Shown: positions 1-64,000 of the stretch, in pieces | Layout: each line of letters opens with the position of its first letter | Position numbering within the stretch: the stretch's first letter is position 1 | Origin: Acidimicrobiales bacterium | GTDB taxonomy: Bacteria > Actinomycetota > Acidimicrobiia > Acidimicrobiales > SZUA-35 | Direction: 5' to 3' | DNA: 64,000 nucleotides | Assembly: GCA_020630065.1 (NCBI GenBank) | Contig: JAHDCC010000005.1 | Location: 62,001 to 126,000, forward strand | The notes under the pieces: model-generated | What the model saw: only the letters and a program-made list of their open reading frames with translations | What the model was told of the DNA's origin: nothing | Database searches by the model: none | Made by a program: the position numbers and the translations under genes

Positions 1-632
1 TCCGAAGTCAGTGCGGTGTGAATACTCACAACGTCGGAAACCGTCAATAACTCCTCGAGTGTCACCCGGGTCGAGATCTCGTCGCTTTCGGTCGAACGAC
101 TGGCGTGCACCACGTTCATGCCGAAACCTGCTGCCCTCCTGGCAACTGCCTTGCCGATCTGGCCGTAGCCGATTACACCTAACGTGGCACCATAGATGTC
201 TTGACCTAATAGATAGTCGAACTGAACATTGACCCATTCACCTGACCTGACCGCAGTGTCTGCTTCGATTATCCGTCTCGACGCAGCCAAAATCAGGGCC
301 CACGTAAAGTCTGCCGTAGTCTCCATAAGCACGCCTGGACAGTTTGAGGCCTGAATCCCGCGCTGCTGAAGGGCGCCAAGGTCTAGGTTGTTGTATCCGG
401 CTGACGCCTGGCCGACGGCTACCAAATCTGGAAGTTGGTCGAGTAACTCTTCTCCAATAACATCCTGACTCATAGAAAGTAGCCCATGGGCGCCGGCCAG
501 GAACTCCGACAATTGTTCGGCTGTTGGACCAACGTTGTCCGGCCAGACGTTTATTTCAGCCACATCAGCCAATCTCTGAATTCCGACCCCGGGAAGCCCG
601 TTCCTTGTCACCGCTATCGTTGGACGTTTCAT
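1..632 (-). CDS. D-isomer-specific 2-hydroxyacid dehydrogenase, partial
   Basis: The reading frame starts at ATG 632 (MKRPTIAVTRNG) with GGAG eight bases upstream and runs off the left edge, so about 210 N-terminal residues are seen. It shows the N-terminal catalytic half (AVGQASAGYNNLDL, then SNCPGVLMETTADFTWAL) followed by the NAD-binding Rossmann motif GVIGYGQIGKAVARR. This order is that of the D-isomer 2-hydroxyacid dehydrogenases, which reduce 2-keto acids with NAD(P)H; the TTADFTWAL segment resembles glyoxylate/hydroxypyruvate reductases. The catalytic Arg, Glu and His lie outside the window, so the substrate cannot be fixed. Confidence 0.9.
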   Translation of the reverse strand, partial: MKRPTIAVTRNGLPGVGIQRLADVAEINVWPDNVGPTAEQLSEFLAGAHGLLSMSQDVIGEELLDQLPDLVAVGQASAGYNNLDLGALQQRGIQASNCPGVLMETTADFTWALILAASRRIIEADTAVRSGEWVNVQFDYLLGQDIYGATLGVIGYGQIGKAVARRAAGFGMNVVHASRSTESDEISTRVTLEELLTVSDVVSIHTALTS

Positions 633-756
633 CTAGCTCCTTATTTCGAACAGTATCCATTATACTGAACACTAGATCGACGATACCCGCAACATAAGCA
701 AGAAAATGTTTCTGACAAAGAGACCAACCGTCCACATCTGAGCTAAGTATCCTGAT

Positions 757-1275
757 GTGTCTGCCGACGTTCAAAAGGTGGAAGTACGCGACCAAGATCT
801 CTTCGAAAAACGGCTCACAGAGATCCGAAACGAACAAGAACACGCAACTCTGCCCAACAAACTTTGGCTCAGCCACCATTGGCCAGCCGATCACGACCAG
901 CGGTGCATTACGATCGCAGGCCAGCCGGTGTGTCGACGGTGCGCAGCCCTTCACCCTTTGTCACTTATTGTGGCCACGCTGGCGGTGTTTGGCTTCCCGC
1001 TCTGGCCAGCTTCATTAGACCCTGGCATCATTTGGCTGCTTTCGATCCCGGCCACCGTCGCTTTTGTCGGAGAAGCGATTGGACTGTTCGCCTACTCACC
1101 CAAATGGCAGGTAGCTACAACCGGAATCGCCGCCCTCGCCTTTGGACGAGCACTCGGGTATGAGCTTGAAAGCAGATGGCATCCGTACTTCTGGGGACCG
1201 ATCGCGGTTTTTGGAGGCCTTTGGTTCTTTGCATCCTGGTACGGTCATTGGCGCCAAAACCACGCTGCACTATAG
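757..1275 (+). CDS. DUF2085-like membrane protein
   Basis: Encodes 172 residues from a GTG start with no clear ribosome binding site. A charged N-terminus of about 45 residues is followed by RCITIAGQPVCRRCAALHP, a Cys-rich segment like the conserved CHR...PVCARC part of DUF2085 proteins, and then three to four hydrophobic segments (about 70-170). Function of this family is unknown; the Cys/His cluster suggests metal or redox binding at the membrane face, which is inference. It stands alone, divergent from the dehydrogenase to its left and convergent with the aminotransferase to its right. Confidence 0.65.
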   Translation: MSADVQKVEVRDQDLFEKRLTEIRNEQEHATLPNKLWLSHHWPADHDQRCITIAGQPVCRRCAALHPLSLIVATLAVFGFPLWPASLDPGIIWLLSIPATVAFVGEAIGLFAYSPKWQVATTGIAALAFGRALGYELESRWHPYFWGPIAVFGGLWFFASWYGHWRQNHAAL

Positions 1276-1284
1276 ATCGCTACA

Positions 1285-2463
1285 TCAACCAGAGACGATT
1301 TGGGAGACCTGTTCAACTAGGCGATGGAGTTCCGCCGACGTATTAAAGTAATGCACTGACGCTCGGACCATACCATCACCACCTCGACGAGACGGGTCAA
1401 ACGGTTCGTGGGTTGGGGCTACTACAGACACAGTTATATCCGCCGAGGACAAGGCATCTCGAATATGCGCTGGTTCATGCCTGTCAACCGCAAATGTCAC
1501 CAACCCACTTTGTGGGCCGTCAAGCTCCCGGAGCTGCACCCCCTCGGTTTCTTGCAGCAGAACTCGCAGCTCGGCGGACAGTGAACGAATTCGATCGGCG
1601 ATTGCCGACATGCCTAAGTCACATGCGTAGGTTAAGGCCACCCCTAAACCAACGCGGTTGGCGGCGGAAGATTCAAAGGTCTCAAACCTCCATGCCGTTT
1701 CTGGCAGCTCATAACGCCAAGCGTCTACCCACGAAGCCGAACGCAGGTCCAGCAACGACGGATCAGCTAAACCCGTCAAACCCGATCGCACATAGAGCAG
1801 TCCGGTGCCTCGAGGGGCCCGCAGATATTTGCGGCCGGTCGCCGCCAAGAAATCGCATCCTATCTCCCGAACCGAAACCGGCAGTTGTCCCACGCTTTGG
1901 CAGGCATCCAGCAAGTACAGGGCAGGCCAATTCGACAACACCCGCCCTACCTCTATAACTGGGTTAACCAAGCCCCCCTCGGTCGGAACATGGGTGACAC
2001 AAACCAATTTCACGCGTTCGTCCATCATCTCCGACAATGCTTCTACCGACACTTGGCCGTTTAGATCAGAGGGAATGAGCTCAACGGTCACCCCTTGCCT
2101 TTGAAGCTGAATCAATCCAAAGACATTACTGGAGTATTCAGCCGTTGTTGCTAAAACACGATCACCAGGAGCGAACACAACCGCACGTAGCGCCGACCAC
2201 CAGGCAGCGGTGGCGCTAGGAGCAAACGCTACCTCGGTATCGGAACAATCGAGTAGTCGAGCACCAGCGCCTCGATAACACAAAACCGCGGACTGCTCGG
2301 CGGTTTCGAGGCGATACCCCCCAAGGGTGGCTTCTCGTCGGAGGTAATCAATCACCGAGTCCACTACGGGGGTTGGAGAAAAGGAACATCCAGCATTATT
2401 CAAGTGAGTGGTACGAACACATCCCGGCGTGTCGCCACGCACGGCTTCCAGGTCGATCGTCAT
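1285..2463 (-). CDS. class V aminotransferase (cysteine desulfurase/epimerase-like)
   Basis: A 392-residue PLP enzyme of fold type I. It begins with the typical THLNNAGCSFSPTPVV and carries DACQSVGQLPV (the Asp and Gln that contact PLP) and ATGRKYLRAPRGTGLLYV, in which the Lys is the expected Schiff-base residue. C-terminal RASVHYFNT matches the family's substrate-binding end. These features fit the NifS/isopenicillin-N-epimerase/EgtE branch. No Cys loop typical of housekeeping IscS/SufS desulfurases is seen and there are no Fe-S scaffold genes nearby, so a C-S lyase or epimerase role is equally likely. It is monocistronic and divergent from the small ORF at 2775. Confidence 0.85.
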   Translation of the reverse strand: MTIDLEAVRGDTPGCVRTTHLNNAGCSFSPTPVVDSVIDYLRREATLGGYRLETAEQSAVLCYRGAGARLLDCSDTEVAFAPSATAAWWSALRAVVFAPGDRVLATTAEYSSNVFGLIQLQRQGVTVELIPSDLNGQVSVEALSEMMDERVKLVCVTHVPTEGGLVNPVIEVGRVLSNWPALYLLDACQSVGQLPVSVREIGCDFLAATGRKYLRAPRGTGLLYVRSGLTGLADPSLLDLRSASWVDAWRYELPETAWRFETFESSAANRVGLGVALTYACDLGMSAIADRIRSLSAELRVLLQETEGVQLRELDGPQSGLVTFAVDRHEPAHIRDALSSADITVSVVAPTHEPFDPSRRGGDGMVRASVHYFNTSAELHRLVEQVSQIVSG

Positions 2464-2774
2464 GAACCTAAGTTAGTCTCGTTCCCGGTGATCGGCATTG
2501 AGTTTTGCGGGTCGTGGTCGCCGATTCGTGGAAAATATCCGTCTGTTTTCGATGAGTTCCCAGATAAATCGGCGACGTGGAACCTCCCCAAAACCCTTTA
2601 ATTAAGGGGTTTTGAGGCACTCGGCGAAATAAGTTCCAAAAAACTTGGAAACTTCTGGAACTTTTGGGCCTCCATTCGCGACAAATACAGGCGTAACAAG
2701 GAATACGAGAGACTTGTTCGGCGGAACATAATCTCGAGTAGATGGCACCAACACTTGTAAGGAGGAGAAAGTAG
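2464..2774. promoter_or_regulatory. dyad-rich intergenic leader region
   Basis: A 311-base gap between two divergent genes. At 2589-2614 lies a 12-bp stem (CAAAACCCTTTA / TAAGGGGTTTTG, one G-T pair) around a central AT. At 2631-2638 and 2656-2663 there is a perfect inverted repeat AAGTTCCA / TGGAACTT with a 17-base spacer. The region ends in AAGGAGG directly before the small ORF. I see no convincing tRNA, known riboswitch or long ORF. The dyads could be operators or RNA hairpins in the leader of the small ORF. Confidence 0.5.
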
Positions 2775-3044
2775 ATGCAAACACTGTGTGATCAAAACAC
2801 GGAACATCCGATTCTCCCTCCGGCGGCTGGTGTTGGTCCATCGAGCCCTTCATTGTTTACACCCCCCCAAACTTCCACTTCGGTGGTTGATCCACACGTC
2901 GATCCGCTTGGACCACTAAACCTCAGTGCGCATTTTATACAAAGTCGGGTTGCTAGTCCCCTCTTTGTTCTTGCTAGTAGGTCCAGGCGGGATCGACCTG
3001 TGAGAAACGATCTCAAGTCTCTGGTGCCGACAGAACACCAGTAG
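2775..3044 (+). CDS. orphan small protein, 89 residues, Pro-rich
   Basis: I do not recognise this protein. It starts at ATG 2775 behind AAGGAGG at about nine bases, among the strongest ribosome binding sites in the window, which is the main reason to accept it. The product has no membrane segment or signal peptide: a Pro/Ser/Thr-rich first half (PPAAGVGPSSPSLFTPPQ, then VDPHVDPLGPL) and a basic second half (SRSRRDRPVRNDLK). One Cys is present near the N-terminus. A hairpin follows the stop codon within ten bases, and dyads precede it. It could be a small regulator, a leader peptide or an antigen-like secreted peptide; no function is assigned. Confidence 0.5.
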   Translation: MQTLCDQNTEHPILPPAAGVGPSSPSLFTPPQTSTSVVDPHVDPLGPLNLSAHFIQSRVASPLFVLASRSRRDRPVRNDLKSLVPTEHQ

Positions 3045-3093
3045 GGAGCAGCTGAGTAGCGTCGAACCTTGCCTGCGGTCGGTGCTACTCAGC
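3021..3093. other. tandem hairpins at the end of the small ORF
   Basis: CTGGTG (3021-3026) pairs with CACCAG (3036-3041) across the stop codon. Immediately after, GCTGAGTAGC (3051-3060) is perfectly complementary to GCTACTCAGC (3084-3093), and five more pairs including two G-T extend the stem inward to 15 bp around a 13-base loop. There is no U-tract, so it is not a classical terminator. It may be a factor-dependent terminator, an RNA-stability element or part of a small RNA. The next gene downstream is on the opposite strand. Confidence 0.5.
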
Positions 3094-3196
3094 GGACTCT
3101 CCTGCGGCGGGTCTACTTATTTACACAACAGAGATCCTAGACGATACAGAAATGCTTGTCGATTGTTGTGGGCGAATTTTTTGATTCGCTCTTACG

Positions 3197-4123
3197 TTAT
3201 CTGACCAGGGCAAATGCTAGCGCAGCAAGCACGACTAATAGCAGTAGAACACCGACAACCATTGTCATCGAAACACCAGAAGGTTCTTCTTCGGCCCTCA
3301 ATCGTCGCCCATCAGAACCCAGCCGATGTGAACGCAGAACTTGAAGTGCTTCATCTCGCCACTCGAACATGTCTTCGAACCGGTCGTCCGGGTTCGCTGC
3401 CTTGCCGATCGCTACAAAGTCCGACAGATAACTTGCGTGTCCGCCTTTTGAAGCCGCCCATGCGAGAACGGCCGTGGACCCGTAAATGTCTGCCCTTTTG
3501 TCCACTATCGAAACTGAGTCACGCTGCTCAGGGGCAGCAAATCCCGCTGTGCCGCCCCCAGAGGTAATCCCAGACGCCATACGAAGATCTTTGGCATAAC
3601 CCAAGTCGCACAACACCAACCGCTCATCTTGGTCAACCAACCAAACATCATCAGCCCAATTGTTCGGCGAGCCATGCTGAACCAGAATGTTTTTTGGCGT
3701 CACATCTCGGTGAACCAGCCCACTAGCGTGAACAGACGCTAACGAATCGGTCAACATCTCGACGATGACGATCAGGTCACCTGCGCTAAGTGCATGCCCC
3801 TCTTCCCATACGTCTCGAATACGAGTTGATAGGTCACCACGGTCAGCGAGCGCTAGCACCATATATGGCTGCCCAGAATCGGTCTCACCAAGGTCATAGA
3901 GGGTGGCAACCGAAGCGTTATGGACCCGACGCAGATGCTGCGCCTCGGCAATAAAACGCTCTCGACTCTCGGGGACCAGGCTATGGTTCTCTGCCAATAC
4001 CTTGATAGCTACCTCGGTTGAAAGCCGATCATCCATAGCTCTGTAAACCGTCGCAAATCCGCCAGAACCAATGGGTTCAAGGACCCGATAGCGGCCTATG
4101 CGAGAACCAGGACTTTCAGCCAT
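3197..4123 (-). CDS. membrane-anchored Ser/Thr protein kinase
   Basis: A 308-residue PknB-type kinase. Gly loop GSGGFATV (19-26), ATP Lys in VAIK (K41), helix-C Glu about E60, catalytic loop HRDVTPKN (138-145), DLG in place of DFG (173-175) and APE (197-199) are all present. The Lys normally two residues after the catalytic Asp is Thr142, as in some divergent kinases. One transmembrane helix (about 283-306) ends the protein and leaves almost no extracellular part, so it is unlikely to sense an external ligand directly. Its start lies inside the end of the ECF sigma gene (8-bp overlap), which indicates co-translation and suggests that the kinase acts on the sigma factor. Confidence 0.9.
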   Translation of the reverse strand: MAESPGSRIGRYRVLEPIGSGGFATVYRAMDDRLSTEVAIKVLAENHSLVPESRERFIAEAQHLRRVHNASVATLYDLGETDSGQPYMVLALADRGDLSTRIRDVWEEGHALSAGDLIVIVEMLTDSLASVHASGLVHRDVTPKNILVQHGSPNNWADDVWLVDQDERLVLCDLGYAKDLRMASGITSGGGTAGFAAPEQRDSVSIVDKRADIYGSTAVLAWAASKGGHASYLSDFVAIGKAANPDDRFEDMFEWRDEALQVLRSHRLGSDGRRLRAEEEPSGVSMTMVVGVLLLLVVLAALAFALVR

Positions 4124-4748
4124 CGATTACCGGTTCGTTTATGATGGAAGCGAGCATCGCTCGCCCACGAGCTAACCTTGATCTTACGGTGTTCAATTCT
4201 ATCCCAAGACGTTCTGCGACCTGCTCATACGATAGATGCTCAACGTCGCGAAGCAAAACCGCGTCTCGATAATGTTGCGGCAGTTGTTCAACCGAAGAAC
4301 GAACCGCTGCCCGTTCAGCAACGATCGAACTCACCCTTCTCGCCGCACCTGCGACGTTTGAAGAGTCTTCCAACAACGAGTCTGGACGACGCCGCCTCAG
4401 ATAACCGACCGCCGTGTTTCGAGCTAATGCATGAAACCAGGTCGAAAATTTTGATTCAGCACGAAATTTACTGACCGAGCTAGCGACGGCAACAAGCACG
4501 TCCTGTTCAGCTTCCTCGGCCATACCTTCGTCAATTATCAGACGTCGAACAACAGGAGATGCGAGTTGATGCACATCGAGCAGTTCTAACAGAAGTTCCA
4601 GCGCTCTGCCTGACCCGTCACTGGCCGCATGGGCGATCTCGTCGAGCATGGCGTTACGTTCGTCGTAGTCAGCGTCGTTAAATTCGGCGCGATAACGAGC
4701 AACTATAAACGCCGACTTTTCGCCTGACTGATCAAAGACATTCGACAT
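4116..4748 (-). CDS. ECF-family RNA polymerase sigma factor
   Basis: Region 2 is represented by VRRLIIDEGMAEEAEQDVLVAVASSVSKFRAES and KFSTWFHALARNTAVGYLRRRRP, region 4 by LPQHYRDAVLLRDVEHLSYEQVAERLGIELNTVRSRLARGRAML, a clear helix-turn-helix. I place the start at ATG 4748 (MSNVFDQ), with GAGAGG upstream; an upstream in-frame start at 4826 would add 26 residues that look non-conserved. The 8-bp overlap with the kinase gene and the absence of an anti-sigma gene (no zinc-binding HxxxCxxC protein nearby) suggest control by phosphorylation, as described for some kinase-linked ECF groups. No target promoter was identified. Confidence 0.9.
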   Translation of the reverse strand: MSNVFDQSGEKSAFIVARYRAEFNDADYDERNAMLDEIAHAASDGSGRALELLLELLDVHQLASPVVRRLIIDEGMAEEAEQDVLVAVASSVSKFRAESKFSTWFHALARNTAVGYLRRRRPDSLLEDSSNVAGAARRVSSIVAERAAVRSSVEQLPQHYRDAVLLRDVEHLSYEQVAERLGIELNTVRSRLARGRAMLASIINEPVIDG

Positions 4749-4998
4749 CTTGATGCCTCTCTCGCCTGCCGCCCCCGCTTTACAAGACCTAACTGAACTC
4801 CGGTCTTTGACTGTAACCTCAATCACCCACTTCTGCCAAGGCCTAGATTAGAATCCGAGATAAAAATTTCGAAACCGAGGATCATGTTCATCGACTTTGA
4901 ACTACCCGCACTGTTTTCTAGCCAGCGACTACGACCATACGAGTGAGTCTGACCAGGTCAGAACCATACACGTTTCCCGAGAATACAACTGAAACCGC

Positions 4999-5583
4999 CT
5001 AGTGGTCAATGCCTTTCTTAGCGATTTTTCCGTTGTCGAAGGCGTGTTTGATATTGACCATTTCGGTTACGGTGTCAGCCGCGTCAATTACTCTCTGGTC
5101 CATGTCTCTGCCAGTAAATATCAAACTAACGTTCGGTGGCCTGTTCTCGATCGCCGAAACCACATCGGCTACGTCGATCCAGTCCCACGTCATCGCATAG
5201 CTAATTTCGTCCATAACCACTAAGCGATACTCGCCTGAAGCAATACGTTCTGACGCCACCTCCCAGGCGGCCACCGCTTGAGCACGACTCTCGTCTAGAT
5301 CAGAAGAATCCCAGGTGAACCCATCACCGGCGGCAAGCCACTCGACCCCCAACTTTCGGCACATCTTTTCTTCACCGACTTGCCAATCACCACTCTTTAG
5401 AAACTGAACTACCGTAACGGGCCATCCAACGGCAACCGCTCGCAGCACTGTTCCAAACGCTGCGGTTGATTTACCTTTCCCGTGGCCTGTTGTGACTAGC
5501 ACTAGCGACGACGCAACAGTGTGGCTGTCCTTCGCTGGCGTGTCAACTGGGGGTGTTTTTTCTGCAGACTGTTCGCTGGCCAT
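4999..5583 (-). CDS. cobO: cob(I)alamin adenosyltransferase, CobO type
   Basis: Transfers the adenosyl group of ATP to reduced corrinoid, giving adenosylcobalamin. The 194-residue protein has the P-loop GHGKGKST at 33-40, VVQFLKSGDWQVGEE, the Walker-B-like VVMDEISYAMTWDWI and the C-terminal FTGRDMDQRVIDAADTVTEM typical of CobA/CobO/BtuR. The length matches the family. No other cobalamin gene lies in the window, so it probably serves corrinoid salvage or is unlinked from the pathway. The 172 bases to its left and 128 to its right hold no gene that I can see. Confidence 0.93.
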   Translation of the reverse strand: MASEQSAEKTPPVDTPAKDSHTVASSLVLVTTGHGKGKSTAAFGTVLRAVAVGWPVTVVQFLKSGDWQVGEEKMCRKLGVEWLAAGDGFTWDSSDLDESRAQAVAAWEVASERIASGEYRLVVMDEISYAMTWDWIDVADVVSAIENRPPNVSLIFTGRDMDQRVIDAADTVTEMVNIKHAFDNGKIAKKGIDH

Positions 5584-5711
5584 TACAAGCGTCCTCTATT
5601 CTTTACCGTCTTGGTGTGAGTGCGCTACACAACACCACTTGAAGATTCTCTAACCTATACATGGACTAACGTAGCCTCAGCAGCTACATTAGGCACCGCG
5701 TCTAGTTCGAT

Positions 5712-6860
5712 ATGAGAAGGCCCGTGAGCGGATCCAACCCGGTAATTGATCAAGCAGTTTCTATCAATCGGATCGAGATCCGGAGATTGATGCTACCTTT
5801 GACGGCGCCGCTAGTGACGAGACATGGTCAAGTCACTGGTCGTGACATTGTTGTGGTTCGAATAGACGCAGACGAAGGTGTCGGCTGGGGAGAATGTTCA
5901 GCTCTGCCTGAACCCACCTACACCGACGAGTTCGCGTCTGAGGCCTTTGCCGTGTTGTCGCAGGAACTTGCGCCGCGTTTGGTTCGCCGCAAACTTTCTG
6001 TCAGCGACCTACATGCCAAGGTTTCAGCTTTCCCGGGTAATCCGATGGCTAAAGCAAGCTTGGAGATGGCTCTTCTTGACGTGGTTCTCACGTCAAAGTC
6101 GATGTCGCTAGGCGATTGGCTCGGGGTCAGCAACATTTCTGCCCCAGCTGGAGCCACTATCGGCATCGTCTCTGAGGCCGAAGCTCTCGAACAGGTCGCC
6201 GCCTTCCGAGCTGAAGGATACCGACGAATCAAACTCAAGATCAGCTCATCGGCTGGGCTAGACGTTGTTCGACGGGTATCCGAAGAGTTCCCCGAACTTG
6301 AACTCCAGATCGACCCGAACGGTGGTTGCAGGCCCGACGATATCGCTCGACTCGTTAACATTTCGGAGCATTTAAGCGCCATCGAGCAGCCGTTCGACCC
6401 TAAACAGATCGAAGCTTCACGCCAATTAGTCGCCCAAGTCGATATTCCCATCATCGCTGACGAACCAATCGATAGCCTCGAAGCCGCCCAAGAGCTGGTT
6501 CAAAATAAGGCGTGCTCTGCTATCGCGGTAAAGCCCCCACGTCTCGGTGGTCTTGTTCGCACCATCGAGCTTCGAGATGCCTGCCTGAAGTGGGGGGTCC
6601 CTCTTAGCGCCGGCGGGATGTTGGAATGTGGACTCGGAAGACACAGTCTGGCCGCTGTGGCGGCGATGGACGGTTTCGACGTTGCCGGGGACCTATCTCC
6701 AGCAAGCCGGTGGATCCGGGTTGACCCGTGGCCCGATATCGAGTTCGACACGACGGGTGAACTCGGCACTATTGCAGTCCCAACCGGTAATGGTGTGGCT
6801 CCCAAACCAGATTTAGAGGTCCTTGGTTCGGTCACCACTAGCACCACAATGGTTACCTAG
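5712..6860 (+). CDS. menC: o-succinylbenzoate synthase
   Basis: Enolase-superfamily enzyme that dehydrates SHCHC to o-succinylbenzoate in menaquinone synthesis. Expected catalytic residues are visible: the KxK pair (K174, K176 in RRIKLKISS), metal ligands D201 (QIDPNGG), E225 (AIEQPF) and D250 (IIADEPI), and the second Lys K274 (AVKPPRLGG). At 382 residues it fits the MenC range. The ATG at 5712 lacks a good ribosome binding site; GTG 5724, with AGAAGG just upstream, is an alternative. Genes menH, menD, menB, menF and menE nearby support the function over other members of the superfamily such as dipeptide epimerases. Confidence 0.92.
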   Translation: MRRPVSGSNPVIDQAVSINRIEIRRLMLPLTAPLVTRHGQVTGRDIVVVRIDADEGVGWGECSALPEPTYTDEFASEAFAVLSQELAPRLVRRKLSVSDLHAKVSAFPGNPMAKASLEMALLDVVLTSKSMSLGDWLGVSNISAPAGATIGIVSEAEALEQVAAFRAEGYRRIKLKISSSAGLDVVRRVSEEFPELELQIDPNGGCRPDDIARLVNISEHLSAIEQPFDPKQIEASRQLVAQVDIPIIADEPIDSLEAAQELVQNKACSAIAVKPPRLGGLVRTIELRDACLKWGVPLSAGGMLECGLGRHSLAAVAAMDGFDVAGDLSPASRWIRVDPWPDIEFDTTGELGTIAVPTGNGVAPKPDLEVLGSVTTSTTMVT

Positions 6861-6904
6861 TTACAAACGCATCGCTGGATCGTCCTACCCCTAGTCTTAA
6901 CTAC

Positions 6905-7264
6905 ATGGACGCCTTATCGATCATGTTCGTTGTTGTGGTGGCTGGCCTCCACCTGTATTTCCTGTGGTTAGAGATGTTTGTGTGGACAACCCGAGGCCCG
7001 AAGGTGTTTACTTCTCTTCCCAAACACTTATTCGAACCGACAAAGGCGATGGCGGCAAACCAGGGTCTCTATAACGGTTTTCTGAGTGCGGGTTTAGTGT
7101 GGGCGTTGTTCATCCAGACCGACGAATGGTCCAAGAACGTTGCCGCTTTCTTCTTTTTGTGTGTCATCGTCGCAGGGATATACGGGGCTGTCTCGGTTTC
7201 GAGGAAGATCTTTTTCGTCCAAGGCCTTCCGGCATTACTTGGCCTTGTGTCGTTGGCGGTCTGA
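6905..7264 (+). CDS. DUF1304 membrane protein
   Basis: A 119-residue protein with four predicted membrane helices (about 3-25, 52-70, 78-96, 103-119). The pattern LHLYFLWLEMFVWTTRGPKVF followed by NQGLYNGFLSAGLVWAL is characteristic of the DUF1304 family, of unknown function. It lies 44 bases after menC on the same strand and ends one base from the end of menH on the opposite strand. Nothing links it biochemically to quinone synthesis except location. Confidence 0.85.
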   Translation: MDALSIMFVVVVAGLHLYFLWLEMFVWTTRGPKVFTSLPKHLFEPTKAMAANQGLYNGFLSAGLVWALFIQTDEWSKNVAAFFFLCVIVAGIYGAVSVSRKIFFVQGLPALLGLVSLAV

Positions 7265-7265
7265 T

Positions 7266-8024
7266 TCAGTCGGATAAGAATCGTCGGATAACGTTTGCGA
7301 CCATTTCCGGTTGTTCCAGATGCACTGAGTGACTTCCAGGGATCACAGCTGTTTCGGCTTGTGGGATGATGGCTGCTGCATCTTCGTTTAGTTGTCGATA
7401 CTTTTTGTCAGACGCTCCGGCAACCAAAAGAACCGGCATCGAAAGATCTCCGAGCCGTTCCCATAAAGATTCTTGCCACCCAACCGACCGGGTCTCTAAC
7501 GTGGCTACTAGACCAGCGACCCGGTTATCCATTCGATAGTTGATGCCCGCCGCATCGTCGCTCAACCCATGGAACAACGGATTGGCTAACCATTCTCGAA
7601 GGAAAACTCCGAGTCCGACTTCACGAAGCTTAACTGCCAGGGCGGTGTCTAAAGTTTTGCGTTCTTCCCGCTCAGCAACGGTTCGGAGCCCGGGGCTCAC
7701 CCCAATCAGCACCAGTTTCGAGACCAGTGAGGGTTGTTGCAGCGCAACATGAAGGGCAATCCGGCCCCCCATCGAATATCCGACATAGTGAGCTTTGTTT
7801 CCTGCTTCGGCAAGAAGTTTACCGCTCGTAGATAAATCAACTCGGTCGTGTCTACTCCGCCCGTGACCTGGCATGTCCACTATCTTGAGACGGTGGGTTT
7901 TTCCTAGCTCGGTTGGCAACGACGCCCAACAGTTCACATTTTGGGTAAACCCATGAGCTAGCACTATCGGCGCTGCACCGTCATCTACGGTTACGCCACA
8001 TTCTGAAACATACAGAGCCACCAC
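7266..8024 (-). CDS. menH: alpha/beta hydrolase, probable SHCHC synthase MenH
   Basis: A 252-residue alpha/beta hydrolase. It has the oxyanion motif LAHGFTQN, the DMPGHGRSRHD segment typical of MenH-like proteins, the nucleophile elbow GYSMGGR and a C-terminal GSHSVHLEQPE carrying the likely catalytic His. MenH removes pyruvate from SEPHCHC to give SHCHC. The assignment rests on family features plus position between menC and menD; generic esterases of this fold look similar. The start is GTG 8024. It is transcribed against its neighbours, so it is not in an operon with either. Confidence 0.8.
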   Translation of the reverse strand: MVALYVSECGVTVDDGAAPIVLAHGFTQNVNCWASLPTELGKTHRLKIVDMPGHGRSRHDRVDLSTSGKLLAEAGNKAHYVGYSMGGRIALHVALQQPSLVSKLVLIGVSPGLRTVAEREERKTLDTALAVKLREVGLGVFLREWLANPLFHGLSDDAAGINYRMDNRVAGLVATLETRSVGWQESLWERLGDLSMPVLLVAGASDKKYRQLNEDAAAIIPQAETAVIPGSHSVHLEQPEMVANVIRRFLSD

Positions 8025-8136
8025 AACACGCTACCCGAACGACTCACTCAACGTTTTTGTGTTGATCTCGATCGTGGCTCCCGCTTGCGGTTATGGTTAT
8101 CTTGACGTTAGAGATGACTACTGAGAAGCAAACCCA

Positions 8137-9894
8137 GTGAACCGAACGCCAGACCCCACTCCCCCGTTTTCGGCTTCGTCAACGTTTTGTGCAACTATTG
8201 TCGACGAGTGGTCTCGTAACGGTGTTGATGCAGCGTTCGTGGCACCCGGTTCGCGGTCAACTCCGCTCGTAGTGGCGTTACTAGAACACGAATCAATCGC
8301 AGTACATCTGTTTCATGATGAACGTTCTGCGAGTTTCGCAGCACTTGGCCATAGCCTGGCGACCGGTAAAGCTTCAGTCGTGGCGTGTACCAGCGGCACG
8401 GCGGGAGCTCATTTCCACGCCGCAGTGTTGGAGGCTTCCGCCTCTGGGGTGCCCCTCATTGTCTGCACAGCGGATCGGCCGATTGAGTTGATGGATGTGG
8501 CCGCGCCACAGACTATCGATCAAATCAAGCTCTTCGGCGACGCAGTTCGCAGGTTCTCCCAACCCGAGCCGGCCCAACTCGATCAAAGCCACTGGTGGCG
8601 ATCATGGGCGTCGCAGTTGGTTGCAGACGCAGCGGGATGGGCCGGAAGACCAGGGCCCGTTCATATCAATCTACGTTTCCGGGAGCCGCTGTTAGGAAAA
8701 GCCGCTCAATTGCCGGAGGGCCGCGATGACGGTGGCCCTTGGCACCAAATCCCAGTAACTACCGCAACGGTCGACCCGGCAGATCTGGAACGGATAGCTG
8801 ATCTGGTTAGGTCACCATCAGGACTGTTGATCTGTGGTCGCGGCACACCAAACCCCGAAGCGGTCGTGGCGCTCGGTGACATGCTGGCGTGGCCGGTTAT
8901 TGCCGACCATCGTTCTGGCGCCCGACATTCGCATCGGACTATTAGCCACAGCGACCTTCTACTTCGAAGTCGCGCATTCGCGGATGCTCACCAGCCCGAC
9001 GTTGTAGTCAGGTTTGGCGAAATCCACACCAGCAAAGTTCTAAGCCAATGGTTGGGTCGGATGAATGCGACAGTGGTTTCGGCGGTCGCAAATCAGAGGT
9101 GGGTTGACCCTGAACGAGTCGCCAACATCGTTGTGGCTGCACCCAATCTCGCAGAGAGCCTCCTTACAATGCTGCCCTCTGACGCTACGCCGTCCGGTCG
9201 CTCCATCGCTCTCCAGCAATCCTGGTTTAGAGCTGACAGGATCGCCAGTGACGTTATCCAGCAAACGTTAGCTAATACCCCTCGACTCAGCGAACCTGAA
9301 ATTGCTCGTGAGGTACTCGCTAACGCTCCAGCCGGATCGACCCTGGTTCTTTCGTCATCGATGCCGGTACGCGATATTGAATGGTTTGGTCAGCCTAGAC
9401 CTGACATCACCGTCGTTTCTAATCGTGGGGCAAACGGGATCGACGGCGTTATTTCTACCGCTATTGGTGTGGCGCTGTCGCACACGCCAACCACGTTGTT
9501 GATCGGCGATGTTGCGTTTCTGCATGACAGCAGCGCATTGGCGGCGCTGGCGTCACGACCTATCGACCTTCATATTGTGGTTGTTGACAACGACGGCGGT
9601 GGCATATTCTCGTTTCTACCGCAGGCCGCCGAACTTTCGACCGAATCGTTCGAAACCCTTTTTGGTACTCCTCATGGCACAAACTTCGCGGCGTTATGTG
9701 CAGCCCATGGAATACCAACTCGATATTGGCACCGAAATCCCGAACCCGCCACAGACAACCTTGACACGGTGGACGCCGGGGTTCGTGTAACCATCGCTGC
9801 AACCGACCGTGAGGTCAACAAAGCCATTCACGACGAACTCGTTGACAACATTGTCGATGCTATAGCAACCGATCAATCAGCGGCGACCCGTTAG
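8137..9894 (+). CDS. menD: SEPHCHC synthase MenD
   Basis: Thiamine-diphosphate enzyme that joins 2-oxoglutarate-derived succinic semialdehyde to isochorismate. The 585-residue protein carries the MenD hallmark FVAPGSRSTPLVVALLEH near the N-terminus, the CTSGTAGAHFHAAVLEA segment with the catalytic-Glu region, and the C-terminal ThDP/Mg motif with GDVAFLHD and NDGGGIFSFLPQ. The GTG start fits the family start; only GAGAAG about ten bases upstream resembles a ribosome binding site. It is followed 29 bases later by menB, with which it probably forms an operon ending at the hairpin at 10835. Confidence 0.96.
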   Translation: MNRTPDPTPPFSASSTFCATIVDEWSRNGVDAAFVAPGSRSTPLVVALLEHESIAVHLFHDERSASFAALGHSLATGKASVVACTSGTAGAHFHAAVLEASASGVPLIVCTADRPIELMDVAAPQTIDQIKLFGDAVRRFSQPEPAQLDQSHWWRSWASQLVADAAGWAGRPGPVHINLRFREPLLGKAAQLPEGRDDGGPWHQIPVTTATVDPADLERIADLVRSPSGLLICGRGTPNPEAVVALGDMLAWPVIADHRSGARHSHRTISHSDLLLRSRAFADAHQPDVVVRFGEIHTSKVLSQWLGRMNATVVSAVANQRWVDPERVANIVVAAPNLAESLLTMLPSDATPSGRSIALQQSWFRADRIASDVIQQTLANTPRLSEPEIAREVLANAPAGSTLVLSSSMPVRDIEWFGQPRPDITVVSNRGANGIDGVISTAIGVALSHTPTTLLIGDVAFLHDSSALAALASRPIDLHIVVVDNDGGGIFSFLPQAAELSTESFETLFGTPHGTNFAALCAAHGIPTRYWHRNPEPATDNLDTVDAGVRVTIAATDREVNKAIHDELVDNIVDAIATDQSAATR

Positions 9895-9923
9895 CGTAGA
9901 AACGGACGACAAAGAGAGCAACT

Positions 9924-10823
9924 ATGATTTCTGAAATTTTCGACGCAGATCAGTGGGATGAGGTACAAGGTTTTGATGGGACAGACATTACCTATCATCG
10001 AGCCCGCAACGTCGGCGCAGTCCGCATAGCATTCAACCGACCAGAAGTCCGCAACGCTTTTCGACCTCAAACCGTTGACGAGTTGTACCAAGCGTTAGAC
10101 CACGCTCGACAATGCAGCGACGTAGGCGCTGTGTTACTTACCGGAAACGGGCCGTCACCTAAAGACGGTGGATGGGCATTTTGTTCCGGCGGTGACCAGC
10201 GGATACGGGGCAAAGATGGGTACCGCTACGCTGAAGGTGAAACGTCGGCTTCTATAGACCCGGGCCGGAGTGGACGACTCCATATTCTGGAAGTTCAACG
10301 CCTTATTCGTACGATGCCGAAAGTCGTGATAGCCGTCGTGCCGGGGTGGGCGGTTGGTGGAGGCCACAGCCTTCATGTTGTTTGTGATCTAACTATCGCG
10401 TCGAAAGAACATGGCCAGTTCAAACAAACAGATACAGACGTCGCTAGTTTCGATGGCGGGTTCGGTTCGGCGTATCTCGCTCGTCAGGTCGGACAGAAGA
10501 CGGCTCGAGAAATCTTTTTCTTAGGTCGCACCTACACCGCTGACCAAGCGATGCAACAAGGTGCCGTTAACGCCGTGGTAGACCATGCAGAACTCGAAAC
10601 TGAAGCGTTAGAGTGGGCGGCCGAAATTTGTCGAAAGAGCCCGACAGCGCAGCGGATGGTCAAATTTGCTTTCAATCTAATCGACGACGGGATGGTTGGC
10701 CAACAAGTATTTGCTGGCGAAGCGACTCGCCTTGCGTATGGAACAGACGAAGCCCAAGAAGGACGAGACGCTTTTCTAGAGAAACGCGACCCGGACTGGT
10801 CAGGTTTTCCGTACCATTACTAG
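9924..10823 (+). CDS. menB: 1,4-dihydroxy-2-naphthoyl-CoA synthase MenB
   Basis: Crotonase-fold enzyme that cyclises o-succinylbenzoyl-CoA. Visible features are GNGPSPKDGGWAFCSGGDQRIRG near residues 75-97, the oxyanion region VVPGWAVGGGHSLHVVCD, and TDTDVASFDGGFGSAYLARQVG, whose Asp and downstream Ser/Tyr are MenB-specific. The C-terminal segment ends in FLEKRDPDWSGFPYHY as in other MenB proteins. The length of 299 residues is normal. AAAGAGAG lies at a good distance from the ATG. It sits just after menD and before a bidirectional terminator. Confidence 0.96.
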   Translation: MISEIFDADQWDEVQGFDGTDITYHRARNVGAVRIAFNRPEVRNAFRPQTVDELYQALDHARQCSDVGAVLLTGNGPSPKDGGWAFCSGGDQRIRGKDGYRYAEGETSASIDPGRSGRLHILEVQRLIRTMPKVVIAVVPGWAVGGGHSLHVVCDLTIASKEHGQFKQTDTDVASFDGGFGSAYLARQVGQKTAREIFFLGRTYTADQAMQQGAVNAVVDHAELETEALEWAAEICRKSPTAQRMVKFAFNLIDDGMVGQQVFAGEATRLAYGTDEAQEGRDAFLEKRDPDWSGFPYHY

Positions 10824-10834
10824 CGGTGTCTGCA

Positions 10835-10869
10835 CCGCTCCCAGAGCCGGTATTTGGCTCCGGGAGCGG
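10835..10869. terminator. bidirectional terminator between menB and the CocE hydrolase
   Basis: CCGCTCCCAGAGCC (10835-10848) pairs with GGCTCCGGGAGCGG (10856-10869) in a 14-bp stem with one mismatch and a 7-base loop, followed by TTT. It begins 12 bases after menB and lies just before the end of the convergent gene, so it can serve both. Confidence 0.8.
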
Positions 10870-10882
10870 TTTAAGGTCTGGG

Positions 10883-12613
10883 TCAGCCGACCAGCCGGTA
10901 TGTCAGCTGCGATGGATAATCAGCGCCCGTTCGGATCTTGACCGAACCCGAACTTAGGCTCTGATGTTCAAGGCCGCCTTCGACCATGTCTACACCTTGC
11001 ACGACCACGACAAGCTTGTCACCGGCATCGAAAAGTGTTGACGATGGGTGTACTTCGACTTCGACCATGACCGGTTCGCCTGGGGTTAGTTTCTCCTCAC
11101 TGGCATGGGAGTGGTATGGGCGGGTCGGCGTGGACTTGGATGTGTCCAGACCACGATGTGAGGCTCGTAGCCAACCGTTGGCTACCTGCCCATCATCGAT
11201 CCCGTTTCCTTCGAAGTGAACCTGTTCACCATCAGTGGTTTGTTTCTGGACGCCGACAAACAGGTCTGTGTCGTCAGCTTCATCGGTTTCGATCCAGAGT
11301 TTAAGGTTCATTCCCCCAGTGATCTCGGTTTTTTCAACAAATTCGTATTCAAAGACAGCACGGTTGTCTTCACTCAAATCGTCGGGTTCGCCTTCGGCTA
11401 GGTAGCTGACTTCGCTGTTGGTTGCAGACGGCGAGGTTTGCAGTTTTGCTGTGGCGGCGTCGAGGAACAACGACGCATCTTGGCCTTCGATAGGCCAGAC
11501 AGGCGACGTTTTAGTTTCGCCTTCATAGTACCCTGAGCGCAGTTCGTAGCTGACGGTAGGAACGGCTAACATGCCGGAATCTTCTTCGTTCAAAAATTGG
11601 TCGAAGAACTGCAGCTGGCGTTTCTGAGCGTCCTCGGAGTAGTATTCCTCCCATTTTTTTCGTCCGTGTATTTCGAGCCACTTGTTTTCGGACGAAATCT
11701 GGTCGAACCCTTCAAGTGTTCCTCGTGTGTGGAGGCCCTGATCGGACCAGCTGGCACCGACATAGGCGGGAACGGTGATATCGGACAAATTGGTTGGCCG
11801 GAAATCGTCATAGAACTCGCTGTCTAACGAGTTCTCACCAAATAGGGTCGGAAGGTCTTGATCGACGGCGCTCTCGTTCTTCGTTTCAAGGATGCGGAAT
11901 TCCCACCATGAAGGCAGGAAATCTGTTTCTGGGATACCTCCGTGATATGCCATGTCGCGGTATACGTCTGTGAACCCTTCCCATGGCATGATCGCCTTAA
12001 GCGAAGGAGGAGCTAACGCCGCAACGCCCCATTGGTTTAGGGCCATATATGAAACACCGTTTAGGCCTATGTTGCCGTTGCTCCAGGGCTGTTCGGCCAG
12101 CCATTCGATGGTGTCGTAATAGTCGCGGGCTTCGAGCTCGGTGAGTAACGCCGTGTCACCTTCGGATGCATTCATGCCTCGAGCGTCCACTACAGCCAAC
12201 GCGTATCCGTTTGGCACCCAAAAGGCCGGGTCTGGAAGTTCGAATGGAGCGTATTCTGAAACGTCGATTTTGCCATCCTCTGGGTCATAGTCACCGGCGA
12301 AGTCTTTGTTGTACGGGGTCGTTCCAACCAGTGTCGGAAATTCATCGTCTGAGTCGGGTCGAAAGACGTTGGCCGATAGAACGATGCCGTCTTCCATTGG
12401 GATACTAACGTCGCGTTCGATAACCATTTGGGTACCGTCAGCTAATTCAACTGTCTCTAATGACGGTTGACTTTCAACTGATTCGGTAGCTCCATTTGAG
12501 TCAATTGTGGTTGTACCCGTTTGGCCTGAGCTGGAATTGCTGCAGGCGGCACCCACCAGACCTACCAGTACGAACAACATGACCAGGGTCTTTCTGGTCG
12601 ATTGTGATTTCAC
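10883..12613 (-). CDS. CocE/NonD-family lipoprotein hydrolase
   Basis: A 576-residue secreted hydrolase of the X-Pro dipeptidyl-peptidase (S15)/cocaine esterase family. The N-terminus is a lipoprotein signal with lipobox LVGAAC (C24), so the enzyme is probably tethered outside the membrane. Residues 70-145 (SIPMEDGIVLSANVFRP, VVDARGMNASEGD) are typical, and the nucleophile is S188 in GLNGVSYMALNQ, where the usual second Gly of GxSYxG is Ala. The C-terminal half is the jelly-roll domain. These enzymes cleave esters, amides or acylated peptides; the substrate is unknown. It is monocistronic. Confidence 0.88.
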   Translation of the reverse strand: MKSQSTRKTLVMLFVLVGLVGAACSNSSSGQTGTTTIDSNGATESVESQPSLETVELADGTQMVIERDVSIPMEDGIVLSANVFRPDSDDEFPTLVGTTPYNKDFAGDYDPEDGKIDVSEYAPFELPDPAFWVPNGYALAVVDARGMNASEGDTALLTELEARDYYDTIEWLAEQPWSNGNIGLNGVSYMALNQWGVAALAPPSLKAIMPWEGFTDVYRDMAYHGGIPETDFLPSWWEFRILETKNESAVDQDLPTLFGENSLDSEFYDDFRPTNLSDITVPAYVGASWSDQGLHTRGTLEGFDQISSENKWLEIHGRKKWEEYYSEDAQKRQLQFFDQFLNEEDSGMLAVPTVSYELRSGYYEGETKTSPVWPIEGQDASLFLDAATAKLQTSPSATNSEVSYLAEGEPDDLSEDNRAVFEYEFVEKTEITGGMNLKLWIETDEADDTDLFVGVQKQTTDGEQVHFEGNGIDDGQVANGWLRASHRGLDTSKSTPTRPYHSHASEEKLTPGEPVMVEVEVHPSSTLFDAGDKLVVVVQGVDMVEGGLEHQSLSSGSVKIRTGADYPSQLTYRLVG

Positions 12614-12847
12614 TTTGTTACCTCACTAGCTTGTGGTGACGGCGCAGAGTCGCAGCCCGAGTTCGGTACTCGTTGTCACTAGTGAGACAGTAGGACTTGG
12701 CGTCGGATCGGGAATCTTCTCCAAGACGTATTGATGTTCGCGCTTTTACTCTGTGAGGAGTAGGTCAATGTGTTTTTGGTTGTCGACGATGGCCGGGATG
12801 ACGACCCGTTGCTCTACAAGCTTGTCTAGGAATCCGACGACGTAGAT
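12614..12847. other. intergenic region upstream of the CocE gene
   Basis: No gene is supported on the plus strand. On the minus strand a 45-codon ORF (ATG 12883 to stop 12746, IYVVGFLDKLVEQRVVIPA) is open and its ATG overlaps in ATGA fashion the stop of a 92-codon minus ORF (13158-12880), opposite the sorting-signal ORF. Codon composition does not decide between strands. The rest should hold the promoter of the CocE gene, which I cannot place. Confidence 0.35.
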
Positions 12848-13183
12848 TTGAAGCCGGTGCTGTGGGTAAGCCGATCTGTTCATTTCACCGCATCTTCACG
12901 AAGCCATAGCAGCAAATTTCTAAACTCGCCGACTAGTGGACCGACTCTCTGTGCAGGCCCCGTGATTTCGGTAACCGTCGAACCAGGTGTGGACGTGCCA
13001 AACCTCAATGCGGGGCTTAACACCCAACCAGCGGCTAGCACCGCAACACCAACACCTGTGGCGAAACGCACCCTGGCCTTCACCGGAACAACCACGTTTA
13101 CGTTGTTGGCTGTGGCCGTGCTGTTCATCTCGCTTGGAGCTGGCTTCATGGTCGTCACCCGACGAAGAAGCCACGCCCACTAA
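12848..13183 (+). pseudogene. C-terminal sortase-signal fragment (LAFTG), possibly a gene remnant
   Basis: The last 75 residues look like the end of a cell-wall-anchored actinobacterial protein: a Pro/Thr/Ala-rich linker (TQPAASTATPTPVAK), the pentapeptide LAFTG, a hydrophobic helix (TFTLLAVAVLFISLGAGFMVV) and a basic tail TRRRSHAH. LAXTG is the usual substrate of class E sortases. The reading frame begins only at TTG 12848 after a stop at 12827, has no ribosome binding site and no signal peptide, so it cannot be exported as it stands. I therefore read it as a truncated remnant, or a gene whose N-terminus is frameshifted. An antisense 92-codon ORF with one hydrophobic segment is the competing reading. 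Confidence 0.45.
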
Positions 13184-13198
13184 CTACAATCGACCTGG

Positions 13199-13864
13199 TT
13201 AGCTGCCAGGGGTGACAAGACCGGACTCATAGGCGATGACCACAAGCTGCGCCCGGTTTCGGGCCGCCACCTTTGTCATGATTCTGCTGACATGAGTTTT
13301 TGCGGTTAGTGGGGAAATAAATAGCCGCTCGGCAATTTCACTATTGTCGAGTCCGCGCCCGACCTCGGCCAACACACCTCGTTCACGATCGGTCAACTCC
13401 CCCAAAGTCTCAATGCTTTTGTGCGGGTCGGGCCTATTCGCAAACTCGCTGATTAAACGCCGCGTAATATTGGGGGCAATCAGAGCATCACCGGCAGCGA
13501 CTATCCTGATTCCGTCCAGCAGTAACTGGGGTGCGGTGTCTTTCAACAAAAACCCGGAAGCCCCCGCACGTAGAGCGTCGTAAACATACTGGTCAAGGTC
13601 GAACGTTGTAAGAATAAGAACTCGGGTGTCGTCAAGACGATCATCGGCCGTGATCCGTTTCGTCGCCTCTATCCCATCGAGTCCCGGCATACGAATATCC
13701 ATCAGCACAACATCGGGCCGACAAAGAAACACCTGGTCGATAGCTTCAGAACCCGTAGACGCCTCACCGACAACGTCTAGCCCTTCCTCGGCACCAATAA
13801 GTGCAGAAAATCCTCCACGAACGAGTTCTTGGTCGTCGGCGATAAGCACCTTAATAGTTGACAT
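13199..13864 (-). CDS. NarL/LuxR-family response regulator
   Basis: Receiver domain with acidic pair D10/D11, phospho-acceptor D56 in VVLMDIRMPG, Thr in LILTTF and Lys in LLKDTAP, followed by a LuxR-type helix-turn-helix (LTDRERGVLAEVGRGLDNSEIAERLFISPLTAKTHVSRIM). The 221 residues are standard. Six bases separate it from the upstream sensor kinase gene, so the two form a two-component system; the targets are unknown. Confidence 0.95.
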   Translation of the reverse strand: MSTIKVLIADDQELVRGGFSALIGAEEGLDVVGEASTGSEAIDQVFLCRPDVVLMDIRMPGLDGIEATKRITADDRLDDTRVLILTTFDLDQYVYDALRAGASGFLLKDTAPQLLLDGIRIVAAGDALIAPNITRRLISEFANRPDPHKSIETLGELTDRERGVLAEVGRGLDNSEIAERLFISPLTAKTHVSRIMTKVAARNRAQLVVIAYESGLVTPGS

Positions 13865-13870
13865 TGTCTG

Positions 13871-15004
13871 CTACTTTCGAAGGTTGTAAGGAATAGTTGC
13901 TCGCACAGCAAACCCGCCGGACGGCTCTGGGCTAGCGGTCAACGAGCCACCAAGAGTCTCGGCTCGTTCTTTCATCCCGATGATGCCTACACCGGTCGAA
14001 GCAACCACCGCAGTCGAGGTGTCCCCCGCTTTGTTGACGACCGTCAGTTCGACGTTGTGGGTGCCATGGCGCAAACCAATATGAGTCGGCGCCGCCCCAG
14101 CGTGGCGGGCAACGTTGGTGAGCGCCTCTTGAATTATCCGATGCACGGCCACAACACAGCTATCGCCAGCGTCGCTAGGAAACGTGCCCTCGATGTCGGT
14201 GGTAACTGCTATTCCCGCGTTTGATGCACCCTCGATCAAGTCGTGCAGGTCGTTTGGATCAGCCGGTGTAGGCCGTAGAGGGACTTCCTCATCAGACCGA
14301 AGCACACCGACCATTGTTCGGAGTTCTTCTAAAGATTCCTTGCCGGTGGTGTTGATAATTTCCAGCGCCTCTTTAGCCTGTTTCGGGTCCTCGGCCAGAA
14401 GATGGGCGGCCACCCCCGACTGAATTGCGATCGTTGACAAACCATGTGCCACTACATCGTGAAGGTCCCGGGCGATCCGCATCCGTTCTGCCTGCACCCG
14501 GCTCTGAGCCTCGGTATCGATCAAATCTTGTATGCGGTCGGCTCGGCTGCGAGCGGCTTCACCGACGGCGATCGGAAGCAACATTTGGGCCGACCCTCCT
14601 AAGAATTCGAATATGAACGGATCGCTGTCCAACACCGACACGACGATGGTCATGCAAATAGCCACAATCGAAGAAACACCCAGTGAGACTCGACGGTCGC
14701 CTGAACGCGCCACGGTGAACAACACGATCATGGCGGCAGGCACCAGTGCCGATTCAAGCCCACCCGTCCAAGACATCGTCAGCCGAGCAGCAACCACGAC
14801 CCCTAAGGCGGTTAATGGCCTTTCACGACGGGCCAGAACGGCAAAGCCACCAACTAAAGCCAACAGATAGCTCAACACAGTCGGGGTCGGCCCATCTCCC
14901 ACTAAGGCAAACCCAATAACAATCCCAACGGCGCTGGAAACAGCTAAAAAAGCGACTGCGACGTCAACCAGCCGTGGACGGTCAAGTAACGATCTAAATG
15001 GCAC
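13871..15004 (-). CDS. sensor histidine kinase, HisKA_3 type
   Basis: A 377-residue NarX/DesK-like kinase. About five hydrophobic segments fill residues 10-150, followed by a dimerisation helix with the phospho-His H182 in ERMRIARDLHDVVAHGLSTI, and a HATPase_c domain ending in GVGIIGMKERAETLGGSLTA. There is no large extracellular loop, so sensing is likely in or near the membrane, as in DesK or LiaS-like proteins. It is co-transcribed with the response regulator that follows. Confidence 0.94.
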   Translation of the reverse strand: MPFRSLLDRPRLVDVAVAFLAVSSAVGIVIGFALVGDGPTPTVLSYLLALVGGFAVLARRERPLTALGVVVAARLTMSWTGGLESALVPAAMIVLFTVARSGDRRVSLGVSSIVAICMTIVVSVLDSDPFIFEFLGGSAQMLLPIAVGEAARSRADRIQDLIDTEAQSRVQAERMRIARDLHDVVAHGLSTIAIQSGVAAHLLAEDPKQAKEALEIINTTGKESLEELRTMVGVLRSDEEVPLRPTPADPNDLHDLIEGASNAGIAVTTDIEGTFPSDAGDSCVVAVHRIIQEALTNVARHAGAAPTHIGLRHGTHNVELTVVNKAGDTSTAVVASTGVGIIGMKERAETLGGSLTASPEPSGGFAVRATIPYNLRK

Positions 15005-15153
15005 GTTGATGACTACACATCCTTAAGAACATCTACATTTTGTTCTAGGCTCCACCATGACACACAGCACGCTCGATGGTATCGACTATGAGGATACTTG
15101 TGTGGGCCCGGATACTCCTGAGGGAGTATGCAGACGATCGGACCACTCAAGAG
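15005..15153. promoter_or_regulatory. intergenic region with two dyads
   Basis: AGAACA (15026-15031) and TGTTCT (15041-15046) form an inverted repeat with a 9-base spacer, 22 bases upstream of the sensor kinase start, a plausible operator. ATACTCC (15112-15118) and GGAGTAT (15123-15129) form a 7-bp hairpin 25 bases beyond the menF stop; with no U-tract it is only a weak terminator candidate. Confidence 0.4.
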
Positions 15154-16383
15154 TTATGGACGGAGGATCGCTCCGAGCATAGCTTTGAATTTGTTTCGGG
15201 TTTCTTCTAGTTCCGAGGCCGGGTCGCTGTCTGCGACTACGCCAACCCCGGCTCGAAGCTCGGCGGTTGGACCGTCTATTTCAGCGGACCGGATTGCGAC
15301 CACAAACGCACCGTTACCTCGCCCGTCTACCCAGCCGGTTGGCCCGGCATATCGGCCTCGGTCTTCGCCTTCTAACTTATCGATGAGTTGTAAAGCCTCG
15401 GTTTGTGGGTCCCCGCCAACCGCTGGAGTCGGGTGGAGTGCCGACACAAGTTCGAGAACAGACGGATGGGGTTTACGTAGACGACCTTCGACTAAGGTCC
15501 CCAAATGGTGAACATTTGCCAGGGTCACGATCGACGGCTCTGGTTCGGCATCCACGTACGAGCAGAACGGAAGTAGCGTATCTAGGAGCCAGTCGATCGT
15601 TATCTTATGCTCCCACCGGTCCTTAGTTGAAGCTAGCAAGTTAGCGATCTTTCGATTGTCAATAATCGGATCGGAGGACCGAGCGGCCGTCCCCGCCAAC
15701 GGGTGAGCGTGAACCATATCTTCGTTTCTGGAGACCAATAGTTCAGGCGATGCACCTACAAACCCTTCAACATTAAAAACAACCGCTGTCGGGAACGAGG
15801 AGACAAGGTTCTGGACAATTGTGGCGACCGGGAGGTCCTGGTCGGCGGTGACCGTGAGACGGCGTGAGACTACCGATTTGGTTAGTTCTCCCGCCGAAAT
15901 AGCGTCGCGGGCGACAGCCACCAGCTCGTCTCTCCAGGCTTCGGGAGCCATTGCCGATTCGACACTATACGACGATGCGGATGGGGTTTGATCGTCCGAA
16001 TCCGCCAAGACTTGCTCGACGGCACGTAGCGCTTCACCAGGATCAAACGGAGCGTTTCCCGTATACGTTAGCCACCGTCGACCGGCTCCGTCTTGACCAA
16101 CAACGAATGACGGAACAATAAGTTCACCATTACGCTCCCGATCGAAAGGTAGCGCAGCGAAGGCGACCGGACCGACACCGGGCCGATCAAGCTCGGTGTC
16201 ACCCATGAGTTCACGTAGCTGCCGCTGAGCTGTGTTAGCCCCCTCAGGGCGTTCGAACGGAATCCGCGTCGCTACACCTACCCCGGCAAGGACCAGGTCG
16301 GCGTGACGCCACAGCAACCCTGTTTGAGCCCCGACCTGTAGCGGATCTATGTCTGTGTTCATACGAACTGTTGTTGACTTCAC
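15154..16383 (-). CDS. menF: isochorismate synthase MenF
   Basis: Chorismate-utilising enzyme converting chorismate to isochorismate, the first committed step of menaquinone synthesis. The C-terminal domain shows ELTKSVVSRRLTV, the PLAGTAARSS segment, HHLGTLVEGRL, LVSALHPTPAVGGDP and GAFVVAIRSAEIDG followed by LRAGVGVVADSDPASELEET, whose Glu residues bind Mg. HPTPAVGG and the general-base Lys in ELTKSVV distinguish isochorismate synthase from anthranilate synthase. The start GTG 16383 has an alternative ATG 16362. It is transcribed away from the gene to its right, with which its 5' end is divergent. Confidence 0.93.
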   Translation of the reverse strand: MKSTTVRMNTDIDPLQVGAQTGLLWRHADLVLAGVGVATRIPFERPEGANTAQRQLRELMGDTELDRPGVGPVAFAALPFDRERNGELIVPSFVVGQDGAGRRWLTYTGNAPFDPGEALRAVEQVLADSDDQTPSASSYSVESAMAPEAWRDELVAVARDAISAGELTKSVVSRRLTVTADQDLPVATIVQNLVSSFPTAVVFNVEGFVGASPELLVSRNEDMVHAHPLAGTAARSSDPIIDNRKIANLLASTKDRWEHKITIDWLLDTLLPFCSYVDAEPEPSIVTLANVHHLGTLVEGRLRKPHPSVLELVSALHPTPAVGGDPQTEALQLIDKLEGEDRGRYAGPTGWVDGRGNGAFVVAIRSAEIDGPTAELRAGVGVVADSDPASELEETRNKFKAMLGAILRP

Positions 16384-16415
16384 ATTCTGAGAATAGATCC
16401 GGCAAACTAAAAACC

Positions 16416-16862
16416 GTGCATCAAAGCTTCAAAGTCGAAACTAACAGTAGCCCCCAACGTCTATTCGAGGTCCTTTCGGACCTCTCGTTGTATCCCGAGT
16501 GGCTCGATCTCGTGGACACCGCGGACCCGGTCGAAAGTTCAAAGGACCAGCCAGCGTGGAACGTTACGCTGAGGGCAAAGCTTGGCCCGTTTGCCCGCTC
16601 CAAGAAGCTTCGAATGGCCCGAACCGTGGCTGAAAGCCCGTCCAAGGTGCGGTTTGAGCGATTCGAGATAGATGGTCGTGAGCACTCTGCATGGACGATG
16701 GACGCTCTCGTTGAGGCGGGCGAAACCCCTGAGTCCAGTTCGGCCACCGTCACCCTGGCTTATGGGGGCGAATTGTGGTCTAAAGCGTTGGAAGCGGTTT
16801 TGATTGCCCAGGTCGATGACGCTGCCCCGAAGCTGAAAGCTCTGGCCGAGAAGCGACCGTAG
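16416..16862 (+). CDS. SRPBCC-family (polyketide cyclase-like) protein
   Basis: A 148-residue START/SRPBCC protein from GTG 16416. It opens with the classic FKVETNSSPQRLFEVLSDLSLYPEWLDLVDTADPV pattern and ends in a long helix (KALEAVLIAQVDDAAPKLKALAEK). Such proteins bind hydrophobic ligands, and relatives bind quinones. Its position between menF and the menE locus makes a quinone-related role attractive, but this is inference. An upstream TTG at 16371 would overlap the menF start and adds no conserved sequence. Confidence 0.8.
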   Translation: MHQSFKVETNSSPQRLFEVLSDLSLYPEWLDLVDTADPVESSKDQPAWNVTLRAKLGPFARSKKLRMARTVAESPSKVRFERFEIDGREHSAWTMDALVEAGETPESSSATVTLAYGGELWSKALEAVLIAQVDDAAPKLKALAEKRP

Positions 16863-16895
16863 TACGTCGAGTAACGCGTCAAACTCTTTAACTAA

Positions 16896-17810
16896 TTAGC
16901 CAGCTAGTGGGGTTAACCAGCGCTTACTCAGCGGATGTTCGTCGGCTAAAACTGCGTTAGATAACGCAGTTAGTTGTTGTGAAATCGGTCCGGGGGCCTC
17001 GAAACGTTGGGAGTCGAGCTGACAGACCGGCATCACAACCTTGTTAGTAGATGACAAGAAAACCTCGTCGGCCTGTTGGACTTCAGACCACACGACCGGC
17101 CGCACGTCGATCACAATGTTCTCTGATTCTGCGATGTCAAACAACAAACGCCTGGTGATGCCATCGAGGACCGTGTCGAGAGGCGGGGCGATCAGACGCC
17201 CATCCGAGACGACGATACAACTCAATGATGAAGATTCGGCGAGATCACCGCTGGCGGTCTTAAACAGAATCTCGTCAAATCCTTCTTCGACTGCTTTGAG
17301 TTTATGTCGGATGCCTGGGGTGTAGCTGGCTGCGACTTTAAGGCTCGGAGGCAAAACAGAATTTGGGATTTTCGGTCCCGGAGCGGATTGGACCTTGATC
17401 GGAGTCAACGGCTGCGAACGATCACTTTCCGGGTCGATGGGAACTGACGCAACAAAAATGGTTGGCCTGGTGGTTGCCGGCAATACCCCGTTGGCCTCCT
17501 CGACCCAGGAGGCAACAAGTTTTATGGTTCCCGTGTTGCCATTCGCAGCAACAACTTCAGCTACCACGGCCGAGAGCCGCTCTGCCGTGGCCTGGTGCTG
17601 CATTCCCATCAGCTCCATCGAGCGAATAAAGCGAACGACGTGCTCACGCAAACCAACGGCGCAGGCGCCCCGGCTTGTTTGTTCGACCCGAAGAACATCA
17701 AACACTTCAGATCCACGGTGCGCTGCGTGTGATAGCACATGAACGGTCGCTTCACCGTATGGGATTAGCTGACCGTCTCGCCATATCATCTGCTCTTGAT
17801 TGTTTGTCAC
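16896..17810 (-). CDS. class IV aminotransferase
   Basis: PLP enzyme of the branched-chain/D-amino-acid aminotransferase and aminodeoxychorismate lyase family. Features: MIWRDGQLIPYGEATVHVLSHAAHRGSEVFDVLR, a Lys in LPPSLKVAASYT at the Schiff-base position, and SGDLAESSSLSCIVVSDGRLIAPPLDTVLDGITRRLL. I choose GTG 17810; a TTG at 17843 would overlap menE and adds a tail absent from relatives. A PabC domain is already fused to PabB at 40.5 kb, so an amino-acid transaminase is the more likely role, perhaps for branched-chain amino acids. It is divergent from menE. Confidence 0.82.
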   Translation of the reverse strand: MTNNQEQMIWRDGQLIPYGEATVHVLSHAAHRGSEVFDVLRVEQTSRGACAVGLREHVVRFIRSMELMGMQHQATAERLSAVVAEVVAANGNTGTIKLVASWVEEANGVLPATTRPTIFVASVPIDPESDRSQPLTPIKVQSAPGPKIPNSVLPPSLKVAASYTPGIRHKLKAVEEGFDEILFKTASGDLAESSSLSCIVVSDGRLIAPPLDTVLDGITRRLLFDIAESENIVIDVRPVVWSEVQQADEVFLSSTNKVVMPVCQLDSQRFEAPGPISQQLTALSNAVLADEHPLSKRWLTPLAG

Positions 17811-17836
17811 GTGGCTTAGTCTAGAGCCGACGTTGG

Positions 17837-18979
17837 ATGCCAACCAGGGTTATGCTCAACAGCGTGGTTTCTCTTGTCGCCATCGCTGTCCCGCCTGGCC
17901 CCGCCTTCGTCGATGCCATCAGACGCGTGTGGGATGGGGGTGATGCGTTCTGTGTTTTGGATCCTCGGCTACCAAAGCCTGAAGCAGACGCAGCTATAAA
18001 GGCTCTTGGCGTTGACTTGATTCTTGATGATGATGGCCTCACCACGCTGTCAACGTTTGGATCACCTGCCGATCCGCTCTTGCCCGGTGATGCTCTGGTG
18101 ATGGCCACTAGCGGGTCGACGGGTCATCCAAAAGCGGTGGTCCATACCCATTCGAGTATCAACGCATCAGCGATAGCAACCAGTGCCGCTATCGGCGCCC
18201 AACCAGACTCAGATACATGGCTGGCCTGCCTCCCCCTTTCGCATATCGGTGGACTGTCGGTGGTTCTCAGAGCCTTGCATACTGACACACCGGTCGAAAT
18301 ACACTCTGGGTTCGACGTCACCGACGTTGAACAAGCCGCTCGAAACGGAGCGACACTAGTTTCACTGGTCACCAGGGCGTTACGCCAGATCGATTCAAAA
18401 CTATTTCGTTCCATCTTGATAGGTGGCGCTGCGCCACCGGCGAGCCGTCCGTCGAATGTGATCGCAACCTACGGGATGACAGAAACCGGCTCAGGAATCG
18501 TCTATAACCGCACCCCGATCGATGGGGTAGAAATAACGTTCGACGACGATGATCAAATCCTTCTTCGAGGCCCGATGCTGTTTAGGGCCTACCGTGGCGG
18601 CCAGACGCCAATAGATGACCAAGGCTGGTTCGAAACCGGCGACTTTGGACGGCTGGGGCCTGACGGCGCGCTCATCGTCGATGGTCGAGGCGGAGACGTG
18701 ATCATCTCGGGGGGTGAAAAAGTTTGGCCAGCAAGGGCAGAAGCCCTTCTGCGCTCTCTGCCAAATGTGTCTGATGCCATGGTCGTCGGTGAGCGCCACC
18801 CGGAATGGGGGCAACAAGTTGTCGCCCACGTTGTATCTGCGGGAGGCGAACCGCCTTCGTTGGAACACATCCGTGAGCTGGTCAAACTCGAATTGCCGCC
18901 TTGGTATGCTCCTAAAAAGCTTTTGCTGGTAGACGATCTGCCTAAAACAGCAAACGGGAAACTAAGACGCCCACGCTAA
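17837..18979 (+). CDS. menE: o-succinylbenzoate-CoA ligase MenE
   Basis: ANL-superfamily adenylating enzyme that makes o-succinylbenzoyl-CoA for MenB. Motifs: P-loop VMATSGSTGHPKAVVHTH, LPLSHIGGLSVVLRAL, the adenylate motif ATYGMTETGSG, WFETGDFGRLGPDG, the hinge VDGRGGDVIISGGEKVWP and the C-terminal LPKTANGKLRRPR with the catalytic Lys. At 380 residues it is shorter than most acyl-CoA ligases, as is common for MenE in actinobacteria. The men context supports the substrate. The start ATG lies 26 bases from the divergent aminotransferase start. Confidence 0.93.
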   Translation: MPTRVMLNSVVSLVAIAVPPGPAFVDAIRRVWDGGDAFCVLDPRLPKPEADAAIKALGVDLILDDDGLTTLSTFGSPADPLLPGDALVMATSGSTGHPKAVVHTHSSINASAIATSAAIGAQPDSDTWLACLPLSHIGGLSVVLRALHTDTPVEIHSGFDVTDVEQAARNGATLVSLVTRALRQIDSKLFRSILIGGAAPPASRPSNVIATYGMTETGSGIVYNRTPIDGVEITFDDDDQILLRGPMLFRAYRGGQTPIDDQGWFETGDFGRLGPDGALIVDGRGGDVIISGGEKVWPARAEALLRSLPNVSDAMVVGERHPEWGQQVVAHVVSAGGEPPSLEHIRELVKLELPPWYAPKKLLLVDDLPKTANGKLRRPR

Positions 18980-19000
18980 CCGTCGATGGCGTTGACCAAC

Positions 19001-19031
19001 TCCATATTGGTTGTATATCAACCAATATGGA
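19001..19031. promoter_or_regulatory. perfect 13-bp palindrome before the nucleotidyltransferase
   Basis: TCCATATTGGTTG (19001-19013) and its exact complement CAACCAATATGGA (19019-19031) flank TATAT. The element lies 21 bases after menE and eight bases before ATG 19040. As DNA it is a strong operator candidate; as RNA a 13-bp hairpin would mask the start region. AT content and absence of a U-tract argue against a terminator. Confidence 0.6.
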
Positions 19032-19039
19032 ACCATACT

Positions 19040-19870
19040 ATGTCCCCTATGGACACAACGTTAGTAGTGATGGCAGCGGGGCTTGGAAGCCGATTCGGTG
19101 GTGTCAAACAGTTAGCCAAAGTTGGGCCGAACGGAGAAGCGTTCCTGGATCTGTCGATCAAAGACGCTATCACCGTTGGGTTTACCGACGTAGTCATGAT
19201 CGTCCGAAGCGACATCGAACAAGATGTACGTGACCACATCGAACAACAACACTCAGACTTGACGTTCTCGTACGTTCGCCAAGACGATTTTGGTCCTCAA
19301 CGCCAGAAACCGTGGGGTACCATGCACGCAATCCTAAGCGCAGCAAAAGTGATTGAGAATCCGTTTTGTGTCATCAACGCAGACGACTACTACGGCCTCA
19401 CCTCGTTCAAGCTGGCGTTTGAGCGGCTGTCGGAGGTTTCACTAACCTCGTCTGCGACCGTTGCCTTTGAGATGGGGAACACACTCCCTCCTACCGGGTC
19501 TGTAAGCCGAGGAGTCTGTGAAGTAACTGATGGCAAGCTACTGGCTGTAACCGAAGCAGAAACTTGTGAGCGGCTGGCTGACGGGACGATCACGGCAGAT
19601 GGGACAGTCGTGGCCAGCGACACTCCGGTTTCTATGAATATGTGGTGTTTCCATCATGAATCGCTAGAACCTTTTCACGACCGATGGCTGGACTTCTATG
19701 AACAACGGGGTGACGAGCCGAAGGCTGAATGCCAGCTTCCAACCGTCGTGAGCGAGCTTATGAGCGCCGGGCAAATGACCGTCGACGTGGTTTCGTCACC
19801 TGAGCAATGGATCGGCATCACCAATCCTGAAGACCTCGAACTCGCAAGAGCAGCGCTAGCCGACCGCTAG
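19040..19870 (+). CDS. NTP-transferase-family nucleotidyltransferase
   Basis: A 276-residue GT-A fold protein. The N-terminus LVVMAAGLGSRFGGVKQLAKVGPNGE is the pyrophosphorylase signature (G-x-G-x-R-x2-K), and VINADDYYG carries the metal-binding Asp. It resembles sugar-1-phosphate nucleotidyltransferases, with the C-terminal EQWIGITNPEDLELARAAL as in sugar-nucleotide enzymes. I choose ATG 19040 because the signature then starts at residue 6; an ATG at 18986 would place the palindrome inside the gene. The sugar or alcohol substrate cannot be read from the sequence. Confidence 0.82.
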   Translation: MSPMDTTLVVMAAGLGSRFGGVKQLAKVGPNGEAFLDLSIKDAITVGFTDVVMIVRSDIEQDVRDHIEQQHSDLTFSYVRQDDFGPQRQKPWGTMHAILSAAKVIENPFCVINADDYYGLTSFKLAFERLSEVSLTSSATVAFEMGNTLPPTGSVSRGVCEVTDGKLLAVTEAETCERLADGTITADGTVVASDTPVSMNMWCFHHESLEPFHDRWLDFYEQRGDEPKAECQLPTVVSELMSAGQMTVDVVSSPEQWIGITNPEDLELARAALADR

Positions 19871-19922
19871 ACACCTCGGTTCGGCACGTTCAGACGAAGC
19901 GTCGCTAGACGGTGTGGCACCG

Positions 19923-20972
19923 TTAGACAGTTATGTCTTGATGTGTGTCAGGGGCTGGTTGGTTCTGGTCATCGCCATCGACGAGATCCGGCTCAGATGG
20001 GTTTTGAGATAAGCGGAAACCGAACGTGTCGATTAGTTTGGTTCGTACCCTGTTACGAATCCGCGGGTACCTGTCCCCGCTAAATGCCCAGACCGCTCCG
20101 GCCGCGAACACCCATCCCAACAAAATGTCAAACAGGTAATGTTCCGACGTTATGACCAACGTGATGGCCATAACAAACGGGAACAGAAAAAGGATTGGCC
20201 GGGACCACTTAGCTCGTGGCCAGATCATCAACGTAAAGAACAGCGAATAGCCGGCATGTAACGACGGAAGCGCGGCGACCGGGTTTGAGACCGCACGGCC
20301 TTTGTCTAGCAGTGACTCTGCCCAGGTGACACTCAGGATTCGCCATCCGTTACCAACGGTGCGGGTGCTTTGATCGACATCGGGGATCAAACCCTCTTCA
20401 CCCGCTAGCCATGGCGGTGTGGTCGGAACCAGAACGTAAATCAACAAACCAGCGAAGGTGAGTAGAAAAAAGGTGTCACGGAACCGGTAGAACCGCTCTT
20501 TGTTCTTTAGCCAAAGAACAGCCGAAGTCAGGTATGGGAGCAGAAAATGGGTGGCGTAGGTTACCGAGAATACACCTTCGTACCAGTAAGCTGTCGGGTA
20601 ACTGCCTTTAGGGGTGGTCGGTATCCATTCCCTCAACGTCGGGGTGGCGTAACATCCACATAAATACTGGTCAGCCACGATCGGTAGCTGCGTTTGGATC
20701 GGCATCCCGAGGTCGTCTGCGGCTCCCCTGGTGAAGTCGTAGAGAACCATTAACACGACAAATGGCAACCAGTTCAATACGGTGACGGCGGCCTTTCGCC
20801 AGTCGCGGCCAGCGGTGAGGACCAGTAAACATATACAAATCAGGCTGACGATTTGTTCACGTTCAGATGGGAGACCTCGAAAGTAGTAAAAGGCACCCAG
20901 AATCAGAGACGCGACGACGATACGTTCAGTCGGCAAATCCCGCAGAGATCTTCCAGGATGAACAATGTTCAT
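19923..20972 (-). CDS. PAP2-superfamily membrane phosphatase/phosphotransferase
   Basis: A 349-residue membrane protein with about six to seven hydrophobic segments. The PAP2 motifs are recognisable: VSNPVAALPSLHAGYSLF (motif 2, His) and ITSEHYLFDILLGW (motif 3, His and Asp), with an extended region between motifs 1 and 2. The long N-terminal part and PTTPPWLAG loop resemble the inositolphosphotransferase/AUR1-like branch, so a role in transferring phosphoinositol or dephosphorylating a lipid is plausible. The last 45 residues are acidic and disordered. It stands alone. Confidence 0.83.
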   Translation of the reverse strand: MNIVHPGRSLRDLPTERIVVASLILGAFYYFRGLPSEREQIVSLICICLLVLTAGRDWRKAAVTVLNWLPFVVLMVLYDFTRGAADDLGMPIQTQLPIVADQYLCGCYATPTLREWIPTTPKGSYPTAYWYEGVFSVTYATHFLLPYLTSAVLWLKNKERFYRFRDTFFLLTFAGLLIYVLVPTTPPWLAGEEGLIPDVDQSTRTVGNGWRILSVTWAESLLDKGRAVSNPVAALPSLHAGYSLFFTLMIWPRAKWSRPILFLFPFVMAITLVITSEHYLFDILLGWVFAAGAVWAFSGDRYPRIRNRVRTKLIDTFGFRLSQNPSEPDLVDGDDQNQPAPDTHQDITV

Positions 20973-21061
20973 CCTATGTTTGTATCAGGTTTAGACCCCG
21001 GTTACCGGTCGCTTACGCTCAATGAAACGAGACATAAACCCGCCAAATCGGTCGATTTACG

Positions 21062-22564
21062 TTATCTGCTGACCGTCGGATCGGTTTGGGTTACACGGGT
21101 ACGAATCGTATAAACGCTGTCTCCGGACAAGACGGCGCCTCGAGAGAACAGGCGTCCAAACTGCCAGTTGGAAAGGCCAAGCTCAGGTTTCGACAATGCG
21201 TACTGGCCGTCCACCCAACGGGTAAACCCGTTGCCGACAAATGGGGCGTCGATAGAAGACCAGAAGCTGTCTTGTTCGGCTGTGTCGTCAGAAATGAGAC
21301 TGACCGTAAACCGGGGTGATTGGGCGTTAAAAAGTTCGATCGCTTCGGATACTGAATCGACTAGCACCAAGGTGATTTCGGGAGAATTTTCCCATTCCCA
21401 TTCATCTCCCAGTTTGTCCGGGTCGATTACCTGTGCCCGCTGTTCAGATACTTGACCTTCGGCCCGGTCTATCATCACGGTCGCATCAAACCACGATTCA
21501 AGATGACTGTTCTCCGAACCGGCCGCGACATGAAGTTTAGGTTCCGCTCCTCGTGCTTTTGCTGCTTGGGTGAGCCCATCGAGCAAAGCCGGAATGAGAG
21601 TGTCGGCTTCGGAACGTAGAACACAGCACGTGTTTAAGGTATTGCACACTTTACGGTCAAGTGAGTTGGCGACCGACTGTGTCAACACGGACGGATCACA
21701 ACTTTCACCAGTCACCATCCACGCTCCCCCTGTGCCGTGGAGACTAACCGGTATCCCGTTCTGTTGGGCTACTGCACCGAGTTGAGCTACCGCCGCACCA
21801 CTTCCTCGTGCTACCGCTAACGCCAGCCGTGTGTCGCTAAATAATGCCCAACCTGCGCTCCGAGCAGCGCTTTCGACCAACGTGGCCGCACCTGAGGGTA
21901 ATCCTGCTGCCTGCAACGCCGGGTTGAGGGCGTGTTCAACGATGGCTTTCGCTGTGCCCAGCGCGTCTGAGCCGATCCGAAAAACGACCGTATTGCCGCT
22001 ACGAAGAACCCCACAGGCATCGGCGAACACGTTAGGGCGGCCTTCGAAGACAAACCCAACGACACCCAGCCCAGCGCGGCGCTGCTCGACGGTCCAGCCG
22101 TCATGTTCTATTTGGGAGACGACACTATCACGGCTCGATTCGATATCACGCCACATCTGCAGCCCGGAAATCATGTCTTGCCGCATCTTTTCTGAAAGTT
22201 CTAGTCGAGTCGTTGACCGACCTCGACCCTTGGCTCGTTCAACATCTTCGTCGTTTGCGACCTGGATCGGTTTGAATGAGCTGTCGTCACTCAAACGAAG
22301 AGCGAACTCGTCATAAAATCGGCTGATCGCTGCATCGTCGACCGCACCCATTTTGTTGAACGCCCCATAGGCGGAAGCAACAGCGGCCTGTGAGGTGTCC
22401 CATTCGGCCTTCGGAATGTGCAGAAGTGCACCATCAGCGGCGACCACGACCAGACGATCTCCTGGAGTAAACGCTTCAGCTAGTTCGGCAGAGACATGGG
22501 TAACCCGGTTGCCTCCAAAAAGAATCGGCTGATTAGGTTCCAGTTGTTCGAGAAGTTCCATCAT
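21062..22564 (-). CDS. ProA-like glutamate-5-semialdehyde dehydrogenase with N-terminal extension
   Basis: The core matches gamma-glutamyl phosphate reductase: RRAGLGVVGFVFEGRPNVFADACGVLRSGNTVVFR, then DRKVCNTLNTCCVL with the likely catalytic Cys (C307 from this start), and GNGFTRWVDGQYALSKPELGLSNWQFGRLFSRGAV. It is about 500 residues against 415-430 for ordinary ProA, because of roughly 80 extra N-terminal residues (ILFGGNRVTHVSAELAEAF and following). ATG 22564 (MMELLEQ) is preferred over 22588. No proB lies nearby. It may be the cell's ProA or a paralogue acting on another acyl phosphate; divergent from gluQRS. Confidence 0.8.
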   Translation of the reverse strand: MMELLEQLEPNQPILFGGNRVTHVSAELAEAFTPGDRLVVVAADGALLHIPKAEWDTSQAAVASAYGAFNKMGAVDDAAISRFYDEFALRLSDDSSFKPIQVANDEDVERAKGRGRSTTRLELSEKMRQDMISGLQMWRDIESSRDSVVSQIEHDGWTVEQRRAGLGVVGFVFEGRPNVFADACGVLRSGNTVVFRIGSDALGTAKAIVEHALNPALQAAGLPSGAATLVESAARSAGWALFSDTRLALAVARGSGAAVAQLGAVAQQNGIPVSLHGTGGAWMVTGESCDPSVLTQSVANSLDRKVCNTLNTCCVLRSEADTLIPALLDGLTQAAKARGAEPKLHVAAGSENSHLESWFDATVMIDRAEGQVSEQRAQVIDPDKLGDEWEWENSPEITLVLVDSVSEAIELFNAQSPRFTVSLISDDTAEQDSFWSSIDAPFVGNGFTRWVDGQYALSKPELGLSNWQFGRLFSRGAVLSGDSVYTIRTRVTQTDPTVSR

Positions 22565-22658
22565 TCCAGTGTCGCAGCGAGAACGCATTTTTGCTCAACA
22601 GAACCCAATTGGCTGCACGGATGTACCGATTACACACCCATCCGACTACCGTAGGCGC

Positions 22659-23564
22659 ATGCCGACTGGCCGTTTCGCTCCCAGCCCATCGGGTCGTCTC
22701 CACCTAGGCAACCTGCGAACCGCTCTGGTGGCGTGGCTGGCTGCCCGCATTGATGACAGCCCGTTTTACCTACGTTTTGAAGATCTAGGAGCCCGGCAAC
22801 TCGAACACTATGAGTCGCAACTGACCGATCTTACGCGGTTCGGGTTGGACTTCGATGGCGAGCCGATTCGCCAGCTCGATCGGCTCGACTCATATCGAGA
22901 CGCGGTTTCGGATCTTCAGGAACATGGGCTCGTCTATGAGTGTTTTTGTTCCCGCTCAGAGATTCGCCGAGCAGCCTCAGCGCCACACGACACCTTTGCC
23001 GGCTATAGCTATCCGGGGACGTGCCGCGAGTTAACGATGGCTCAGCGACGCTCCAAGATCGCGTCCGGACGTTCACCAGCCCTTCGGATCTTCGCCAATG
23101 GCACCAAGATCCCGTTTGTTGACCAGGTCGCCGGATATCAAGAGTTCGAGGTCGACGACTTTGTGGTGCAACGAAACGACGGCGTCCCGGCCTATCACCT
23201 GGTGGTCGTCGTCGACGATGCTGCACAAGGAGTCGAACAGGTTGTACGGGCCAATGACTTGCTAGAGTCGACGGCCAGACACTTGTTTATCTACCGAACC
23301 CTCGGTTTAGAACCGCCCAGCCACGCCCATGTGCCTCTCGTGCTGTCACCTAGCCGTGAGCGTCTCGCTAAGCGCCATGGAGCGGTGACGTTAGACGATC
23401 AAGAAGCGATGGGGAGATCTCCAGAACAGGTACTGAGCTATCTGGGGTGGACGTTGGGTTTGTGTGACGCAGGCGACGCGGTGGCGGCACGAGACCTACT
23501 CACCGGTTTTGAACTCAGCCGGACACCCACCGACCCTGTAGTGTTGCCGGTCGAAATGGTGTAG
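22659..23564 (+). CDS. gluQRS: glutamyl-Q tRNA(Asp) synthetase
   Basis: Catalytic-domain paralogue of glutamyl-tRNA synthetase that attaches Glu to queuosine in tRNA-Asp. Present are the HIGH-like FAPSPSGRLHLGNLRTALVA, zinc ligands in CFCSRSEI and YPGTC (C-x-C ... Y-x3-C arrangement), FVVQRNDGVPAYHLVVVVDDA, and the KMSKS equivalent RLAKRHGAVTL. There is no anticodon-binding domain, and the length of 301 residues fits GluQRS. The start at ATG 22659 puts the motif at residue 5, as in relatives; an upstream start would overlap the divergent gene. Confidence 0.92.
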   Translation: MPTGRFAPSPSGRLHLGNLRTALVAWLAARIDDSPFYLRFEDLGARQLEHYESQLTDLTRFGLDFDGEPIRQLDRLDSYRDAVSDLQEHGLVYECFCSRSEIRRAASAPHDTFAGYSYPGTCRELTMAQRRSKIASGRSPALRIFANGTKIPFVDQVAGYQEFEVDDFVVQRNDGVPAYHLVVVVDDAAQGVEQVVRANDLLESTARHLFIYRTLGLEPPSHAHVPLVLSPSRERLAKRHGAVTLDDQEAMGRSPEQVLSYLGWTLGLCDAGDAVAARDLLTGFELSRTPTDPVVLPVEMV

Positions 23565-23592
23565 CCAGAACATGTTAGTTACACTTACAGTT

Positions 23593-23682
23593 ATGGCGCT
23601 TTTACTACTTTTACTTATCGCTGTCGGTGTACTAGCAGTGGTTGCGGGCCTTGTAGCGGTTCTGGCTGGCAACGATACGTAG
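23593..23682 (+). CDS. 29-residue single-helix membrane protein (candidate)
   Basis: A short ORF (ATG 23593, stop 23680-23682) encodes MALLLLLLIAVGVLAVVAGL and a further nine residues ending in GNDT, almost entirely one hydrophobic helix. There is no clear ribosome binding site. It lies 28 bases after gluQRS and ends 11 bases before the convergent DUF445 gene. A hydrophobic ORF of this purity is unlikely by chance, but small size limits certainty. It resembles in size the CydX-type subunits, and cydAB is 1.7 kb away, though on the opposite strand. Confidence 0.45.
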   Translation: MALLLLLLIAVGVLAVVAGLVAVLAGNDT

Positions 23683-23693
23683 CTGATTGTCGG

Positions 23694-25046
23694 CTATAGA
23701 AACGCTTGCGATAACGAGTAGATAACGAGACCGGCAACGCCTCCTACGAGTGTGCCGTTGATACGTATGTATTGAAGATCCTTGCCGACCTGCAACTCGA
23801 GTCGCTCCGCGGTCTCCTGGGTATCCCACCGACCAACCGTGGTCGAAATTAGGCCAGCTACTTCATCCCTAAATTGTTCTGCCACATAACTCGTAGCGTC
23901 GAGCACCCATGCGTCTAGCTTTTGTTGAAGTTCGGGGTCGTTTTGTATAGATTTGCCAGCCAATACGAGGGACTCTTGCAGCCGTTGCCGGAGGTCAGAC
24001 TCAGAATCTTCGGCCGCTTCTAACAACGCAGATTTGATGGTATGCCAAAGCGACGCTGACCATGCCCGCACGTCGGGGTGATCCAACAGTTCGGCCTTTA
24101 ACGCTTCCGCTTTTGCTGCTAGTTCAGGCGAGTTACGCAGCTGTTCAGCAAACACAACCGCCCGTTTATTGACGTCGATGCGCATCTCATGGTTCGGTTC
24201 TGCTCCAACATCTGACACGAATTGTTGAACTGCGGTGTATAACTTGTCGAACAGGCGGTCATCGATGGGTTCAGGAACCCACCACGGAGACTCCTCGTCG
24301 AGGCGTTTCCTAAACGATGCACGATTGTCGGCCATAAACGAGGCGAGGGCGTTGAGCACACTTTCTAACAGTCGCTGGTGATGGTCGCCTTCTACTGCGG
24401 CGTCAACCACTCGACCCATCAGCGGCGCAACTTTGAGTTCTTGTGCCCGATCTCGAACCAGTTGTTCGACGCTTGTGGCCACTACGTCATCTTGGAGCAC
24501 TTCGGTAACGCCGCGTATAAGTGCTGCGCTTTGTTCACCCGTTGATGCTGCGTTATCCGGGTTCGTCAGCCAGTCACCGACCCGTCGCCCGATCTGGGCG
24601 CTTCCAAGACGCTCTTGTACAACTTCACGGGTCAAGAAGTTGTCCCGAACGAACGACCCCAAACTCTGACCGATCTGATCTTTGCGTTTTTGAATGATTG
24701 CGGTATGTGGTATCGGTATGCCCAACGGATGCCGGAATAGGGCGGTCACGGCAAACCAGTCGGCGAGGGCTCCGACCATCGCTGCTTCGGCGGTCGCCCG
24801 AACGTAGCCTGCCCAGTGAACGGGCGCTTCGGTCAGGCGGCCTTTCTCGGCTAGCGCAGCAACGATAAATACGACAGCGGCCAGAACAAACAGTCCGGTG
24901 GCTACTAGTTTCATCTGTCTGAGCTGTCGGCGACGATGTTCGTCGTCAAACTGGTCTGGGCCCACTGGCTTTGTTCCCACCCCGTGCTGTTGCAGGTCGG
25001 GGTCTAGTTTCGGTGACTTCACAATAGGCCTCAAGATATCAAACAA
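23694..25046 (-). CDS. DUF445 membrane protein
   Basis: A 450-residue protein with the DUF445 (YjiN-like) layout: a basic N-terminus, one hydrophobic segment at 49-66, the conserved GYVRATAEAAMVGALADWFAVTALFRHPLGIPIPHTAIIQKRKDQIGQSLGSFV block, a long amphipathic helical region, and a terminal hydrophobic helix (NGTLVGGVAGLVIYSLSQAFL). The function of the family is unknown. It lies downstream of cydAB on the same strand but behind a terminator. Confidence 0.9.
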   Translation of the reverse strand: MFDILRPIVKSPKLDPDLQQHGVGTKPVGPDQFDDEHRRRQLRQMKLVATGLFVLAAVVFIVAALAEKGRLTEAPVHWAGYVRATAEAAMVGALADWFAVTALFRHPLGIPIPHTAIIQKRKDQIGQSLGSFVRDNFLTREVVQERLGSAQIGRRVGDWLTNPDNAASTGEQSAALIRGVTEVLQDDVVATSVEQLVRDRAQELKVAPLMGRVVDAAVEGDHHQRLLESVLNALASFMADNRASFRKRLDEESPWWVPEPIDDRLFDKLYTAVQQFVSDVGAEPNHEMRIDVNKRAVVFAEQLRNSPELAAKAEALKAELLDHPDVRAWSASLWHTIKSALLEAAEDSESDLRQRLQESLVLAGKSIQNDPELQQKLDAWVLDATSYVAEQFRDEVAGLISTTVGRWDTQETAERLELQVGKDLQYIRINGTLVGGVAGLVIYSLSQAFL

Positions 25047-25105
25047 CGGTTACACAACCTTTGGATGAGCGATCTCGACCGCTTGGCGGGTTAATCCGAA
25101 AACAA

Positions 25106-25143
25106 CACAACCCAACGCTGGGTTGAGGTAGCGTCGGGTTGTG
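25106..25143 (-). terminator. probable cydAB terminator with an alternative hairpin
   Basis: CACAACCCAACGCT (25106-25119) pairs with AGCGTCGGGTTGTG (25130-25143) with one mismatch. Read on the minus strand, the stem is followed by TTGTTTTC. An alternative 7-bp perfect hairpin (CAACCCA 25108-25114 with TGGGTTG 25119-25125, loop ACGC) is mutually exclusive with it. The element lies 200 bases beyond the cydB stop and 60 before the DUF445 gene. Confidence 0.65.
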
Positions 25144-25342
25144 CCGGGTTTGTGTTTGGTTGGACTACGAACCATAACAGTCCCAACCACCCATTTACCC
25201 TGGGCACAACGCCCCAAATCGACGCCATTTCAACCAAATCAGATAAAATTTCAGGTAGTTATACCCAAATCGTCGATCTCCGTTGACCATGTTTCGACAA
25301 ATGACCCAGCCAAACGAACCCGGATGACACAACAAGCTAGGT
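25144..25342. other. intergenic region after cydB, no feature recognised
   Basis: About 200 bases between the cydB stop and the terminator. It is poor in repeats and I find no convincing ORF or RNA. It is probably the untranslated 3' end of the cydAB message. Confidence 0.4.
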
Positions 25343-26377
25343 TCATTCAGTTGGTTCAGGATTCAACCGAGGAGGCGGCGCAGATTCAACTCCAACCAAA
25401 TTCCGTTCGGCCAGATAGAAAAGTAGGAACAGCGCTGGCAACACTAAAAGACCGGCGACGACGGCGGCAATGACAAGGGCGGTAAGGGTCGTAGGATGGC
25501 CTGCCCCTTCCGCAATCGTGACATGGTCGACCAACAACCACGGGTACGATCCAGCCCCCCACCCCAAGATCACGGCGGCCACTGCGATCACAGCCGAAAT
25601 TCGAGCCCACCGGAACCGATTTCGAAACGTCAAGAACATCGTGACCATCCCCGACAGAGCGGCAATGGCCATGAGAGGCAATCCCCTACCCAGTAACCCG
25701 TCGAAAAGGGTGGGAGCGTCAATGGCTATCACCACAACTCCAACAGCCGACACAACCCCCGTGATGGCGGCGATCGCCAACGAACGTCGGCGAAATGATT
25801 CAGCCAACCTGGGTAGCCCCAGCCGTCCAGCGTCGGCAGTCAGAAACACGGCCGCCAAAAACGCACACGTCAGAACCGCTAGTGACCCGCCGAGTATCGA
25901 TGTTGGAGACCACCAAATGGTTTCGTCCGGAGCATCGGGGTTGATGCGTCCCGACGCCACGGCACCAACAATCATCCCGAACAAAAACGGGGTCATCAAC
26001 GAAGCCCCAGCAAAGGCGGACCCCGCCAACCGGGCAGACGCCCATGACGGAGAATATTTCCGGAACGCAAAGCTCGCACCCCGAATCACGATCCCTAACC
26101 CAACTAGCCACATCGGAACATCCACCGCCTGAGAAAAGGCAGCAAACACGTCGGGAAATCCGGTCCAAAGAAATACGAGTACGAAGATAAGCCAGACATG
26201 GTTCGCTTCCCAAACCGGTCCGATCGAATGGTCGATGAGCTGCCTGGTTCGAGACCCTTGCTCCGACCCGCCAGCAAACAGGTCCCAGAAACCACTACCG
26301 AAGTCGGCGCCACCTAAGACGGCATACGCCGTGACAGCTAGAAACAGAATGGCTGCAACCAGCTCTGCGGTGGTCAT
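25343..26377 (-). CDS. cydB: cytochrome bd oxidase subunit II
   Basis: A 344-residue membrane protein with eight to nine hydrophobic helices. It opens with the family signature AVTAYAVLGGADFGSGFWDL, then RQLIDHSIGPVWEANHVWLIFVLVFLWTGFP and FAFRKYSP. CydB has no haem ligands and supports the CydA catalytic subunit of the quinol oxidase. The start overlaps the cydA stop by four bases (ATGA type), so the two are co-translated. No cydC or cydD assembly gene is in the window. Confidence 0.96.
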   Translation of the reverse strand: MTTAELVAAILFLAVTAYAVLGGADFGSGFWDLFAGGSEQGSRTRQLIDHSIGPVWEANHVWLIFVLVFLWTGFPDVFAAFSQAVDVPMWLVGLGIVIRGASFAFRKYSPSWASARLAGSAFAGASLMTPFLFGMIVGAVASGRINPDAPDETIWWSPTSILGGSLAVLTCAFLAAVFLTADAGRLGLPRLAESFRRRSLAIAAITGVVSAVGVVVIAIDAPTLFDGLLGRGLPLMAIAALSGMVTMFLTFRNRFRWARISAVIAVAAVILGWGAGSYPWLLVDHVTIAEGAGHPTTLTALVIAAVVAGLLVLPALFLLFYLAERNLVGVESAPPPRLNPEPTE

Positions 26378-27792
26378 GGTTCTACCACATCCAATTGGTC
26401 TAGTTCCGATGGTTCTTCGTCGTGTTCACCAGCTGCTATATCTCCCGCATAAACTGCGTCTAGATGGTAGTCACCGGCGTTCCAACGCTTCGACATGGAA
26501 CGCAAGACATACCAGGCGCCGAGTGTCATAAGTGTGTACACAACGATCAGCACTGAAAGGCTGAACCACAGATACGAGGCATCGGTGACCGCTTCCTCGG
26601 TACGCATTAGCCCGTGCACGATCCAGGGTTGGCGACCGACTTCGGTTGTAACCCACCCTGCTTCCAACGCTATGACTGCTAGAGGACCCGCTGCTACTAA
26701 CGCCCATAGCAGGCGGCGAGACCCAAACATGCCGCCTGAGGTTCGTTTCCACCTCCACCCAGCCCACAGAACTAGACCCACCAATGCCGATCCGATACCC
26801 ACCATCGTTTGAAACGCAAATCTGACCACGTTTACAGGTGGCTGGTCTTCCACTGGCACCGCATCAAGTCCAATGACTTCGGCATTCGGATCATTCTGTG
26901 CGAGCAAACCTAGTGACCCATCGATTGGAATTTCGATTGCGCCCCGAAGCTCACCGTCGATGTAGACGCCGCCTAACGCAACCCTGCCGTCGGATTCGGT
27001 GGTTGCCAGCCCTTCCATCGCAGCAAGTTTGATCGGCTGTTCATCCGCTATTCTGTTGCCTGCTAAGTGCCCGATTCCCGGCTGGATCAACGTTGCCAAC
27101 CCGGCGAATACCAGCGGAACCCCGATACCGAGTTTGTGCAGCCGATCGGTGCGGCCCCGCAACATACCTCGGGCGTAGACACCGGCGGTGAGAAAACCTG
27201 TGACCATGTATGCGCCAAGAAACATGTGAAGGAACTGAAACCACACAGCTGAGTTAAACATGGCGGCGATCGGATCGATGTTGACGACTTCGCCGTCTAT
27301 GATTTCGAATCCGGTCGGCGCATTCATCCACGCATTTACTGCAACGACAAAGAAGCTGCCGAATATTCCGGCGAGGATCACAGGTATCAACATCAATGAG
27401 TGGATGTGTCCCGGAAGTTTGCCCCAACCATAAATGTAAATCCCCAGAAATATCGCTTCCAGAAAGAACGAGATGCCTTCCAACGAGAACGCTAACCCGA
27501 TGACGTCGCCGTATTGGGCCATCAATTCTGGCCACAACAATCCAAGTTCGAACGACAAGACGGTTCCGGACACTGCACCTATCGCAAAGAGCACACCCGA
27601 CACTTTCGACCATCGTTTGGCTAGTTCTAGGGCAACCTCGTCCCCATTGATGCCTTTACGGTGGAGCACAAAGATCATGGCCGGCATCGCCATCCCAAAA
27701 CAGGCGATGATGATATGCCACCCCAAAGAAATCGCCATTTGGTTGCGGGCAGGTAATAAAGACGCTTCGCTGGCTACCAGCAAGGTCGACAT
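26374..27792 (-). CDS. cydA: cytochrome bd oxidase subunit I
   Basis: Catalytic subunit that oxidises quinol, here probably menaquinol given the men genes, and reduces oxygen. The haem ligands fall in QMAISLGWHIIIACFGMAMP (first His) and AVWFQFLHMFLGAYM (second His), and the conserved VTTEVGRQPWIVHGLMRTEEAV is present near 385-405. The Q-loop is of the short type. At 472 residues it is normal for actinobacteria. GGGAG lies six bases before the ATG. The divergent 140-base gap to the META lipoprotein should hold its promoter. Confidence 0.96.
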   Translation of the reverse strand: MSTLLVASEASLLPARNQMAISLGWHIIIACFGMAMPAMIFVLHRKGINGDEVALELAKRWSKVSGVLFAIGAVSGTVLSFELGLLWPELMAQYGDVIGLAFSLEGISFFLEAIFLGIYIYGWGKLPGHIHSLMLIPVILAGIFGSFFVVAVNAWMNAPTGFEIIDGEVVNIDPIAAMFNSAVWFQFLHMFLGAYMVTGFLTAGVYARGMLRGRTDRLHKLGIGVPLVFAGLATLIQPGIGHLAGNRIADEQPIKLAAMEGLATTESDGRVALGGVYIDGELRGAIEIPIDGSLGLLAQNDPNAEVIGLDAVPVEDQPPVNVVRFAFQTMVGIGSALVGLVLWAGWRWKRTSGGMFGSRRLLWALVAAGPLAVIALEAGWVTTEVGRQPWIVHGLMRTEEAVTDASYLWFSLSVLIVVYTLMTLGAWYVLRSMSKRWNAGDYHLDAVYAGDIAAGEHDEEPSELDQLDVVEP

Positions 27793-27934
27793 CGTTGGCT
27801 CCCATCAGCTCGTTACCATCAAAATGTAGGTCGTTCTGGGCTGTCATGATCAACCACAGCCGGTGCTTGTGGTCACATAGCCAACATGCGCTGTTTGTTC
27901 GCCAGCGATGGTAGCGTATTGACCGGTGCGATCG

Positions 27935-28387
27935 ATGAACAGTAACACAAATTCGAGACGGTGGGTGCCGGTGCTAGTCGGTTTTGGAATGTTCCTGTCC
28001 AGCTGCGGTGCTGAGTCCTCCGGCACTGCGTCGGATGCCAGTTCTTCTGCGTTTGTCGGAACGTTTGATGTTACTGGGTTCATTTCCGGTGGACAAGACG
28101 TGCCACTAACTGGTCCACCCGCTATCACAGTCGACGACGTTACCGCTAGCGTTTCGGTTGACACAGGCTGCAATACTCATCTCGGGTCGTACAGCTTTTT
28201 TGATGACGGACGGATCAGCCTGACATTCACTGGCGGAACCCGTCGAGACTGCGAAGCGGCACTCAAGACACAAGACGATTTGATCATCACCACTTTGGGA
28301 GAGGTCGAGAATTGGACGTCGCCGTCTTCGACATCGCTCTCGTTGTCTACACCCGACGGTGATGTAGTCGATTTGGAACACCGTTAG
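27935..28387 (+). CDS. META-domain lipoprotein (HslJ-like)
   Basis: About 150 residues. The N-terminus is a lipoprotein signal ending in FLSSCG, followed by a Ser/Ala linker and a META domain: VTASVSVDTGCNTHLGSYSFFDDGRISLTF and DCEAALKTQDDLIITTLGEVENW, with the paired Cys residues usual in this fold. META proteins such as HslJ are envelope stress or antibiotic-response factors of unclear mechanism. I take ATG 27935 over GTG 27926. It is divergent from cydA. Confidence 0.85.
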   Translation: MNSNTNSRRWVPVLVGFGMFLSSCGAESSGTASDASSSAFVGTFDVTGFISGGQDVPLTGPPAITVDDVTASVSVDTGCNTHLGSYSFFDDGRISLTFTGGTRRDCEAALKTQDDLIITTLGEVENWTSPSSTSLSLSTPDGDVVDLEHR

Positions 28388-28419
28388 TGGGCGACTCCTG
28401 GCATCGAACTCAGGATCCG

Positions 28420-29577
28420 CTAGACAGAGGGCACTTGACCACTCCGGTGGTAAACGTTAACTCGAAGACCCCCATGGCGAAACGAAGCGACGCTTTTGAG
28501 ATTTCGATCGGCCCGTTTTGCTAGGCCGCTATCTGGACATACCATCGTCAAATCGAACCCGGCGAGGCGCTCCCGAACCTGGGAACCAAAGCGTCGGTAG
28601 AGTCCGTCTAGCTGCCCGTCGCCTACTCGTTTTCCGTATGGCGGATTCGTAATGACAAGGCCGTTTCCAGTCTGTGCCTTGAGGTGGGAGACGACGTTGG
28701 TAGAGAAGTCAATATCGTCACTCACACCAGCTCGTTCTGCGTTGTTCTTGGCTCGCAGAATTTGAGCCGAATCTCTGTCCGACGCCCATATCGGTTGACC
28801 AGCCGAAGATCGATGCCGCGAAACGATCTCACCGGCGACACTTGCCCATGTGCCGGGCTCAAAGTCAGCCCAGTGTTGGAACGCATACCGACGTTGTCCC
28901 CCTACAGGCATACCTCTAGCCGCCAAAGCCGCTTCGATTGGGATAGTCCCCGACCCACAAAATGGGTCGAGTAACGGCGCATCTGCTGACCAGTCGGAAA
29001 GTCGTAGCATCGCCGCCGCCATCGTGGTCCGTATCGGCGCAGGACCGATTTCTGTGCGCCATGGACGGAGGTGAAGAGCGTCGCCCGATGAGTCGACTCT
29101 CATCGTGACCGTGTTGCGTTTGATGCGAACGATTACTAACTGTTCGGCTTGTCCGGGTTGGGCCGGGGCGCCGATTTGGCGATGCAATCGTTCAGCTACC
29201 GCCTCGGTGTGATAGAGCTTTGATTCGTTTGAACTGACCCGGAACTTCGGAGCGATATCGTCACGAATCCATGGACTCCAGTCGATGGCGGCGACAGCCC
29301 GCTCAAGGTGAGCAAAGTCGGTTGCCCGGAACCGACCTACTTCAACCATCACTCGTGACGCAGTCCGTAACCAGACGTTGGCTGCATATAGCTGACGGGC
29401 ATTCGCCGCAAATTCAACCGTTCCGGGACCCGCCGGTTTAGGCCGACACCCAAGATCAGCGAGTTCTGCTGAGCAGAGGAGTTCTAAACCTGGGGTGCAG
29501 ACCGCTGCCGCTGAGTATCTTCCAACCATCACCGGAGCATATCGACCCATCGCGTAAGCCGGGCCATGATGCAACAA
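28420..29577 (-). CDS. THUMP-domain 23S rRNA methyltransferase, RlmL-like
   Basis: N-terminal THUMP/ferredoxin-like RNA-binding region (residues about 25-160) followed by a UPF0020 SAM-dependent methyltransferase domain: APIRTTMAAAML, LLDPFCGSGTIPIEAAL (SAM motif I) and the catalytic NPPYGKR. This is the architecture of RlmL N-terminal halves and related guanine-N2 methyltransferases. The C-terminal RlmK half is absent, as in many bacteria. The start is uncertain; ATG positions at residues 10 and 17 are also possible. Target base is inferred from family only. Confidence 0.88.
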   Translation of the reverse strand: MLHHGPAYAMGRYAPVMVGRYSAAAVCTPGLELLCSAELADLGCRPKPAGPGTVEFAANARQLYAANVWLRTASRVMVEVGRFRATDFAHLERAVAAIDWSPWIRDDIAPKFRVSSNESKLYHTEAVAERLHRQIGAPAQPGQAEQLVIVRIKRNTVTMRVDSSGDALHLRPWRTEIGPAPIRTTMAAAMLRLSDWSADAPLLDPFCGSGTIPIEAALAARGMPVGGQRRYAFQHWADFEPGTWASVAGEIVSRHRSSAGQPIWASDRDSAQILRAKNNAERAGVSDDIDFSTNVVSHLKAQTGNGLVITNPPYGKRVGDGQLDGLYRRFGSQVRERLAGFDLTMVCPDSGLAKRADRNLKSVASFRHGGLRVNVYHRSGQVPSV

Positions 29578-29585
29578 TAAGAGTT

Positions 29586-29849
29586 ATGGAAGGGATCTTC
29601 AGTTGGATACTTTTAGGCCTCGCAGCGGGAATCGTCGCACGGTTCGTGGTGAAAGGTCCTCATAATTTCGGCTGTATTAGCACCATCGTTTTAGGGATTC
29701 TCGGCTCAGTGGTCGGGGGAACCGCACTTAACCTCCTGGCCGGGAACAGCTTCGAATTAAAGGCTTCAGGATTTATCGGTGCCGCCGTCGGAGCGATTGC
29801 CGTGTTGGCCTTGGCCAAGCTCCGCACTTCGGGCAAGCACTCCACATGA
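29586..29849 (+). CDS. GlsB/YeaQ/YmgE-family membrane protein
   Basis: An 87-residue protein with three hydrophobic helices and the repeated Gly-rich pattern WILLGLAAGIVARFVVKG, TIVLGILGSVVGG and SGFIGAAVGAIAVLAL, typical of the transglycosylase-associated/GlsB stress family. Such proteins are induced by general stress; their biochemical role is unknown. It starts eight bases from the divergent methyltransferase gene. Confidence 0.92.
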   Translation: MEGIFSWILLGLAAGIVARFVVKGPHNFGCISTIVLGILGSVVGGTALNLLAGNSFELKASGFIGAAVGAIAVLALAKLRTSGKHST

Positions 29850-29969
29850 TAATTAACCTAATAGGTGCATTCACCAGCATCTAGATATCTGGCATATCAC
29901 CCCGTAGACTCAACGTAGGAAGTGTCAGAACCCGTCGTCTGACTCGCTAGGCAGCACAGAAGGTATCGC

Positions 29970-31400
29970 ATGTCTTGGTCATCTGAATTTGAGCCTGACT
30001 CTAACGACCCCACCGAACGAGGTCGTTCTATCTCATTTTCGCAACAAGAAAAACAGCTCTACCAGAGTCCACAAACCACCCAGGACATCGCTCGAAGCAC
30101 GCTGAAGCTATCCACCCCCGAAGAAACTGATAGTGGACCCTCCCCCGTCTTAGTGATCGGCACAGCGGTCCTGGCCGCGATCGCTTTGCTAGCTGGGTTG
30201 CTTTACCTTTCTGCTTCCGGCGATGATGACGATGAAACCTCAGAGCAAGCTTCGGCGTCGCAAGCCCCAGCCGGAGAATCTGCCGAGTCGTTGTCACTTA
30301 ACGAACTCGTTGGCGGGTTCGACACGACAAGAATTGCATTCGAACCTGGAACAACGCGTTTCACCCCTGCCGGGTTCGATGCGCTTAGCGCTCTTCGTTC
30401 AGCAGTTGCCAACGACCCGGAAGCAACATTGGCCTTCGACGTTCGAACCTACACCGAAGATAACCCAGCCCAGAACCATCAGCTAAGCATCAAACAAGCT
30501 GACGTCATCACCGAGTTTGTGATGGAAGGCGGAGGCGTAGATGCGTCACAGATCTCTGCTCGGGGCCTCGGTTCCGCCGATATCGGAGCCGGAGATCACC
30601 TGTCCCATTTCGTGACAATCTCTCTGCCAGAATCCAGCCGCTCTATTCAAAATTCGATAGCTGACACAAGCGGATTTGCGTTCGCAACCGATCCAGGCGA
30701 ATGGCCGACCGATGTTCCATCAGCGTCCGCGCTGCAGGCTGTGGTTTCTTTAACCGAAGAGGAAGGGGCCGAAGTCGAAATAGCTATTAGCACCTTCGAT
30801 GAAGTTTCCGAATCTGAAGCGATCGACGAAGATACGACACAACCGGAAACCGAAGAACAAGCGATTCAAACCAGCCCGGAGTTGGCCGGTTTGTCGAACA
30901 AGTTGTTTGTATTTGAAGCTAACGCTAGCCAGCTTGGCGACTCGATTCTTCAGCTGCTGACCAACAGCGGTGTCGACCCGTCTCTCATCTCAATCACGCA
31001 GAGCACCGAACCCGTTCAGGTCCCTTCTGGGGTTAACAATGTGGTTAGCGTCGTTTCAGGAGAACAGGCTCAGCTCACTCAAAGTATCGAAGAGATCGAT
31101 GATCTTAGGTTCCTTCCTGGCAGCGCAGAGCTTGATGGGAATGGCCGGAACTCGTTAGATGAAGCAGCTGCCCTTCTCGCCGACAGCCCTGAAACCCTAA
31201 TCGTGAACGTTCATACGTTTAGCCAGCAGACTGCCGAAGACAACCAGGCATTGAGCGTCGCTCAGGCGCAGGCTGCGGTGGACTACCTCGAAGATCAGGG
31301 CATTCCAGCGGCACGGCTCAGGGCGATAGGAAGCGGCAACTCGAATCAGTTCGATGAGTCCGGTCGTCTAACGCTCGCAGTTCTTACGATTGCCCAATAA
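29970..31400 (+). CDS. membrane protein with degenerate OmpA-like modules
   Basis: A 476-residue protein: about 60 polar cytoplasmic residues, one membrane helix (about 61-83), an acidic Ser/Glu linker, then at least two OmpA-like modules outside. Module 1 (about 113-230) contains FEPGTTRFTPAGFDAL and LSIKQADVITEFV; module 2 (about 375-475) contains FLPGSAELDGNGRNSL and LSVAQAQAAVDYLEDQGIPAARLRAIGSG. The peptidoglycan-contacting residues of true OmpA domains are missing: the Asp of HTD is Tyr/Phe, the Arg of LSxxRA is Gln, and the final NRRVE is absent. The fold may be kept for another ligand. Confidence 0.7.
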   Translation: MSWSSEFEPDSNDPTERGRSISFSQQEKQLYQSPQTTQDIARSTLKLSTPEETDSGPSPVLVIGTAVLAAIALLAGLLYLSASGDDDDETSEQASASQAPAGESAESLSLNELVGGFDTTRIAFEPGTTRFTPAGFDALSALRSAVANDPEATLAFDVRTYTEDNPAQNHQLSIKQADVITEFVMEGGGVDASQISARGLGSADIGAGDHLSHFVTISLPESSRSIQNSIADTSGFAFATDPGEWPTDVPSASALQAVVSLTEEEGAEVEIAISTFDEVSESEAIDEDTTQPETEEQAIQTSPELAGLSNKLFVFEANASQLGDSILQLLTNSGVDPSLISITQSTEPVQVPSGVNNVVSVVSGEQAQLTQSIEEIDDLRFLPGSAELDGNGRNSLDEAAALLADSPETLIVNVHTFSQQTAEDNQALSVAQAQAAVDYLEDQGIPAARLRAIGSGNSNQFDESGRLTLAVLTIAQ

Positions 31401-31458
31401 TCGCTCTCGGTTAGCGTCGATCCAGAGTTTGTCGGCTAAACGTCGATAGTTTGTTTTC

Positions 31459-33165
31459 ATGCGCTGGTCTAATTTGTTTGTACCCACCCTTCGCGAAGCA
31501 CCTGGTGATGCTGAGGCCGTAAGCCACGCCCTTTTAGTCCGGGCCGGTTTTATACGTCAGCTCCATGCTGGCCACTACTCGCTGCTCCCCCTCGGGTGGC
31601 GAGTACACAACAAAGTCGCCGCCATTGTCCGAGAAGAGATGGACGCGTTAGGTGGCCAAGAGTTCCTACTCCCAACCATGCATCCTGCCTCGATCTGGAA
31701 AAAGTCGGGCCGTTGGGACACGATGGGCGAAATAATGTTCCGGCTCAACGACCGCCGCGACAACGAGATGGCGTTGGGTATCACGCACGAAGAAATTTTT
31801 TCGACCGTCGCTACCGAGCTGACGTCGTATAAGGAACTTCCACAAATTTGGTACCAGATCCAGCTGAAGTTCCGGGACGAAGCACGCCCGAAAAGCGGCC
31901 TGTTGCGAGTACGGGAATTCTCCATGAAGGACTCGTACAGCTTCGACATTGACTCAGCTGGTTTAGATAAAGCCTTCGAGGCCCACCGGGAAGCATACAT
32001 CCGAATATTTGACCGACTTAAGCTATCGGCCATGCCGGTAGAGGCTAGCAGCGGGGCGATGGGCGGAAATAGCAGCGTCGAGTTTATGGTTCCGTGTGAT
32101 GCCGGTGAGGATGACGTCGCTCGTTGTGATTCTTGTGGGTATTCGGCCAACGTCGAGAAAGCGACGTCAGCACTGCCCGCTATTGAGGATAAGCCTGGGC
32201 CAGATCAGGTGGAACGCTTTGCCACCCCCGACATTCGAACGATTGAACAGCTGACCACGTTTGAGGGCGGTGCTGAAGCATCCCGACAGATCAAGACCCT
32301 CGTCATGGTGATCGATGACGAGCTCACACTCGTTATTTTGCGCGGTGACCACCAACTTAACGAACAAAAACTACTTGACGCCACCGGCGCTGTGGCCATA
32401 CGTCAGGCTGGTGCAGACGAAATCCTTTCCGCCTTGGGAGCTAGACCAGGCAGTCTGGGTCCGGTCGGGGTTGAGGGTCTAAAGATCATCGCCGACGAAG
32501 CTTTGCGCGGCCGTTCCAACATGACAACGGGAGCCAACGAAGATGACTGGCACGTGCGGGGAGTTTCGATAGAGCGAGATGTCACCGTTTCGAGCTGGGC
32601 GGACCTCCGCCAAGTTACTTCCGGTGAACAGTGCCCGCTTTGTGAAGCACCGTTACGCCTCGTTCGATGCGTCGAGGCGGGCCACATTTTCAAGCTGGGT
32701 ACAACCTACGCAGAGAAGTTCGATTTGTCGGTAGCGAACGCCGAAGGCGCACAAACCCCAATCGTGATGGGCAGCTACGGCATCGGTATCGGTAGAAATA
32801 TGGCTACGGTGGCCGAAACCCACAACGACGATAATGGCCTCGTTTGGCCGGTATCGGTAGCGCCATTCGAAGTAGTTATCACTACGGTCAAAAACGATGA
32901 AACTTCGATGAATGCCGCCGTCTCGATCTACGAGGAGTTGAAGCGTCGCCGAGTCGATGTTGTTCTCGACGACCGTAATGCCCGAGCTGGGGTGAAGTTT
33001 GCCGACGCCGAGTTGGTAGGTATTCCGTACCGCATCACTATCGGCCCACGAGCCTTGAAAGAAAACGAAGTGGAGTTCACCGAGCGACGGTCGGGAGAGA
33101 CCTCTCGAATAGGCGTTGACCAGGTAGTCGACTTTGTCACGGGAACCGTAAACGACGCACGGTAA
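31459..33165 (+). CDS. proS: prolyl-tRNA synthetase
   Basis: Bacterial-type class II ProRS of 568 residues. Motif 1 (LLPLGWRVHNKVAAIVREEMDALGGQEFLLP), motif 2 (FRDEARPKSGLLRVREFSMKDSYSF) and motif 3 (MGSYGIGIGRNMATVAE) are clear, and an editing-domain insertion lies between motifs 2 and 3 (about 225-405). The anticodon-binding domain closes the protein. No ribosome binding site is evident before the ATG. No T-box leader is seen. Confidence 0.97.
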   Translation: MRWSNLFVPTLREAPGDAEAVSHALLVRAGFIRQLHAGHYSLLPLGWRVHNKVAAIVREEMDALGGQEFLLPTMHPASIWKKSGRWDTMGEIMFRLNDRRDNEMALGITHEEIFSTVATELTSYKELPQIWYQIQLKFRDEARPKSGLLRVREFSMKDSYSFDIDSAGLDKAFEAHREAYIRIFDRLKLSAMPVEASSGAMGGNSSVEFMVPCDAGEDDVARCDSCGYSANVEKATSALPAIEDKPGPDQVERFATPDIRTIEQLTTFEGGAEASRQIKTLVMVIDDELTLVILRGDHQLNEQKLLDATGAVAIRQAGADEILSALGARPGSLGPVGVEGLKIIADEALRGRSNMTTGANEDDWHVRGVSIERDVTVSSWADLRQVTSGEQCPLCEAPLRLVRCVEAGHIFKLGTTYAEKFDLSVANAEGAQTPIVMGSYGIGIGRNMATVAETHNDDNGLVWPVSVAPFEVVITTVKNDETSMNAAVSIYEELKRRRVDVVLDDRNARAGVKFADAELVGIPYRITIGPRALKENEVEFTERRSGETSRIGVDQVVDFVTGTVNDAR

Positions 33166-33221
33166 ATCTGCTGTAGGTTTTTCGCTTTATCATCGGCCGG
33201 ACCGGCCGATTGATACCTGTG

Positions 33222-34586
33222 AATTTCCGCCTAAAGTTTCCATCGAGATCTAACCGGTTTGGGGTAGCCGTTGTAGCTGCTTCGTTTCTGGCTGCGTCGT
33301 GCAGCGGGTCATCGGCTGAGTCTGTGTCACCGACCGAAGTCGATAGACCAGATGACTTAGCGTTTGTGGACGACACCAACCGGCCCGCGCCGTCTACCAC
33401 CCTGGCCCCAGTTGCCTTGGGAACACGGGAAAAACCCTTTGCGAATCTTCCCAGTTGGGATGAACCGGCAGCTCTGAGAACTGATAGCGGAGTGATCGTG
33501 CCAGTGGTCGGCAAGACCGACGACGGCTATAAGATTCGCACCCCCTGTGACGCTTCGGCGAGCTATAGCGGTGGCGAACCTATCGGCCGTGCTCATGTGG
33601 TTCTCGACCCCGGTCACGGAGGCTACGAGTTTGGGGCTGTGGGGCCAGGAGGAGCGGTTGAAAAAGAACTGAACCTTACTGTTGCCCAAAAAACCAAAGA
33701 GCTACTTATTGAACAAGGCGCAACCGTTGTTCTCACTCGAGAAAACGACCACGCGGTAACCCTCGCTACCAGAGCCGCCATTTCTAACCAAGTCAAACCT
33801 GCGTTATTCGTGTCAATACACCACAACGGAGGTGCACCGGCCGGAGGTGCTAAACCGGGAACAATCGTGTTCACCAAAACCGACAGCCCAGAAGCTACTC
33901 GTTTCGGCGGATTGTTTCACGACCAGCTCACCCCATTGTTGAATGCTGCAGCCGCCGAAAAGACGGCCCGCTGGAACGAGTATGAGGCGTTGCGTATTGC
34001 CCATGAAGCTGAAGTCGATGCTTACGAACAATCGGTACAAGCACATAACGACGCCGTAGCCAGAAATCAGGAAATCGTTGCCCAAGCCCAGGCCGCTGCC
34101 ACTACAACAACACCGCCGACGACAGTTCCGGCCGATCCAGCGGTGCCGACAACGGTTCCTCCTACCACCGCTCCCCCTACGACGATCACCCTAGAGCCGG
34201 TACCAGAAATATTGCCGGTTCCTGCGCCATTCACGGTCGAACCGGTACAGCCATTTAGTTGGGCAGGTAGTGGAAACGCTGGAGTTCGATCATGGACCAA
34301 ACCAAACGGAGAAGACTACCTCGGGGTATTACGTCGTGCCGATGAGATACCGTCGGTGCTTACAGAGTTTCTCTACGTCACCAACCCTGCAGAAGAAGAA
34401 CTCCTACTCGACCCAGCTTTTATTGAGGCTGAAGCGAGGGCATTAGCCGATTCGATCGTCAGATATTTCGGCACAACCGATGAAGGTTCTGGTTTCGTTC
34501 AGGACCAGACCGGTGATCAAGATATTGGAGGTGGCGGGGCCGCCGAGGAGTGTATCGAACCCGACCTCGACAACCCAACTAGCTGA
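33222..34586 (+). CDS. N-acetylmuramoyl-L-alanine amidase lipoprotein with an intradomain insert
   Basis: Amidase_3 enzyme that cuts the bond between MurNAc and the stem peptide. From GTG 33222 it has a lipoprotein signal ending ASFLAASC. Zinc ligands are H133 (VLDPGHGG), E150 (EKELNL) and H202 (VSIHHN), and the catalytic Glu is E383 in LTEFLYVTNPAEEELL. Between SIHHN and the final motif the domain is interrupted by about 120 residues: an Ala/Glu-rich helix (about 245-295) and a Pro/Thr linker rich in TTVPP. Ordinary members have about half this spacing. It overlaps the convergent gene by eight bases. Confidence 0.9.
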   Translation, partial: NFRLKFPSRSNRFGVAVVAASFLAASCSGSSAESVSPTEVDRPDDLAFVDDTNRPAPSTTLAPVALGTREKPFANLPSWDEPAALRTDSGVIVPVVGKTDDGYKIRTPCDASASYSGGEPIGRAHVVLDPGHGGYEFGAVGPGGAVEKELNLTVAQKTKELLIEQGATVVLTRENDHAVTLATRAAISNQVKPALFVSIHHNGGAPAGGAKPGTIVFTKTDSPEATRFGGLFHDQLTPLLNAAAAEKTARWNEYEALRIAHEAEVDAYEQSVQAHNDAVARNQEIVAQAQAAATTTTPPTTVPADPAVPTTVPPTTAPPTTITLEPVPEILPVPAPFTVEPVQPFSWAGSGNAGVRSWTKPNGEDYLGVLRRADEIPSVLTEFLYVTNPAEEELLLDPAFIEAEARALADSIVRYFGTTDEGSGFVQDQTGDQDIGGGGAAEECIEPDLDNPTS

Positions 34587-36096
34587 TCGGGTCGACGGCG
34601 CTGTTACCGGCTGTTGCGACATGTTCGGTCCAGTTAACTCCGTCGTGCCAACGGTGGTCGTATCGCTCGGTAGGGTCGGCATACCAGTTAGGTTCCATGA
34701 CCTGTGCTTCTTCAGATTGTGACGTCGACTCGGCTTGTTGAGGCTGATAGGGCTCGGTTACCGCTTCGATCTGTTCGGTTGAGTGCTCGACCTTCTCAAC
34801 CGAACCACCAAACGATCCTGGCAAGAACTGGCCAGCTTGTGGATCCTCTACCGGGGCTGGGGGTTGAAACTCCTGAGTCGGTATTGGTTGGATCTCCTGG
34901 CCTTGCCCTTGTGGAATAGAAGGGTCTGGCTGCGGGAACTGTGTTTGGGGATCAAACTCCGCCGCGACGTCGGGCGTTGTGGTATCGATCGTGCCAGCTG
35001 GCTGAACAAATCCAGGATTCGGCCCAGCGAACTCTCCCGGCGAAGACCCAGGCCCAGGATTCGGCCCAGCGAACTGAGCCGGATTCGGAGCTGTGTTGAA
35101 GGGTTGTGCCGGTGGATTAGGCTGGCCCGGCTGGGCGCCGGCTGGCAGAACCGCCTTGTTGGAGGCTAACCCGTTTACCGCTTTGGCGACCCCGGGGAGT
35201 AAGGCCCGACCAGCAAAAGCTAGAAGACCCACACCAACTACAATCGTCACGAATCCCGCAAACCTGCTGTCGAAACCATCGTAGAGTTTCGACGCCGATA
35301 GCACCAGTCCTGCAGTCCCCGCCCAGGCAACACCACGTCTTCCAACTAAAGATCCGACCCAGACTGCGGCGCCACCAAGCACAAATGCTAACAAGCTGAC
35401 AAAGAAGTTCGGACCGCTGACGACGGCGGCTCCAGCGGCCGTTATCCCAACGGCAGCAAACGGTAAAGCCAGACCATGAGCGTCGCTACGATCGAGGAAC
35501 CACACGGCGCCGAGTGCTCCAGCAGCTAAAAAAACCGACAACGCTAGCGCTATATTAGAAACGCCGCCAAGCCGAGGGTCCATCGCTCGGACAAAGGTGC
35601 CTCCCGTTTCAACGTCCGACGTCAGCATCACCAGGAAGCGCCAACCCGCATACAAGACGGCACCGAGAAAGTACACGTGCCGGGTTAGAGGCAGCACAAA
35701 TAGACCTAGGCAGAAGATAGCAAACAAGACAAGGCCAAAACCTGCCTTGGGAGAGTCACCGATTCTGCTGACCGATTCTGCCAAAAACGCAATAGCGGTT
35801 GCCGCAGCGGCGAAACCGGCAGGACGTAGCGGAGCGAGTTGCGAAACGAATAGGAGAATGCAAGCAAAAGCGACGGTGAGAACCGCGGCCAGAAAGAACG
35901 GGACAGCTCCTGTTACAGGAGGCGTGTTGAGAACTCCCAAGGGTCCACCAGCGAACAATCGAGCCAAACCTAGCGGAACGAGGACGCCACCGGCCCCCAT
36001 CACGATGGTGTCGAGCGATATCTCGGCCCGACTATTAGGGACTTGTAACCACCCCAACAAACCGCCAATCGGATTGTTTTTCTGAGCTGTAACCAT
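34579..36096 (-). CDS. polytopic membrane protein with C-terminal DUF2510 domain
   Basis: About 505 residues from ATG 36096 (MVTAQKNN). The first 320 residues hold about nine to ten hydrophobic helices, then a Pro/Gln-rich linker with repeated (Q/E)FAGPNPG, and a C-terminal DUF2510 module (PNWYADPTERYDHRWHDGVNWTEH), a small Trp-rich domain common in actinobacterial membrane proteins. The function is unknown. An upstream ATG at 36144 would add 16 residues with no family support. Confidence 0.75.
   Translation of the reverse strand: MVTAQKNNPIGGLLGWLQVPNSRAEISLDTIVMGAGGVLVPLGLARLFAGGPLGVLNTPPVTGAVPFFLAAVLTVAFACILLFVSQLAPLRPAGFAAAATAIAFLAESVSRIGDSPKAGFGLVLFAIFCLGLFVLPLTRHVYFLGAVLYAGWRFLVMLTSDVETGGTFVRAMDPRLGGVSNIALALSVFLAAGALGAVWFLDRSDAHGLALPFAAVGITAAGAAVVSGPNFFVSLLAFVLGGAAVWVGSLVGRRGVAWAGTAGLVLSASKLYDGFDSRFAGFVTIVVGVGLLAFAGRALLPGVAKAVNGLASNKAVLPAGAQPGQPNPPAQPFNTAPNPAQFAGPNPGPGSSPGEFAGPNPGFVQPAGTIDTTTPDVAAEFDPQTQFPQPDPSIPQGQGQEIQPIPTQEFQPPAPVEDPQAGQFLPGSFGGSVEKVEHSTEQIEAVTEPYQPQQAESTSQSEEAQVMEPNWYADPTERYDHRWHDGVNWTEHVATAGNSAVDPIS
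35012..35075 (-). repeat. 22-bp direct repeat inside the DUF2510-protein linker
   Basis: A perfect 22-base direct repeat at 35012-35033 and 35054-35075, 42 bases apart and in frame, encodes the repeated (Q/E)FAGPNPG of the linker. It looks like a recent internal duplication. Confidence 0.8.
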
Positions 36097-36202
36097 TGTC
36101 AGTCTCCACTGGTCCGTCCATAACACCATACCCAAACACGCCACTTTGCGGCTTTAGCGGTACAAAACCGCTGGCCACAAGGCTACGTACACAAGAAGCA
36201 TT

Positions 36203-36226
36203 TAGCTGCTGCAAGCGCAGCAACTA
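36203..36226 (-). terminator. hairpin downstream of mscS
   Basis: TAGCTGCTGC (36203-36212) pairs with GCAGCAACTA (36217-36226), one mismatch, loop AAGC, 26 bases beyond the MscS stop on the minus strand. The following sequence is not strongly U-rich, so this is a weak or factor-assisted terminator candidate. Confidence 0.45.
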
Positions 36227-36251
36227 GTCTAATGTCGGGATTGGCCGTTCT

Positions 36252-37307
36252 CTATTGTGGACTATCTTTTATCGATGGTTTTTCGTTCGTATCGCTATAT
36301 GGAGACCCGTGTCTTGGTTCGACGGTTCGAACTTCTGGCCTGGCGTGGACCGGTGTAGATTCGTCTGAACGTATCCACACTGTTCGCTGTGGGTATGGCA
36401 TTTCGATTTCGGCTTCATCGAAGGCCTCCTTTATCCGCAGGCGCAGCTCCCGAGCAATAACCCATTGTTCGGCCGGATCGGTCTTGACAACTAAACGGAT
36501 CGAAACCCCATCGGTGCCCAATCGTTCTATTCCCCACACGTCTGGAGGATCAATAATGTCACCCTCCGTGAACGTTTCGTCCTGCCACAGGTCGTCGGCA
36601 ACTCGTTGGATAATCCCCTCGGCCCGCCGAAGGTCGGTTTCATAGGCAACATCTATGTCTAGAACTGCACGAGACCATAGTTGTGATTTGTTTGCTACCC
36701 GTCGAATTTCCGAATTGGAAACGAACCATAAGGTACCTTCGACATCACGCAGTGTGACCATACGCAGACTGACCCGTTCGACTTCTCCGCTAACCTCACC
36801 GACGTCTATTACGTCGCCAACCCCAAACTGATCTTCGACCAGCATAAAAAAGCCGGCTAGAAAGTCAGCGACGATCTTTTGGGCGCCGAAACCGAGGGCT
36901 ACCCCGAGTACGCTGGCGCCCGCTAGAAGAGGCGCCAATGAGATACCAAATTCGTCTAGAACCATCAGAATGACAACAAACGCCAGCACGAACCGACTAA
37001 ACGAGGCTAAAACGCTCGCCATAGTGTCGACTCGTAGTTGTGCTCGTTCTTCTGCCGCTGTGTTGGCGTGCCGCTTTGAACGCCCATTGTGTTTTCTGAG
37101 GATGCGGCGCCCTTTTCTGATTATGTAGCTCTGGATTAGTCGATCCAGCAAAAAGGCGACAACAAGTATCACGAAGACGCGAAACGGCCACGTACCGACG
37201 ATCTTTGAGACGTTTGTGATGCTCTCAGAACCGGTGACGTCAAACACGGTGGCGCAAAGACTGTCTCCATCGTCGCAGGGAGACTCTACGGAAAATCTGT
37301 TTATCAC
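36252..37307 (-). CDS. MscS-family small-conductance mechanosensitive channel
   Basis: A 351-residue protein. An N-terminal outside segment and helix (about 40-62) precede a second hydrophobic helix (about 105-122) and the pore helix LLAGASVLGVALGFGAQKIVADFLAGFFMLVEDQFGVGDVI, the MscS signature with Gly/Ala packing. The beta domain follows (VSGEVERVSLRMVTLRDVEGTLWFVSNSEIRRVAN). The C-terminal 40 residues are polar. It releases solutes during osmotic downshift. The start of the gene lies 15 bases from the end of the upstream envelope protein, so the two are probably co-transcribed. Confidence 0.93.
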   Translation of the reverse strand: MINRFSVESPCDDGDSLCATVFDVTGSESITNVSKIVGTWPFRVFVILVVAFLLDRLIQSYIIRKGRRILRKHNGRSKRHANTAAEERAQLRVDTMASVLASFSRFVLAFVVILMVLDEFGISLAPLLAGASVLGVALGFGAQKIVADFLAGFFMLVEDQFGVGDVIDVGEVSGEVERVSLRMVTLRDVEGTLWFVSNSEIRRVANKSQLWSRAVLDIDVAYETDLRRAEGIIQRVADDLWQDETFTEGDIIDPPDVWGIERLGTDGVSIRLVVKTDPAEQWVIARELRLRIKEAFDEAEIEMPYPQRTVWIRSDESTPVHARPEVRTVEPRHGSPYSDTNEKPSIKDSPQ

Positions 37308-37322
37308 TGGTTCGTTAGGATA

Positions 37323-39602
37323 CTAATTTCCTGGTGAAAGAATTTCTTCACACGAAATATCTTCTCTTGGGATTTCTTCGAGATCCGAGAATGGAACCGA
37401 TTTCTTGCTCGCACCCAGCGACTGCAGACTATCAGCACACGATTCGGGGATAAACGACTTAGATGAAACTTCACTGTCGACCCACCAGTAGAAGCCTTGA
37501 CTTTCGAGGATCTCTCCTTCGGGAGCGTCCTCGCCGGAGAAAACGTACATCGCTGAAAGACCCATAATTGACAGGCCGACCAATCCAACTACAATCGTGG
37601 CCGCTTTAGAACGCAGAAAATCGACACCCGGGAACCGTCCACCTTCATCTGGATCTTCGTAGTCGTCATAGTTTCCCTCGTCATAGCCGTCGTCGTAGTT
37701 GTCGTATTGACGTTCGTTGGCTGGCCGTCTTCGCTGTGGTGGGCGTTCTTGACGACCTCGTGGTGTACGTGCAGGCCGAGCTGATGGGCGTGGTTGACGC
37801 CCGTCTGCTAGATAATCGTCTTCGTATTCGTCCGCCTCGTCTTGATTGCCACGCCGTTGGATCGGGGCACGACGAGGTGGTGTTGGTTGCACCCGTCTGG
37901 AACTTCCTGAAGGCTGGACCCGACTTGATGAGCCTGAACCAACATCATAAGCCGAACCGTTTGATAGCGGACCCTGTCTGGAAGGCCTATTGTCCTGTGG
38001 GGCTCTAAGCTGTCTGGTTACACCCGAAGCAGCTGGGCCTGGACGACGTACATCTACTGCGTCGATCTCTTCACTGGGGTCGAAGAAACCGAGTGGGTCA
38101 TCAAGATACTCATCAAACGGATCGATTTCCTCATTCGGGTCGACGCCCAACGACCGATTCTGTGGTGTTTCGAATCGAGGCGACTCTGGTTGACGTGGTT
38201 CGAACTGAGGCGGAGCTGGAAATGGCGCTCCCCGTCGACTATCAGACACTGCTGGCTGAGATCCGTTTGACCGAGACCCTCTTGGCTGGGTGGCGTCGGG
38301 GTTGACGGACTCTCTTGGTGCTGGCGCAGGCGGGAAGTCTACCGGAGCGTCCATTCGAGTTGGCCCAAAGTTCGGGCGGTCGACTATCCGTGGTGGGGCT
38401 GGATCATGGTTGTTGTTGAGGTTTGGAGGCGGCGGTGCCGGTTTGTAGCCGTTTGTTAACTTCGGTGGAGGCGGGTTTGGTAATGACCTTGGTTCTTCCG
38501 CTGCTTCTGCTCGGCTAGCCAAATTTGCGATATCTGGCAGATCGATCGGACCAGTATTCTCGCCAACCGATGCGACTCCTGGTCCTGCCAAGCCACGTGC
38601 TCCCAGATCTGAAATCGCGCGCACGTCTATCTCACCGGTGTGTTCGACATGACCGGGTTCTGGTTTAACTTCAGGAGTTTGTGGACGAAACTTCGGAGGT
38701 GGGATATCGAGGTGTCCTGAACCGTTTCGAAGCGGCGGATCGATAGGCGAAGACGGCGGTGTTCCGTTGTTCTCAGGTTGTGAACCGTTAGCCCGATGAT
38801 TCGGCGCAGCTACTGCCTGGTCTCGCACAAAAAAAGCTGGACGACGTTGCGAGGATCGCGAATCGGCTTTAAATCGGTACGCGCCAGGGCTGACTTCATT
38901 CCCGTCGACTTCAATCGCTTCGTAAACCCGGTCTGGCACCTCAATTCGCTCACTCGAACGTTCGGAACCGGCGTCAGCGGGAACTGACCGGCCATCCTCA
39001 TCTGGGTTGATAACGTCACCTTCGCCTGTGTGAGCGTTGACTTCGATTATCGTCTCATCGCGATGTTCGGGATCTAATTTTCTGACCGGCGCCTTCTGAC
39101 GAGGTTCCGGGAACGGACGCTGTGGGGGCGGCGGTCGATCTGGAATCGAGGTGCGTTGGCCGTTCTCCGGCGGGCCTGCAGCCTCCATCGACTCGTCGAG
39201 CATCTGTTGGGCCACCTCAGTCGAAGAAGACTCCTCCAACAATGACGGCAACGAATCATATTGTGACGTGTGGATTCGTTCGACGCGAACGGTCTCAGAG
39301 CGTTCGATTCGAACCGCGTCTGACTGTTCATCGTAAACCGTCTCGGTTCGTTCGATCTTTACGGTTTCAGACTGTCCACCACCGTCGATACCGGCACGCT
39401 CAACCGTCACTTTTTCGGACCGCTCTACCCGAACACCATCTACCCGTTCGACAGGAATTAGTCGGTGACGTGGCGGTTCGAGCCTCGACAACGAGGCCTC
39501 AAGATCAAACGCCGGATTTGGAGGATCGGCAGAGCCAACAGGTCGGCTGCCATGCACCGGCCCGATATCTACGTTTTCATTCTCTGAAGTTTCACTACTC
39601 AT
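37323..39602 (-). CDS. long disordered protein with one membrane helix near the C-terminus
   Basis: I do not recognise this 759-residue protein. Residues about 48-111 carry imperfect octad repeats of the type V-x-[VI]-E-R-[ST]-E-[TK] (VRVERSEK, VKIERTET, VRIERSET). Most of 120-665 is low-complexity, rich in Pro, Asn, Arg and acidic residues, with PPPP runs and an Arg/Asp/Tyr-rich patch before the membrane. One helix (about 666-685) is followed by a 65-residue tail with two Cys, presumably outside. The tail is conserved-looking rather than disordered. ATG 39602 has GGAGAG upstream. It precedes mscS by 15 bases. A scaffold for envelope or division proteins is one guess. Confidence 0.7.
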   Translation of the reverse strand: MSSETSENENVDIGPVHGSRPVGSADPPNPAFDLEASLSRLEPPRHRLIPVERVDGVRVERSEKVTVERAGIDGGGQSETVKIERTETVYDEQSDAVRIERSETVRVERIHTSQYDSLPSLLEESSSTEVAQQMLDESMEAAGPPENGQRTSIPDRPPPPQRPFPEPRQKAPVRKLDPEHRDETIIEVNAHTGEGDVINPDEDGRSVPADAGSERSSERIEVPDRVYEAIEVDGNEVSPGAYRFKADSRSSQRRPAFFVRDQAVAAPNHRANGSQPENNGTPPSSPIDPPLRNGSGHLDIPPPKFRPQTPEVKPEPGHVEHTGEIDVRAISDLGARGLAGPGVASVGENTGPIDLPDIANLASRAEAAEEPRSLPNPPPPKLTNGYKPAPPPPNLNNNHDPAPPRIVDRPNFGPTRMDAPVDFPPAPAPRESVNPDATQPRGSRSNGSQPAVSDSRRGAPFPAPPQFEPRQPESPRFETPQNRSLGVDPNEEIDPFDEYLDDPLGFFDPSEEIDAVDVRRPGPAASGVTRQLRAPQDNRPSRQGPLSNGSAYDVGSGSSSRVQPSGSSRRVQPTPPRRAPIQRRGNQDEADEYEDDYLADGRQPRPSARPARTPRGRQERPPQRRRPANERQYDNYDDGYDEGNYDDYEDPDEGGRFPGVDFLRSKAATIVVGLVGLSIMGLSAMYVFSGEDAPEGEILESQGFYWWVDSEVSSKSFIPESCADSLQSLGASKKSVPFSDLEEIPREDISCEEILSPGN

Positions 39603-39629
39603 GCCGGTAGATCTCTCCAGTGCCGTCAC

Positions 39630-39842
39630 TTCGCACGCACCGCGTTCCTAACTTAGAACTGTAACAGTTGCCGGTACAAACATAGACCTCCTGCTACAAA
39701 TCCACTAGATCCGAACTACTCATTTTCGCTGACAAACTTCACACAACAACCAATCGTTCCAACCAGTGACCTACCATAGAAGAAGTCTCACAGGCAATAA
39801 GAACTGGACAAATCGACGCATGGACGAAAGCAAGTAACGGCA
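39630..39842. other. divergent intergenic region
   Basis: About 210 bases between the disordered-protein gene and the nitroreductase gene. I see a small dyad AACTG-TAA-CAGTT near 39657 and AT-rich stretches, but no RNA gene or clear promoter. It should carry both promoters. Confidence 0.4.
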
Positions 39843-40430
39843 GTGGAAGCGATAGATCTCCTCCTGAATCGACGCTCAGCGGTAGTCCGATCCATGGTAG
39901 AACCCGGGCCAACTTCAGAAGAGTTAGAGAAAATTCTCACCGCCGGGATACGGGTTCCCGACCATGGGAAGCTATTTCCGTGGCGGATACAGGTCCTATC
40001 ATCGTCTGCCCAAGCAGCCTTAGGGGACTATTGCGCCAAGTTATATCGATCCGACAACCCTGACGCATCAGAACAGCAGCTCCTGACCGAACAGCGCCGA
40101 CCGGGCCAAGCCCCTCTTTTACTGGTAGTCTCGAATCGAATTACCAGAGGTCACAAAATCCCAGAATCGGAGCAGTACCTTTCTGGTGGAGCCGTCTGCC
40201 AGAACTTACTCAATGCCGCTCATGCCCTAGGGTATGTCGGCCAGTGGTTGACCGAATGGCCCAGCCGAGACAACCGAGTACGCTCTCACCTTGGACATCC
40301 AGCAGACTCAGAGATGATCGGATGGATCTACATAGGTTCGTGTGAAACCCCACCCTCAGAACGTGTTCGAGCGTCACTTGACGATGTCGTCACCCACTGG
40401 GAGAGTCCTGGAACCGAAATATCCGCATAA
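39843..40430 (+). CDS. nitroreductase-family FMN oxidoreductase
   Basis: A 195-residue protein of the YdjA-like branch. It opens with EAIDLLLNRRSAV (FMN-phosphate-binding Arg-Arg-Ser) and has GIRVPDHGKLFPWRI, where the His-Gly-Lys replaces the usual N-x-Q-x-W, plus SGGAVCQNLLNAAHALGYVGQWLTEW. Minimal length and single-domain layout match YdjA, which uses FMN and NAD(P)H. The start is GTG 39843 in a weak context. The substrate is unknown. Confidence 0.88.
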   Translation: MEAIDLLLNRRSAVVRSMVEPGPTSEELEKILTAGIRVPDHGKLFPWRIQVLSSSAQAALGDYCAKLYRSDNPDASEQQLLTEQRRPGQAPLLLVVSNRITRGHKIPESEQYLSGGAVCQNLLNAAHALGYVGQWLTEWPSRDNRVRSHLGHPADSEMIGWIYIGSCETPPSERVRASLDDVVTHWESPGTEISA

Positions 40431-40480
40431 AATGTGGGAATACAACCTACTAGATCTAACGTATTCGCAGGAGAGCGACA

Positions 40481-42325
40481 TTGAGGAATAACCGGGAGGT
40501 TCGGTCTGCGTTAGCTCTTTTTCCAGGTGTTGCTGGTCGGAGTTGGCACAATTTCGAAAATCCAGTTGACCAAATCATCGCGTGGGAACTGTCTGATGTG
40601 ATTCCTGCGCTGAACAGGGCTGAGGAAGCGACCAACGACGGATACTGGGTTGTCGGGATGGTTGCCTACGACGCTGCGCCCGCGTTTGATCAGGCTCTCC
40701 ACAGCCATCGAAACCCTACTGTCCCCCTCATCTCATTTGGGGTCTTTGAACAGCCTTCGCTAGTCAAAGTACCGACGGGCGGCCTGTATCAAATAACCGC
40801 TTGGGAAGCCAGCCAGTCCCAAGCCGATTTCGAACGATCGGTGATGCGGATCAAGGCTCCGATCGAGCGGGGCGACACGTATCAGGTCAACCACACGATG
40901 CGGCTGCGAGCCGGTTTTAGTGGCGACCCGCGCGGCCTGTTCGCTCGCATGGTCAGGGCCCAACAAGCGAACCACTCGGTCTATGTTGATCTCGGTGATG
41001 CCGCTATTTGTTCAGCATCGCCCGAACTTCTCTTCTACCGAAACGGCGACAGTATCACGACGCGACCCATGAAGGGTACCCGTCCCCGCGACCCGGAACG
41101 TTCAGCAGATATTGCCCGTTCGAACGAACTCACCACCAGTGAAAAAGATCGGGCCGAAAACACGATGATCGTCGATATGGCCCGGAACGATTTGGGCCGA
41201 ATCGCCATCGTGGGCAGCGTCGATGTTCCGTTACTACATCAGGTTGAGACATACCCGACACTTCATCAGATGACGTCGACGGTGACCGCACGAACCAAAG
41301 CCGGCCTCGCAGACACGTTCAGGGCACTATTTCCAGCAGCATCAATTACCGGAGCCCCGAAGTTCTCGACGTCTCGACTGATCAAAACTTTCGAACCTTC
41401 CCCTCGGGGCATCTACACCGGGGCGGTTGGGGTAATAAGCCCTCACGGCCGCACCGAATTTAACGTGGCGATACGGACAGCTTGGGTTGACCGATCCACA
41501 TCAACCGCAGAGTACGGGGTTGGATGCGGTATCGTCTGGGACTCCGACCCCACCGCTGAGTGGCATGAAGCTCAGCAAAAAACAGCTGTGCTGCAACGCT
41601 GCCAAACCAACTTTCGTCTCCTTGAGACTATGCGTTGGACACCCGAGAATGGGATAACCCGGCTCTCTTCACATATCAGTAGGCTGCAAACCACCGCCGA
41701 TCATTTCGGTTTCGAATGCGACAGCCAAGAAATGCTCAGCAAACTAGAGAGCATCACGGGGACATCGGACCTTCGGGTACGGCTCACCGTCGATGAGTTT
41801 GGGTCTCCCCAAATCGAACTTTCCCCTCTGGAGCCACTAGATAGCCTAAACACCAGCGACCACATTCCTGAGGCTAGTTCTACTCCCCTTCCCGTCGTTG
41901 GCTTGGATTCGCTTCCCGTCGACCGGGCCAACGAATTTCTTTACCACAAAACCACTGACCGGGCCCGCTATGCCGACGCTCGTGCCCGCCAACGTGAACG
42001 TTTAGGCCTGGCCGAGGACTCAAACCTTGACGTACTTTTGTGGAACGATCGGGGCGAGTTAACAGAATCCACGATCGGCAACCTCGTGTTCGAAATTGAC
42101 GGCCAACTCTACACCCCACCAATTCGATCAGGCCTGCTTCCCGGAACATTTCGACGTGACCTTTTGGACCGTAATTTACTTACCGAGTCACCGATAACGA
42201 TCAACCTTGCTAAACGGGCAAACCGAGTCTTTGTTATAAACAGTGTTAGAGGCTGGACCGAGGTATCCATCGATTTTTCGTTTGTACCCGACGATCTTGT
42301 TCGCCAGCACCCCCATGAGAGCTAA
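40481..42325 (+). CDS. pabBC: fused aminodeoxychorismate synthase component I and lyase (PabB-PabC)
   Basis: 614 residues. The first 380 are a chorismate-binding PabB domain (ELLFYRNGDSITTRPMKGTRPRD, DRAENTMIVDMARNDLGRIA, ASITGAPKFSTSRLIKTFEPSPRGIYTGAVG). The rest is a class IV PLP domain: LLETMRWTPENGITRLSSHISRL, FLYHKTTDRARYADARA with the PLP Lys, and WNDRGELTESTIGNLVFEIDG. Together they turn chorismate plus ammonia into p-aminobenzoate for folate. The TTG start follows GGAG. The glutamine amidotransferase pabA is not in the window. Confidence 0.93.
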   Translation: MRNNREVRSALALFPGVAGRSWHNFENPVDQIIAWELSDVIPALNRAEEATNDGYWVVGMVAYDAAPAFDQALHSHRNPTVPLISFGVFEQPSLVKVPTGGLYQITAWEASQSQADFERSVMRIKAPIERGDTYQVNHTMRLRAGFSGDPRGLFARMVRAQQANHSVYVDLGDAAICSASPELLFYRNGDSITTRPMKGTRPRDPERSADIARSNELTTSEKDRAENTMIVDMARNDLGRIAIVGSVDVPLLHQVETYPTLHQMTSTVTARTKAGLADTFRALFPAASITGAPKFSTSRLIKTFEPSPRGIYTGAVGVISPHGRTEFNVAIRTAWVDRSTSTAEYGVGCGIVWDSDPTAEWHEAQQKTAVLQRCQTNFRLLETMRWTPENGITRLSSHISRLQTTADHFGFECDSQEMLSKLESITGTSDLRVRLTVDEFGSPQIELSPLEPLDSLNTSDHIPEASSTPLPVVGLDSLPVDRANEFLYHKTTDRARYADARARQRERLGLAEDSNLDVLLWNDRGELTESTIGNLVFEIDGQLYTPPIRSGLLPGTFRRDLLDRNLLTESPITINLAKRANRVFVINSVRGWTEVSIDFSFVPDDLVRQHPHES

Positions 42326-42385
42326 ATCGATCAGACGCAGTTGTGGAGTAGCCTGATCGGAGACCTTGAAAGAGATGTACGTAAG

Positions 42386-43987
42386 ATGGCAACCAATTTC
42401 CCACTAGAGCTACCCGAGTTCGAACCAACTAAACGGATCGGATCAGGTGGTTTTGGCGAGGTTTGGTTGGCCCGCCAACCTAATCTTGATCGAGATGTTG
42501 CCATAAAAATTGGACATGCCCCCCTCAACAACAATGCTGTTAAGCGCAGGTTCGAACGAGAATGTATCGCTCTTGGCCGACTCAGCAGCAACAACGGGAT
42601 CGTCGACGTGTACTCGAGTGGCATCTCTGACGATGGCCTCCCCTACCTGATTATGGAATACATCGAGGGCGGTTCCCTGGCCGACCGGTTAGGCCAACTT
42701 GACGAGAATACGCTTCGGAAAGTGGGCATTCAGCTCTGCTCGGCACTTTCAGCCGCCCACTCACTCGATATTTTTCATCGTGATCTCAAACCCGCCAACG
42801 TCTTTATGCGATCCGACGGAGATGCCGTAGTCGGCGACTTCGGGATTGCCCGGCTCGGAGATGGAAACAACACAACAACAAATCAGGTGGTGGCCAGCGT
42901 CGCCTACGCGGCACCAGAGATCCTAGACGGATCGCAGCCGTCTACGGCCGCTGATATCTACGGCATTGGCGTGACCTTGGCCAGCGTGCTGATCGGCCGT
43001 TCACCCTTTTCTAGTGGCGAGAACGACACGGTCTCTAGCATCATTCAACGAGTGGTTTCGGGCCGTCATGAAAATCTGGGGGTCCAGGGCGTTTCTCCCA
43101 GTTTCAGCGCAATATTGGAACGCACGTTATCGGTCGACCCGGCACAACGGCCATCAAGCGCTGCCGAGTTAGGCGAGATGCTCGTTTCTGATCCGGCAAC
43201 CACGCCAGCATCCACCCGCTCGAAAAACTGGAGCACGGCCGACGCCGAAACAAGATTTACTCCTGAAGCGACGTCAACGCCGACGGTTCCGGCGCGGACT
43301 CCTCCTCATCCAAACAGCCAGCGGGTACCGGTTCCGTCGTCTCCGAATGTTGCCCACACCCCTAGAGCCTTTCGCTCTACCCCAAATTATGTGGAGCCAT
43401 CTTCTAACAAGACACTGATCGGAATACTGGTGGGCGCAGGTTTGATCGTAGTCGGCGTCGGCTTGTTCTTTATGTTGAGAAACGGCGACACGACTCAGCC
43501 ATCTTCTATTTCCCCGGCTGGTGAAACAACTCTCGCCACGAGCGCTGTTCCGTCGACCACCTCACCAGCATCGGTGACCTCGACTACAACAGAAGAAGCA
43601 ACGGAACGGGCGCCGGTCGAACAAACAACAGTATCAACTGCCACCAACCGGGTCGATGCCACCGAGGTCACCTCTGATGTCGAAATCAGGGTGTCTCAAC
43701 GGGTTCGTTTTGCCCCAGGTACAAGTTCGGCTTCGATAGAAGGCGGCGTTATTCTGGCCGAGCGTGATGTTTACACGCTTGAAGCCCAAGCCGGACAAGA
43801 AATGTTGGTCGAGTTGAGTTCTATCGAGAACAATGCCACATTCACGCTTGTTGCACCGGACAACACGATCCTGACCACCGAGGCATTGACCGAACGGGTC
43901 ACGCTGCCGTTAGACGGCGACTACCGGGTAGTGATTGCACCGTCTCGAGGGAACGCCACCTATAGTGTGAATTTCGCCATCGAATAG
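42386..43987 (+). CDS. PknB-type Ser/Thr protein kinase with extracellular domain
   Basis: 533 residues from ATG 42386. The kinase domain is complete: Gly loop GSGGFGEV (19-26), VAIK K41, HRDLKPAN (131-138), DFG (151-153) and AAPE. A Pro/Thr/Ser-rich juxtamembrane stretch leads to a membrane helix (about 341-364), then a Thr/Ser-rich stalk (rich in TTSPASVTSTTTEE) and a C-terminal beta domain (DVYTLEAQAGQEMLVELSS ... TLPLDGDYRVVIAP) resembling bacterial pre-peptidase C-terminal domains. The outer domain could sense a ligand. There are no PASTA repeats. Confidence 0.93.
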   Translation: MATNFPLELPEFEPTKRIGSGGFGEVWLARQPNLDRDVAIKIGHAPLNNNAVKRRFERECIALGRLSSNNGIVDVYSSGISDDGLPYLIMEYIEGGSLADRLGQLDENTLRKVGIQLCSALSAAHSLDIFHRDLKPANVFMRSDGDAVVGDFGIARLGDGNNTTTNQVVASVAYAAPEILDGSQPSTAADIYGIGVTLASVLIGRSPFSSGENDTVSSIIQRVVSGRHENLGVQGVSPSFSAILERTLSVDPAQRPSSAAELGEMLVSDPATTPASTRSKNWSTADAETRFTPEATSTPTVPARTPPHPNSQRVPVPSSPNVAHTPRAFRSTPNYVEPSSNKTLIGILVGAGLIVVGVGLFFMLRNGDTTQPSSISPAGETTLATSAVPSTTSPASVTSTTTEEATERAPVEQTTVSTATNRVDATEVTSDVEIRVSQRVRFAPGTSSASIEGGVILAERDVYTLEAQAGQEMLVELSSIENNATFTLVAPDNTILTTEALTERVTLPLDGDYRVVIAPSRGNATYSVNFAIE

Positions 43988-44094
43988 CGGGGCTTTAAGG
44001 TGGCGGGAATAGATGCGAGGCACTAGTGGGTTTCGTTTCAGCAAGACCTGACTCAGGCCACGCTTCCGCCGACATCGTTCGCTTGATATTACGG

Positions 44095-44123
44095 TTGGCA
44101 ATGGTTTAAAAATCGTCTATTCT
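44095..44123 (+). promoter_or_regulatory. candidate promoter of the sulfate-assimilation operon
   Basis: TTGGCA (44095-44100) and TATTCT (44118-44123) are separated by 17 bases and match sigma-70-like hexamers at four positions each. Transcription would start near 44130, so the dyad at 44142 would lie just downstream. Confidence 0.5.
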
Positions 44124-44141
44124 GACCCCCGAGGGTAATTC

Positions 44142-44158
44142 CCGACTAATTTGATCGG
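44142..44158. promoter_or_regulatory. IscR/Rrf2-like operator dyad
   Basis: CCGACTAATTTGATCGG is a 17-bp dyad (CCGA / TCGG) that agrees at 15 of 17 positions with the IscR type 1 consensus (YYGACT-RWWWY-AGTCRR), judged from memory. Rrf2-family regulators sense Fe-S or cysteine status, which suits an Fe-S sulfite-reductase operon. It lies 13-29 bases before the cysH start. No Rrf2 gene is in the window. Confidence 0.5.
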
Positions 44159-44170
44159 ATTTGTAGATAT

Positions 44171-44848
44171 ATGCCAGATACAGAGCTGTTGATACAACCA
44201 AGTGAGCTTAAAAGAGCTAATCAAGAGCTACGTGCAGCTTCTACTGCGTCGATCATCGAATGGGCCGCCGACCGGTACGGTGACCAGCTTTGTGTCGCTA
44301 CGTCGTTCACCGACACTGTCCTCGTCCATGCGGTGACACAAGTCATGCCTGACATTCCGGTCGTTTTTCTACACACCGGACTGCACTTTCCAGAAACCCT
44401 GGAAACCATGAAAAAGGCTCAGGCAGCGTACGCCCTTAATCTCAAGGTCATCCATCCCGAACCTAACGTTGCCGATTTGTGGACCTCTGGGGTTGAGTCT
44501 TGTTGCGAAGCTCGCAAAGTTCTTCCTCTCGAGCGAGGCCTACGAGAAGCCGGTTTCAAAGCATGGTTTAGCGGCGTTCGCTGGGACGACTCCCCCGAAC
44601 GGGCCAACTCCCCCGTTGTAGGGCTCGACTCACGAGACATGGTCAAAGTCAATCCAATCGTGAGCTGGACCAACGACGAAGTCGACACCTACATCGAAAA
44701 GCACGATCTGGTAAGCAACCCGCTTCTCGAGCAGGGTTATACCTCTATCGGCTGCTGGCCATGTACCATGCCAGCATTGACCGACGACGATGCCCGATCG
44801 GGACGTTGGGTCGGAGCATCACACACAGAATGTGGACTACACCGGTGA
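44171..44848 (+). CDS. cysH: APS/PAPS reductase with Fe-S cysteines
   Basis: 225 residues. Reduces adenylyl sulfate to sulfite. C111-C112 (ESCCEARK), C195 and C198 (GCWPCTM) match the four ligands of the [4Fe-4S] cluster typical of APS reductases, and C221 in the C-terminal ECGLH is the catalytic Cys. The ATP-PPase-like SFTDTVLVH segment binds the nucleotide. It is the first gene of a five-gene operon behind a probable promoter. No ATP-sulfurylase gene (cysD, cysN or sat) is in the window. Confidence 0.95.
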   Translation: MPDTELLIQPSELKRANQELRAASTASIIEWAADRYGDQLCVATSFTDTVLVHAVTQVMPDIPVVFLHTGLHFPETLETMKKAQAAYALNLKVIHPEPNVADLWTSGVESCCEARKVLPLERGLREAGFKAWFSGVRWDDSPERANSPVVGLDSRDMVKVNPIVSWTNDEVDTYIEKHDLVSNPLLEQGYTSIGCWPCTMPALTDDDARSGRWVGASHTECGLHR

Positions 44849-45477
44849 TCGAAACCACCTACCCGGTCAACCTAATCGTGTCCGGTAGATCCTGCCTAGT
44901 AGTCGGCGGCGGCAACGTGGCTATTCAAAAAGTCTCTGGTCTCGTCAAAGCTGACGCACAAGTTACCGTTGTTGCACCCGAAATCCGCGACGAGATTCGT
45001 GAGATGCCGGTCAAAATCTTTGAGCGCCCATACCGTCGAGGCGAAGTCGCCTCGTATCGACTCGCCATAACGTGCACTGACGACAGCGCCGTCAACAAAC
45101 AAGTATTCGAAGATGCCGAAGCTTCCGGTATTTGGGCAAACTCGGCTGACGATGTAGAGAACTGTGCCTGGATTTTGCCTTCGGTTACCAGAAGCGGCGG
45201 CTTGACCCTAGCGGTTTCCACCGGAGGTAAAAGCCCAGCGATGGCCCAATGGCTACGTCGCCGGTTCACCGCCGAGTTTGATCAACGCTACGACGAACTA
45301 CTCGAACTGCTCGCCAAAGTACGGTCCGAGGCGAAACAAGAACTGGGCACTTCGGAAATAACTGGATGGCAGGCAGCCCTCGATGACGGTTTGTTTGACC
45401 TGGTAGCTGCCGGAGACAACAAGACGGCCTATCGTAGACTCCGCAAACATCTAGGCCTTTCGGAGACAGACCAATGA
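44845..45477 (+). CDS. precorrin-2 dehydrogenase/sirohydrochlorin ferrochelatase (Met8/CysG-N type)
   Basis: NAD-dependent step of siroheme synthesis. It has the Rossmann motif CLVVGGGNVAIQKVSGLV, the AITCTDDSAVNKQVFEDAEASGIWANSADDVENCAWILPS region, and TRSGGLTLAVSTGGKSPAMAQWLRRR, as in CysG N-terminal and Met8 proteins. GTG 44845 overlaps the cysH stop in a GTGA junction, which I prefer; ATG 44830 is possible. With cobA and the reductase it makes the siroheme used in the same operon. Whether it also inserts iron is not visible. Confidence 0.9.
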   Translation: MIETTYPVNLIVSGRSCLVVGGGNVAIQKVSGLVKADAQVTVVAPEIRDEIREMPVKIFERPYRRGEVASYRLAITCTDDSAVNKQVFEDAEASGIWANSADDVENCAWILPSVTRSGGLTLAVSTGGKSPAMAQWLRRRFTAEFDQRYDELLELLAKVRSEAKQELGTSEITGWQAALDDGLFDLVAAGDNKTAYRRLRKHLGLSETDQ

Positions 45478-46232
45478 CCGTATATCTTGTGGGCGCAGGA
45501 CCAGGCAACCCTGACCTACTGACGGTGAAGGCAGCTCGGCTTCTCACCGAAGCTGAAGTAGTCGTGCATGATCGACTTATCAGCCAACAAATTCTGGATC
45601 AGATCGCGCCGTGGGCTGAACTGATCGATGTGGGCAAAGATCCAAACGGTAAACGCTGTAGCCAGAAAAAGATCAACCAGATACTCATCGAAAAAGGCAC
45701 GCTTCACCGAGTGGTCGTTCGCCTCAAGGGCGGAGACCCGTTTGTTTTCGGACGAGGAGGCGAAGAAGCCGACGCGGTTGGGCGGGCCGGTATCAACGTT
45801 GAAATCGTTCCCGGTATCACGTCGGCTATCGCCGGGCCAGCGGCCGCAGGCATTCCGGTCACTCACCGGGGTGTGTCCAGCGCCTTTACCGTCGTAACCG
45901 CCCATCAGGACCCGACCGGCCCAAACAGCCTCAACTGGGATGCTTTGGCCACGTTAGGCACCACATTGGTTGTTCTGATGGGAGCTAGTCGAGCCCACCT
46001 CATACGTGATCGACTCCTATCAGCTGATATGCCAGCCGAAACCCCGGTCGCCATCATCACATCAGCAACCACCAGCTCGCAGAAAGTCAGACGACTACAA
46101 CTCGCCGATCTCGGAACCGAACGAGTCGAAAATCCGTCAATTATCGTCATTGGCGCTGTCGCCGATGACGCTGAACTTACCCAACTCACACGCTCGAAAC
46201 TAACCCTCGAAGGAATACCAACATGGCTGTAG
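45474..46232 (+). CDS. cobA: uroporphyrinogen-III C-methyltransferase
   Basis: Methylates uroporphyrinogen III twice with SAM to give precorrin-2. Signatures are VYLVGAGPGNPDLLTVKAARLL, VVHDRLIS, VRLKGGDPFVFGRGGEEA and VVPGITSAIAGPAAAGIPVTHRGVSSAFTVVTAH (variant of the SUMT pattern). The 252-residue length is normal. The ATG overlaps the previous stop (ATGA). It feeds siroheme synthesis here, though precorrin-2 is also a cobalamin precursor. Confidence 0.95.
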   Translation: MTVYLVGAGPGNPDLLTVKAARLLTEAEVVVHDRLISQQILDQIAPWAELIDVGKDPNGKRCSQKKINQILIEKGTLHRVVVRLKGGDPFVFGRGGEEADAVGRAGINVEIVPGITSAIAGPAAAGIPVTHRGVSSAFTVVTAHQDPTGPNSLNWDALATLGTTLVVLMGASRAHLIRDRLLSADMPAETPVAIITSATTSSQKVRRLQLADLGTERVENPSIIVIGAVADDAELTQLTRSKLTLEGIPTWL

Positions 46233-48004
46233 TGGACCAACCCATAGTCACCGACCCTGAAATCGCTAACGACATCGCCAAGTTCCGATCGATGCTGGAC
46301 GGCTACTTAGCTGGCACCATCGACGAAGACGTCTTTCGCGTATTCCGTCTCACTAACGGCATTTACGGTCAACGCCAGGGCGGCGAGAATCAGATGATTC
46401 GAGTCCGTATGCCTTACGGGTCGATTTCTCCAGCACAGCTCAACGCGTTGGCCGATGTCGCCGACGAATATTCTCGAGGCTGGGGCCACATAACTACCCG
46501 CCAAAACATTCAGATGCACTTCATCCAGCTACGACAGGTGCCTGATGTTCTCGAGAAGTTGGGTGCGGTTGGGCTCACCAGCCGAGAAGCCTGTGGCGAC
46601 ACAGTTCGAAACGTTCAAGGCTGCCACCTTGCTGGCGCATGCCCATTCGAAGTACTCGATATTACACCTTGGGCTGATGCCGCTGACAAGCATTTCTTGC
46701 GAAACCCTCTGGGCCAGCGACTCCCCCGCAAATTCAAAATTAACTTCTCGGGTTGCGACACCGACTGTGGCCAAGCCATGTTCAACGATGCTGGCGTGAT
46801 CGCCGTCAACCGAACACTTGAAGATGGAAGCATCGAATCTGGGTTCCGGGTATTTGTTGCTGGAGGGTTGGGAGCAAATCCACATCCCGCTCTTGCGGTT
46901 GAAGAGTTCACATCCCGCAAAGATTTGATGCCTACGCTTGAAGCTATCTTGCGGGTCTTCGAACAGACCGGTAACCGAAAGAACAAGCTACGAGCCCGAA
47001 TGAAGTGGGTTATCGATGAGCTGGGTTGGGAAGAAACCCAAGAGCGCATCCTCAATATTCGCAAGTTCCTCCCAGCATCGTCTTCATGGCCAGGTGGTAT
47101 CCCGTCGATAGTTGACGAAAACGGCGATACCCCAGCTGGCCTAGCTGACGGTGTAACCCCTACCGCCATCGGTCAGGGAATCCCAGTAAGTCTGGGCGAA
47201 ACCGACGGCTACGCTCGTTGGGCCAACGCCAATGTCGTTCGAGGAGCCGCAAACGGAACCGTTTCTGCCTACGCATGGTGCAAACTGGGCGATGTAACCT
47301 CTGCCCAGTTCCGAGGTATCGCTACCATCATTGACGAATTCGGGATTAATGCTCGTGCTACGAACCGTCAGAACTTTATCTTGCGTGACCTTTCAGAAGA
47401 GCAGCTTCCGGGACTGTATCAGCGACTTGTTGAACTAGAGATGGCCCAACCTGGTGCCGAACTCGTTCGCGATGTTGTGTCTTGCCCCGGCGCTGATACC
47501 TGCAACTTGGCTGTTACCCAGTCGAGAGGGCTTGCTGATGCCATCGGTGAACGGCTCGAAGAAGAAGGCCTAGCCGAAATCGGCGGCGTCCGAATCAACA
47601 TTTCGGGATGCACAAACTCTTGTGGACAGCATCACACCTCAGATATCGGGTTCTTTGGCGCACAGCGCCGAGCGAACAAGAAAGCGCTACCTGGCTATCA
47701 GATGCTTCTCGGCGGATACGTCGGCCAAGAGAAGATCCATTTCGGTGAGAAGTCTCTCCGAGTTCCGGCTAAAAATGCTCCAGAAGCCACTGTTCGAGTT
47801 CTTCGACGGTTTGTTGACGAACGAGAAGCAGGAGAATCGTTCCGTGCGTGGATGGATCGTGTCGGTGGCGCTTCCGCTATCGGTGACCAGCTCAAGGACT
47901 TGGACGAGATTCCAACTCCCGAAGATGGTCCTGAGTTCTACGTCGACTATGATGAGACCGGCCCATACGAGGTCGAAGTCGGCGAATCGGAGTGCGCTAC
48001 ATGA
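46223..48004 (+). CDS. sir: siroheme [4Fe-4S] sulfite reductase (ferredoxin-type)
   Basis: 593 residues. Six-electron reduction of sulfite to sulfide. The siroheme/Fe-S cysteines are C421 and C427 (CPGADTC) and C463 and C467 (ISGCTNSC), arranged as in NirA/SirA. The two half-domains with FRVFRLTNGIYGQRQGGENQ and the HITTRQNIQMHFI active-site region are typical of one-subunit, ferredoxin-dependent enzymes; no cysJ flavoprotein gene is nearby. Assimilatory nitrite reductases look similar, but the neighbours cysH and siroheme genes favour sulfite. It overlaps cobA by 10 bases. Confidence 0.9.
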   Translation: MAVVDQPIVTDPEIANDIAKFRSMLDGYLAGTIDEDVFRVFRLTNGIYGQRQGGENQMIRVRMPYGSISPAQLNALADVADEYSRGWGHITTRQNIQMHFIQLRQVPDVLEKLGAVGLTSREACGDTVRNVQGCHLAGACPFEVLDITPWADAADKHFLRNPLGQRLPRKFKINFSGCDTDCGQAMFNDAGVIAVNRTLEDGSIESGFRVFVAGGLGANPHPALAVEEFTSRKDLMPTLEAILRVFEQTGNRKNKLRARMKWVIDELGWEETQERILNIRKFLPASSSWPGGIPSIVDENGDTPAGLADGVTPTAIGQGIPVSLGETDGYARWANANVVRGAANGTVSAYAWCKLGDVTSAQFRGIATIIDEFGINARATNRQNFILRDLSEEQLPGLYQRLVELEMAQPGAELVRDVVSCPGADTCNLAVTQSRGLADAIGERLEEEGLAEIGGVRINISGCTNSCGQHHTSDIGFFGAQRRANKKALPGYQMLLGGYVGQEKIHFGEKSLRVPAKNAPEATVRVLRRFVDEREAGESFRAWMDRVGGASAIGDQLKDLDEIPTPEDGPEFYVDYDETGPYEVEVGESECAT

Positions 48005-48582
48005 CAGATCGGCTTGATGCCGCTCTTACCCTAATCGATCAAGCTAACGAGGACGATCCCAACAACTATCGTGGGACTCCTTTGGCGTTGACTCAAGGGC
48101 GGAGAGCTTCTTCTTGGTTGGCAAAGTTGACGCCTAATCCAAGTGAGGAGTTACAAATAGCGGCGAGGGCTCACCATTTGAAGCGGTGGGAGCTGGAACG
48201 CTCGGCCTTCCCAGAAGGTCGGGCCGGTTACCTCAACTGGCGACGAACGAACAAGAAACATCAGGCTGCGTCCGCTACCAAGATAATGGGTGAAGTTGGA
48301 TACGACGAGAATGCTTGTGCTGTCGTTACGCAACTTCTCCTCCGCCGGAATTTGGGAAAAGACGCCGATACACAGCTGCTTGAAGATGTGGCTTGCCTTG
48401 TCTTTGTCGAAACCCAGTTCGACGATGTTGCCGACCGGTTAGATACTGACAAGATGATCGATGTGGTAGCCAAGACGCTGAAGAAGATGTCGCCAACGGC
48501 GATCGCGGCGGCGGCCGATATTCCAATCAGTGAACATAGCCAGCACGTGTTAGCAGCAGCGGTCAAACAGGCCGAGATCTAG
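48001..48582 (+). CDS. DUF4202 protein
   Basis: 193 residues, all-helical, starting LDAALTLIDQANEDDPNNY. It has AARAHHLKRWELERSAFPEGRAGYLNWRRTNKK and GDPT-free LEDVACLVFVETQFDDVADRL, with paired His and acidic residues as in HD-like metal proteins; these are DUF4202 features. ATG 48001 overlaps the sulfite reductase stop (ATGA), so it is the last gene of the operon. DUF4202 genes recur in sulfur-assimilation operons, to my knowledge without a defined reaction. Confidence 0.78.
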   Translation: MTDRLDAALTLIDQANEDDPNNYRGTPLALTQGRRASSWLAKLTPNPSEELQIAARAHHLKRWELERSAFPEGRAGYLNWRRTNKKHQAASATKIMGEVGYDENACAVVTQLLLRRNLGKDADTQLLEDVACLVFVETQFDDVADRLDTDKMIDVVAKTLKKMSPTAIAAAADIPISEHSQHVLAAAVKQAEI

Positions 48583-48607
48583 ATCGTTTGAGTTTAGGCA
48601 AAACGCG

Positions 48608-48637
48608 TAAACGGGCACCCCGTGGGGTGCCCGTTTA
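48608..48637. terminator. strong bidirectional terminator after the sulfur operon
   Basis: AACGGGCACCCC (48610-48621) pairs perfectly with GGGGTGCCCGTT (48624-48635), loop of two, extended by two A-T pairs to 48608-48637. Outer arms GTTTAGG and CCTAAAC near 48592 and 48639 add a second partial stem. It sits between convergent genes. Confidence 0.85.
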
Positions 48638-48654
48638 ACCTAAACCAGCAGATG

Positions 48655-48837
48655 TTAGGCGATTGCTGAGCCTACTTCGCTGAACTTGTCTTCAGCTGAT
48701 TCGCCGAGGAACTGGATAGCGACGATACATACGACTGCGATAAGTGCTACGAGCAGAGCGTACTCTACAAGGCTGGCGCCTCGCTCTGAGTCGGTTTTAG
48801 CGGTAAGCCAAGCTTTGATGAATTCGTACTGAACCAT
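48655..48837 (-). CDS. Flp/Fap-type pilin
   Basis: A 60-residue type IVb pilin subunit. The signature SERGASLVEYALLVALIAVVCIVAIQF holds the conserved Gly (processing after it), Glu at +5 and the hydrophobic assembly helix. Flp pili are secreted by Tad machines; no tad, rcp or prepilin-peptidase gene is in this window. A 13-bp dyad ATCGTT-A-AACGAT lies at 48899-48911 upstream. It is monocistronic. Confidence 0.93.
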   Translation of the reverse strand: MVQYEFIKAWLTAKTDSERGASLVEYALLVALIAVVCIVAIQFLGESAEDKFSEVGSAIA

Positions 48838-48989
48838 GAGGTGATCTCCGTGTGTTTGTTATTCCATCCCGTGTGGGCTGCTTCTTCAAACATCGACGAT
48901 CGTTAAACGATTCTTCATAGGCCGGACGGCCCATTCAGCTAAGCACATCACCTCGATGAGCTGGGCTGTTACGAACCTAACGGGTGATT
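48838..48989 (-). promoter_or_regulatory. flp upstream region with a dyad
   Basis: ATCGTTAAACGAT at 48899-48911 is a perfect 6-bp inverted repeat about one centre base, 62 bases upstream of the flp start. It is a possible operator for the pilin gene. I see no other feature in these 150 bases. Confidence 0.4.
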
Positions 48990-50066
48990 TTATTCGATCC
49001 GAAGGCCGTCTTCTCCAAATAGGTGAACGGGGCCGTTAAACCCGACGTTGACGGTTGAACCTCGACTTACGGTTGCGTCACCATCGGTTCGCACAACCAG
49101 TATTTGGTCTCGGTCTTCGTGTTGGACCTGGACGTGAATGTAGGATTCTGACCCAAGCTCTTCGAGCAACTTGACTTCGCCCGGAATGCCAGATGTGACA
49201 AGCTGTAGGTGTTCTGGGCGAATCCCGACAGTAAATGCCACACCGGGCTGGCTAGCTAACGCTTTTTCCGTTTGGGCGTCCAGGGGAACCTGGAACGACC
49301 CAAAGGTGACTTTGCCGTCAATTCTGTCTGTCGGGATCAGATTCATCGCTGGAGATCCAATGAATCCGGCGACAAATCGGTTTGCCGGACGATGGTAGAG
49401 CTCTTTGGGAGCGTCTACTTGCTGCAAGAAGCCATCTTTAAGAACCGCTACCCGATGCCCCATTGTCATAGCTTCAACCTGATCGTGTGTTACATAAACT
49501 GTGGTGACACCCAACCGAGCTTGAAGGTCCGCAAGTTCAGCACGGGTTTGTACACGGAGTTTTGCGTCAAGGTTCGATAGTGGTTCGTCCATCAAGAACA
49601 CTTTTGGTTCTCGCACGATGGCCCGTCCCATAGCAACCCGCTGGCGTTGACCGCCGGAAAGGTTCTTGGGTTTTCGGTCTAGGTACGGTTCGAGGTCGAG
49701 AATACGAGCCGCTTCTAATACTTTTGCTTCACGTTCCGCTTTCGGAACTTTACGCTGCTTAAGGGCGAAGCCCATGTTGCCCGCCACCGTCATCTGCGGG
49801 TACAACGCGTAGTTCTGGAATACCATCGCGATATCTCGCTGCTGAGGTTCAAAGTCGGTTACGTCGGCTCCGTCGATATGAATGCTGCCTTCGTTGGCCG
49901 GTTCCAGGCCTGCGAGCATACGCAACGCTGTGGATTTACCTGACCCAGATGGCCCAACCAGTACCAATAGTTCGCCTGAGGCCACTGTCAAGTTGAGCGT
50001 ATTGACGGCCGGGATTTCTGACCCCGGGTATATACGACTTACATCTTTATATTCGACTACTGCCAT
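48990..50066 (-). CDS. sugar ABC transporter ATP-binding protein (MalK/UgpC/MsmK type)
   Basis: 358 residues. Walker A GPSGSGKST, signature LSGGQRQRVAMGRAIV and Walker B VFLMDEPLSNLDAKLR are intact, with the D-loop and H-loop (VYVTHDQVEAM). A C-terminal TOBE/regulatory domain (about 235-358) is present, as in MalK/UgpC, which energise carbohydrate uptake. It is the last gene of the transporter operon. Substrate follows from context: polyols. Confidence 0.95.
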   Translation of the reverse strand: MAVVEYKDVSRIYPGSEIPAVNTLNLTVASGELLVLVGPSGSGKSTALRMLAGLEPANEGSIHIDGADVTDFEPQQRDIAMVFQNYALYPQMTVAGNMGFALKQRKVPKAEREAKVLEAARILDLEPYLDRKPKNLSGGQRQRVAMGRAIVREPKVFLMDEPLSNLDAKLRVQTRAELADLQARLGVTTVYVTHDQVEAMTMGHRVAVLKDGFLQQVDAPKELYHRPANRFVAGFIGSPAMNLIPTDRIDGKVTFGSFQVPLDAQTEKALASQPGVAFTVGIRPEHLQLVTSGIPGEVKLLEELGSESYIHVQVQHEDRDQILVVRTDGDATVSRGSTVNVGFNGPVHLFGEDGLRIE

Positions 50067-50127
50067 TCCTGCCTTCTCCTAAATCTTATTTGCGCCGTTT
50101 AAAGTTCTATGGTGGTTCGTCGAGTAG

Positions 50128-50979
50128 CTACTTGATTGCTCCCATAGCCAAACCTCGGATCATCCGCTTCTGTGCTACCCAACCAGCTACGATCACCGGT
50201 AGCGTCGCCAGCGTGGAAGCAGCCGAGAGTTTCGCCAGGAATTGGCCGCGCTCGTCAACTACACTCGACGCCCAAATCGGAACGGTCTCACCGCCTGTCG
50301 TGTTCAACTGAACGGCGAGGAAATACTCGTTCCAGGCGAATATGAAACAAAGTAGTGCGGTTGCCGCTAAGCCAGGAGCCACGATTGGGAGAATGACCGA
50401 AACCATCTGAGATCGCAGGTTTGCCCCGTCGATCTCGGCAGCCTCAATCAGTTCACGTGGTACTTCCTGGAAAAACGATCTGAGCATCCAGATAGCGAGC
50501 GGCAGGTTCATCGACATGTACAGGATGATCAGTAGTCGACGGCTGCTTAGCAGATCGAAATGCTTCGCCAGAATATAGATCGGCAGGATGCTGGCCACAA
50601 TTGGTAAGAACTTAGTTGAGATGAAGAAGAACAGATACTCCATCCACTTCCCGACCGGTCGAATCGTCAGAGCATATGCGGTGGGCACAGCAAGCATCAT
50701 CACAATCAGGGTCGAGACGATCACGATGATGAACGAGTTAGTGGTCGCTTCCCAGAACCCCAACTGCCCTGGAGGAGTTTCGGTCACGATCCGGTACTGC
50801 TCCAGTGTTGGCTCGAAGAAGAGCTTCGGAGCACCATTGGCGTCAAGCTCAGATTTGAATCCGCTGATGAACATCCAGAAGATTGGGAAGAAAAATATGC
50901 CAGCTAGCAGCCAGGTCAAAGATGTAAATGCCAGGCTGGTGAAACGGCCTTTTCCTTTAGGTTTTGCAAAGTCCGCCAT
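50128..50979 (-). CDS. polyol/sugar ABC transporter permease, MalG type
   Basis: 283 residues with six hydrophobic helices and the cytoplasmic EAA loop EAAEIDGANLRSQMVSVILPIV that docks to the ATPase. MalG-type proteins start with a short cytoplasmic tail and end in QKRMIRGLAMGAIK, as here (the classic RGLTAGAVK end). It follows the MalF-type gene by three bases. Confidence 0.93.
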   Translation of the reverse strand: MADFAKPKGKGRFTSLAFTSLTWLLAGIFFFPIFWMFISGFKSELDANGAPKLFFEPTLEQYRIVTETPPGQLGFWEATTNSFIIVIVSTLIVMMLAVPTAYALTIRPVGKWMEYLFFFISTKFLPIVASILPIYILAKHFDLLSSRRLLIILYMSMNLPLAIWMLRSFFQEVPRELIEAAEIDGANLRSQMVSVILPIVAPGLAATALLCFIFAWNEYFLAVQLNTTGGETVPIWASSVVDERGQFLAKLSAASTLATLPVIVAGWVAQKRMIRGLAMGAIK

Positions 50980-50982
50980 GGG

Positions 50983-51930
50983 TTATGCTCCTTCGTCTGT
51001 TAGAAGGCCCGAGAGTACCCTGAGGCCGAAGTTCGCGATAATAAAAGAGAAGATAACTACGACAATGCTGTAAGCCGATGCCGCTCCGAACTGCCAGCCG
51101 CCACCTATCGATCGCAGGTACACGAAGTATGGAAGGTTGGCCGAGCCGGTTCCTCGGGTGATGACTCGAATGTGGTCATATACCTGGGAAAGATAGATAA
51201 CTCCTAGAAGTGCGCCAAGTTCTAAATATGACCGCAAGTGGGGCAATGTGATCTGAAAGAAGGTAGAGACTCCATTAGCGCCATCTACCTTTGCGGCTTC
51301 TAGCACCGACGACGATTGGCCTTGTAGCCCAGCCAAAATGATCAACATCATGAATGGCGTCCACTGCCAAACCAGGACGACCACGATAGTCCATAACGGG
51401 TACCGGGAAGCGAACGAAATGGGCTCCATTCCCAAGCCTTCGATGAACCAGTTAATGACACCAAAACTGGAGTTCAACATCTGGTTTTTCCACACCAGGC
51501 CCGCTACTACTGGCATAACCAGGAACGGGGTGATTATAAGTGTTCTGGCAAACCCTTGACCGAAAAATTTCCGGTCAAGGAGCAATGCCAAACCTGTACC
51601 GAACAGTAACGACAGACCGACTGAAACGACTGTCATCAAAATACTGTTCCAAGCGGCGGACCAAAAGAAGCTGTTCGAGACGAGATCGATGTAGTTGTCT
51701 ACACCTATGAATTCTCTCGGCTCAGCTGTATTGGCCCGCCACCTGGTCAGGCTGAAATAAATACTCATCAAGAACGGGACTTGGGTTAGAACAACAACTA
51801 TCAAGAAAGCCGGAAGTAACGGTAGTCTTCGCTTCCAAGCTTCGCTAAGGAAACTTGACTTTCGCGCCCGACCACCTCCTTTGCCGGAAGTGCCGTTATC
51901 GGCAGGTTCGATACGTTGCTGTTCCACCAT
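50983..51930 (-). CDS. polyol/sugar ABC transporter permease, MalF type
   Basis: 315 residues, six helices from about residue 33 and the EAA loop EAAKVDGANGVSTFFQITLPHL near 215-240. The N-terminal 32 residues are cytoplasmic and basic. It partners the MalG-type permease; both lie in the SBP-F-G-K order of carbohydrate ABC loci, 34 bases after the binding-protein gene. Confidence 0.93.
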   Translation of the reverse strand: MVEQQRIEPADNGTSGKGGGRARKSSFLSEAWKRRLPLLPAFLIVVVLTQVPFLMSIYFSLTRWRANTAEPREFIGVDNYIDLVSNSFFWSAAWNSILMTVVSVGLSLLFGTGLALLLDRKFFGQGFARTLIITPFLVMPVVAGLVWKNQMLNSSFGVINWFIEGLGMEPISFASRYPLWTIVVVLVWQWTPFMMLIILAGLQGQSSSVLEAAKVDGANGVSTFFQITLPHLRSYLELGALLGVIYLSQVYDHIRVITRGTGSANLPYFVYLRSIGGGWQFGAASAYSIVVVIFSFIIANFGLRVLSGLLTDEGA

Positions 51931-51964
51931 CGTTTATGTCCTTCGTCCCGTTCTTGACTACTAA

Positions 51965-53386
51965 CTAGCTACTTGCGGCTGATGCGATTTCCTGGCAAGA
52001 GTTAAGTGCGTCTTCGACGCTTCCTGATCCACCGATGACTCCAGAAATTTCGGTAGAACACTGGGTTCCAACATCCTGGAATTCAGGGACACCGACGAAC
52101 TGAACGCCACCAAGACCTGGTCGAGGTGTGGTTCCTGGGTTCGTTGGATCGGCGCCAAGCATCGAGTCAAGCGTCTTGTCAGCAAATGCTGCAGCTGCTT
52201 CTTGGTAGTTAGGGTTGTCGTATGTTGACTGACGGGTACCAGGAGGTACTGCCGCCCAGCCACCAGGCAGGTTCTCGCCTGCTGTTTCGATGTATTCCTT
52301 GCTAGTTGCCCAGCTGATGTAGTCCCAAGCAGCGTCTTTGTTCTCGGTAGATTCTGGAATAGCCAGAGACCAAGACCATAGCCAACCTGAAGAGTCAGTT
52401 ACTTTAACCGGAGCTTGCGCATAGCCGTTCTTGCCCTTAACTGGGCTGTCGTCACCTTCGAGGATTCCGGCGGCAACGGTAGCGTCGTACCACATGGCTA
52501 CGGAGTCTTCTTGGTAAAGGCCTAGACATTCGTTGAAGCTTGCGGTAGCTGCGTCGTCTTGACCAGCGTCGGCGATGAGGTCAACGTAGAAGTTAACCGC
52601 TTCTGTTGTCTCAGGAGACGTCAACTTAGCTTCACCGATTGAGCCATCTTCGTTGGCTTCCCACCAGGTTCCACCAAAGGTGTTGATGACCGTGGTCAAT
52701 GATGCTCCGAGGTCTCCCCAGCCAGCCTTGCCTCGTAGGCAGATACCGGCTCGTTCGTCGGTGTCAAGCTCGCGAGCGATTGCGGCTACTTCGTCCCAGG
52801 TTGGTGCTGCTGGCATTTCAAGCCCAGCTTCGTCAACCAAGTCCTGTCGGTACATAAGGAATGAAGACTCAGCGTAGAACGGTGAAGCGTAGAGCTTTCC
52901 GTCGTTCGATAGGCCATCGCGAACCGCAGGAATGAGGTCATCGAAGTCGTAGTCTTCGTCTTCGGTTGCAAACGTTGTGAGGTCAGCCAGGGTGCCGTTG
53001 CTTCCAAACTGAGGAGCCTCGTACATTCCGACCATTACGACATCAAATTCATTACCACCTTGGGTAACTTCTCGAGTCGTAATTTCACGCAAAGCTTGTT
53101 CTTCCAAAACCGTGTACTCGACGGTGACACCAGAATCCGCGGTGTAAAACTCTTCTGTTAAGGAGACGATGTCTTGCATCGTTCCGTTGTTAACGATCGC
53201 CACGTTGAGGACGTCATCCCCATCGCCGCCACCGTCAGAAGACGTATCGGGAGTGCCGTCGGCATTGGTTGTTGCTGTCTCGCTATCGCTGCCAGAACTA
53301 CACGATGCAGCTACCAGCCCGAAAACACTCAAGATCGTGAGTGTTAGTAGAAGAGGCCGTTGCAGACCTCGCCTGTGTTTACTCAT
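51965..53386 (-). CDS. polyol-binding lipoprotein of the ABC transporter
   Basis: Extracellular solute-binding protein of about 473 residues, SmoE/family 1 type. ATG 53386 (MSKHRRGLQ) with GGAGAG six bases upstream is the right start; the frame stays open 195 bases further but that part is the promoter region. The lipobox VAASC gives a membrane-anchored binding protein, then a Ser/Asp/Gly linker and the domain starting DVLNVAIVNNGTMQDIVSLTEEF. It is the first gene of the transporter operon. Substrate is inferred from the mannitol-type dehydrogenase next door. Confidence 0.92.
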   Translation of the reverse strand: MSKHRRGLQRPLLLTLTILSVFGLVAASCSSGSDSETATTNADGTPDTSSDGGGDGDDVLNVAIVNNGTMQDIVSLTEEFYTADSGVTVEYTVLEEQALREITTREVTQGGNEFDVVMVGMYEAPQFGSNGTLADLTTFATEDEDYDFDDLIPAVRDGLSNDGKLYASPFYAESSFLMYRQDLVDEAGLEMPAAPTWDEVAAIARELDTDERAGICLRGKAGWGDLGASLTTVINTFGGTWWEANEDGSIGEAKLTSPETTEAVNFYVDLIADAGQDDAATASFNECLGLYQEDSVAMWYDATVAAGILEGDDSPVKGKNGYAQAPVKVTDSSGWLWSWSLAIPESTENKDAAWDYISWATSKEYIETAGENLPGGWAAVPPGTRQSTYDNPNYQEAAAAFADKTLDSMLGADPTNPGTTPRPGLGGVQFVGVPEFQDVGTQCSTEISGVIGGSGSVEDALNSCQEIASAASS

Positions 53387-53559
53387 ATTTCTCTCCTTGA
53401 TCCCTTTATGCACATGAGAGGACTCACGTGTCATCCGTAACATCCATTTGACTTGGTTATAGTTGGTTTTACAACCCATAAACCCCATTTTGCAATATAA
53501 AACCAAGCCAAATAGGGAATAAATGTTGATATTAGTTGATTTCCTGTAAGGTGTGTCAT
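53387..53559. promoter_or_regulatory. divergent control region of the polyol locus with repeated TTGGTT boxes
   Basis: TTGGTT occurs at 53453 and 53463 as a 10-base tandem direct repeat, and TTGGTTTT (53463-53470) is mirrored by AAAACCAA (53499-53506) with a 28-base spacer. TTGACT at 53448 could be a -35 element. DeoR-type repressors often bind such direct and inverted repeats, and a DeoR gene lies at 55065, so control of both directions by that protein is a fair inference. Confidence 0.55.
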
Positions 53560-55050
53560 ATGGACGCTCAATCCGAGACAAGAAAACCTTCCGACCTGGA
53601 TCGCTATTTTCGGGGAGAACAAGGCGTCTCCTATGACCGAAATGCCATACGAAAGAGCATTACTCACATTGGTGTCGGCGGCTTCCATCGATCGCATTTC
53701 GCGTCGTATATTGACCAACTGTGCCACATAGGCGAGACCGAGTGGGCGATAGTCGGCAGCGGGATTCTTCCTGGCGACCATAAGATGGCTGAGGCCTTAC
53801 ATTCGCAGAACTATCTCTACACACTCGTGGCCAAAGACGACCAAAGCACCGATATCAGGGTCATCGGCAGCATCGTCGACTACATCCATGCTTATCCAGA
53901 CACCCAACCGCTGGTGGACCAAATAGCGAAATCGGACACACAAATCGTCTCACTCACCTTGACAGAGGGCGGCTACCCAATAGATTCGACCAGTGGTTCT
54001 TACGTTCCACATGCAGACCGGAATGGCAAGAAACACGCATTCGACATCATCGCTGCGGGTTTACAACAACGACGCAACACCAACGTCGGCCCACTAACCA
54101 TAATGAGCTTCGACAACATCGTGGCGAACGGTGACGTCACCCGCACTGCAACCCTCGGTGCCGCCGAAGAACTCGACCCCACCCTGGCCGGGTGGATAAG
54201 GGACAACGTTACGTTTCCCAATAGCATGGTCGACCGTATTACCGTGCAAACCAGCGACGCCGACATCACCTGGCTGACCGAGGAAACCGGCCTAATCGAC
54301 GCTTGGCCAGTTAAAACCGAGCCTTTCATTCAATGGGCGGTCGAGGACAACTTTGCCGCCGATCGGCTACCGCTAGAACAAATGGACGTGATCGTAACCG
54401 ACGATGTTGATCCGTTCGAAGTTATGAAGCTCCGTCTGCTTAACGCGAGCCATTCCTGCCTCGCCTATGTAGCGGCGCTCGCATCGATCGAGCACGTGCA
54501 CACAGCGCTAGAACAACCGTGGATTCACGCCTATGTGATGGACTTCCTAGACAAAGAGGCCAGGCCGTCAATATCGGGTACCGGTTCACTCGACCTCGAG
54601 GACTACTGCAACACTATTGTTCGCCGTTTTGAGAACCCCGAGATAGCTGACCAGATTGCGCGTCTGTGCATCGACGGGTCATCAAAGTTTCACACGTTCC
54701 TGTATGACACAATCAAATTCAACCTTCGCAACGACGGCCCAATTGAACTTTCGACCTTTGCGCTCGCTGCTTGGTGCGAGTATCTCGGCCAAGCTGCTCG
54801 AGGTAATGACAATGAGACGGCGTCGACACTGCTGGCGCACGACTCTAATATGACCCATATTCTCGACAAGGTAAGAGATTCGTTCGATAGCCCCGTGAGG
54901 TTTTTGGTCGATAACGAAGCGTTCGACAGCGAGCTTGTGGGCGACTCTCGATTCAATACTACTTTTGATACGATGGTCGGGTTAATCCGGCGTGATGGCA
55001 TTCGCAGTGCAACCGAGCAAATAACAAAGGCCCATCACACTCAATCCTAG
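53560..55050 (+). CDS. mannitol-type polyol dehydrogenase
   Basis: 496 residues of the long-chain mannitol 2-dehydrogenase family (polyol + NAD to ketose). The N-terminal Rossmann region has HIGVGGFHRSHFASYIDQL, and the C-terminal catalytic block is FEVMKLRLLNASHSCLAYVAAL with the Lys/Asn/His triad typical of the family. ATG 53560 (MDAQSETRK) is preferred over 53536, which reads through the leader. It is divergent from the transporter and 14 bases before the regulator. Confidence 0.93.
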   Translation: MDAQSETRKPSDLDRYFRGEQGVSYDRNAIRKSITHIGVGGFHRSHFASYIDQLCHIGETEWAIVGSGILPGDHKMAEALHSQNYLYTLVAKDDQSTDIRVIGSIVDYIHAYPDTQPLVDQIAKSDTQIVSLTLTEGGYPIDSTSGSYVPHADRNGKKHAFDIIAAGLQQRRNTNVGPLTIMSFDNIVANGDVTRTATLGAAEELDPTLAGWIRDNVTFPNSMVDRITVQTSDADITWLTEETGLIDAWPVKTEPFIQWAVEDNFAADRLPLEQMDVIVTDDVDPFEVMKLRLLNASHSCLAYVAALASIEHVHTALEQPWIHAYVMDFLDKEARPSISGTGSLDLEDYCNTIVRRFENPEIADQIARLCIDGSSKFHTFLYDTIKFNLRNDGPIELSTFALAAWCEYLGQAARGNDNETASTLLAHDSNMTHILDKVRDSFDSPVRFLVDNEAFDSELVGDSRFNTTFDTMVGLIRRDGIRSATEQITKAHHTQS

Positions 55051-55064
55051 ATACCGAGAGCTCC

Positions 55065-55868
55065 ATGCAGGTCGAACCAGATACAACTCAACGAAAAACG
55101 TTCCAGGCTGACCGCCAACGAGAGATGGCGGCCGAGCTCAAAGCCGTTGGGAAGCTAAACGTTCAGGACCTTGCCAAGTCATATGGCGTAACCACCGAGA
55201 CTATACGGCGGGATCTTTCCGACCTCGAGCACATGAAGCTGGCCCGTCGGGTACATGGAGGGGCCGTTCCGTGGGAAAAGCAGACATTAGAGCGAAAGGT
55301 TCATGTCCGCAACTCGCTCAACAGAAAATCCAAACGGGAAATTGGACGGCTCGCAGTTAAACAGATTACCGAGCAGAGCACCATTGCCATTGATTCTGGC
55401 AGCACGCTGACCCAGTTTGCCGAACTCATCCCACAAGATCTCGAAATCCAAGTGGTCACCAACTCAATCCAGACGGCTCAAGTACTCATGAGCCACTCAG
55501 GATCAGAACTGATCTTGTTGGGCGGCAAAGTTCGGAAGGACACGCTGGCGATGGTCGATGCCGAAGCTATTCGGGCGGTAAAAACCATGTCGTTTGATGT
55601 GTCATTCATCAGTTGTGATGGCTTCTCTCTCGAGCGTGGCCTTTCAACTCCGAGTACAACCGAGGCGACTCTTAAACAGGCATTCGTTTCTGCGGGCAAC
55701 TTGGTGATCGCTCTCGTTGATAGCAGCAAACAAGACCAAGAATTCTTCAGAGCATTTGCCACCTGGGACGAAATCGACATCTTTATCACCGACGAAATGA
55801 GTGATGAACTAGCGGCAGAGATTGAACGTAGAGGGCCTTCGGTCATCCGCTGCTCACGCGCAGACTAG
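55065..55868 (+). CDS. DeoR/GlpR-family transcriptional repressor
   Basis: 267 residues. N-terminal helix-turn-helix LNVQDLAKSYGVTTETIRRDLSDLEHMKLARRVHGGAV is the classical DeoR pattern, followed by a sugar-phosphate-binding DeoRC domain (TIAIDSGSTLTQFAELI, VVTNSIQTAQVLMS, LILLGGKVRKDTLAMVD). It follows the dehydrogenase by 14 bases and probably represses the polyol genes until a phosphorylated intermediate or ketose-phosphate binds. Confidence 0.95.
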   Translation: MQVEPDTTQRKTFQADRQREMAAELKAVGKLNVQDLAKSYGVTTETIRRDLSDLEHMKLARRVHGGAVPWEKQTLERKVHVRNSLNRKSKREIGRLAVKQITEQSTIAIDSGSTLTQFAELIPQDLEIQVVTNSIQTAQVLMSHSGSELILLGGKVRKDTLAMVDAEAIRAVKTMSFDVSFISCDGFSLERGLSTPSTTEATLKQAFVSAGNLVIALVDSSKQDQEFFRAFATWDEIDIFITDEMSDELAAEIERRGPSVIRCSRAD

Positions 55869-55918
55869 ACAAATCTGTACTGCGCGACATTACTGGCTAA
55901 GCAACATAGGCGGAAAAC

Positions 55919-57109
55919 GTGCAGGACAACCCAATACCGGCCGAGACCACAACTTTTTGGCGTGGTCTTGTCGGAATCCTTGTCATAGTGGCATTGGCGG
56001 TCACTGGACTGAATCTCTTCCGATACGGTCTTACACCGTTTGACAGCGCCGGTTTAGAAGACCAGACTAACCCGGTCTCCGGTCCCGAGGCCACCGTGGC
56101 CGGTGATGATACGTCAACGACCCTGCCAATTCCAAATACCGATGAACTTTCCGCCCTAGTCTCAGGGCAGAACAACCAGTGGGTTGTCGGCCTTCAACAA
56201 AACCACCGTTTTACGCTGTCAGGGCAAATAGGTGATCAGCAAACCAAAGATCTGTTGGAAGAGTCGATGCGTGAAACCTACGGAGACTTGGCTACGAGTG
56301 AGCTTATCGTCAATCCACGTATCGAAGTAGCTCCATGGACGTTGTCGGCCTCCAACTTGTTTAAGGAAGTGGCGGCGCACATGATTGACGGCGGGTTCGC
56401 CATTGGTAACGGAGACGCCCACTTCGTTGGTACCACCCCAAATCAAGCGAGCCGGACGACTCTAAAAGATGCACTGTCTGGAATCGAGCTAACACTGTTT
56501 GATCAACTCGAACTAGCGAACCTCAACAGCCCTACCCTGTTGGCAACCCATAAGGACGGTCGGCTGTTCATGTCTGGACGGGTCCCCAATCAAGACACAC
56601 TCGACGAACTCACCCAATCGGCGACTGATCTCTATGGCGCGGACAACGTAACCAGCAACCTTCTAGTCGACAAAACCACCTTTGCCCCAATCGCCTTGGC
56701 CCGATGGCAAGAGAACCTTGTTTTGTTTTTTCCTTTTGGCGATTATCGAATCCAAATTATGGATGGGACGTTCACGGGAGAGCTTCGAGGAGGACTGGTA
56801 TTTGAACGGGGTTCTGCTGATTTAACCGAAGAAGGACGAGAATTCTTAGATATATTTCCAACGATCATTAACCGGTCAAATGGTCAGGTTACCGTTCTGG
56901 GACACACTGACAATTCCGGCTCTCAGGCCCTCAACCAGAGCCTTAGTCAGCGACGGGCTGAAGCCGTAACGAACTATCTGATTTCTAAAGAAATCCCTGA
57001 TGAGCGTATAACGGCAGAAGGAAAAGGCGATAGTGATCCGACGGCCTCTAACAACTCAGAAGAAGGGCGTCAACAAAACCGGCGCGTTGAGATTGTTGTC
57101 TCGCCGTAG
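55919..57109 (+). CDS. ArfA/OmpATb-like OmpA-domain membrane protein, copy 1
   Basis: 396 residues from GTG 55919. One N-terminal membrane helix (about 14-33), a Thr-rich stalk, two BON-like alpha/beta modules (NNQWVVGLQQNHRFTLSGQIGDQQTKDLLEESM and the segment LLATHKDGRLFMSGRVPNQDTLDELTQSAT), then an intact OmpA domain (FERGSADLTEEGREFLDIF, GHTDNSGS, LSQRRAEAVTNYL, NRRVEIV) that should bind peptidoglycan. The layout is that of mycobacterial ArfA. The next gene is a paralogue. Confidence 0.85.
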   Translation: MQDNPIPAETTTFWRGLVGILVIVALAVTGLNLFRYGLTPFDSAGLEDQTNPVSGPEATVAGDDTSTTLPIPNTDELSALVSGQNNQWVVGLQQNHRFTLSGQIGDQQTKDLLEESMRETYGDLATSELIVNPRIEVAPWTLSASNLFKEVAAHMIDGGFAIGNGDAHFVGTTPNQASRTTLKDALSGIELTLFDQLELANLNSPTLLATHKDGRLFMSGRVPNQDTLDELTQSATDLYGADNVTSNLLVDKTTFAPIALARWQENLVLFFPFGDYRIQIMDGTFTGELRGGLVFERGSADLTEEGREFLDIFPTIINRSNGQVTVLGHTDNSGSQALNQSLSQRRAEAVTNYLISKEIPDERITAEGKGDSDPTASNNSEEGRQQNRRVEIVVSP

Positions 57110-57287
57110 CCGTATCAGCGGTTACTCAACCGTACCGACGCATGTTGCACCCGTTTGAAACAAATTTCACCAGATAAAATGGGCTGGTCGGCCCCGGCGT
57201 GGAGGCTGATGAGGGCCCGATAACTGCTTGGTTGTTCCCACAGACAGGATTGGGCCTGCTGGCTTCAACCAGGGGGCGGTTATTGTC

Positions 57288-58502
57288 ATGCAGGACACAA
57301 AGACCGAGAACAACACTTCGAAACAATCAGTGATTAGTAAGAAGACTTGGTTATCGATTATTGTGGCGTTAACTATCGGTGCTGTTGGTGTCCTAACTCT
57401 AAATCTGAATCGGTACAATCTCCCACCGTTCTCCGATCAGGTAGCGGCCCAAGCGAGCCCGGCGGCTCCTGAGTCAACGACCTCAACGACTACCCAGGCG
57501 ATTGACCCAACCCAGTTTCCGTCTACCGATGACTTGGAAGAGCTGGTTTCGTTGGACAACAATTCTTGGCTAGCAGCGCGTCAAGAAAACTTCCGATTTA
57601 CCCTGTCAGGTGAAGTTCCCGACCAGGAAACTAAAGCACTCATCGAGACTGCGATGCGCGAAACATACGGTAATTTCTCTCTGACCAACATTACCGTGAA
57701 CCCTTCGGTTCTGGGAGGAAGTTGGTTCGAGTCGTCGCCGTCGCTGATCAAAACATTCGCCTCTCAAATCATCGATGGTGGCTTCGCTTTGCGAAATGGT
57801 CGTCTACATTTCGAAGGTCAGGTAGCAAACGATGCCAATGTCAGCACGCTTCAAGGCATGTCGACTCTGCCTGGTATGCCTCAAAGCATCGAGGCGACGT
57901 TGGAGGTGACGGGCCTACGAAACCCGGCGATCACGGCAACTCGGCGGAGTGACAAATTGTTCCTGCTAGGTTTTGTCCCCTCCCAAGAAATCGCCGACGA
58001 AATCGCTACTGCGAGTGAAGACCTGTACGGAGCCGAGAATGTCTCCAACAATCTTTCGGTCGATGACACGACTTTTGCCCCGTTTGCTATTGCTCGTTGG
58101 CAAGAAAATCTGACTGCGTTTTTCCCGTTTGGAGAGTACAAAATCGAGATAAAGGGCGGCAGTTTCTCGGGAGAGCTACGAGGTGGGCTGGCCTTTAGTC
58201 CTTCGTCATCCGATCTCACTCCTCAGGGCGAAGCGTTTCTCGAGGTCTTTCCGAGCTTAGTTAATCGCTCGAACGGCCAAATCTCGGTAGTCGGCCACAC
58301 CGACAACTCTGGCACGTTTGACACCAATCTGGAGCTGAGCCAACAGCGGGCCGAAGCAGTCGGCGCCTTCTTAACCGAAAACGGTATCTCAGAGGACAGA
58401 ATAGTGGCTGTAGGCAAAGGCGATACTGAGCCGACCGCTTCGAACGCCACCGAAGAAGGCCGGCAGCTTAACCGCCGAGTCGAAGTTAAGTGGGTTATCT
58501 AG
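57288..58502 (+). CDS. ArfA/OmpATb-like OmpA-domain membrane protein, copy 2
   Basis: 404 residues from ATG 57288, which aligns with the start of copy 1 (MQDTK against VQDNP). A cytoplasmic Lys-rich tail and membrane helix (about 22-40) are followed by a TTSTTTQ stalk, BON-like modules (NNSWLAARQENFRFTLSGEV, RRSDKLFLLGFVPSQEIADEIATASEDLYGAENV) and the OmpA domain (FSPSSSDLTPQGEAFLEVF, GHTDNSGT, LSQQRAEAVGAFL, NRRVEVK). The two are tandem duplicates, diverged most in the stalk. Confidence 0.87.
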   Translation: MQDTKTENNTSKQSVISKKTWLSIIVALTIGAVGVLTLNLNRYNLPPFSDQVAAQASPAAPESTTSTTTQAIDPTQFPSTDDLEELVSLDNNSWLAARQENFRFTLSGEVPDQETKALIETAMRETYGNFSLTNITVNPSVLGGSWFESSPSLIKTFASQIIDGGFALRNGRLHFEGQVANDANVSTLQGMSTLPGMPQSIEATLEVTGLRNPAITATRRSDKLFLLGFVPSQEIADEIATASEDLYGAENVSNNLSVDDTTFAPFAIARWQENLTAFFPFGEYKIEIKGGSFSGELRGGLAFSPSSSDLTPQGEAFLEVFPSLVNRSNGQISVVGHTDNSGTFDTNLELSQQRAEAVGAFLTENGISEDRIVAVGKGDTEPTASNATEEGRQLNRRVEVKWVI

Positions 58503-58620
58503 TACACGTTTGCTAGTCGGTCGGTGTCATAGGCTGGCTCTATTATTGGCGTGTGTATGTTTTTAGAACCGTGCGCTTCGCAGCTTGGGCTGCCTGTAGA
58601 CCCTAGTTCTCAGGAGTGTC

Positions 58621-59058
58621 ATGAAGACCTCAGCCCTGCCCACTTCAGTATCAACGTTTCGCGAAGCTCTTGGCCTCGCGTTTGAACTTGACGATCTTTC
58701 CCCAGACCAGACATTTTCTTTGCACCTCTCCCCGACTGGGGCAGTTGAAAACGTGGTGGCGATATCCGAGATATATTCACCGCAAACGATAGAGCGGCTC
58801 TTGTCCCGACCCGCCAGCCGCTGGCTACTTATCACTAGCCTTGACGTTCCTCTCGGACCTGTTCTTCGTTCAGATACGTTGTGGTTCTCGTTCCTCAGTT
58901 CTATCGCCCAGGTGAGATTCCAAACGTTGGTGGATTGGATTGTCGTCGATGGGGAGGACGCCAGGTCGTTCGCTTATCTGACGTCGCCTGAGACAGCCTG
59001 GGTCGACGACCCTGCTGAGGTTCGTCGCCACGACTACATCAACATGGCGGCCAGCTGA
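58621..59058 (+). CDS. RadC/JAB-like protein lacking metal ligands
   Basis: 145 residues. The order TFSLHLSPTGAVENVVAIS, ASRWLLITSLDVPLGPVLRSD and RFQTLVDWIVVDGEDARSF parallels RadC (LHLDxxNxVLxVExVS, the HNHPSG...PSxxD centre and LLDHIIVGDG..SF). The final Asp of the centre is kept, but both His ligands of HxHPSG are replaced (TSLDVPLG). It is therefore probably a catalytically dead JAB-fold protein. This assignment rests on pattern only. It follows the ArfA copies and is convergent with terC. Confidence 0.55.
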   Translation: MKTSALPTSVSTFREALGLAFELDDLSPDQTFSLHLSPTGAVENVVAISEIYSPQTIERLLSRPASRWLLITSLDVPLGPVLRSDTLWFSFLSSIAQVRFQTLVDWIVVDGEDARSFAYLTSPETAWVDDPAEVRRHDYINMAAS

Positions 59059-59073
59059 GCGGCACCCAAGATA

Positions 59074-60084
59074 TTACTCTACTGAGGCGTCCATCGGCGT
59101 GGTTTGTGTCAGCGAAGCTGCCTCTTTACGTACCCGAAGCTCAGAGAACACGATTGCGAGCAGAAGCAGAATTCCGATCACGATCAACGATGACCAAGGG
59201 CTCCATGGCAGGTGCCAGTCGAGCCACAGGGCAGCCATTTTTAGGCCGACGAATATGAGTATGAACCCGAGCGCATGATTTAGGTAATGGAACCGGTCAC
59301 GGGCGTCAGCGAGGAGAAAGTACATTGCCCGCAGACCAAGGATGGCAAATGCGTTCGACGACAACACTAAGAATGGATCTTGAGCGATCGCTAGAATTGC
59401 GGGAACCGAGTCAAGCGCAAAGACAACATCGGTTGCCTCCACTACTACCAACGCCGCTAGTAGCGGGGTCGCAGCCCGTTTACCGTTCTGCATTGTGAAG
59501 AACTTCTGCCCATCCAACGCATCACTTACCGGCATTATCCGGCTGAGGAGACCAAGGCCCGTTGTCGCAGACTTTTCGCTTTCGTCTTCGGTGTGGCGAA
59601 TCATGCGTATACCGGTGAATACGAGAAAGCCGCCAAATATCACAAACAGCCAATTGAACTGTTGGAGAAGCTCCGTTGCGCCAAAGATAAAAATCGCCCG
59701 CAAGGCTAACGCTCCGAAGATGCCCCAGAACAGTACCCGATGCTGGTACTTCACCGGTATCGACATGCTTGAGAACAACATGGACCAAACAAAAACGTTG
59801 TCGACGCTCAGAGATTTCTCGACCAGATACCCGGCTATGTACTCGCCGAACGCTTCAGAACCGTAGGCAACCCATACAAAACCAGCGAAAGTTAAACCAC
59901 ACGCAACCCAGAACAGTGATTCTTTAGCCGACTCGGAGAAGGTGGGAACATGAGCCTTACGGTGTCTGTACAAATCGATCGCAAGTAGGGCTACGATTAC
60001 GACCCCTAAACCTATCCATGCCGTCGACCCTGCGGGGACGTCAACAAAGTTCTTTTCAGCCTCACTGGCGGCCAGAATACCCAT
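59074..60084 (-). CDS. TerC-family membrane protein
   Basis: About 336 residues from ATG 60084 (MGILAAS, GAGAGG upstream; a longer start at 60186 is possible). Seven to nine helices, with the signature LVEKSLSVDNVFVWSMLF and VVVEATDVVFALDSVPAIL, whose Asp and Glu residues are the likely metal-binding sites. TerC proteins relate to tellurite resistance and Mn2+ export or metal loading of secreted proteins. Its neighbours do not include other ter genes. Confidence 0.92.
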   Translation of the reverse strand: MGILAASEAEKNFVDVPAGSTAWIGLGVVIVALLAIDLYRHRKAHVPTFSESAKESLFWVACGLTFAGFVWVAYGSEAFGEYIAGYLVEKSLSVDNVFVWSMLFSSMSIPVKYQHRVLFWGIFGALALRAIFIFGATELLQQFNWLFVIFGGFLVFTGIRMIRHTEDESEKSATTGLGLLSRIMPVSDALDGQKFFTMQNGKRAATPLLAALVVVEATDVVFALDSVPAILAIAQDPFLVLSSNAFAILGLRAMYFLLADARDRFHYLNHALGFILIFVGLKMAALWLDWHLPWSPWSSLIVIGILLLLAIVFSELRVRKEAASLTQTTPMDASVE

Positions 60085-60200
60085 CAATTTAGCACCTCTC
60101 GCAGCAGAGTGTAACAAGAACTTATCGGCAAGAGCGATACCGCCTAACGGTAAATAGGATAATTCGACAAGACCCTGTCCGATCACTCCGGAAGTATCTC

Positions 60201-61082
60201 GTGAAGATTAACGACGACACCGCATTCTCCAGTCCGACAACCCATATTTGCCGAACTTCAAATGACCATGAAATCTACTTTTACGACTACGGAGGCTCAG
60301 GACCTACGATCTTGTTCGCCCATGCAGCTAGTTTTAGTGGGCGTATCTGGGACCAGGTAATCTCGCATCTCCGCCCGGATTATCGATGTGTTTCGTTTGA
60401 CTTTCGGGGCCATGGTCAAAGCTCCGGCTCCTTCACTAACCCGGCAGAGGTTTCCCAAGTTTGGGCCTCAATGTTTGCCGATATAGCAGATGTCACAGAT
60501 CAGCTTGCGGTCGAAGGTCCCATTTTCGGTGTCGGCCACTCGTTAGGCGGAGCGGGCTTGGTGTCAGCCCAGCTGGCTAACCCGACACTTCTACGCTCAC
60601 TCTGGGTGTACGAGCCGATCGTTTTTGAGCTAAATCCGTTTTTTAGTGCAATTTGTGAAGATATGGCTCGAGCGGCCGAGGAGCGTAAACCAAGTTTCCT
60701 GTCAGCTCAGGAAGCTGTCGACAATTTCGCCCCTCGCCCACCATTCAACGCCGTAGATCCTCAAGTTCTTCAGGATTACATCGAGTATGGGTTTGTTGCC
60801 GACAACGGCATGCTTCGTCTGCGTTGCCCGGCTGAAGTCGAGGCGGCGACATACCGGGGGGCCGCTGACCTGGACGTTTTCGATCAAACATCCGAGATTG
60901 AGATCGGGGTCTGCGTCGCTACCGGTTCAACCGATCCTCAGGCTATTCACTTGGGGCATGAACTATCGAAAAAGATCCCTGCGGGGGTGTCTATGACCCT
61001 AGACGGGCTGGGACACCTTGGGCCTTTGGAAAATCCTTCCAAAATTGCTGTGTCAATTTCCGGTTTTTTTGGTTCGTATTGA
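60201..61082 (+). CDS. alpha/beta hydrolase
   Basis: 293 residues. Oxyanion motif FAHAASFSGRIWDQVI, DFRGHGQSSG, nucleophile elbow GVGHSLGGAG and a C-terminal GLGHLGPLENP with the catalytic His. The acid is probably in CVATGSTDPQ. An epoxide-hydrolase or ester-hydrolase role cannot be distinguished. A hairpin CCATC/GATGG lies right at its stop. It is divergent from terC and appears monocistronic. Confidence 0.86.
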   Translation: MKINDDTAFSSPTTHICRTSNDHEIYFYDYGGSGPTILFAHAASFSGRIWDQVISHLRPDYRCVSFDFRGHGQSSGSFTNPAEVSQVWASMFADIADVTDQLAVEGPIFGVGHSLGGAGLVSAQLANPTLLRSLWVYEPIVFELNPFFSAICEDMARAAEERKPSFLSAQEAVDNFAPRPPFNAVDPQVLQDYIEYGFVADNGMLRLRCPAEVEAATYRGAADLDVFDQTSEIEIGVCVATGSTDPQAIHLGHELSKKIPAGVSMTLDGLGHLGPLENPSKIAVSISGFFGSY

Positions 61083-61246
61083 CCATCTTTTTGTGATGGC
61101 TACCCCATGAGAGCGTTCATGGTCATCTTGAGCGTACAATGATGGTTATGCATCACTGTTGATGCATCTGGCCTACCTTTAACAAGGGAGATCAGGGAAG
61201 CTGGTAGCCCCCTACCGGCTTGTGCATTCGAAACGAAGGAAATTCC
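61083..61246 (+). promoter_or_regulatory. structured leader upstream of the PilM-like gene
   Basis: Three hairpins follow one another: ATGCATCA-CTGT-TGATGCAT (61148-61167, 8 bp perfect), CCTT-TAAC-AAGG (61176-61187), and GCTGGTAG-CCCC-CTACCGGC (61200-61219, 8 bp with one G-T). Then comes AAGGAA before ATG 61247. The last two overlap AGGGAAGCTGGT, which recalls part of a cobalamin riboswitch, but no B12 box or other helices are seen. It is a candidate regulatory leader of unknown type. Confidence 0.5.
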
Positions 61247-62620
61247 ATGATCGACTCAGCGGACCTGGTCGGTATTGAAATTGGTCAAAAATCAGTAAGA
61301 GCGATCGTTTTGAGTAGCGACGCAAGTTCTATTGTCCGTTTTGCCGACACCGCTATTCCTGCCACCCCCGGTTTGCCCGATATTTCGGAATCTATTCAGG
61401 CTCTCTGGCGTGAACTCGGGCTCGACCTTTCAACTCATGTACGAGCAGCTGTTGCCGTCAGCCACATTCATGCCGGCATAGGTAGCGGCCCTTCTATCGA
61501 ATCTTGGATCGATAGTTTAGGCGGCGACCTAGAAATCTCGCTGATCCGGGTGGGTGAACGTTTTGAAGGCGTTTCTTACTTCCCCAAAGAGTTCTTGGAC
61601 GCCATTGGTTCCGGTTTTGAGCCTCTTGGAGTTGAACCCGACCGAATTGAACTTGCCCCGATCGCGGCGGCACGTTGTTTCGCCCCTAAATCTACATGTT
61701 CGTTCACCGTCGAGTCAGGGGTCAGCTGGCAAGCTCGTGTCCATTCAGGTCTTATTCTCGAGGCGATGGTCGCCGAGACACCGTCGGCCCACTCTGGAGT
61801 CGCCATCGCTAAAGGTCCTGACACCGGGCACATTTCGTCGATTCACGGACTTGAACTAACCGATGAGTTGTTAGCAAGTTTGCGAATCACAGTTAGCGAT
61901 ATCGCGGTCGCTGCTGGCGCGGCTCGCGGCTTGGTGGAACGTCCAGCCGGAAACCTGCTTGAGGGAACGGTCGGACAACCATCTGAACGGAAACAGACAC
62001 CCGCTCCAAGCAACACGCCACCTCAACCGGTAACGCCGATCAAACCAGCATCGTCGATCACTCAGTTACCCCATCAGGCGGCTCAGACTCCACGTCCGGC
62101 ATCACCGACCCCGGCAGCAGACAGCGAACAATTCAAGCCCCTCCCCCCTCAGCACATAACTACAATCGGCGGTTCAACCATACCGATACCGGAGGGAACA
62201 AACCCAGCAGCTCAAGCGACTCCAAGCCCGCTTGAGCCAGGCAAGCAGCGTGCCGGCTTCGAGCCGACTGAGGAAGAAACCGCCAACTCCACTACTGAAA
62301 GCCCGGCGGTTACACCTGCATTTCTCCCTCCTTCTGGGACGATAACAAACAAGACACCCGATATCGAACCGTCGGCTGAACCTCGAGCGGCGGCTACAAT
62401 CAGTCCCGCTGGACGTAAACGTGGCCGACGTTCCAAGGAACGACCGTCAACTATCGAGGCTCAACGACCTCGGATAGATCGCCATGAAGACGAATTCCCA
62501 TCAGAACCTTTCGCAGGTAAAACCCAGGCCGCATCGACTTACAATCTGAAGTTGCTTGCGGGTGCGTTAACCGTTCTGATCATTATCGGACTGATTATCT
62601 TCTTCGTAGGCCCTTCCTAG
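61247..62620 (+). CDS. PilM-like actin-fold N-domain fused to a C-terminal tail anchor
   Basis: 457 residues. The first 220 residues begin LVGIEIGQKSVRAIVLSSD, the phosphate-1 loop style of PilM/FtsA/ASKHA proteins, and continue with AAVAVSHIHAG and IAAARCFAP, but the part resembles only one subdomain and lacks the second phosphate and adenosine motifs. A Pro/Thr/Ser-rich linker of about 170 residues, a basic patch (GRKRGRRSKERPS) and a single terminal membrane helix (about 436-455) follow. I infer a membrane-tethered assembly or scaffold factor; type IV pilus function is not shown. Confidence 0.6.
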   Translation: MIDSADLVGIEIGQKSVRAIVLSSDASSIVRFADTAIPATPGLPDISESIQALWRELGLDLSTHVRAAVAVSHIHAGIGSGPSIESWIDSLGGDLEISLIRVGERFEGVSYFPKEFLDAIGSGFEPLGVEPDRIELAPIAAARCFAPKSTCSFTVESGVSWQARVHSGLILEAMVAETPSAHSGVAIAKGPDTGHISSIHGLELTDELLASLRITVSDIAVAAGAARGLVERPAGNLLEGTVGQPSERKQTPAPSNTPPQPVTPIKPASSITQLPHQAAQTPRPASPTPAADSEQFKPLPPQHITTIGGSTIPIPEGTNPAAQATPSPLEPGKQRAGFEPTEEETANSTTESPAVTPAFLPPSGTITNKTPDIEPSAEPRAAATISPAGRKRGRRSKERPSTIEAQRPRIDRHEDEFPSEPFAGKTQAASTYNLKLLAGALTVLIIIGLIIFFVGPS

Positions 62621-62679
62621 AATTTGGCCACCTACCTATCCTCAATGTTTAACGCCGCCACAACTGCTACAAAGGTCTA

Positions 62680-63537
62680 ATGGCATTTCTTGTTTTATCT
62701 CTTTCTTGTCCTGACCGACGAGGGATTGTCGCCTTAGTATCTCAGAAGCTGGCCGATCTTGATGTCAACATCGCCCGCAACTCTCAATTCAGCGACACCG
62801 GCACCGGCATGTTCTGCATGAGGACACGGCTGGAGCTTCAGGGAACCCCTTTTTCGCCTGAGCGGCTACAGGTCGAACTTGAGCCAGTAGCTAAACAGTT
62901 GGACGCCTCGCTAAGTATTCGAGCCGAAGAGGACCACGCTCGTGCTCTCGTTTTGGTATCCAAGTACGATCATTGTCTGGTAGACCTGATCTATCGCCGA
63001 CAAACTGGCGAGATCCCAATCGAGATTCCGATCGTGGTTTCGAACCATGAGGTGTTGGAAGACATCGCAACCGCGGCATCAATCGAGTTTGAACATGTTC
63101 CCGCTGATAACAAAGAACGTTCTGAGCAACGTATCCGGAGCCTGATTAGCCAACACGATATTGACCTGATCGTCCTCGCTCGCTACATGCAAATTCTGAG
63201 CCCTGAGTTCTGCCGTGATTTCAAAGGGCAAATCATCAACATACATCATTCGTTCCTACCCGGTTTCAAAGGAGCCAACCCGTATGGTCGAGCATGGGAA
63301 CGAGGAGTAAAACTAATAGGGGCGACCGCTCACTACGTGACTGCAGATCTCGACGAAGGTCCGATCATCGCTCAGGCGACCGAACCGGTTTCGCATCGAG
63401 ATAGTTCTCAATCAATGATGGTGAAGGGTCGCGATATCGAGCGTCGAGTGTTGGCCTCTGCCGTCCTCGCCCACTGTGAAGACCGCATTTTCCTGCTCGG
63501 GCAGGAAGGTAACTTTCGAACTGTTGTATTCGAATAG
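62680..63537 (+). CDS. purU: formyltetrahydrofolate deformylase
   Basis: Hydrolyses 10-formyl-THF to formate and THF. An N-terminal ACT domain (residues 1-85, LSLSCPDRRGIVALVSQKLADLDVNI) is followed by a formyltransferase-like domain with IINIHHSFLPGFKGANPYGRAW (catalytic Asn/His region) and THYV-type ATAHYVTADLDEGPII with the Asp. The 285-residue length is typical. It balances one-carbon pools and supplies formate to purine synthesis. Confidence 0.96.
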   Translation: MAFLVLSLSCPDRRGIVALVSQKLADLDVNIARNSQFSDTGTGMFCMRTRLELQGTPFSPERLQVELEPVAKQLDASLSIRAEEDHARALVLVSKYDHCLVDLIYRRQTGEIPIEIPIVVSNHEVLEDIATAASIEFEHVPADNKERSEQRIRSLISQHDIDLIVLARYMQILSPEFCRDFKGQIINIHHSFLPGFKGANPYGRAWERGVKLIGATAHYVTADLDEGPIIAQATEPVSHRDSSQSMMVKGRDIERRVLASAVLAHCEDRIFLLGQEGNFRTVVFE

Positions 63538-63579
63538 CGTCAGCACGGAATAGTACATCGACGACCAGGGTTTGAGCTG

Positions 63580-64000
63580 ATGATGGATACAGAGCAAGCA
63601 ACGTTGAAGACCCAAACAGAATCGGAAGTACAAGACCTGTATGACGCGGTAGTCATTGGAGCAGGTTCAGGAGGTTTGACCGTAGCGGTTGGGCTTTCTA
63701 CGCTTGGCAAGTCGGTTGCCTTAATCGAAGCCAACGACATCGGGGGCGATTGCACCAACGTTGGTTGCATCCCGTCAAAGTCTCTTTTGCATCATTCGGC
63801 GAAACATCTCGAAACCGGTTCGTCAAGCAGAGAAGTGCTCTCAACTGTTCGAGATAAGCGCAACCAGCTCAGAGACACTGAACAACACGAATTCGGTGAG
63901 ATGGATGGGATTGACCTTATCTTTGGGCGGGCTAAGCTCAGCTCTGCAACCACAGTTGAGATTACTGCGAACAACGATTCACAGCTAACCAAAACCATTT
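63580..64000 (+). CDS. FAD-dependent pyridine nucleotide-disulfide oxidoreductase, partial
   Basis: The reading frame opens at ATG 63580 (a second ATG at 63583) and runs off the right edge. The FAD motif [29 protein letters not shown] and the redox-active [17 protein letters not shown] with the Cys-x4-Cys pair place it in the lipoamide dehydrogenase/mercuric reductase family. The N-terminal 20 residues before the Rossmann motif are polar. Which member it is cannot be told from the 140 residues present. Confidence 0.92.

Follow-up and report, generated by a model that had tools for sequence, protein, structure and literature searches.

The streptococcal division-site protein MapZ binds FtsZ through a disordered cytoplasmic arm (PMC7055233) and peptidoglycan through its extracellular end (PMC4931243). 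The RsgI anti-sigma factors of Clostridium thermocellum carry carbohydrate-binding modules or glycosidase domains as their C-terminal sensors (PMC12203970). The repeat of EccB, a component of type VII secretion, is a four-strand, two-helix domain located outside a single helix; a putative role with peptidoglycan has been suggested, and a resemblance between the repeats and a cell-wall-binding protein of a phage has been pointed out (PMC4769845).

The protein described here, P0001, is a 759-amino-acid bitopic disordered protein of an Acidimicrobiales bacterium (assembly GCA_020630065.1), encoded within a 64,000-nucleotide stretch of contig JAHDCC010000005.1 that was analyzed as a whole and is referred to below as the window. 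To our knowledge, cell-envelope organization in the Acidimicrobiales has been little studied, and the group is represented mostly by environmental assemblies. The coding sequence occupies window positions 37323 to 39602 on the minus strand, with an ATG at 39602 and the stop codon at 37325 to 37323, and a ribosome-binding-like GGAGAG (39613 to 39618, minus strand) lies 10 nucleotides before the ATG. The GC contents at codon positions 1, 2, and 3 were 0.68, 0.51, and 0.47, with position 1 the highest, as in the neighboring genes. This composition is coding-like, and P0001 is a real gene. A near-perfect sigma-70-like site (TTGACA, 16 nucleotides, TACAAT) is present on the plus strand at 37568 to 37595, antisense to the codons of the tail and helix, and such sites were no commoner in the region than in shuffled sequences. 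The Rfam scan of the window returned no match. Elsewhere in the window, a plus-strand frame at 40481 to 42325 fuses a chorismate-binding (PabB-like) domain with a class IV aminotransferase (PabC-like) domain.

The architecture of P0001, approximately 665 disordered cytoplasmic residues followed by one membrane helix and an outer tail with two cysteines, is well supported. Near the N terminus, residues 49 to 112 (39267 to 39458, minus strand) form a block of eight 8-mers, detected by autocorrelation and by shuffling of a core motif, which read in order IPVERVDG, VRVERSEK, VTVERAGI, DGGGQSET, VKIERTET, VYDEQSDA, VRIERSET, and VRVERIHT. The strict pattern V-x-[VI]-E-R-[ST]-E-[TK] occurs three times (residues 57, 81, and 97) and the core [VI]-x-[VI]-E-R six times (residues 49, 57, 65, 81, 97, and 105). 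Because all core spacings are multiples of 8, the block can be read as eight in-register octads, two of which (at residues 73 and 89) are degenerate. When the entire sequence of P0001 was shuffled 20,000 times, no shuffle reached six cores (maximum, 2), and the maximum was 3 when the octad block alone was shuffled. The autocorrelation z scores at lags of 8, 16, 24, and 32 were 6.2, 6.5, 4.7, and 3.3. The octad repeat proposed in the first-pass annotation is real; the case for it is weaker than proposed in that only three units fit the strict pattern, and stronger in that all eight units keep a perfect register. No tandem repeat was detectable in the DNA, so it is in the protein sequence that the octad register can be seen.

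Residues 113 to 595 (37818 to 39266, minus strand) constitute a proline-rich, low-complexity cytoplasmic arm with 81 prolines. These residues fall on the predicted disordered side of the charge-hydropathy line, with the sole exception of a 40-residue block (residues 321 to 360) that bears a pair of T-G-x-I-D-[LV]-x2-I-x2-L-x2-R motifs. The first copy, TGEIDVRAISDLGAR, spans residues 322 to 336 (38595 to 38639, minus strand), and the second, TGPIDLPDIANLASR, spans residues 350 to 364 (38511 to 38555, minus strand). Matches to this region across 129 genomes (E values of 6e-4 to 0.05) were rejected; the ones inspected lack a pair of TGxID motifs and resemble chance similarity to frames that are GC-rich or unrelated. 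No FtsZ-binding or other recognizable peptide was identified in the arm. Beside the membrane, residues 583 to 660 (37623 to 37856, minus strand) form a patch rich in Arg, Tyr, Asp, and Glu, and the single transmembrane helix follows at residues 668 to 688 (37539 to 37601, minus strand; hydropathy of about 2.0). The helix is preceded by DFLRSKA and followed by SGEDAPEGE. With Arg and Lys before the helix and acidic residues after it, the N terminus is predicted to be inside and the C terminus outside. The proline-rich stretches, the Arg/Tyr/Asp patch, the membrane helix, and the outer tail had all been noted previously, and each is present.

The outer tail comprises the last 71 residues (689 to 759; 37326 to 37538, minus strand). 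The only cysteines in P0001 (Cys722 and Cys751) and its only tryptophans (Trp706 and Trp707) lie within this tail. In our judgement the tail is very probably a divergent copy of an extracellular two-cysteine module of approximately 65 residues. Searching the tail alone against 397 genomes from the order gave three hits within a single genome (G050), at E values of 1.7e-5, 8.9e-5, and 2.1e-4. The other tail matches (in genomes G155, G182, G212, and G310) mostly matched the hydrophobic helix and were rejected, and a pattern derived from the tail gave 164 matches in genome contigs, none of which was confirmed. A profile built from eight other members of the module family scored the tail at 24.3 bits, compared with at most 9.5 bits in 20,000 shuffled tails, and a profile built from G050 members only scored it at 24.1 bits (best shuffled tail, 12.2). 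With a profile of 26 other members the tail scored 18.5 bits, compared with at most 10.3 in 20,000 shuffled tails and with 18.0 bits for one 54-residue frame selected from 396 genomes. Other pieces of P0001 gave matches at E values down to 6e-4 that were due to chance or unconvincing on inspection. In view of such stray matches, a lone E value near 1e-3 would be insufficient for assigning the tail. A profile from four remote members alone did not find the tail, which indicates that it is mainly copies of the G050 type that connect the tail to the family. When a tail-free, 17-member profile was searched against the entire genome of the organism, the tail ranked fourth (E = 0.001), directly behind three copies in secreted proteins, with the next place at 0.06, in a test that is not wholly independent because the profile seeds were originally reached from the tail.

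The assignment also rests on the agreement and uniqueness of the cysteines, the extracytoplasmic C-terminal position predicted from the single helix and its charge asymmetry, and the predicted fold. The tail keeps the invariant cysteine pair and the glycine between them (C33, G41, and C62 of the family alignment), and its identity to other copies was 12 to 29% in alignments. It lacks the core [DN]G-x-[RK]-x-W that precedes the first cysteine, having VDSEVSSKSFIPESC where others have DGTRQWISxxC. As this core also varies in a few further members (for example, at locus L134), it is not a defining invariant, and the tail was filed as a divergent member. Lacking the core, the tail may have lost the binding of other members.

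The consensus of the module is GWIL.SDGTRQWIS..CR.QL..AG..., and it often occurs in tandem in secreted proteins of the order. None of the copies corresponded to a named family in Pfam or NCBIfam. In G050, the module occurs as tandem copies in a pair of large proteins whose N termini are signal-like and which also contain threonine-rich linkers and DUF4214 domains. An iterated profile detected two copies in an RTX-repeat-containing M23 peptidase (genome G065), several copies each in G134 and G018, one copy in a GH5 cellulase protein (G005), and one pair of copies in an apiosidase-like protein. The loci include L076:6063-9377, L077:4777-7527, L093:3328-5247, L134:1165-3138, and L149:1294-2913, as well as L132, L133, L137, L141, and L143. 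A search of plasmids with a secreted module copy found no match. The genome that encodes P0001 has three other copies on contig C2, at the C-terminal ends of proteins encoded by neighboring secreted genes, one in a DUF1996 protein (L099:8290-9426) and two in an Sde182-like protein (L099:9556-11469) of the cellulose-binding, nucleoside-hydrolase-like kind. The same locus also encodes an OmpA-like, lipoprotein-type protein (L099:6610-7338, plus strand) in which x-P-D-[FI] repeats (PDFTAPDFEVPDFNAPDFTVPDI) follow one another ahead of the OmpA-like part, and a second OmpA-family protein is encoded inside the window at 29970 to 31400.

Therefore, the initial statement that P0001 matches no family holds for the whole protein, which had no match in Pfam, NCBIfam, or PHROGs, but not for its tail, which belongs to a recurrent, unnamed extracellular module. 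The module sits singly or in tandem behind proline/threonine-rich linkers, an arrangement usual of binding or anchoring modules, which suggests a function of this kind. It would qualify for description as a domain family in its own right and is a usable by-product of the analysis, being short, recognizable by its cysteine pair, present on several polysaccharide enzymes, and open to direct ligand tests with recombinant domains.

AlphaFold modeled the tail with a pLDDT of 86.6 and a pTM of 0.70 and a secreted relative with a pLDDT of 95.2. The elements follow one another in the same sequence in both models (three strands, a helix, a strand, and two helices), an agreement that is not fully independent because the alignments behind the two models overlap. 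The best PDB matches of the tail model in Foldseek were EccB repeats, at values that are not significant (E = 0.14; probability, 0.92; TM score, 0.58), and the module profile reached EccB5 only at an E value of 1.3. EccB was absent from the best 50 PDB matches of the secreted relative. Because the better-modeled relative does not reproduce the match, EccB was kept as a lead rather than as a classification. MapZ was absent from the best 50 PDB matches of the tail model.

A module that is found on secreted proteins, several of them acting on polysaccharides, and that is joined here to a membrane helix and a disordered arm is most simply read as part of a tether. We tentatively infer that P0001 is a lineage-specific, N-in bitopic envelope tether. 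The outer module, probably stapled by a disulfide between Cys722 and Cys751, would dock to a glycan, either in the envelope of the cell itself or in its surroundings, and so fix P0001 in place, and the flexible arm might recruit or concentrate cytoplasmic partners via the octads, the TGxID pair, and the Arg/Tyr/Asp patch. The downstream channel gene considered below may share the expression of P0001, but this reading does not require its product to be a dedicated partner.

Alternatively, P0001 could be a transmembrane sensor, with the outer module detecting a polysaccharide outside the cell and the arm relaying the signal, for example through regulated proteolysis, as in RsgI. The membrane layout is the same as that of RsgI (PMC12203970), and the module is common to secreted polysaccharide-active enzymes, with two carriers in the same genome. 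However, Pfam and NCBIfam searches detected neither the N-terminal anti-sigma domain of RsgI nor any other RsgI, anti-sigma, or signaling domain in the arm, there is no sigma factor gene among the annotated immediate neighbors, and the cytoplasmic domain of RsgI is short and folded, whereas P0001 has 665 disordered residues. It thus seems improbable that P0001 relays signals in this manner.

Another possibility is that P0001 anchors a mechanosensitive channel to the envelope, or gathers it, and thereby tunes the sensing of turgor. An mscS-family gene (36252 to 37307, minus strand; Pfam MS_channel_1st, MS_channel_2nd, and MS_channel_3rd) begins 15 bp downstream of P0001 on the same strand. No terminator-like site was found on the minus strand within the 15-bp gap, and a terminator-like hairpin (36203 to 36226, minus strand) follows mscS and would close a P0001-mscS unit ahead of a DUF2510 gene, as detected by a consensus scan that found 12 sites in the region compared with 5.4 expected by chance. 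The shared strand, the short gap without a terminator, and the hairpin after mscS make cotranscription of the two genes plausible. The DUF2510 gene, next after mscS (34579 to 36144, minus strand), encodes 521 amino acids; its product begins with several membrane helices, continues with a stretch rich in Pro and Gln, and has DUF2510 at its C terminus, so that this gene run encodes two membrane proteins of low complexity.

A dedicated partnership between P0001 and MscS is not indicated. The mscS gene was present in 39 of the 41 genomes searched, and no relative of P0001 was found in the 40 other genomes or beside mscS in the neighborhoods that were read. The closest MscS relatives (55 to 62% identity) had no P0001-like neighbor and no such protein in their genomes, and no P0001 counterpart was found in the flanks of another 17 MscS loci taken from named records, the closest of which, from Acidimicrobiia and Acidimicrobiales assemblies, were 53 to 56% identical. 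A shared promoter alone could explain the arrangement, and a role as channel partner is doubtful.

Within the genomes searched, P0001 is an orphan. Its full-length sequence had no relative in 40 related genomes and no match in viral contigs or phages, and neither the octads nor the remainder of the disordered arm had a detectable relative. Separate searches with the octads and the outer tail, as the first-pass annotation had proposed, gave different outcomes. The tail was shared, though with otherwise unrelated secreted proteins, whereas the octads were not found elsewhere; a search with the octad block over 248 genomes of the order gave only weak matches, without octads on inspection. Among the module copies that were read, the tail of P0001 is the only one joined via a membrane helix to a long cytoplasmic arm. 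In the absence of a full-length relative there is no conservation to show which parts of the protein matter. As the relatives returned include no congener, conservation of P0001 within its genus, among members not yet sampled, is still possible.

P0001 might also be a young or fast-drifting gene, assembled from a copied module, a helix, and low-complexity sequence that has expanded, in which case selection would have acted little on any function of the arm. This would agree with the lack of relatives in the 40 genomes and with the finding of no counterpart through the tail (397 genomes) or the octads (248 genomes). However, the 759-codon frame stays open with a coding-like composition, and the octads keep an exact register in the protein in the absence of a repeat in the DNA, and we regard this explanation as unlikely. 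Octads, Arg/Tyr/Asp patches, and low-complexity arms are of a type able to condense, and P0001 has all three, but composition alone is a poor predictor, and it seems improbable that P0001 organizes a condensate or membrane domain through phase separation of a repetitive, Arg/Tyr-rich arm at the membrane.

The tether reading can be extended to a more speculative proposal that we consider somewhat unlikely, namely, that P0001 is the first example of a type of transmembrane connector in the Acidimicrobiales, in which a putative and previously undescribed glycan-binding module, elsewhere employed by secreted enzymes, has been captured by a long disordered arm with octads, such that the position of an envelope or extracellular polysaccharide might organize, or signal to, components of the cell interior.

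Comparison with the described systems places these proposals in context. The model of the P0001 tail resembles the EccB repeat and, like it, lies outside a single helix, but the match (E = 0.14) is not significant and the better model, that of the relative, has no EccB match. P0001 shares with RsgI a single helix followed by a C-terminal outer module of the carbohydrate-active-enzyme kind; it differs in that no RsgI cytoplasmic or periplasmic domain was detected and its arm is disordered, and we do not assign it to the RsgI family. The resemblance to MapZ is closest in layout, as both are N-in bitopic proteins with a disordered N-terminal arm, one helix, and an extracellular C-terminal end. 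The arm of P0001 is far longer and bears the octad block, and it has one small outer module compared with the two subdomains of MapZ. Searches of Pfam and NCBIfam gave no match between P0001 and the MapZ family, and the suggestion that P0001 may work like MapZ concerns layout only, with no claim of sequence relation or membership. To the two-cysteine module family, the tail aligns along its length, and it is C-terminal, like several members. However, those members are parts of secreted proteins, whereas the tail of P0001, without the DG.R.W core, is carried on a helix and a long cytoplasmic arm. If the proposed reading is correct, a lineage of the Acidimicrobiales would have built its own connector, similar to MapZ or RsgI, from a module of secreted enzymes and a disordered cytoplasmic arm.
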